Shown: piece by piece, positions 1 through 24,611 of the stretch
Position numbering within the stretch: the stretch's first letter is position 1
Layout of the letters: the number at the start of each line of letters is the position of its first letter
DNA from: a virus
IMG/VR virus record: IMGVR_UViG_3300008050_000300
Coordinates: 1-24,611 of that record
Reading direction: 5' to 3' (one strand)
Length of the DNA: 24,611 nt
The notes under the pieces: generated by a model
What the model saw: only the letters and a program-made list of their open reading frames with translations
The model's database searches: none
What the model was told of the DNA's origin: nothing
Program-made: the position numbers and the translations under genes

Positions 1-234
1 CGCGGCGAGCGCCAGCCCCAGTCGCCCCATCCTCGCGCCGAGGTGGGCCTCAGGGGACGGGACAAGCTCCACGCAGATCGAGAGCAGCGACCGCGCTGCC
101 TCGGCCACCGCCTCCAGCCGCTCGACCTCGGCGCAGGCTACGGCAAGACGCCGCCTGAGTCGCTGCACCTGCGATACCGCGCAAGCGTGATGGTCGTGGT
201 AGCAGTCGGCGTGATGTGTGTATCGGTCAGCCAT
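1..234 (-). CDS. Partial small Cys/His-rich coiled-coil protein, unknown function
   Basis: This reading frame opens at ATG 234 on the minus strand and is still open at the window edge, giving 78 visible codons. The start is preceded by a GAGGAGAGG ribosome-binding stretch and overlaps the stop of the upstream gene by 8 bases, as expected for a coupled operon. The N-terminus is rich in His and Cys (YTHHADCYHDHHAC), which could bind metal. It is followed by a Glu/Arg/Leu-rich helical stretch containing VERLEAVAEAAR. That stretch resembles the neighbouring upstream gene, and a 20-base exact direct repeat is shared between the two, so the pair may be related by duplication. I do not recognise the family. 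The C-terminus is not visible. Confidence 0.6.
   Translation of the reverse strand, partial: MADRYTHHADCYHDHHACAVSQVQRLRRRLAVACAEVERLEAVAEAARSLLSICVELVPSPEAHLGARMGRLGLALAA
115..134. repeat. 20-base direct repeat, copy 1 of 2 (second copy 530-549)
   Basis: The sequence CAGCCGCTCGACCTCGGCGC occurs here and again at 530-549. Each copy lies in a different leftward coiled-coil gene and encodes the same AEVERL segment. This is most simply read as a trace of duplication between the two neighbouring genes rather than as a functional site. Confidence 0.6.
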
Positions 235-739
235 CGGTCCTCTCCTCGTCGAGCGCCTCGAGCGCGGCGCAGACCCAGCACACGCCGCACCGCGAGGGGA
301 ACGCGCGATGGTTCGCGGCGACCTCACAGCCGTCGTGACGCTCGCGCGCAGCCTCGACGACAGCCTCCAGGCGCTCAATCTCGTGGTCGCGGTCAAGGCG
401 TGCCTCTTGGGCTGCACCCAACTCACGCCTGAAGTGATCCCGCTCGGCGCGCAGCCGCGCGACCTCGGCGTCCATCTTGTGCATCGACTGGCACTTGCCG
501 TCGCGCTCCAGCCACAGGACCCGCTCGGTCAGCCGCTCGACCTCGGCGCGGGCTTCGGCGTGTTCCTTCGTGCGAAGTCCGGCTTCGGTGAGGTAGGTGT
601 CGGAGATCCTCTTGTAGGCGTCCCGCTCCTTCTCGACGGCGGCGAGGCGGTCGAGGAGCCACCACGCATTCGCGACGCTGACGCCCATCTCAGCGTCCAT
701 GAGCTTCTTGATGTGCTTGATGCGTTCGGCGTCGGTCAT
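227..739 (-). CDS. Coiled-coil protein with C-terminal CxxC motif, unknown function
   Basis: This 170-residue leftward gene begins at ATG 739, behind a GAGGAG sequence, and overlaps the stop of the upstream gene by 4 bases (ATGA). Most of the protein looks like an extended coiled coil: residues about 25-140 are dominated by Glu, Arg, Ala and Leu with repeats such as AEVERLTERV and EIERLEAVVEAARERH. The C-terminal 30 residues carry Cys residues, including CGVCWVC, which could hold a metal. Similar coiled-coil plus Cys proteins are common as uncharacterised genes in the accessory arms of phages of high-G+C bacteria. No enzymatic motif is visible and I cannot assign a function. Confidence 0.7.
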   Translation of the reverse strand: MTDAERIKHIKKLMDAEMGVSVANAWWLLDRLAAVEKERDAYKRISDTYLTEAGLRTKEHAEARAEVERLTERVLWLERDGKCQSMHKMDAEVARLRAERDHFRRELGAAQEARLDRDHEIERLEAVVEAARERHDGCEVAANHRAFPSRCGVCWVCAALEALDEERTDG

Positions 740-1248
740 CGCTCGATCTCCTCGCCTGCCTCGTTGAGCAGGACGATGCGGCCCAGGTCGCTGACCATCC
801 GCGCCAGCAGGTGAAACGCGGCGGGTCTGACCTCTACGAGGACGCGCTCAGAACGGTTGAAGAGCAGCCGCCAGGAGGGGCACTCGTCACAGCCAAGTTG
901 GAAGAGGAGCCCTTCGATCTTGAAGCACCCCTCCACCACCACCTCGCCCTGGTAGGCGAGGACGAGGGCAGGGCGGAAGCTGTAGCCTGCGATCCACCGT
1001 TCGCTGGCCTCTCGCTCAACCTTGCCGGGCGTGTCGCACGGCCACACCTCACCGCAGGCCACGCACGTCTCGCAGGGCATCGTCGGGTCGGCGTACTCGT
1101 TGCCTTCGTGGACAAGGCGGCGGGTACGCTGAAGGCCCGCCGTCGGCGGCCTCGCTCCGCATCGCCATGCCGCAGACTTGGAGTCCCCCAGCAGCCCGTG
1201 CGGGTCGCCCTCTTCGGGCACGAGCAGGATGGCCTGTACCATAGACAT
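736..1248 (-). CDS. Hypothetical protein with two CxxC pairs
   Basis: This 170-residue leftward gene starts at ATG 1248, preceded by AGGAGG at a workable distance, and is the first gene of the leftward operon 1248 to 1. Residues about 58-72 contain CETCVACGEVWPC and residues about 119-122 contain CDEC, so a zinc-binding site formed by two Cys clusters is plausible. The C-terminal third reads as a compact alpha/beta segment ending in GRIVLLNEAGEEIER. An internal Met just before CETC could be an alternative start, but it lacks a ribosome-binding site of equal quality. I do not recognise the family. The ATGA overlap with the next gene supports translational coupling. Confidence 0.65.
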   Translation of the reverse strand: MSMVQAILLVPEEGDPHGLLGDSKSAAWRCGARPPTAGLQRTRRLVHEGNEYADPTMPCETCVACGEVWPCDTPGKVEREASERWIAGYSFRPALVLAYQGEVVVEGCFKIEGLLFQLGCDECPSWRLLFNRSERVLVEVRPAAFHLLARMVSDLGRIVLLNEAGEEIER

Positions 1249-1276
1249 TACGCGGCCCTCCTCTTCGTCCGCGTCC

Positions 1277-1283
1277 TATACTA
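1277..1283. promoter_or_regulatory. Candidate bidirectional -10 element (TATACTA / TAGTATA)
   Basis: TATACT at 1277-1282 reads as a -10 element for the rightward gene at 1308, and TAGTAT at 1283-1278 as a -10 for the leftward gene starting at 1248. On the minus strand it sits in GGGGTAGTAT, one base different from the GGGGTATTAT core of the two leftward boxes at 2992-3011 and 10106-10125. Distances of about 25-30 bases to both starts fit. No convincing -35 is visible in either direction. Confidence 0.4.
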
Positions 1284-1307
1284 CCCCCTCGGCTCCGGAG
1301 GCGTTGC

Positions 1308-1568
1308 GTGCGGTCCGCTATCGAACGGACCCTGGAACGAGAAGGTCAAACGGTCTTCCTCCAGTGGGTTCGCGCCATCATCGCGCTCACCGTGATTGGC
1401 ATCGCGTCGTGGCGTGAGTTCAACGGGGAATCGATCTCGGAGACGTTCGCGATGGTGATCGGACTTGTGATCGGGCTCTACTTTGAGAAGGGCTCGATGG
1501 TCGTCACCCAAGACCGGGCGGATCTGCTGCCCCCACGTCAACCGGCTGAACCGGAACCGGGGACTTGA
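1308..1568 (+). CDS. Small two-helix membrane protein, holin candidate
   Basis: This 86-residue protein starts at GTG 1308, preceded by CGGAGG about seven bases upstream. It has two hydrophobic segments: residues about 20-37 (WVRAIIALTVIGIASW) and about 45-60 (FAMVIGLVIGLYFE). They are followed by a hydrophilic, Pro-rich C-terminal tail. Two closely spaced transmembrane helices, a short length and a position next to the endolysin gene are typical of phage holins, which make lesions in the cytoplasmic membrane to release the lysin. It is oriented convergently with the endolysin, which is less usual. Two other small membrane proteins lie upstream of the endolysin, so which one is the true holin cannot be settled from sequence. 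Confidence 0.65.
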   Translation: MRSAIERTLEREGQTVFLQWVRAIIALTVIGIASWREFNGESISETFAMVIGLVIGLYFEKGSMVVTQDRADLLPPRQPAEPEPGT

Positions 1569-1615
1569 TCCTCACGTCGTGGAGAACGTGGAGTTCCGGC
1601 TCAGTCGAAGGCGAA

Positions 1616-2410
1616 TCACACGTCCCTCCACGAGACGTAGTCGACCTGGGAGCGCTTCCGCTTCTTGATCTGGACGGCGTCGGAGACGTTCCCGTCGATG
1701 CTCCAGACGTGGGTTTCATCGGCCCACAGGACGATGCCTACGTGCCCGGCCGAGGTGCCGCCACCGACGTCGGACCCGGACCCGTCGCGGGTCATCACGA
1801 GGATGTCCCCAGCGAGCGGCATCTCGTGACCTTGGACGTAGACGCCGTTGTCCTTGCCCCACTGCCCGATCTGCGAGGCCGCGCCGAACCACTGCCCCCA
1901 AGGTACGTCGGCCCACGAACCCGCCTTGAGGGCGCTGGCGACCACGCAGGAAACCCAGACCATGCACCACGGCACGCTGCTCGCGTTGATCTGGTGGTGC
2001 TTGACGTAGCTCTTGCCGAAGGGGGAGAGGAGGCTGTCGAGTTCGGGGCCACGGTTGGAACCGCGCGGTTCTTCGGCGACACCGAGCGTGTAGAGGGCTT
2101 CGTCGCACACCGCGAGGCGGACCGGATCGTTGCACCTTTCGCGGATCTTCTTCTGCCATCGTTCGACTTCGGCGTCGTCGGCGTCGTCGTCGATCACGGC
2201 TTCGCTCTCCAGGGCGAACCACGTGCTGGCTCCAACGATTCCATCTACGTCGAGCCCCATGCTCGCTTGGAACGAGCAGACGACGCGGTGGGTGCCGGAA
2301 CCGAAGTCCCCGTCGGCTCCGTAGGGAGCGAGGCTGTACCCGCGAGCAATCAGGAGCGTCTGTAGACGCTTGACTTCCGTCCCCTTCGAACCTTGCCTCA
2401 ACGTCGCCAT
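1616..2410 (-). CDS. Endolysin: PG-binding domain plus CHAP amidase/peptidase
   Basis: This 264-residue lysin degrades host peptidoglycan at the end of infection. Residues about 2-70 match the PG_binding_1 (PF01471) pattern: LRQGSKGTEVKRLQTLL, then DGDFGSGT and VDGIVGASTWFAL. After an Asp-rich linker (about 72-84), the C-terminal half has the hallmarks of a CHAP domain. Cys149 lies in PWCMVWVSCV as the presumed nucleophile, His223 in SAGHVGIVLW, and Asn241 in SIDGNVSD as the third polar residue. CHAP enzymes cleave either the stem peptide or the amide bond to the sugar, and which applies here cannot be told. The start at ATG 2410 is chosen because GGAGG lies just upstream and the PG-binding repeat begins at once; the frame stays open 69 codons further upstream without domain content. 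No signal peptide is seen, which fits holin-dependent release. Confidence 0.93.
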   Translation of the reverse strand: MATLRQGSKGTEVKRLQTLLIARGYSLAPYGADGDFGSGTHRVVCSFQASMGLDVDGIVGASTWFALESEAVIDDDADDAEVERWQKKIRERCNDPVRLAVCDEALYTLGVAEEPRGSNRGPELDSLLSPFGKSYVKHHQINASSVPWCMVWVSCVVASALKAGSWADVPWGQWFGAASQIGQWGKDNGVYVQGHEMPLAGDILVMTRDGSGSDVGGGTSAGHVGIVLWADETHVWSIDGNVSDAVQIKKRKRSQVDYVSWRDV

Positions 2411-2450
2411 GACCGTCCTCCGGTGGAGGAACCGTAGCACGCCTATAGGG

Positions 2451-2657
2451 TCAGAGGTCCCATTCGCATCGGGCGGCAAAATGCGCTTCTGCTGGCGCGT
2501 ACCCAATCGCCAACGCGCGTCGGAAGGAGTCCTCCGCTTCTCCGTGGAGGCCGACCGATCTGGCGTCACAAATGAGGGTTCGCAACCACTCCCATTGGAC
2601 CCAGGTAAGCGGGCCAATCAGCGGGGTCGCGTCCCAGATGTCCGGGTTCGCGCTCAT
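2451..2657 (-). CDS. Small soluble protein of unknown function
   Basis: This 68-residue protein starts at ATG 2657 and overlaps the stop of the upstream membrane-protein gene by 4 bases (ATGA), so it is probably translated by coupling. The N-terminal half is Trp-rich (WDATPLIGPLTWVQWEWL). The C-terminal half (residues about 36-60) resembles a helical hairpin of TPR type, with EAEDSFRRALAIGYAPAEAHF. No membrane segment or catalytic motif is visible. It sits between the small membrane proteins and the endolysin, so a lysis-related role is possible but unproven. Confidence 0.6.
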   Translation of the reverse strand: MSANPDIWDATPLIGPLTWVQWEWLRTLICDARSVGLHGEAEDSFRRALAIGYAPAEAHFAARCEWDL

Positions 2658-2836
2658 CGCTTCAACCTACCGCCCTCGCCCGAATGCTCAGGGGGGTCGA
2701 AGACGTCCATCGCGTCAGCTACCGCCAACCCGAAGATGTAGCCGGTCACGGCCATCACCATCCCTCCGACCATCATCGCGGCGAATGGAGTCAGGATCGC
2801 GCCTCTGACGAGGTCACGCTTTCGCGGGATATTCAA
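2654..2836 (-). CDS. Small membrane protein, possible holin or antiholin
   Basis: This 60-residue protein begins at TTG 2836, with AGG seven bases upstream. Residues about 12-40 form one long hydrophobic stretch (AILTPFAAMMVGGMVMAVTG followed by YIFGLAVADA), enough for one or two membrane helices. It is flanked by a basic N-terminus (RKRDLVR) and a charged C-terminus. Its place in a leftward operon that leads into the endolysin gene makes it a candidate holin or holin regulator. The TTG start is weakly supported; no better start exists before the hydrophobic stretch. Confidence 0.6.
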   Translation of the reverse strand: MNIPRKRDLVRGAILTPFAAMMVGGMVMAVTGYIFGLAVADAMDVFDPPEHSGEGGRLKR

Positions 2837-2844
2837 GGTTTAAC

Positions 2845-2979
2845 CTACGCTTCCGGCGCGCCGCCGTGTGAGAGCAACGCCCACGCGAGACACGTCGCCA
2901 GGAGGATGTTCTGTGTTGTGAGCCAGGAGTCCAACTCCATCAGAGAGTCCATCAAGTCGTGCTGAATCGGGGTCATCAT
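2845..2979 (-). CDS. 44-residue putative membrane protein
   Basis: This short frame reads from ATG 2979 (a second ATG follows at once) to a TAG at 2845-2847. GAGGA lies about 4-8 bases upstream of the start. The product has an amphipathic N-terminus (QHDLMDSLMELDSWL), then a single hydrophobic segment of about 15 residues (NILLATCLAWALL) and a short polar tail. It is the first gene after the leftward promoter-like box at 2992-3011 and the first of a run leading to the endolysin. No family is recognised. The good ribosome-binding site, position after a conserved box and tight spacing to the next gene argue that it is real. Confidence 0.55.
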   Translation of the reverse strand: MMTPIQHDLMDSLMELDSWLTTQNILLATCLAWALLSHGGAPEA

Positions 2980-2991
2980 TGTGTCCTCGGC

Positions 2992-3011
2992 AATAATACC
3001 CCGACCGTTAC
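2992..3011 (-). promoter_or_regulatory. Leftward promoter-like box, copy 1 (GTAACGGTCGGGGTATTATT)
   Basis: Read on the minus strand, this 20-base box ends in TATTAT (2998-2993), a near-consensus -10, just upstream of the leftward lysis-arm gene starting at 2979. The same box with one change occurs at 10106-10125, again just upstream of a leftward gene. There is no recognisable -35 at 16-18 bases. The conserved GTAACGG may instead be contacted by an activator, a repressor or an alternative sigma factor. Confidence 0.55.
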
Positions 3012-3037
3012 GAGCGGGTGGGTCGCCTTCCGATTTC

Positions 3038-3067
3038 TTGCGCTTCGGTCCGTAGCCGCGCTAAGGT
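3038..3067 (+). promoter_or_regulatory. Candidate rightward promoter for head operon (TTGCGC-18-TAAGGT)
   Basis: TTGCGC at 3038-3043 and TAAGGT at 3062-3067 are separated by 18 bases, about 60 bases upstream of the protease start. The motif is only moderate, but this is the only plausible rightward promoter in the divergent region ahead of the head genes. It does not share the leader motif of the three later promoters. Confidence 0.35.
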
Positions 3068-3126
3068 GGCGACGACCGACGACTGCAAGTCGCGGCGATC
3101 CGACCTAACGTCAGGCAGAGGTTGTC

Positions 3127-4758
3127 GTGTCGAACCGGATCCCCATCGGTCAGGCGCACCTGTCCATCGAGGAGCTTGGCAAGCCCGATCTCCGCGAAGG
3201 TCCGCTGGCGACGTGGAACACGCGTTGCCGCATCCCGTTCCACTTCGACTGCTCCGCGCCGTCCGTCCTCTCCGATGAGGAGAAGACCGAGCGGGCGAAG
3301 AAGAAGAAGAAATACATGGACGCGGAGGACGGAGACGAAGTCGTCTTGTCCGACGACAAGGTCATGGTCGAAGGCTACGCGTCCTCGTCTTCCGTCGACT
3401 GGTACGGGACGGAGATGGGTCGCGAGGCCCTGGACATGATGGCCGACCAGTTCCGCGACGGCGTCCCCATGCTCCCCCGGCATCCATCCCTGATGGGCGG
3501 CGGCGAGTGGGATGACGTGATGGGGCGAACCATCGCCGGCATCGTCGAGGACGGCCCGGTCGAGGAAGCCCACCCGGACGCGGATGACCATCTGCGTCTC
3601 CGCATCGTCGCCGAACTCGACACCTCCCGTGAGAAGGTTCCGCAGCTTCTCTCGCGCCTCCGAGAAGGGGAGCCGATCGGCTGGTCGATCGGTGGCTGGT
3701 TCACGCGCCTTCGCGTCCAGTACAACGAGGACACCGACGAAGTCGAGCGCATCATCGTCCTCGGCGTCGACCTCGACCACCACGCCTTCACCCGACGTCC
3801 CGCGAACCCCGACGCCTGGATCACCGAGATCCGGTCCGCTGTCGTCCGCGCGATCGAGACGCGGTCCCCGACCCCGATCGTCGAGGAGACGCCGGATCTG
3901 GACGAGCCTGCCCCCGAGGCTCGCGCCGAAGACCCCGCGCCGGGGTACCGTCCGGCCGACCCGCAGCCGGCCCGGCGGTGTGGTTCCTGCACCCACCACA
4001 TGGCCGGCGTCGACGGTTCGCAGCCGCAGACCATGTGCGAGCAGTACTCCTTCCAAGACGACCCCGACTACGTCTGCGACTCTTGGAGCGCTTCCCAGCG
4101 ATCCGAGGGGGACGACGATCGTCTTGACACCCCGGCTGCAACGGGTCAGGATGGGCTCACGGAAGTCGATGCCTCGGAAGGCGCGTCCGGTGAAGCCCGC
4201 AACGACTCGGAGCCCGAGTCCCCCGAGCCCACAGACCCCCCCGAGGAGCGTGACATGTCCGACCAGGACACCCAGACCACGCTGGACCCCCGCGTCGACA
4301 AGCTCGCGGAGTCGATGGAGATGCTGTCCACCAGCGTCGCCTCCATCGCTTCCGCCGTCGCCGTGCTGACGGAGCGTGCCGCCGCGCCGCCCGCCGAGGC
4401 CCAGCCGACCCCCGACAACTCCGAGCTGGAAGCAAAGGTCGAGGCGCTCACGCAGCGCGCGGCCGTTGCCGAGAAGCGCCTGCTGGCGATGGCCGAGGAG
4501 CCCAACCGTATCGGCCAACTGGTCCGTGGCGGCGCTCCGGTCTTCGACGGACAGAGCCTGATCGACCATCAGGTCAGCCGGGCCAAGGCCGAGTGGGGCG
4601 AAGGCTCCCCGACGGCCACGCTCATCGAGCGTCACAAGGATCGCATGCTCCTCAAGGCGGGCGACAAGCTCCCCCAGGCGAGCGAGATCTCCGAGCACCT
4701 CCGGTCCGTGCTGCGCGCGGCCTTCTCGGAGGGTCACACCCCCGAGACCTGGCACTAG
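3127..4758 (+). CDS. Prohead protease fused to Cys4 module and scaffold
   Basis: This 543-residue protein starts at GTG 3127 behind AGAGG. Residues about 60-250 look like a capsid maturation protease of the S78/XkdF type. His119 (MLPRHPSL) and Ser187 (GWSIGGWF) are the likely catalytic pair, and LGVDLDHHAFTRRPANPDAW marks the domain end. Such proteases trim scaffold and capsid inside the prohead. Residues about 285-325 form a separate module with four Cys (CGSC, then MCEQY and VCDSW), likely to bind zinc or an iron-sulfur cluster. An acidic linker follows, then a C-terminal coiled-coil region (about 377-543) that should act as scaffold. A strong ribosome-binding site inside the gene suggests the scaffold is also made alone. 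It lies directly upstream of the capsid gene. Terminase and portal, which usually precede it, are not in the window. Confidence 0.85.
   Translation: MSNRIPIGQAHLSIEELGKPDLREGPLATWNTRCRIPFHFDCSAPSVLSDEEKTERAKKKKKYMDAEDGDEVVLSDDKVMVEGYASSSSVDWYGTEMGREALDMMADQFRDGVPMLPRHPSLMGGGEWDDVMGRTIAGIVEDGPVEEAHPDADDHLRLRIVAELDTSREKVPQLLSRLREGEPIGWSIGGWFTRLRVQYNEDTDEVERIIVLGVDLDHHAFTRRPANPDAWITEIRSAVVRAIETRSPTPIVEETPDLDEPAPEARAEDPAPGYRPADPQPARRCGSCTHHMAGVDGSQPQTMCEQYSFQDDPDYVCDSWSASQRSEGDDDRLDTPAATGQDGLTEVDASEGASGEARNDSEPESPEPTDPPEERDMSDQDTQTTLDPRVDKLAESMEMLSTSVASIASAVAVLTERAAAPPAEAQPTPDNSELEAKVEALTQRAAVAEKRLLAMAEEPNRIGQLVRGGAPVFDGQSLIDHQVSRAKAEWGEGSPTATLIERHKDRMLLKAGDKLPQASEISEHLRSVLRAAFSEGHTPETWH
4255..4758 (+). 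CDS. Nested in-frame scaffold protein from internal start
   Basis: ATG 4255 is in frame with the protease gene (codon 377) and has GAGGAG six bases upstream, a better translation signal than that of the full-length start. The resulting product would be 167 residues and begins MSDQDTQTTLDPRVDKL. It contains a predicted coiled coil (about 12-85, interrupted by an Ala/Pro-rich hinge) and an alpha-helical C-terminus likely to contact capsid protein. The arrangement matches the known lambda C/Nu3 nested protease-scaffold genes, where free scaffold is needed in excess over protease. The internal start is inferred from sequence only. Confidence 0.6.
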   Translation: MSDQDTQTTLDPRVDKLAESMEMLSTSVASIASAVAVLTERAAAPPAEAQPTPDNSELEAKVEALTQRAAVAEKRLLAMAEEPNRIGQLVRGGAPVFDGQSLIDHQVSRAKAEWGEGSPTATLIERHKDRMLLKAGDKLPQASEISEHLRSVLRAAFSEGHTPETWH

Positions 4759-4767
4759 GAGGCCATC

Positions 4768-5754
4768 ATGTCCCAGTTCGGATGGCTCAACGAAGACGTC
4801 AACAAGCGCATCGCCGCCCAGCGTGCGCTGTCGGATTCGTCCACCGCCCTGATCCAGAACTTCCTCAACACGACGGTGCAGCACCTCGTCCTCCGCGAAC
4901 TCGGCATCCACTCGGTGCTGCGCTCGCGTCCGGGTCGCGGTTCGCAGGCGCAGATCGTGCGCCGCACGGCGAAGACCGGCACGAACCGTCTGGAGTGGGT
5001 GGGTGACACCGACTCCCCGACGGAGGCGACCGGCTCCTACGCCCAGACGAACTTCAACTACCGGACCGGTATCGCGAAGGGGCGGGTGACCCGCTTCCTG
5101 CGCGCGGCCGGTGCCGCCTACGGTGACGCGTGGGCGATGGAGTTGGAGGGCGCTGCGGGCGACTACGCCGAGGGCCTGGAAACCGGCTGCTCCGTGGGTG
5201 ACAGCGGCGCTTCCGGCGACGCCGAGAGCATCGACGGCCTCATCACGCAGATCAACGGCGTGTCGGGTCAGGTCATCGCGCAGACGACCGCCGCCGCTGG
5301 CGACGACGTCACGGTGGCCGCTCTCGACGAGACGATCGACGCGGTCAAGGGTTCGGCCAACAAGTCGGACATGGTCATCTTCGGCTCCCAGGCGGGCCTC
5401 CGGAAGGTGAACGCGGCGCTGCAGTCCCAGCAGCAGTTCGTGAACACCACGGAGATCGCGGCCGGCTTCCGGGTGAAGACCTACGACGGCATCCCGCTCG
5501 TCCCGTCCACCGAGATCCCCGACGACCTGACGTGGGCCACGTCCACGATCCAGGCGCTCTCGGGCGGCTCCACCACCGCGCTGATCGTGGTCAACCTCCG
5601 CTACTACTGGCTGGAGTACCTGACCCCGACGACCGTGATGCCGCTCGCGCGCACCACGTCGCAGTACGAGGAGTTCGAACTCTACACCGACGTTGCCCTG
5701 GTGCAGGGCAACACCCTCGGTGGCGCGATCCTCGGTGGCGTCAGCCCCTCGTAG
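4768..5754 (+). CDS. Major capsid protein (HK97-type)
   Basis: This 328-residue protein follows the scaffold by nine bases and has AGGAGG in front of ATG 4768. Its position directly after protease and scaffold, its length, and its pattern fit an HK97-fold capsid subunit. The pattern includes a helical N-terminus, a Gly/Thr-rich middle, a segment like a spine helix and P-domain (SDMVIFGSQAGLRKVNAALQ), then YDGIPLVPSTEIPDD and a C-terminal strand region with YEEFELYTDVALVQGN. No separate N-terminal delta domain is obvious, consistent with the scaffold being a distinct polypeptide. It is followed by a strong hairpin terminator, which may help set its level above downstream genes. Confidence 0.88.
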   Translation: MSQFGWLNEDVNKRIAAQRALSDSSTALIQNFLNTTVQHLVLRELGIHSVLRSRPGRGSQAQIVRRTAKTGTNRLEWVGDTDSPTEATGSYAQTNFNYRTGIAKGRVTRFLRAAGAAYGDAWAMELEGAAGDYAEGLETGCSVGDSGASGDAESIDGLITQINGVSGQVIAQTTAAAGDDVTVAALDETIDAVKGSANKSDMVIFGSQAGLRKVNAALQSQQQFVNTTEIAAGFRVKTYDGIPLVPSTEIPDDLTWATSTIQALSGGSTTALIVVNLRYYWLEYLTPTTVMPLARTTSQYEEFELYTDVALVQGNTLGGAILGGVSPS

Positions 5755-5766
5755 AAGCCCAGAAGT

Positions 5767-5776
5767 CCCCCCCCCC
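5767..5776 (+). repeat. Run of ten C residues
   Basis: A C10 homopolymer lies between the capsid stop codon and the terminator hairpin. It is intergenic, so length changes would not alter a protein. It could be prone to slippage or sequencing error. Confidence 0.9.
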
Positions 5777-5777
5777 T

Positions 5778-5819
5778 GAGTCCCGCTCCTCCTCCAGCCT
5801 GTTCGGAGGGGCGGGGCTC
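5778..5819 (+). terminator. Strong hairpin terminator after the capsid gene
   Basis: Bases 5778-5792 (GAGTCCCGCTCCTCC) pair along their full length with 5805-5819 (GGAGGGGCGGGGCTC), giving a 15-base-pair, G+C-rich stem with two G-T wobbles and a 12-base loop. The following bases are only modestly T-rich (TCGCTTCGTTCT), as is common for terminators in high-G+C bacteria. Lying 23 bases after the capsid stop codon, it probably ends or attenuates transcription of the head genes and may also protect the capsid mRNA 3' end. Confidence 0.75.
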
Positions 5820-5836
5820 GCTTCGTTCTGCGTGCG

Positions 5837-5879
5837 TGATCGGATCGGGCGTTGTATGGTACGGCCAGGAGGCCGATCA
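5837..5879 (+). promoter_or_regulatory. Candidate promoter flanked by inverted repeat, upstream of wHTH-like gene
   Basis: TATGGT at 5855-5860 could be a -10 element for the gene at 5879, which follows a terminator and so needs its own promoter or read-through. The inverted repeat TGATCGG (5837-5843) and CCGATCA (5873-5879) brackets it and overlaps the start codon. This could be an operator or an mRNA hairpin. No good -35 is seen. Confidence 0.3.
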
Positions 5880-6325
5880 TGCCCGCGCTCCCCCACGTTC
5901 CCCCGAAGCCCGGCAGCTACCGGCGCATCATGCAGCGCGCCGACAAGGACATCTCGTTCCGGATGGTCATGCCGGCCTACGACGAGACGGCTCAGTCCTA
6001 CGCTGTCGCGCCGGCCCCGGCTCTGCGAAACCCGCAGGGCCGAGAGAAGGTCCAGACCCTCTTCTGCAAGAGCCGCAACACCGCCTTCCGCGCCGAGAAG
6101 TACGGGTGGGTCGATGTGACGGAGTCCTGGCTGGAGGCGCACGCTGGCCCGGCACGGGAGCGGCTCCTCGCGGTGATGGACGACGAGTTCCGGACCAAGC
6201 GCGAGTTGCTGAAGCTCGCTGGCCTTCCCGAGACGTCCTGGCGGCGAGCGATCCGCGAGTTGGTCGACGACAAGCTCGCCAAGTCCAAGGGGTCCGGCCA
6301 CAACATGACCTACCGGCTCGCGTAA
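5879..6325 (+). CDS. Winged-helix-like protein of unknown function
   Basis: This 148-residue protein starts at ATG 5879, with AGGAGG six bases upstream; the frame is open nine codons further but without a comparable signal. The N-terminal 75 residues are of mixed character (Pro-rich at first, with a Cys in LFCKSRNTAFRAEKYGWVDV). Residues about 98-147 look like a winged helix-turn-helix: DDEFRTKRELLKLAGL, PETSWRRAIRELVDDKL and a wing-like GSGHNMTYRL. That suggests DNA or RNA binding. It sits between the capsid and the head-tail connector, where a structural or accessory head protein would be expected, and is followed immediately by the connector (TAA then ATG). It may regulate late genes or bind packaged DNA; neither is proven. 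Confidence 0.6.
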   Translation: MPALPHVPPKPGSYRRIMQRADKDISFRMVMPAYDETAQSYAVAPAPALRNPQGREKVQTLFCKSRNTAFRAEKYGWVDVTESWLEAHAGPARERLLAVMDDEFRTKRELLKLAGLPETSWRRAIRELVDDKLAKSKGSGHNMTYRLA

Positions 6326-6895
6326 ATGCCCGCCTACTTCACCTCGCGGGTTCGCGTGAAGCGGCTCTTGGGCATCCCGGCAGGGATCACCCGTCACGAC
6401 ACCTACATCGACGATCTCCTCGATGTCGTGGATGTCGAGATGGCGGGGATGATGGGGATCCCCGATGGGTCGATCACGCAGTCGACCTACAACGAGTCCT
6501 TCGACATCACGGACTCGACGACGAACAAGCTCATGCTGAGGCACTGGCCCGTCGCGTCGGTCGCCGCCGTCACCAACGACGGGTCGGCAGTCGCTGCCTC
6601 CGACCGGTACCTCAAGGACCGCATCGGGATGATCGGCTTGACGGACGAGAACTCGTTCTTTACGCGCGGGAATCAGAAGGTGTCGGTGACGTACACCGCC
6701 GGCTTCGACCCGGCGAACGTGCCGGCAGATCTCGCCCACGCGGCATCCGTTCTCGCCGCTGCACACTTCAACTCGTCCCGCCACGCCGGCTTGTCGGAAG
6801 AACGGACCGGCGGCTACGCCTACTTCCGACGCGAAGGACTCCCCGCCGAGGTGAAACGAGTCGTTGGTCGATGGTCGCGACTCTTCGTGAGGTAG
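6326..6895 (+). CDS. Head-tail connector / adaptor protein
   Basis: This 189-residue protein begins directly after the stop codon of the previous gene. Its pattern fits the gp6/gp15-like adaptor family that forms a ring under the portal. It has an N-terminal helical part (RVKRLLGIPAGITRHDTYID, with an Asp-rich helix DDLLDVVDVEMAGMM) and a central beta part with TYTAGFDPANVPADL, a phrase very common in these adaptors. The final segment is helical (LAHAASVLAAAHFNSSR). There is no separate Shine-Dalgarno sequence, so translation is probably coupled. The sugar module begins three bases after its stop. Confidence 0.8.
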   Translation: MPAYFTSRVRVKRLLGIPAGITRHDTYIDDLLDVVDVEMAGMMGIPDGSITQSTYNESFDITDSTTNKLMLRHWPVASVAAVTNDGSAVAASDRYLKDRIGMIGLTDENSFFTRGNQKVSVTYTAGFDPANVPADLAHAASVLAAAHFNSSRHAGLSEERTGGYAYFRREGLPAEVKRVVGRWSRLFVR

Positions 6896-6898
6896 TTC

Positions 6899-7993
6899 AT
6901 GCCCTGGTTGATGGAATACCCCTGGCTCCCGTCCCACGGGCGGCGCTTGAAGATCAACACCCCCCTGGAGACGGTCCGGCCGATTCGGGAAGGCCGGGCT
7001 TGGCGGGCCGTCGTCGCGCGATCGAACACGAAGGTTGTGCTGGAGCGGCAGGGGTGGTCGGTCGTCGAGTGGATCAAGAAGGAGGTCACGGCTTCCGTCC
7101 CGGTCATGGCCCCGGAAGGGGTCTTCCCTCCCGAATGGGCAAAGGCGGTCTTCGACTCGGCCGGTGAGCCAGAGCCGATGGACCTCCACAACGCGCTGAA
7201 GGTCACCCGGAACCCGCTCCCCGATCTGAACCTCGCCGTCTTACGGCGCGGCATCGCTGGCACCGAACAAGCTCGCATCGCCGTCGTGATGGTCGTCTCG
7301 TCGTGGGAGGACACGGAGATCGAGGCGGTCGAGATGGCGTTGGACGCCTGCTCCAGACTCGGCGCGGGCGCGCACGTCGTTCTTGTGCAGAACAACCCGG
7401 AGTTCCACGCGGCCACGAAGGCATGGAAGCCGCTTGGCAAGCATCGCGCCCGGTTCCGTCGGGCCTACTCCGAGAACAAGGGCTTCGCTGCCGCGTGCAA
7501 CCTCGGCGCGAAGAAGGCTCGGGACGAGATCGACTGGCTCCTGTTCACGCAGTCGGACTGCACGTGGGGGGCGCTCCAAGTGATCGAGGCGGTCGAGTTG
7601 TCGACCGCACTGTGGGGCGTGGAAGGCGAGTACCCGATTGTCGGCCCTTCGGGCGGCACCGTCGATCCTTCTTGCCCGTGGACGTTGACCGAGGTCGGCC
7701 GAAACATCGGTGAAGTCGAAAACGAGGTGAAGCCGGTCGATTTCGTCGCCGGGTACTGGTTCCTCGTTCGGGCCGACTACTTCGACATCACGAACATGGA
7801 TGACGGCTTCCCCCTCTTCTACGAGGACCCCGACTTCTGCCTTCGGATGGCGTTCGTCCATGGCGTGCGGTCGATCGTGTGGCCGTCGATGAAAGTCAGC
7901 CACGAGCGCGGGAGCACGATGGCCCGTCTCGGCGTGAAGAAGAGTGCGATTCGCGACCTCTCGGTGCGACGCTTCGCGGCAAGGTGGCGATGA
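6899..7993 (+). CDS. GT2-type glycosyltransferase with extra N-terminal domain
   Basis: This 364-residue protein starts at ATG 6899, eight bases after GAGG. Residues about 125-345 match a GT-A fold family 2 transferase of the rhamnosyltransferase-like kind: IAVVMVVSSWEDT as the first strand, NKGFAAACNLGAKKA at 193, and FTQSDCTW at 216-223 in the place of the DXD metal motif. VAGYWFLVRADYF and FYEDPDFCLRM (Glu309-Asp310) follow, with SHERGST at the end. The metal motif is QSD rather than DXD, still common in this group. The first 120 residues are not part of the fold: a small domain (REGRAWRAVVARS, VLERQGWSVVEW) and a linker, which might bind the acceptor or the virion. Its placement right after the connector suggests transfer of sugar to virion proteins. 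Donor and acceptor are unknown. Confidence 0.82.
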   Translation: MPWLMEYPWLPSHGRRLKINTPLETVRPIREGRAWRAVVARSNTKVVLERQGWSVVEWIKKEVTASVPVMAPEGVFPPEWAKAVFDSAGEPEPMDLHNALKVTRNPLPDLNLAVLRRGIAGTEQARIAVVMVVSSWEDTEIEAVEMALDACSRLGAGAHVVLVQNNPEFHAATKAWKPLGKHRARFRRAYSENKGFAAACNLGAKKARDEIDWLLFTQSDCTWGALQVIEAVELSTALWGVEGEYPIVGPSGGTVDPSCPWTLTEVGRNIGEVENEVKPVDFVAGYWFLVRADYFDITNMDDGFPLFYEDPDFCLRMAFVHGVRSIVWPSMKVSHERGSTMARLGVKKSAIRDLSVRRFAARWR

Positions 7994-8946
7994 AGGCGCT
8001 GGTGACCGGGGGGGCTGGGTTCATTGGTCAGCACCTCTGTCGTCGACTCATCGCGGAAGCGAATGATGTCGTCGTGTTCGACGCGCTGACCCGTGCGGCG
8101 ACGGGGAAGCAACTTCTTCTCGATGCAGGGATCCCGATCGTGACTGGCGGGGTCGAGATGCCAGAGTCAGTGTTCAGCACTCTCGCCTTCCACAAGCCGG
8201 ACATCGTCTTTCACCTCGCGGCCGAGTCCCACGTCGACGCTTCCCTCGTGGACCCGAAGTCGGCGATCCTCACGAACGCCGTGGGTACACAGGTCGTCGC
8301 CAGCGCGTGCACGAAGTTCGATATTCCGCTCGTCTACTGCTCGACCGATGAGGTCTACGGCGACCTTTACGGCACCAGATGGGCGGCGGGAGGGGCTAAG
8401 GAGGGCGAGACGCCGTTGCGTCCCTCGTCGCCCTACTCGGCCGGAAAGGCTGGTGGAGAGTTTGTCGTCCACGCGATGGCTCGGTCCTTCGGGCTCCGCG
8501 CGATGATCACCAGGGGGAGCAACGCTTACGGTCCAGGTCAGCTTTCTGAGAAGCTGGTGCCCATCGTGTCGGCGTGTGCCACCGACGATCGTCCAGTCCC
8601 GGTTCATGGCGACGGCGAGCAAATCCGCCAATGGATCCACGTCGCGGAGTTCGCCGAGGCACTCTCGCTCGCCGGGAAGCGAGCGCTCACCCTCCCGCAC
8701 GGACAGACCGAGACGTGGAACATCGCTGGTCCGGAGCGCATGTCAGTCAACGAGGTGGTCCGGCTGTTCGGCGCTGTTGCCGAGCATGGCCCAGATCGGC
8801 CCGGCCAGGACCGGCTGTACGCAATCTCCGGGGAGAAGATGGCCGCCGTCGGCTTCATGCCGATCCAGCGATTGGCCTACCACGCGGACTTCTTGAAGCG
8901 GCACTACATGAATTACGAGATCGAGGCAACGGCATGGGCCGAGTGA
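7990..8946 (+). CDS. NDP-sugar 4,6-dehydratase / epimerase (RmlB-like)
   Basis: This 318-residue short-chain dehydrogenase-type enzyme overlaps the previous gene by 4 bases (ATGA); the start at 7990 is chosen because the nucleotide-binding loop then lies at residues 7-13 (GGAGFIG). FHLAAESHVD at about 74-83 is typical of RmlB. The active-site triple Thr119-Asp120-Glu121 (STDEVYGD) and the Tyr149/Lys153 pair (SPYSAGKAGGE) are all present, as is DGEQIRQWIHV for substrate binding. These point to NAD-dependent conversion of an NDP-hexose (probably dTDP-glucose) to the 4-keto-6-deoxy sugar. No RmlA, RmlC or RmlD is encoded nearby, so the host presumably supplies the activated sugar and later steps. 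Other NDP-sugar epimerases share much of this pattern, so the exact reaction is an inference. Confidence 0.82.
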   Translation: MKALVTGGAGFIGQHLCRRLIAEANDVVVFDALTRAATGKQLLLDAGIPIVTGGVEMPESVFSTLAFHKPDIVFHLAAESHVDASLVDPKSAILTNAVGTQVVASACTKFDIPLVYCSTDEVYGDLYGTRWAAGGAKEGETPLRPSSPYSAGKAGGEFVVHAMARSFGLRAMITRGSNAYGPGQLSEKLVPIVSACATDDRPVPVHGDGEQIRQWIHVAEFAEALSLAGKRALTLPHGQTETWNIAGPERMSVNEVVRLFGAVAEHGPDRPGQDRLYAISGEKMAAVGFMPIQRLAYHADFLKRHYMNYEIEATAWAE

Positions 8947-9692
8947 AGCACCCGAGCGGGATCGCGTGGACGTCGACGAAGTCGGAACCCACTCCGAAGT
9001 GGGACTGGCCCGGCTACCTCGCGCACGAAGCGATCCCCGAAGAGGAAGCCGAGGCGATCGCGAGCATTCACGAAGTCATCGACCTCACCGGGCTCGTCGT
9101 TCTCGACCTTGGGTGCGGACGCGGCGCGTGTCTGAACGCAGCGAAGGACTACGGCGTCCGCAAGGTGATCGGGGTGGACCAGTCACCCTACGCTCTCGAT
9201 GCCGCGAAGCGGCTTCTGGACCGAAGCGATCTGCCCTACGTGCTGTGTGAGGACGAAGCGACCAAGGTCGGGCTCCCCGATGCGTGCGCGGACATCGTCT
9301 GGTCCCACGGCGTCGTCGAGCATTTCAAGAAGTCCGAGTTGGAGCCGTACTTCGCCGAGGCGATTCGCCTTGCCGGACGCTACGTCGCCTTCTCCGCGCC
9401 CAACCCGGACTCCGGGGTCTACCGCGAGTTCCGGCAGATGCGTCTCCAAGAAGGGACTTGGAAGTGGGGCTACGAGGAGCCGCTGTCTTCCTACGCAACC
9501 TACCTTCGGAAGGCCGGCTGCTCCGTCATCATCGACGCGCCGATCTGCAAGGGCGCGCACTACGGCTACTTCAAGCAGCTTCCGGAGGAGCGTCAGCGCC
9601 ACTGGCGCAGCCGGATCGTTGCCGGCGATGAGCCGGGCATCTACACGCTGGTCGTCGCTGTCGTTCCGGACTCGTTCGGGGGCGAGGAGTAG
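8934..9692 (+). CDS. SAM-dependent methyltransferase, probable sugar O-methyltransferase
   Basis: This 252-residue class I methyltransferase overlaps the dehydratase gene by 13 bases. ATG 8934 is preferred because GAGG lies seven bases upstream; GTG 8943 in the same frame would give a 4-base overlap and is an alternative. Motif I is LDLGCGRG at 57-64, the acidic SAM-ribose residue is Asp82 in VIGVDQSPYAL, and motif IV is ADIVWSHGVVEHF. The C-terminal half differs from UbiE-type enzymes and may bind the acceptor. Because it lies in one operon with a glycosyltransferase and a sugar dehydratase, O-methylation of the sugar made by this module is the most likely role. Its 3' end overlaps the convergent gene 9641-9844 by 52 bases. 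Confidence 0.8.
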   Translation: MGRVKHPSGIAWTSTKSEPTPKWDWPGYLAHEAIPEEEAEAIASIHEVIDLTGLVVLDLGCGRGACLNAAKDYGVRKVIGVDQSPYALDAAKRLLDRSDLPYVLCEDEATKVGLPDACADIVWSHGVVEHFKKSELEPYFAEAIRLAGRYVAFSAPNPDSGVYREFRQMRLQEGTWKWGYEEPLSSYATYLRKAGCSVIIDAPICKGAHYGYFKQLPEERQRHWRSRIVAGDEPGIYTLVVAVVPDSFGGEE

Positions 9693-9844
9693 TCGAACTC
9701 CCAGAATGGGAGGACCGTCACTTCGCCGGAATCGTGCTGCAGGACGAGGTCGTCGCCCTTGACCTCGATGACGGTGTAGACCGTCGCGGCGGGATCCATC
9801 CGGTCGACAACCGTGTCGCCGATCTTAAACAGGTTGGCAGCCAT
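9641..9844 (-). CDS. Small SH3-like protein, unknown function
   Basis: This 67-residue leftward gene starts at ATG 9844 with GGGAGG upstream and follows the Cys-rich gene by three bases. Residues about 5-52 read as a small beta-barrel: FKIGDTVVDRMDPAATVYTV, then IEVKGDDLVLQHDSGEV and TVLPFWEFD, a pattern like KOW or SH3 folds. The last 15 residues are disordered and overlap the convergent methyltransferase gene. Together with its partner it forms a leftward island inside rightward late genes, with its own promoter-like box. Function unknown. Confidence 0.65.
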   Translation of the reverse strand: MAANLFKIGDTVVDRMDPAATVYTVIEVKGDDLVLQHDSGEVTVLPFWEFDYSSPPNESGTTATTSV

Positions 9845-9847
9845 CAG

Positions 9848-10081
9848 CTACGGCCTCCCGATCTTCTCGCCGCCACACGGACAGCAGGGGTCAGAGCAGT
9901 TGCATTCGTCGCTTCGACTGCCGTAGACCGTTTGGGCGTAGAACGCTGTCTCAGCGTCAAGGTCTTCGTCGGTCGGGCAGATGCAGACGTACTCGTCGCA
10001 GCAGGGGCTTCGTCGGAACCAGTCCTGTTCAAGTTCCAAGCAGGGCGACATGCATTGACAGCGCGGGGCGCGGCAGTCCAT
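9848..10081 (-). CDS. Small Cys-rich protein, probable metal binder
   Basis: This 77-residue leftward gene contains 13 Cys residues in clusters (CRAPRCQCMSPC near the N-terminus, CCDEYVCIC in the middle, CNCSDPCCPCGG near the C-terminus). A folded protein with several zinc sites is likely. ATG 10081 is chosen because GAAGGAG lies seven bases upstream; a TTG seven codons earlier lacks such a signal. It is the first gene after the leftward box at 10106-10125. I do not recognise a family; it could be a host-takeover protein or a DNA- or RNA-binding zinc protein. Confidence 0.65.
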   Translation of the reverse strand: MDCRAPRCQCMSPCLELEQDWFRRSPCCDEYVCICPTDEDLDAETAFYAQTVYGSRSDECNCSDPCCPCGGEKIGRP

Positions 10082-10105
10082 CGGGTTCTCCTTCGTTTCC
10101 AACCG

Positions 10106-10125
10106 AATAATACCCCGTCCGTTAC
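10106..10125 (-). promoter_or_regulatory. Leftward promoter-like box, copy 2 (GTAACGGACGGGGTATTATT)
   Basis: This is identical in 19 of 20 bases to the box at 2992-3011 and holds the same position, 24 bases upstream of a leftward start codon. TATTAT at 10112-10107 is the presumed -10. It lies back to back with the rightward promoter at 10143-10171, so the region is a divergent promoter. Confidence 0.6.
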
Positions 10126-10142
10126 TGGTTCCTACCCCACGG

Positions 10143-10194
10143 TTGACTTTTCCTCGGTGTCGGCCTACAACGCCTCCAGACGCCCACGAGGTGC
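10143..10194 (+). promoter_or_regulatory. Late promoter with conserved leader, copy 1
   Basis: TTGACT at 10143-10148 and TACAAC at 10166-10171 are spaced by exactly 17 bases. Five bases further lies CAGACGCCC (10177-10185), then GAGGTGC (10188-10194), which supplies the ribosome-binding site for GTG 10197. The same layout occurs at 14672-14724 and 15320-15373. The expected transcription start falls in or next to CAGACG. Confidence 0.75.
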
Positions 10195-10196
10195 AT

Positions 10197-13058
10197 GTGA
10201 GTACAGCTACCGGAGCCGACTCTTCGGCTTTCCTTCACGACGACGAGAACGACTACCTCGTCATCATCCCCACCGTCGGCGTGCCCGAAGTTGTGGTCCC
10301 CTGCGTGGATCGGCTCTTTCGCGTCTCTGCCGGACTTCGGGTCAAGGTCGTCGTCGTCGTCAACCCCGACCCCGGCAACCCCCGGAGCGCGGAAGCGGTC
10401 GAGCGGCTGGAGAAGCTGACGCCCCCCGACGGCGCGTCCCTGATCGTCGAGACGTTCGACGCCCCCCTCGGCTTCGCCCGCGCCGTCAACGAGGGCTTCC
10501 GGGTCGCGTGTGAGGTGGGCGTTCCGGAGACGACCGTTGTCCTCAACGACGACGCGCTCGTCACGATGGGGTGGCTCCAGGGACTCCGAACCGCAATGAA
10601 GACGCAGTTCGTCCGGTTTTGGGGCGACATCCCCGACGAGCAGGGCCAGCGGATCGCTCGCCCCGTCTCCGGGTACGGCACGGTGGGCATCGTCGGTCCT
10701 ATGAGCAACAACGTCGCCGGGTCGCAGAAGGTGTCCGGGGCCGTCCCGAAGTCCGACAGCCAGTTGGACGCCTTCGCGTACTCGTTCCGAGCGAACCGGA
10801 TGGGCGGCGTTCTGACGACGAGCTTTGTGTCCGGCTTCTGCATGGCGTTCTCTCGTGATTGCGTCGAAGCGGTCGGCTGGCACATCCCCGTGCCGGGCGA
10901 GAGCCGGCTCTCTACGACCTTCCGGCCCACCCTCTTCGACGAGGTCTTCGGGGTGGGTGGCTACGAGGACAACGACATCTGCGCCCGCGCAGAGCGAGCC
11001 GGGTTCCGGTGCGCGATCGCGGAGGACGTCTACGTTCACCACCTCGGCCATCAGACCCTCGATCGTGCCTTCCCCGAGGCCCAGCGCGGCCTCGCCAACG
11101 TGCTCACGTACTACGAGAAGTGGGCCGACGAAGTGCGCGGAGACAAGCTCGTCGCCGTGTTCCGCGTGAAGTTGTCGACGGGGAACGACCTCCACCTCTG
11201 GCGCGCCGCGTTCCTCAAGGCGGCTACCGTCGTCGACGGCATCTGCGTTCTCTTGACCGGGAACCCGCTGGAGATGCAGCAATCTCCGGACTGGGAGATG
11301 TCGATGCGGACGTTCCCCCCGCACGACATGGAGATGCTGAAGAAGTGCAGCAACTCGACTCCGGAGGAGTGCGCGACGGCGGTCCGCAACTGGATCGCCC
11401 TCCAGGCACGAGGGCTTTGGCACGACGGACCAGACAACGCCCTCGGCGTGAAGGTCGGCGTGTGGGAAGGCGAGTTCAACGAGCGGGACGAGAGGAATGC
11501 TTCGGTCATCATGGCCGAGCAGATGGGAGCCGACTGGATCATCTCGATCGACCACGACGAGGTGATCGAGGACCGGATCACCCGCCGCCACTTCGACCGC
11601 CTGATGAACCACCCGGACCCGCTCGTCGACTCCTGGGACTTCTCGTGGCTCACCCATTGGGACGGGAAGCGGCTCATCCGGACCGATCCCCCGTGGGCCG
11701 ATGGTCGACGCTACCGGTTCTCGATGCGAGGCTTCCGGATGTGGCGGGTGAACAAGATCGCCCCCCGGAGGATCGCCCTCGGGAACGAGAAGGGCCTTCA
11801 TTGCGGCAACTGCCCCGACTACAGCATCGCGGCGAAGCGCGTGTCCGGGGTCCGGTTCCGACACTTCGGCTACGCCCGCCAGATCGATCGTGCCCGTAAG
11901 ACGGCGTGGTATCGGGCGATCGACCCTTCCGGGTCCGAGTCCCTCACGGGGTCGTCCAACTACGGGCACCACGAGCACGAGGAAGGGATGAGCTTGTCCC
12001 CGTACCGTTCGGACAACGGGATCGGGCTCACCATGCTGGTCTACGAGAAGGAGCACCTTTCGGACCTCGCCCGCCACCTCGACTTGATGTACGGGCTCGT
12101 CGACCGCATCGTCCTCGTCTGGACCGGCGAGGAGATGTTCGACGAGGAGAGCGAGTGGGCACGGCTCGGTGACCTCTTCGGTGCCGAGTGGATCCACCAG
12201 CCGCTCAACCTCGACTACGCGACGGCCCGGAACGCCGGGGTGAAGCGACTCCGCGAGTTCAACAACGAGGGGCTCTCGTGGGCGATCACGTTCGACCCCG
12301 ACGAGCAGTTCTCGGAGCCCTTCGGCGACATGGTCGCGATCCGTCGGATGGCGGAACGGACTGACTCATGGGGCTGGCTTTTCGAATTCGCCAACCACCG
12401 TGTCGACAGCGACGGGCAACTGGTCGCCACCCCGTCGTGGACCCCCCGGATGTTCTGGCTCGATCCTTGGAACATCATGGAGTACAACGGCCGCGTCCAC
12501 GAAGGCTTCGACGACTCGCTCGCGCAAGTTCACGACCGAGGCGAGCACCCTCAGCTTGGCTGGGCTCCCTTCCGGATGCACAACCGGGGAACGGCCGGCG
12601 ACGACGACAAGACCGAGGACAAGCTGGAGCGGTACACGACCCTTCTGCTGAAAGAGTTGGAGGACCGACCCGACCGGTCCGGCCCGTGGGTGTCTCTCGG
12701 AGTCCAGTTGCTCAACGACGGCGACGAGACGGGCGGGCTCCAATGCCTCAACAACGCCTGCCGGCTCGCAGTCCACGAGAACAGCTACCTCGCGTTCAAG
12801 GAGCTTGCGGTCTTCCACCTCCACATGGCGATGGGGCTGATGGCGGAAGCGCAGTCCCGCACGGCGCGGTCCCATCCCGAGCACCAGTCCCTCGGGACGA
12901 TCTTGGGGCTGCTGGAGGAGCACGCGCCGAAGCGGATCTTGTCGGGCTCTGCTCGGACGGGCTCTCCGGTCCAGCGGGTCAAGGAGATTCCTCAGTTGAC
13001 CGACGAACACATCGAGTCCGCACGGGCGCGTCGCCGTCGGGGTAAGATGCCGTCGTGA
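10197..13058 (+). CDS. Large glycosyltransferase with three tandem GT-A domains and TPR-like tail
   Basis: This is a 953-residue protein from GTG 10197, set two bases after GAGGTGC; the frame opens earlier, but those codons are the promoter. Domain 1 (about 15-290) is a GT2 transferase: LVIIPTVGVPEVVV, LGFARAVNEGF, VVLNDDAL at about 115-122 (DXD-like), GGYEDNDICARAERAG at about 255-270, and VYVHHLGHQTL. Domain 2 (about 315-575) looks like another GT-A unit with ADWIISIDHDEVIED near 451. Domain 3 (about 600-800) is of WaaE/SunS type: LTMLVYEKEHL, LDYATARNAGVKRL near 672 and WAITFDPDEQFS near 699. Residues about 828-930 look like TPR helices (GPWVSLGVQLLNDGDETGG), as often follow SunS-type transferases. 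Together they could add successive sugars to one acceptor. It overlaps the next tail gene by 4 bases (GTGA), placing it in the tail operon and pointing to a virion substrate. Domain 2 is the least certain. Confidence 0.8.
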   Translation: MSTATGADSSAFLHDDENDYLVIIPTVGVPEVVVPCVDRLFRVSAGLRVKVVVVVNPDPGNPRSAEAVERLEKLTPPDGASLIVETFDAPLGFARAVNEGFRVACEVGVPETTVVLNDDALVTMGWLQGLRTAMKTQFVRFWGDIPDEQGQRIARPVSGYGTVGIVGPMSNNVAGSQKVSGAVPKSDSQLDAFAYSFRANRMGGVLTTSFVSGFCMAFSRDCVEAVGWHIPVPGESRLSTTFRPTLFDEVFGVGGYEDNDICARAERAGFRCAIAEDVYVHHLGHQTLDRAFPEAQRGLANVLTYYEKWADEVRGDKLVAVFRVKLSTGNDLHLWRAAFLKAATVVDGICVLLTGNPLEMQQSPDWEMSMRTFPPHDMEMLKKCSNSTPEECATAVRNWIALQARGLWHDGPDNALGVKVGVWEGEFNERDERNASVIMAEQMGADWIISIDHDEVIEDRITRRHFDRLMNHPDPLVDSWDFSWLTHWDGKRLIRTDPPWADGRRYRFSMRGFRMWRVNKIAPRRIALGNEKGLHCGNCPDYSIAAKRVSGVRFRHFGYARQIDRARKTAWYRAIDPSGSESLTGSSNYGHHEHEEGMSLSPYRSDNGIGLTMLVYEKEHLSDLARHLDLMYGLVDRIVLVWTGEEMFDEESEWARLGDLFGAEWIHQPLNLDYATARNAGVKRLREFNNEGLSWAITFDPDEQFSEPFGDMVAIRRMAERTDSWGWLFEFANHRVDSDGQLVATPSWTPRMFWLDPWNIMEYNGRVHEGFDDSLAQVHDRGEHPQLGWAPFRMHNRGTAGDDDKTEDKLERYTTLLLKELEDRPDRSGPWVSLGVQLLNDGDETGGLQCLNNACRLAVHENSYLAFKELAVFHLHMAMGLMAEAQSRTARSHPEHQSLGTILGLLEEHAPKRILSGSARTGSPVQRVKEIPQLTDEHIESARARRRRGKMPS

Positions 13059-13531
13059 TCCGCGTAGACGCCGCCAGCCTCCAGCGCGTAGTCGGGAACA
13101 TCGCCGACTTCCGCACCCGAAGGGGCCGCAAGTTGCTCCAGGCTGCTGCTGACGCTGCCGGACAGGTGGCCTACGCGGAGGTCGCGGCGAACATCCGGCT
13201 GACCGACTACTCGCTCTCCGACCTCCGGAACATGGATCACCCCTACGCTCGACGACACGGGCGGGTCCGCATCCATTCGTCCCGGCCTTACGTCGTCCAC
13301 ACCCGTACCGGACGGCTTGCCGCTTCGTTGCGTGGGCAGTCGACGACTTCCGGACGGTGGCCCGGCTTCCGGGTCGGGTTCGATACCTCGATCGCGCCCC
13401 ACGCCGAAGCCGTCGTGCGCGGCACCTTCCGGATGCTGCCGCGTGACGTGATCGCTGGAACGCTCGGTGACAAGCGGGTCAGGAAGATGATGATGGAGGC
13501 CGCTGCCGACGCGGCACGCGCGGAGTTGTAG
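13055..13531 (+). CDS. HK97 gp10-like head-tail joining / tail completion protein
   Basis: This 158-residue protein starts at GTG 13055, overlapping the glycosyltransferase stop. The pattern fits the HK97 gp10-like family: an N-terminal amphipathic helix (RVDAASLQRVVGNIADFRTR), a long helix of Ala residues, then a beta segment after YVVHTRTGRLAASLRG and a conserved APHAEAVVRGTFRMLPRDV near the C-terminus. In these proteins the APYA-VV-GT and RP phrases are typical. It sits just before the tail terminator gene, as in many siphoviruses, and should help seal or join the neck. Confidence 0.75.
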   Translation: MIRVDAASLQRVVGNIADFRTRRGRKLLQAAADAAGQVAYAEVAANIRLTDYSLSDLRNMDHPYARRHGRVRIHSSRPYVVHTRTGRLAASLRGQSTTSGRWPGFRVGFDTSIAPHAEAVVRGTFRMLPRDVIAGTLGDKRVRKMMMEAAADAARAEL

Positions 13532-13950
13532 TGGCTGTCAACGTCGCCCCGATCATGCAGTTGGTGAACCGCCAACTGATCAACGACACCGCGCTCGCCG
13601 CCGAGATCTCCGGCCGCGTCTTCGGCGGTCACGCGGAAGCCAACGACCAGACGATGTGGCCTCGGCCTTACGTCGTGGTCGAGTTCCGCCGGGCTCGGAC
13701 GAGCCCAGCCAACGTGTACCAAGAGCTGGTGCTGGAGCTTTGGGTCTTCTCGGATCAGTCGGCCGCGCAGGCATTCGCCATCTACGACCTCGCCAGGGCG
13801 GCGCTCTACCGAGTCTCGCTCTCACACGCGGACATCGACGCCGTGGCGGTTTGCCGGGATACGAGCGGACCGCACATGGGCTGGAACGAACAATCTCGCT
13901 GCCACGTCGCCCGAGGCTTGTGGCTGTGTCAGGCAGGAGGAGGGGCATGA
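13531..13950 (+). CDS. Tail terminator-like protein
   Basis: This 139-residue protein starts at GTG 13531, which shares one base with the preceding TAG stop, and has GGAG six bases upstream. Small size, an N-terminal helix (PIMQLVNRQLINDTALAAEI), a beta core (RPYVVVEFRRA then LVLELWVFSDQ) and a second helix (AAQAFAIYDLARAALY) fit tail terminator proteins (gpU and DUF3168-like groups), which cap the tail tube at its correct length. Position between the gp10-like protein and the major tail protein agrees. Two small zinc-ribbon genes are inserted between it and the major tail gene. Confidence 0.7.
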   Translation: MAVNVAPIMQLVNRQLINDTALAAEISGRVFGGHAEANDQTMWPRPYVVVEFRRARTSPANVYQELVLELWVFSDQSAAQAFAIYDLARAALYRVSLSHADIDAVAVCRDTSGPHMGWNEQSRCHVARGLWLCQAGGGA

Positions 13951-14150
13951 TGAAGTCGACCCCGAACATCGGGATGCTCCGGACTCGCCCGGACACCCGA
14001 ACCCGGATCGAGTGTCGCTGCGGAGAGCCGCTGGCAGATGTCGCCGGACAGCTTGTGCGAACTCGGCGTGAGGCGACTGAGAGCAAGAAGCACCTGTGTG
14101 CATCTTGTGGGCGAACTACGACGGTCCACGTCGCCCTGGAGTCCCGATGA
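13947..14150 (+). CDS. Small zinc-ribbon protein
   Basis: This 67-residue protein starts at ATG 13947 or the adjacent ATG 13950, with GGAGGAGG just upstream, and overlaps the previous stop codon. Two Cys pairs, CRC at about 24-26 and CASC at about 52-55, are separated by a short basic helix, giving a zinc-ribbon-like layout (IECRCGEPLAD then LCASCGRTTTVHV). Its end overlaps the next gene (ATGA). Function is unknown; similar ribbons occur in small phage regulators. Confidence 0.6.
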   Translation: MMKSTPNIGMLRTRPDTRTRIECRCGEPLADVAGQLVRTRREATESKKHLCASCGRTTTVHVALESR

Positions 14151-14674
14151 CCCGCCGTGTGGTGGATTTCGCTTCCGACGGCTCCCCGTCGTCTCCCCGC
14201 CCCTCGACGACTCCGATCGGGGATCGTGGCGTGGACGATGTCGAAGCCCGCGTCACGAACATCGAGCGCGCCTTGCTCGACCTTTCCGACAACGTCGACC
14301 AAATCGGCGCAGCGGTGGTCTTGATGCGCGGAGCCCTCACCGTCGAGGACGGGGAGGATTTCACGTCTGGAGCGATGACGGACCCCGTGTGGTCCTGCAA
14401 GTCGTGCGGTCGCCGGCTCGGGATCTACGACCCGGAGAACGACGAGCTTCGCTTGCGCCACAAGCAGCAGATGGTCTACATCAAGCCAGGGATCGGCGGG
14501 CACGTCGTCGTTCCGTGCCGTGGATGCTCGCGGTTGAACGAGGAGAAGGACCTTCGGGCCGGCTTCTTCATCGACGCAGCAGCCGTGTTCGACCTCGTCA
14601 ACGCAGCCGTTGCCGCAGGGTCAACGGCGTCGGTCTACGCCGCGATCCATGAGTTCGGCAACAAGGTGGGGTAG
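14147..14674 (+). CDS. Protein with coiled-coil region and Com-like zinc ribbon
   Basis: This 175-residue protein starts at ATG 14147, in an ATGA overlap with the upstream gene. After a disordered Ser/Pro stretch comes a heptad-like helix (VDDVEARVTNIERALLDLSD, about 29-55). Next is a zinc ribbon with CKSCGRRLGIY at about 84 and VPCRGCSRLN at about 124. The spacing and the closing CxxC-x2-N resemble the Com-like zinc fingers of phage Mu type, which control translation of the mom mRNA. Whether this protein binds RNA is unknown. The C-terminus is Ala-rich and helical. The -35 of the next promoter overlaps its stop codon. Confidence 0.6.
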   Translation: MTRRVVDFASDGSPSSPRPSTTPIGDRGVDDVEARVTNIERALLDLSDNVDQIGAAVVLMRGALTVEDGEDFTSGAMTDPVWSCKSCGRRLGIYDPENDELRLRHKQQMVYIKPGIGGHVVVPCRGCSRLNEEKDLRAGFFIDAAAVFDLVNAAVAAGSTASVYAAIHEFGNKVG

Positions 14675-14724
14675 ACCCGACGGGCACGTTGTGCTATTGC
14701 TGAGGCAGACGCCCGCCGAGGTGC
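14672..14724 (+). promoter_or_regulatory. Late promoter with conserved leader, copy 2
   Basis: TAGACC at 14672-14677 and TATTGC at 14695-14700 (preceded by TGC) are 17 bases apart. CAGACGCCC follows at 14706-14714 and GAGGTGC at 14718-14724. Here GAGGTGC is not next to the gene start: the major tail start lies 38 bases further on, with its own ribosome-binding site. Left arm CGGGC (14681-14685) and right arm GCCCG (14711-14715) form a small inverted repeat around the -10. Confidence 0.6.
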
Positions 14725-14742
14725 GCTCACTGTAGCCCTTCT

Positions 14743-14755
14743 CCTCCATCGGAGG
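14743..14755 (+). promoter_or_regulatory. Hairpin containing the Shine-Dalgarno of the major tail gene
   Basis: CCTCC (14743-14747) can pair with GGAGG (14751-14755) across a three-base loop. That GGAGG is the ribosome-binding site for ATG 14763. The short stem could modulate translation of the major tail protein, or simply slow ribosome entry a little. Confidence 0.4.
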
Positions 14756-14762
14756 GTGCGCG

Positions 14763-15317
14763 ATGCCTCTCAACATCGGGACCGTCACCAACAACAACAT
14801 CTCCTTCGGACCGGGCGTCTTGTTCATGGGTCAGACGGGGGACACCCCTACGACCGAGATCGGCGCGATCGGCGAGGAAGGTGCGACCCTGGAGATCCAG
14901 TCGGAGTCGCGCGAGATCACGCAGGGCAACCCCAAGCTCGTGATCTACCGCTTCGTCCAGGCCCAGGGCTACCGGTTTTCGACCTCGGGCATCGAGTGGA
15001 ACTTCGACAACTTCGCCCGGATGCTCGGCTCGGGCAACACGACGTCGGGCGGTGGGCAGGACACCCTCTCGTGGGGCGGTGAGCCGCTGATCACGAGCGT
15101 CGCGCTGCATCTCCGTCACCGGATGGCCGTCCCCGGCCAGACGATGAACGTCTACATGTGGCACGCCGACGGCGAAGGACCGTTCTCGGTGCCGTTCTCC
15201 GACGACGAGCACAAGTTCGAATACTCCTGGCTCGGACGCCGGGTGACGACGAACTGGGCTTCGGCCGCCCTCGGCACCGACGAGCAGCTCCTCAAGTTCG
15301 TGAGGCAGACGACGTAG
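14763..15317 (+). CDS. Major tail protein (tail tube)
   Basis: This 184-residue protein starts at ATG 14763 behind GGAGG. Length, beta-rich composition and position between the tail terminator and the tail assembly chaperone fit a siphovirus tube protein. The N-terminal part (LNIGTVTNNNISFGPGVLFM), the segment TTEIGAIGEEGATLEIQSES, and the closing FEYSWLGRRVTTNWASAALG are typical of tubes that stack as hexamers. Having its own promoter and leader agrees with the need for many copies per virion. Confidence 0.85.
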   Translation: MPLNIGTVTNNNISFGPGVLFMGQTGDTPTTEIGAIGEEGATLEIQSESREITQGNPKLVIYRFVQAQGYRFSTSGIEWNFDNFARMLGSGNTTSGGGQDTLSWGGEPLITSVALHLRHRMAVPGQTMNVYMWHADGEGPFSVPFSDDEHKFEYSWLGRRVTTNWASAALGTDEQLLKFVRQTT

Positions 15318-15319
15318 TT

Positions 15320-15373
15320 TTGACCCCCAAGGGACCCGGTGCTACGGTACCGGGCAGACGCCCTTGGAGGTGC
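15320..15373 (+). promoter_or_regulatory. Late promoter with conserved leader, copy 3
   Basis: TTGACC (15320-15325) and TACGGT (15343-15348) are 17 bases apart, with TGC before the -10. CAGACGCCC follows at 15355-15363 and GAGGTGC at 15367-15373, giving the ribosome-binding site for ATG 15375. It is the best promoter match in the window. Confidence 0.75.
15327..15367 (+). promoter_or_regulatory. Nested inverted repeats over the chaperone promoter
   Basis: CCAAGGG (15327-15333) pairs with CCCTTGG (15361-15367), and inside it CCCGGT (15335-15340) pairs with ACCGGG (15349-15354), leaving the -10 in the loop. In DNA this could be an operator. In RNA reading through from the tail gene it would form a hairpin reaching the ribosome-binding site, while RNA started at this promoter would lack the left arm. 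Confidence 0.5.
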
Positions 15374-15374
15374 A

Positions 15375-15857
15375 ATGCTCGATGCCGACCTGACCGGACT
15401 CGTCGACTTGTTCGACACCCTCGACCCTCCCGCCAAGGTGGAGGTCGTGGACGCCTACGGGAACGAGTACACGCTCCGCACCACGGTGTCCGCGCGTCGG
15501 CAGATCCGGGTGTTCCGGCAGATCCAGTCCATCCTCGGGATGGAGATCGTCGCCGAAGCCCGAACGGGCGACTTCATGGACGTGCTCGGCAAGGTGCTCG
15601 CCTCCGAGGACGTCATGTTGAAGGTCGCAGAAGCCTTCGCGCAGGCGTACCCGAAGACCGCGAAGGCGGCGCTCGCTGCCGCCGAGGAAGAGGAAGGCGA
15701 AGCCGACCTGTTGGACGCCTTCGCGATCGAGGAGCTTCTGACGGGTGTCCTCCCTTTCTTCGCCCGGATGATCAAGCGCGGGATGTCGCTCGTGCAGTCG
15801 GTGCCGGACCTCCCCTCGATGGGGGAGGAGACAACGATGGAAACGGTAGCCCCGTAG
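15375..15857 (+). CDS. Tail assembly chaperone, short form (gpG-like)
   Basis: This 160-residue protein starts at ATG 15375, one base after GGAGGTGC. It is mostly helical, with DAYGNEYTLRTTVSARRQIRVFRQIQS near the start given here only in part (ARRQIRVFRQIQSILG), and an Ala/Glu-rich segment (AALAAAEEEEGEADLLDAF) in the last third. Position between the major tail protein and the tape measure, and an open frame continuing in the -1 frame, identify it as the first tail assembly chaperone. These proteins bind the tape measure during tail assembly and are absent from the finished virion. Confidence 0.8.
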   Translation: MLDADLTGLVDLFDTLDPPAKVEVVDAYGNEYTLRTTVSARRQIRVFRQIQSILGMEIVAEARTGDFMDVLGKVLASEDVMLKVAEAFAQAYPKTAKAALAAAEEEEGEADLLDAFAIEELLTGVLPFFARMIKRGMSLVQSVPDLPSMGEETTMETVAP

Positions 15858-16168
15858 AGGACACGTTCGTCTCCTTCTTGCGGAAAGGGATCGGGGTCTG
15901 CCTCGCAGCGGGGATCGGCCTCGACGACATCCTCGACATGACCTTGCCGCAGATCGCGCTCGCGTCGTCAGAAATCGCGAAGCATAAGGCCGACGTCTTC
16001 GGCGTCGTGATGGAGACGGTCACAACGGCGATGGGCGGGAAAGTCACCAAGCCCATCCGGGCCGGGCGGGAGAAGGCCGCAGAGAAGAAGCCCGTCTCGG
16101 CCGAGACGAAAGACGCCGTGTTCGTCGCAGGCATCAAGAGCTTCGGCATCCCCGTCTCGGATGCTTGA
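15375..16168 (+). CDS. Tail assembly chaperone, -1 frameshift product (gpGT-like)
   Basis: The -1 frame is open through the end of the short form and ends at 16166-16168. It encodes a chaperone-like extension (EDTFVSFLRKGIGVCLAAG, then LDDILDMTLPQIALASSEIA) that has no good start of its own. A shift near 15821-15827 (G GGG GAG, codons ATG GGG GAG) would give a fusion of about 264 residues. The heptamer lets the P-site Gly codon re-pair fully, but the A-site Glu codon does not, so the exact site is uncertain. A conserved -1 shift between the two chaperone frames is well known in siphoviruses such as lambda. Confidence 0.65.
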
Positions 16169-16319
16169 CTCGATCGGCATCATGTCCACGCTGTCGAAAT
16201 CCATCGGGCCTCCTACGACTGGTACTCCAGATTCCACGATGACGTGGGCAAGGAAAATGAGATACCGTAGGGGCGAGGACGCCGAGAGGCCGCATCACTA
16301 CGAGCCGCCTTTGAGCTAG
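16161..16319 (+). CDS. Small 52-residue ORF between chaperone and tape measure
   Basis: This frame starts at ATG 16161, overlaps the chaperone stop by 8 bases and ends at TAG 16317-16319, 13 bases before the tape measure start. The product is basic in the middle (MTWARKMRYRRGEDAERP) with a Ser/Thr/Pro-rich N-terminus. There is no clear Shine-Dalgarno sequence, so it would depend on coupled translation. It exactly fills the gap between two genes. No family is recognised; it could be a third chaperone part or a small tail protein. Confidence 0.5.
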   Translation: MLDSIGIMSTLSKSIGPPTTGTPDSTMTWARKMRYRRGEDAERPHHYEPPLS

Positions 16320-16332
16320 TAGGAGTGCGCCT

Positions 16333-19300
16333 GTGGCTACTGCGAACACCGTCGGTCAACTCTTCATCGACGTCCTCATCCGGGCGGACCCGAACGCGTG
16401 GTCGTCGGAAGAGAGGAAGCTCGCGGGCCGGCTGCGTGGCCTCGGTTCGTCGGTCCAGAAGTTCTCGGCCACCATCGAGCGTCAGGTCACCCGCGCATTC
16501 AAGGTCGCGACCGCTGCCGTAGCCGCCTTCGGGGTCGCTACGACCAAGGTCGGTGCCGATTTTGAGCAGGAAATCGCTCGCATCGGTGCCATCACGGGCG
16601 CGATGCCCGAAGACATTGCCCGCATCGAGAAGCAGGCGCGGTTGCTCGGAAAGACGACCTTGTTCACCGCTACCCAGGCGGCGCAGGGAATGACGGAGCT
16701 GGCGAAGGCCGGCTTGACCGTCGAGCAGTCGATTCGCGTGTCCACCGACGCCATGCTCCTCGCCGGTTCGACGGGCGCATCGATGGCACAGGCTACCGGC
16801 TTGATCGTCTCGACGATGAAGCAGTTTGGCATGGAGGCCAACGAGGCGACCCGGATCTCCGACGTCTTCTCCAAGGCGATGCGGACGTCCATGCTCGACG
16901 TCCACTCTCTCCGCGAGGCGATGAAGTTCGCCGGTACCGCCGGCCGTGCGTTCAACTTGACCTTCGAAGAGACGACCGGCGTTGTCGCCATGCTCCGGAA
17001 CCTCGGTCTGGAAGGCTCCCTTGCCGGTACGAACCTCCGGATGGCGTTGACCTTCGCGGCGAAGGGATCGAACAACGCGCGTGTCGCGCTGGAGAAGTAC
17101 GGGCTGACGCTCGACGACATCAACCCGGAAACCAACACCTTCGTCGAGATCTTGGAGAAGGTCGGCGGGAGCGCGATCAAGGCGAAGGACGCCATGGCGA
17201 TCTTCGGTGCTCGGTCCGGCGCGAACATCGCCGCGATCTCCCGACAGGTCGCCGAAGGGGAGTTCGACCTCCGTGGCTACATCGAGTTGCTGGAAGACAG
17301 CGCGGGCGAGACGCAGAACGTCTACGACAAGATGCTCGACTCCCTCCAGTCGCAGTCCCGCATCACGATCTCCGCGCTGCAGGACTTGATGATCGAGGTG
17401 TTCAACCTCTACGCGGAGCCGCTGCGCGACATCGTCGAGAGGATGCCGAGGATCCTCAACATGATCGTCGAGGAGGTCAGCCGTCGAGCCGGGTTCATTC
17501 GGGACGAGGCGGCGAACCTTTCCGAAGAGATCTTGTCGTGGATCGACAAGAACGAGCGCGCGATCGTCCAGGGGGCGGCAGACGCGGTCCAGGCAGTGAT
17601 GTCGTTCGTCAGGGCGGTCAAGGACGCGATGCCGATCATCGTCGCGTTCGGCAAGGCTGTGCTGCTCGCGTTCGCCGTGAGCAAGGTCGTCCAGTTCGGC
17701 GCGGCTTTGAACGCGCTTCTGCCAGCCATTCGGTCGTTCGCCGTCGCGGCAGTAGCCGCTCTCGGACCCGTCAGCATCGCGATCGTCGCGCTCTCGGCAG
17801 CTATCGCAGCCGCGATGGCCGCGATGAAGAAGTGGAACGCGATGCAGATCGCCGAGTCCGAGAAGGTCATGGACTCGGCCGAGGTCCGCGTCCGCCGGCT
17901 CACCGACGAGGTGCGCGCACTCCAAGAGGAAGAGAAGGAGCTTGCATCTCGGCAAGCCGAGATCAACCAAGACTTGGCCGAGGGGAATCTCCACTGGAAC
18001 AAGTCGATGGTCCTCAAGACCGAGCTTCGGCAGGTCACGGAGGATCTGAACAAGGCGAACTCGGACCGGATCGCGAAGAACAAGACCCTTTACGCGCAGT
18101 TGATGACCCTCCACAACGCGGAGGAAGCGAAGAAGAAGGCCGCAGAAGAAGCCGCCGCCGTCGATAAGGAGCGCAACGCCGAGTACGCGAAGCACGAGGA
18201 GCAGCTCCGGAAGATCCGCGAAGCGATGGAGCTTCTGAAGGAGGAGATGACCGAAGAGGGCGGGGACGGAGAGCCGGCCGAGTTCGTCGCCAACGTCGCG
18301 AAGGAGATGGAAGGGCTCGGGCGCGTCATCGATACGACGAGCGAGAAGTGGCACTCCTACTCAGCCGACGTCGCGAAGATGGCAGCGGCCGTCGCGAACA
18401 ACTGGGAGGTCACGACGGCGTCGTGGACCGAGATCGCTCGCGGCAAGATCTCGACCTTCTTCAACAAGTGGCGCGACGAGATCGACGCCGTGAAGGAGAA
18501 GGCCGGGGACATCGCGGAAGCGATCGGCAACGTCTTCTCCAAGACGGCGACCGCCGTTGTCGGAACGTTCAAGGCAGTTCAGAGCATCGTATCGAAGTCG
18601 ATCTCGATGGCCGCTGGGGCCGCTGGGGCGCTCGACCAGATTCTCGGCTTCGCTGGACTCAGCATCTCCGACATCGCGTCTACGGCGAGCGCTGGAGCAC
18701 AGACCGACGACGATACGGGAGAGACGTCCTCTACGTCTTCGATCATGACCGACATGATGCGAGGCGCGGTCGAGATGGTCCGCACCTTCGTGCGGGAGAT
18801 TCCGAGCGTCGTGCAGGCGTTCGTCGACGAGTTCCCCTCCCTGGTGAACGCTCTCGCGACGTCGATCGGCCCGATCATCACCGCCATCACGAACGCGTTG
18901 CCGGACATCGTCCTTGCGTTGATCAGCGCGCTACCGACGGTCGTGAACGCGCTCGCTCGGGAGCTTCCGGGCCTGCTGACCAAGATCGTGAAGCTGCTCC
19001 CCAAGCTGGTCATCGCGATCGTCGAGCAGCTTCCGGTTCTGGTGCAAGCGATCGTCGACGCCCTGCCGGGTTTGATCACGAAGCTCCTCGGCGCTCTCCC
19101 CGAAGTGATCAAGGTCCTCGCGGACTCGATCGCGGACATCATCTCGGCGATCATCAAGGCGCTCCCCGATATCGTCATCGCGATTGTCGAAGCGATCCCC
19201 GACATCGTCGTCGCCATCATCGACGCGATCCCGGTGATCGTCGAAGCGCTGATCGTCGCCATCGTCGTCGACCTGATCCCCCGGCTTCCGGAGATGGCCA

Positions 19301-19905
19301 ACGCCGTCGTGAAGGCGCTGGTCATGTCGATCGTCGGCGCTACCGGGTCCTTCGTTAGCACGCTGTGGGGCTACATCGTCACCGGATGGACGGCCTTTCT
19401 CGGCACCGCCGTCGGTGAGTGGTGGACCCAGCTTGCTACCGGCATCAAGGACTTCGTCACCGCCTTGTGGGACCGCATCGTCGATGGCCTCAAGGGCTTC
19501 GTCGACAAGTTGGTCGACTGGCTGAAGGACGCCCTGTTTGGACGCGACAAGGACAAGGGTGGCGGGTCAGCGATGGCGGGGATCCCCTACATTCCGAAGC
19601 TCACCCGGATGACCCTCCACCCCGGAGAGGCGGTGATTCCGGCCGAAAGGAACCCCGCAAACCCGGCCGCTTCGGCCGCTCCGGGCGCGGGGTCGGCCTC
19701 TGTCGGGGGCGGCGGAAGCGGCGCAGCCTCGGGGATGGCTGCCGTGATTCCGGTCGCCGTCATGGTCGAAGGCCGGACAGTCGATCAGGCCCTCGTGGTC
19801 GCCGGGCGGCGTGGGAACGCGCCGGGCATCAAGTCTCAGATCCAGCGGAAGTCCGGCGCAAAGGTCGGCTTGTCCCGTGGTCGGTACCAGAACAGCAGCG
19901 GGTAG
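16333..19905 (+). CDS. Tail tape measure protein
   Basis: This 1190-residue protein starts at GTG 16333, eight bases after AGGAG. Residues about 75-300 match the tape measure family PF10145/TIGR01760: ADFEQEIARIGAITGAMPED, LFTATQAAQGMTELAKAG, then VYDKMLDSLQSQSRITISAL. A hydrophobic stretch (about 432-500) may insert in the host membrane during DNA entry. A long coiled coil follows (about 502-640). Residues 818-971 are fourteen uninterrupted 11-residue repeats. The C-terminus holds LHPGEAVIPAE, a phrase common near the ends of tape measures, and a Gly/Ala-rich tail. Tape length sets tail length; at roughly 1.5 angstrom per residue this predicts a tail near 170-180 nm, assuming no processing. 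No lysozyme or peptidase domain is seen. Confidence 0.93.
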   Translation: MATANTVGQLFIDVLIRADPNAWSSEERKLAGRLRGLGSSVQKFSATIERQVTRAFKVATAAVAAFGVATTKVGADFEQEIARIGAITGAMPEDIARIEKQARLLGKTTLFTATQAAQGMTELAKAGLTVEQSIRVSTDAMLLAGSTGASMAQATGLIVSTMKQFGMEANEATRISDVFSKAMRTSMLDVHSLREAMKFAGTAGRAFNLTFEETTGVVAMLRNLGLEGSLAGTNLRMALTFAAKGSNNARVALEKYGLTLDDINPETNTFVEILEKVGGSAIKAKDAMAIFGARSGANIAAISRQVAEGEFDLRGYIELLEDSAGETQNVYDKMLDSLQSQSRITISALQDLMIEVFNLYAEPLRDIVERMPRILNMIVEEVSRRAGFIRDEAANLSEEILSWIDKNERAIVQGAADAVQAVMSFVRAVKDAMPIIVAFGKAVLLAFAVSKVVQFGAALNALLPAIRSFAVAAVAALGPVSIAIVALSAAIAAAMAAMKKWNAMQIAESEKVMDSAEVRVRRLTDEVRALQEEEKELASRQAEINQDLAEGNLHWNKSMVLKTELRQVTEDLNKANSDRIAKNKTLYAQLMTLHNAEEAKKKAAEEAAAVDKERNAEYAKHEEQLRKIREAMELLKEEMTEEGGDGEPAEFVANVAKEMEGLGRVIDTTSEKWHSYSADVAKMAAAVANNWEVTTASWTEIARGKISTFFNKWRDEIDAVKEKAGDIAEAIGNVFSKTATAVVGTFKAVQSIVSKSISMAAGAAGALDQILGFAGLSISDIASTASAGAQTDDDTGETSSTSSIMTDMMRGAVEMVRTFVREIPSVVQAFVDEFPSLVNALATSIGPIITAITNALPDIVLALISALPTVVNALARELPGLLTKIVKLLPKLVIAIVEQLPVLVQAIVDALPGLITKLLGALPEVIKVLADSIADIISAIIKALPDIVIAIVEAIPDIVVAIIDAIPVIVEALIVAIVVDLIPRLPEMANAVVKALVMSIVGATGSFVSTLWGYIVTGWTAFLGTAVGEWWTQLATGIKDFVTALWDRIVDGLKGFVDKLVDWLKDALFGRDKDKGGGSAMAGIPYIPKLTRMTLHPGEAVIPAERNPANPAASAAPGAGSASVGGGGSGAASGMAAVIPVAVMVEGRTVDQALVVAGRRGNAPGIKSQIQRKSGAKVGLSRGRYQNSSG
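18784..19245 (+). repeat. Fourteen tandem 33-base (11-residue) repeats inside the tape measure gene
   Basis: From TFVREIPSVVQ to AIIDAIPVIVE the protein can be written as 14 consecutive 11-residue units with no insertion, consensus A-[IL]-V-x-A-[LI]-P-x-[IL]-V-x. Pro is at position 7 in 12 of 14 units; units 3 and 11 carry Gly or Ala there. A degenerate fifteenth unit follows. The period of 11 is that of right-handed or straight hendecad coiled coils. Confidence 0.9.
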
Positions 19906-19908
19906 ACG

Positions 19909-22900
19909 ATGGCGCGCGGTCCTTTCCCTTTCATCATCTTCCCCGACCCGGCGCTCCAGGGCGTCTCCCAGGTCAGCAGCGTCACCAGCGAGCGTGGGCG
20001 ATACATCGGCCCGGCTGCGCCGCAGGCGGCGAACGCGGGCGATCTCGTTCCCTTCATGGAAGGCTCGCCGGACGTCGACAAGGACTACGACCTCCGTCTC
20101 TACCGGGCGGGCGGGCTCGACGGCACCGCCGAGTGGGGCTGGAAGTACAACGACGAAGCGAGCACGGAGTGGCGCGGCGTCGACGACATCCGGAAGATCA
20201 AGTGCCCGCAGGATCTCTTTGAGAGCAACCCGACTGGCAACTGGCTCGTTCTCTTCTTCTCCGAGTCGAACCAACGACGCATCGTCATGGGCCACACGAC
20301 CGGCACGACGTTCACGATCTACTACCAAGACGTCGGGGACGGGGACCGGTCGTGGTCGTCAACTACCTTCACTCCTTCGCGCGGGACCGCAAACGTCGAC
20401 GCCAGCGGCTACACCCTTCCGGACGGCGTCCTTCGTCTCCTCGTGCCGGTCGAGATCACGGCGAGCAGTGACTACGACTGGGACCAGTACGAGTCAACCG
20501 ACGGCGGCTTGACGTGGACGCGCATCTCCCGCGACATCGTCCAGTCGACTACCGGGTCCGGCACCGGGTTCCAGCCCGGCCGGATGGTCGTTGCTTCCAG
20601 CGGTGACTACGTCCGCATCGTCTACAACGACGGCGTCAACTACCGCTCGCTCGTCTCGTCCGATCGGGGCGCGTCGTGGAAGACGGTTGTGAACTTGACT
20701 TCGGGTGCGGCTGCCTCGATCTACGACCTGTGCCCGGTGAACGACTCGGCGGGCAGCTTCCTGCTGTTCATCGACGAAGGCACGAACATCACGGCGCGAT
20801 CTGCGTCGAGGCGTTCGGATTGGACGGCGACATCTTGGTCGCCGATCTCGACGTCGGGCACCGATACGACTGCGCTGGCTGCGTGTGCAGACACGTCCAA
20901 CTGCTACCTGCTGGTGTTCAACAGCGCAGCCTCCGACGATCGCTACTTGATGCTGTACCAGAGGCCGCGCCACGAGGCCCTCGACGGCTCTTGGTACAAC
21001 ACCCTGGAGTTTCCAGGCTTCAACGCGAACGCGGCTCAGGACTTGGAGGACATGAGGATGTCGAGCGGCGGCGACCGCTTGATGGTCCTCGGCTACGTCG
21101 GCTCGACCGGGGATAGCGCGTACTTCTCGCTCCTCGGGTGGACTAAGCGGTCCTTCGTCTTCAACCCCTACACCGCCCTGATCGCTTCGGGGGCGCTCTA
21201 CTCCAACCTGTGGATGTCGCTGTTCGGGTACCCGACGGAGAGCGCGAACACGCAGTTCACCAAGACGAGTTCCGGCACCACGGAGACATGGAACGCGAAG
21301 TACACCGAGTACGCCGACGCCGCTCCGTCCACCGACCGCTGGTACAACGAGTACAGCGAGGGCGGAACGCCAACCGACAAGTGGGCTGACGATTCGGTCC
21401 ATACGTGGATCGTCCAGCCGGTGAGCGGTGGGGGTAGCAATTCGCGCGCGCTCGCGGTGCAGGTTGCCGCCCTCGGCTCCGCTGCCGGGATCACGACGGC
21501 TTGGTCTGTCAGGTACGACTCGTCCCCGGCTAGCTTCGTCGTCTACGACGAGGCCGCTTCGACCGCGCTGCTCACCGTGGCCGGGCTCGACTTCTCAGAG
21601 TTCTACGAGTTCCGGGCCGCGCAGACGCTGGATGGAGGCAACTACTTCCTCGACGTCGCCTACCGCTCCGTTGCTGGCGAGACGTGGGCTTCGACGGGGG
21701 CCTTGACCCTCTCGTCGGCTGGTACCGCCACCGCGCAGTTCCAGCGGTTCGGGCACATCGTGACCGGCGTGGCGTCACGAATGTCTCGGTGGGTCGAGAT
21801 GGGGGTGAAGGGTTCCGACGACTACAGGCAGCACGAGTTCACGAACCCGGACGACCTCCGTGGACGGATCTGCGACTCCTCGCCGGCTCCATTGAACGAC
21901 GGAGTCTATGCTCGGTGGGGCGGTGGAGGCGGCTTTGAGGCCGACCAGTTCCTCGCGGAGATGATGTACTCCAATCCGATCGAAGCGATCTTCACGCCGT
22001 CCCCCCGGATGAAGTGGAGGTCGAACGCGGGTGTGACGCAGACCCTCGTGCTGGATGCCGACTCGACGAACAACCTCAAGCTGTTCGAACACGACGGACT
22101 CGCCCTTATCGGGCTCAACGTCCCACAGGTCCGGGTCCAGTACAACGCGACGGATGCGTGGGTGTCCCCCTCCGTGGACGCGACGATCAACGGCGTCCTC
22201 TACGGGTCGTTGACCATCGATCAGATCAACAGCGGCGCGCTCCGTTTCTCGGGCCAGACGACTCGGGACGGCGAACTCCACAACAAGTACGTGCAGATCA
22301 CGAGTGGGTCGCAGAACGGCAAGATGATGAAGGTCACGAAGCACGTCGGTGACCGGATCTTCTTCGGAGACGAGACTGCGCCGATCGGCGCGTCGGCCTC
22401 GGACACCTTCCAGGTCTTCGACGACAAGATCGTGCATTCCTTCCCGACCCGGCACGCCTACCAGTTCATGCGGCTGATCTTCCCCTACGACTCGGACACG
22501 GCCGAAGGCGATGTCCGGCTCGGCTGCCTCGTTGCTGGCATCACCTACGACTTCACGACGGCGTTGGATTGGGTCCACTCCGACAGTGCCGCGCCGAACG
22601 TCCAACTGGAGACGGGGCTCAACGGGATGCGATGGGGCTGGAAGTGGAGCGACGCTCGTAGGCGTCTGGAGGCCAGGATCGTCGGCGACGTCGACATGGA
22701 CCGCTGGAAGCTCCGCGACCTCATGGGGATGTTGTCCGACTACTCGGCCAAGCCCGTCGTGTACGTGAACGACGGAGCCCAGAAGCTCCGATCCGCGATC
22801 TACGGCCGCATCACGAGTGGCGGCGATCTGGAGAACGCGGGCTACGTGCAGACAGGAGGCGTGTGGACGCCTGTCGGTGACATGACCCTCATTCTGGAGG

Positions 22901-22911
22901 AGGAGCTGTAG
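19909..22911 (+). CDS. Large tail protein with Asp-box (BNR) propeller-like region
   Basis: This 1000-residue protein begins three bases after the tape measure stop, the usual site of distal tail proteins. Residues 196-203 (STDGGLTW) and 250-257 (SSDRGASW) fit the Asp-box pattern S-x-D-x-G-x-[TS]-W of BNR repeats, found in sialidase-like beta propellers that bind sugars. The region about 30-430 could therefore be a propeller. Residues about 440-640 are beta-rich with many Ser, Thr and Trp residues and resemble a jelly-roll or LamG-type unit. The C-terminal third, ending in WTPVGDMTLILEEEL, may anchor it to the tail. I see no sialidase catalytic Arg/Tyr set, so carbohydrate binding for host recognition is favoured over hydrolysis. 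The assignments of the middle and last parts are inferences. Confidence 0.7.
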   Translation: MARGPFPFIIFPDPALQGVSQVSSVTSERGRYIGPAAPQAANAGDLVPFMEGSPDVDKDYDLRLYRAGGLDGTAEWGWKYNDEASTEWRGVDDIRKIKCPQDLFESNPTGNWLVLFFSESNQRRIVMGHTTGTTFTIYYQDVGDGDRSWSSTTFTPSRGTANVDASGYTLPDGVLRLLVPVEITASSDYDWDQYESTDGGLTWTRISRDIVQSTTGSGTGFQPGRMVVASSGDYVRIVYNDGVNYRSLVSSDRGASWKTVVNLTSGAAASIYDLCPVNDSAGSFLLFIDEGTNITARSASRRSDWTATSWSPISTSGTDTTALAACADTSNCYLLVFNSAASDDRYLMLYQRPRHEALDGSWYNTLEFPGFNANAAQDLEDMRMSSGGDRLMVLGYVGSTGDSAYFSLLGWTKRSFVFNPYTALIASGALYSNLWMSLFGYPTESANTQFTKTSSGTTETWNAKYTEYADAAPSTDRWYNEYSEGGTPTDKWADDSVHTWIVQPVSGGGSNSRALAVQVAALGSAAGITTAWSVRYDSSPASFVVYDEAASTALLTVAGLDFSEFYEFRAAQTLDGGNYFLDVAYRSVAGETWASTGALTLSSAGTATAQFQRFGHIVTGVASRMSRWVEMGVKGSDDYRQHEFTNPDDLRGRICDSSPAPLNDGVYARWGGGGGFEADQFLAEMMYSNPIEAIFTPSPRMKWRSNAGVTQTLVLDADSTNNLKLFEHDGLALIGLNVPQVRVQYNATDAWVSPSVDATINGVLYGSLTIDQINSGALRFSGQTTRDGELHNKYVQITSGSQNGKMMKVTKHVGDRIFFGDETAPIGASASDTFQVFDDKIVHSFPTRHAYQFMRLIFPYDSDTAEGDVRLGCLVAGITYDFTTALDWVHSDSAAPNVQLETGLNGMRWGWKWSDARRRLEARIVGDVDMDRWKLRDLMGMLSDYSAKPVVYVNDGAQKLRSAIYGRITSGGDLENAGYVQTGGVWTPVGDMTLILEEEL

Positions 22912-24611
22912 TGTCCTCCGAGATCACCTACCCCGCGACCACGGCGTTCACCCGGTTCCAGAAGTGGGACTTCGGTGGGCACCGCCGCTTCTCAGACTTC
23001 TGGACTGCGGAGATCGAGAAGGACCCCTGCCTTCGTCAGCTTGTGATGACCTTCGACCTCGTGTTCGGCATTGACGGCATCGCGCGGGTTGCGTCCGACA
23101 ATGTCGTCGTGACGTCGGGAACCGACTCCGAGGAGCGGACTTACCTCGCCGCGATCCAGCAGGAGCCCGAGATCACCTTCAGCTACACGCTGGGGCAGTC
23201 GTCGGCTTCGGGCCGGTCTTTGACTCTCTCGGTCCCGACGGCGCTCGTGAACCCGCGCTCACTGATCAGCCAGGGCCGTCTTCTGGCAGGTTTTGGGGAG
23301 GTCGCCCTCCAAGTCGACGGAGGCGACCTCGACGAGCGCTTCCCGTTGCTGATTGGCGATATGGACGACGGGGTCACCTTCAACTACGACCCTGACGACG
23401 ACAACCAGTCTGACTTCGTCGAGTTCGCGATCTCCGACCCGGTCATCACCGCCGACAGGGGTCTTCCGCCGTGGGTGCTGGACTCCGACCGGTGGGAGGA
23501 CATCCACGACAGCGCGGTGGGCGAACGGTGTCAGATCATCCTCGGCGGGTACGACTACGTGCCGCTCGTGCCGGTCGATACCATCGGGAACAGCGAGTGG
23601 CTGGTCGGCTACGGCCACAACATGACCGTGAGCACGGTCTACGTGAACGGCACGTCGGTGTCGGCGGGCGACGCGACCTATGGCTGGTCCGTCGACGAGA
23701 AGACCGACTTCTTCGATCTCCCCGTCACGGTCATTCGGTTCACGGGGTCGTGGAGCCCGTCGACCGAAGACTTCAACGAAGGCGTCCACGTCACCGTCTC
23801 AACGACTTCGGACGCGGACAACTTGATCGACACCATCGAGACGCTGCTACTGGACTACAGCCCCCTCGGTCGCCGCATGGTGGACATGGAAGCGATCGCG
23901 CTGGCGCGGGCGAAGCTCGGCAACCTCCGGACCTACGTGATGATCAACGGGTCGTCTGGAGGCGAGTCCACGACGGTGTTCGACTTCATCGAGAACGGCC
24001 TCTTGTCGTCCTTCCCGATGGTTTCGATGGCATGGACCGGCAGCGGGTACGGGCCGATCGTGACCGACCGGCGTGACGGCCGGATCGCGTTGAAGCTGGA
24101 GCCAGGGAGCTACCCGTGCATCTCGCGGGCATCGGCGGTTTCGGAGAGCGCACGAGCCGATCTCTTCAACGACTTCACCCTCCGGTACGGCTACGACCTT
24201 CTGAACGACACGTGGACCGGGGTCGTGACCCGGAATCCAGACAACAGCGACCTGTGCCGGCTGTCCCGCGAATTGATCGGCGGGCGCGCAGTCCACGACG
24301 TGATCGAAGCTCCGTACATCAAGGACGAGAGCGTCGCTGAGTACGTCATCGACTGGCTCGTCGAGCACATGGGGTTTCCGACCTACGAGGTCACCTATGT
24401 GTGCTACCCCTCCGTCTTGTTCTGGCTCCGGTTGGGGGACAACATCGAAGTTGTCGACGACCACTTCGGGTGGACCGACGAAACGGGGACGGTCGAGGAG
24501 ATCAAGTACTCGCGAGGGGCCGTTTTGGTCAAGGTGCGGGTCTGGCTCCGGTACTACGAGCTTTCCGGAGGGTCACGCGCTTACGGTGGATACCAGACCT
24601 TCCCGGCGCAG
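22911..24611 (+). CDS. Large tail-tip / hub-like protein, partial at 3' end
   Basis: GTG 22911 shares its G with the TAG stop of the previous gene and has AGGAGGAG upstream. The frame stays open for 567 codons to the last base of the window. The product is beta-rich, starting near SSEITYPATTAFTRFQKWDF. The part from about 145 to 215 (NPDDD-type acidic loops, then ITADRGLPPWVLD) and the later GDNIEVVDDHFGW with VEEIKY resemble tail hub or baseplate-type proteins, where a closing beta domain follows a long receptor-facing part. Its place as the second large gene after the tape measure agrees. The C-terminus and any receptor-binding or peptidase domain lie outside the window. Confidence 0.65.
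   Translation, partial: MSSEITYPATTAFTRFQKWDFGGHRRFSDFWTAEIEKDPCLRQLVMTFDLVFGIDGIARVASDNVVVTSGTDSEERTYLAAIQQEPEITFSYTLGQSSASGRSLTLSVPTALVNPRSLISQGRLLAGFGEVALQVDGGDLDERFPLLIGDMDDGVTFNYDPDDDNQSDFVEFAISDPVITADRGLPPWVLDSDRWEDIHDSAVGERCQIILGGYDYVPLVPVDTIGNSEWLVGYGHNMTVSTVYVNGTSVSAGDATYGWSVDEKTDFFDLPVTVIRFTGSWSPSTEDFNEGVHVTVSTTSDADNLIDTIETLLLDYSPLGRRMVDMEAIALARAKLGNLRTYVMINGSSGGESTTVFDFIENGLLSSFPMVSMAWTGSGYGPIVTDRRDGRIALKLEPGSYPCISRASAVSESARADLFNDFTLRYGYDLLNDTWTGVVTRNPDNSDLCRLSRELIGGRAVHDVIEAPYIKDESVAEYVIDWLVEHMGFPTYEVTYVCYPSVLFWLRLGDNIEVVDDHFGWTDETGTVEEIKYSRGAVLVKVRVWLRYYELSGGSRAYGGYQTFPAQ

Follow-up and report, generated by a model that had tools for sequence, protein, structure and literature searches.

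What is the product of a long reading frame at the head-tail junction of an uncultured phage, and on what would it act? The question is raised by a 24.6-kb IMG/VR virus record, the whole of which was analysed and is called the window here. The open reading frame (ORF) runs from a GTG start to the stop that ends at 13058, and its GC contents at the three codon positions (0.65/0.45/0.87) give a strong coding signal. A first-pass annotation had read the encoded protein as three GT-A glycosyltransferase (GT) domains, the last of them SunS-like, followed by a TPR-like tail, a layout that is borne out by the predicted model as well as by profile and Foldseek matches (Table 1). As set out below, the probable role of this enzyme is to assemble a short glycan on one of the proteins of the phage particle.

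Table 1. Genes of the window and domains of the 953-aa protein (aa, residue numbers in that protein)
Feature	Position	Strand	Evidence and remarks
Capsid-like protein	4768-5754		
Head-tail adaptor, upstream flank of the cassette	6326..6895	+	phrog_442 2.3e-18; conserved in 16 loci
Separate GT2-like protein, 364 aa, fourth GT domain of the cassette	6899..7993	+	weak PF00535
RmlB-like nucleotide-sugar 4,6-dehydratase, 318 aa	7990..8946	+	TIGR01181 3.8e-65; phrog_540; motifs STDEVYG and YSAGK
SAM-dependent methyltransferase, 252 aa	8934..9692	+	PF08241 1.4e-14
Three-domain GT-A glycosyltransferase with TPR-like tail, 953 aa	10197..13058	+	ORF, AlphaFold2, Foldseek
Domain 1 (D1), GT2 type, aa about 14-310	10236..11126	+	Pfam PF13641 4e-14, PF00535 1e-7; motifs NDD 117-119, VSGFC 211-215, GGYEDNDI 254-261, HHLGHQTLD 281-289
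Domain 2 (D2), SunS-like GT-A, aa about 312-600	11130..11996	+	AlphaFold2 of the domain alone, Foldseek, hhalign; motifs ERDERNASV 429-437, DHDE 452-455, GLHCGN 533-538
Domain 3 (D3), SunS/GmaR-like GT-A, aa about 601-800	11997..12596	+	PDB profile matches; motifs ARNAG 677-681, DPDE 700-703, RVHE 766-769
Helical TPR-like tail, aa about 803-909	12603..12923	+	model helices; TPR matches with the family profile and members
Small neck/tail-completion-like protein, downstream flank of the GT	13055..13531	+	role inferred from position
Ig-type protein, 184 aa, presumed major tail protein	14763-15317		
Tape measure	16333-19905		

The AlphaFold2 model of the full-length protein, built on a 22-row family alignment, has a pLDDT of 86.6 and a pTM of 0.86, and Foldseek matches it in the PDB to GT-A enzymes, the best being K4 chondroitin polymerase (K4CP), SunS/ThuS and GalNAc-T2. 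D2, the one domain folded in isolation (pLDDT 88.7, pTM 0.89), is likewise a GT-A fold with SunS, AvpGT, WrtF, TarP and SpsA among its matches; TarS is also found among the GT-A relatives, and the Foldseek TM-scores are modest (about 0.4-0.55). Neither D2 nor D3 of the window protein matches anything significant in Pfam, and the whole protein matches none of the PHROGs families at E 0.01. A family profile compared with the PDB places GT2 enzymes over D1, TPR proteins over the tail and, weakly (E about 0.02-0.03), SunS and GmaR over D3, so that D3 and the tail present, with this weak sequence support, a SunS-like GT-A core followed by a helical/TPR domain. Together, the isolated fold of D2, the Pfam GT2 matches of D1, the profile matches of D3 and the full model identify all three domains, with limits taken from the model and the alignment, as GT-A folds. 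Each domain contains a DxD-like acidic metal motif (NDD, DHDE and DPDE) at the positions given by the first-pass annotation, and these motifs are kept in most relatives.

The three domains are not equally related to each other. D2 and D3 are homologous by hhalign (E 3.3e-6, the best of shuffled, reversed and unrelated controls reaching 0.02), whereas D1 has no recognisable relation to D2 and a marginal one to D3. Judged by these profile comparisons, D2 and D3 represent an ancient tandem duplication, and D1 is an ordinary GT2 domain. The SunS/ThuS S-glycosyltransferases share with D3 the GT-A core and downstream helical part, and match D3 by profile and both D2 and the full model by Foldseek, but have a single GT domain and a bacteriocin peptide as acceptor and are 12-16% identical. 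The flagellin O-GlcNAc transferase GmaR of Listeria similarly combines a GT domain with subsequent TPRs, modifies the subunit of a protein filament and matches D3 by profile (E 0.027), but is a cellular protein with one GT domain as well as linker and antirepressor domains; its TPR domain has been proposed to recognise flagellin, which it glycosylates (PMC9638930). By analogy, D3 and the TPR-like tail of the window protein would select a protein acceptor, for which a virion protein of the head-tail or tail region is the likeliest candidate.

Queried directly, the window protein matched nothing among viral contigs, cellular genomes and phage records, and relatives surfaced only through a degenerate DNA pattern for D3, which matched 25 viral contigs, 18 of them encoding relatives. 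Fourteen loci of this first set can be aligned to the window protein at 38-43% identity across about 930-990 columns; because they align over nearly the full length, and because the D3 motifs are constant while D1 and D2 vary, a chance reading of the ORF is excluded. With 26 loci from an alignment-based scan, the family is represented on some 25 fragmentary contigs of uncultured viruses, and its members range in GC from 0.44 to 0.72. No family member was found in two scans of cellular genomes, nor by tblastn in 50,697 phage records, of which 339 were matched by a dehydratase query used as a control, indicating that the tool works. The capsid and presumed major tail proteins are also without match among the phage records, which points to an uncultured lineage. 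Matches of the tape measure to these records were weak and widespread, and host assignment from the three proteins failed.

A motif survey of the 22-row alignment, which is less certain in its degenerate rows, reveals that the three active sites are unequally conserved. In D3, ARNAG, DPDE and RVHE persist in every one of the 22 rows, with one ARSAG, one DADE and two RIHE as conservative variants, whereas the D1 motifs are intact in 16, degenerate in four (L051, L054, L056 and L057) and absent from two (L053 and L055). D2 is degenerate in L050 as well as in all six rows lacking a good D1, although L054 retains DHDE without the flanking motifs. The rows that lost D1 fall into two well-supported groups on a tree of D3 plus tail. 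This graded series, in which D3 is always kept while some lineages have let D1 and D2 degenerate or have lost them, is a new finding. Such a pattern might be expected if D3 were the sole catalytic domain and D1 and D2 served as scaffold or regulatory parts, a reading that we consider improbable, since D1 and D2 motifs are both intact in the window and 14 other rows (one with DTDE for DHDE), including NDD and E/DDND of D1, and since an intact D1 is accompanied by a sugar-nucleotide gene. The series also bears on a K4CP-type polymerase that would alternate two or three sugars into a polymer, a model considered because K4CP, itself a two-GT-A polymerase, is the top Foldseek match by E-value. That rank may merely reflect the two GT-A domains per chain, and the persistence of members with only D3 intact would not be allowed by a polymerase needing alternate sites; the model was set aside as highly improbable.

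The sugar-nucleotide gene follows the state of D1. A full-length SDR (RmlB-type) gene is present on the contig of 15/15 testable members with an intact D1 and of 0/5 in which D1 is dead or gone, a co-loss that amounts to two evolutionary events; in the latter it is absent by whole-contig search (L054, L056 and L057) or truncated without catalytic motifs (L053 and L055), and L048 and L051 were left out of the count because their contigs end just 5' of the GT. The gene lies 5' of the GT in the window, L035, L036, L004, L040, L042, L049, L043, L058, L044, L045, L046 and L047, is partly present in L039, where the contig ends, and is found about 11 kb 5' of the GT, with STDEVYG and YSAGK, in L050. 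An association with D2 was considered because the 22-kb locus of L050, where D1 is intact and D2 degenerate, seemed to be devoid of an SDR, and was dropped in favour of D1 because the whole-contig search found one; L050 alone separates D1 from D2. This coupling supports a model in which D3 acts as primer with a host sugar and D1 adds a phage-modified 6-deoxysugar.

The SDRs differ in type: the canonical STDEVYG occurs in the window, L036, L043, L058 and L050, whereas YxxxK is the only motif seen in several others. The window dehydratase has both STDEVYG and YxxxK but scores 220 bits against TIGR01181, below the curated equivalog cut-off of 365, which leaves its product uncertain. No RmlA-type nucleotidyltransferase was found on any family contig, and the host would therefore supply the starting nucleotide sugar. 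On the contig of L050 (also L059), RmlC-like (1852-2328), RmlD-like (2346-2783) and RmlB-like (3095-4117) genes lie between the GT and an ORF that looks, on reading by eye, like a head-tail adaptor; together they make up most of a dTDP-rhamnose pathway inside a phage structural block.

The gene order of the window runs from the capsid-like protein and adaptor through the GT2-like protein, dehydratase, methyltransferase and three-domain GT to small neck/tail genes, the Ig-type protein and the tape measure. The three-domain gene sits at the head-tail junction between adaptor and tail-completion genes rather than deep in a tail operon, a small correction to the first-pass annotation. The ATG of the dehydratase at 7990 overlaps the stop of the preceding gene, whose GT2-like product has a homologue at the equivalent place on the contig of L050. 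The methyltransferase, which may methylate the sugar, has no homologue among the relatives' contigs searched. Two small ORFs, one of them cysteine-rich, lie on the minus strand just 5' of the GT (9641-10102) in an otherwise plus-strand block. Among relatives, the same small neck/tail genes are found 3' of the GT, the neck/tail-completion-like protein having a homologue immediately 3' in 21 of them, and capsid and adaptor genes lie 5' in nearly all loci that extend that far. Because this head-tail context is conserved, virion glycosylation is the most likely role.

Alternatively, the target could be a host surface molecule, such as a wall polysaccharide, teichoic acid or surface glycoprotein, whose modification blocks superinfection or alters the receptor. 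Receptor modification by phage genes is established, and the teichoic acid enzymes TarP and TarS are among the GT-A relatives of the window protein. We nevertheless regard a host target as unlikely, given the conserved place of the GT inside the late structural block, the resemblance of D3 and the tail to protein glycosyltransferases, and a sequence in which no long hydrophobic membrane segment was seen when read by eye.

No single candidate acceptor stands out among the window proteins. In two relatives, collagen-like and baseplate/fibre-like proteins are encoded between adaptor and GT (L035:5113-6909 and L044:7846-9888) and are possible acceptors there. A beta-rich protein family of about 200 aa occurs in 11 relatives, mostly shortly 5' of the GT (L036:9218-9922, L040:5338-5997, L044:6774-7403 and eight others); since a profile search found it to be absent from the window, it was ruled out as a required partner of the GT. 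Separately, reading L002:2136-3197 by eye suggests that a neck-like protein there is split by an intein-like segment (CVFGSHN ... LLVSN|S), and L002:3631-5035, from another virus, comprises a GT2 gene and then an MDTDM-motif gene beside a tape-measure-like gene.

The first-pass annotation was aware of no described three-domain enzyme in the tail operon, a remark that has to be qualified. As outlined in PMC7826918, A111/114R of chlorovirus PBCV-1 carries three GT domains of about 300 aa on one chain and builds part of a virion-protein glycan, and large GT-A phage proteins are present in UniProt; three GT domains on one viral chain are hence not new. A111/114R differs in belonging to a eukaryotic giant virus and in its GalT, XylT and FucT domains, and a TPR tail is not mentioned in that description (PMC7826918), the comparison resting on architecture. 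The window protein and its family stand apart from it in being phage-borne, in the duplication that links D2 and D3, in a TPR-like tail with its likeness to protein glycosyltransferases, and in their series of pared-down members. The best viral structural match, BFVD A0A6J5LLV3 of an uncultured Caudovirales phage (1.4e-25 over 879 columns), is annotated as a GT-A type domain protein but is longer (1443 aa) and 14% identical. In mycobacteriophages, the GTs are reportedly separate genes, unlike the three-domain chain. Phage GTs have been linked to glycosylated virions in mycobacteriophages (Freeman et al. 2023, Cell Host Microbe; cited in PMC13313380). According to accounts that cite this study (PMC10568470 and PMC13313380), virion glycans influence how phages are recognised by the immune system.

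We favour, with reasonable confidence, a phage protein glycosyltransferase with three predicted active sites on one chain that work stepwise from D3 through D2 to D1. The first sugar, drawn from a nucleotide sugar that the host makes, would be attached by D3; D2, the diverged duplicate of D3, would lengthen the chain, and D1 would extend it further. The RmlB-like dehydratase would make a dTDP-6-deoxyhexose-type donor, with D1 as its most likely user, and the neighbouring methyltransferase may cap the chain. The first-pass proposal of stepwise oligosaccharide building on one acceptor is plausible and gains indirect support from the kept-D3/lost-D1 series with its SDR co-loss, while the activity, its donors and acceptor and the order in which sugars are added are what we infer from sequence, predicted folds, conservation, gene order and co-occurrence. 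More tentatively, and with a good deal less confidence, we suggest an assembly line in which D1 adds a phage-made 6-deoxysugar as the third sugar and which different lineages have trimmed back, so that living relatives would bear the same virion glycan with three, two or one sugar, as could be foretold from the state of the domains and the sugar-nucleotide gene nearby. If so, domain state would predict glycan length and the neighbouring gene the outer sugar, which could be tested on one expressed enzyme. An uncultured phage lineage would then possess a nearly self-contained module that uses the three active sites of a single chain to decorate the particle with a short, defined glycan, and of which simpler forms make up a natural series.
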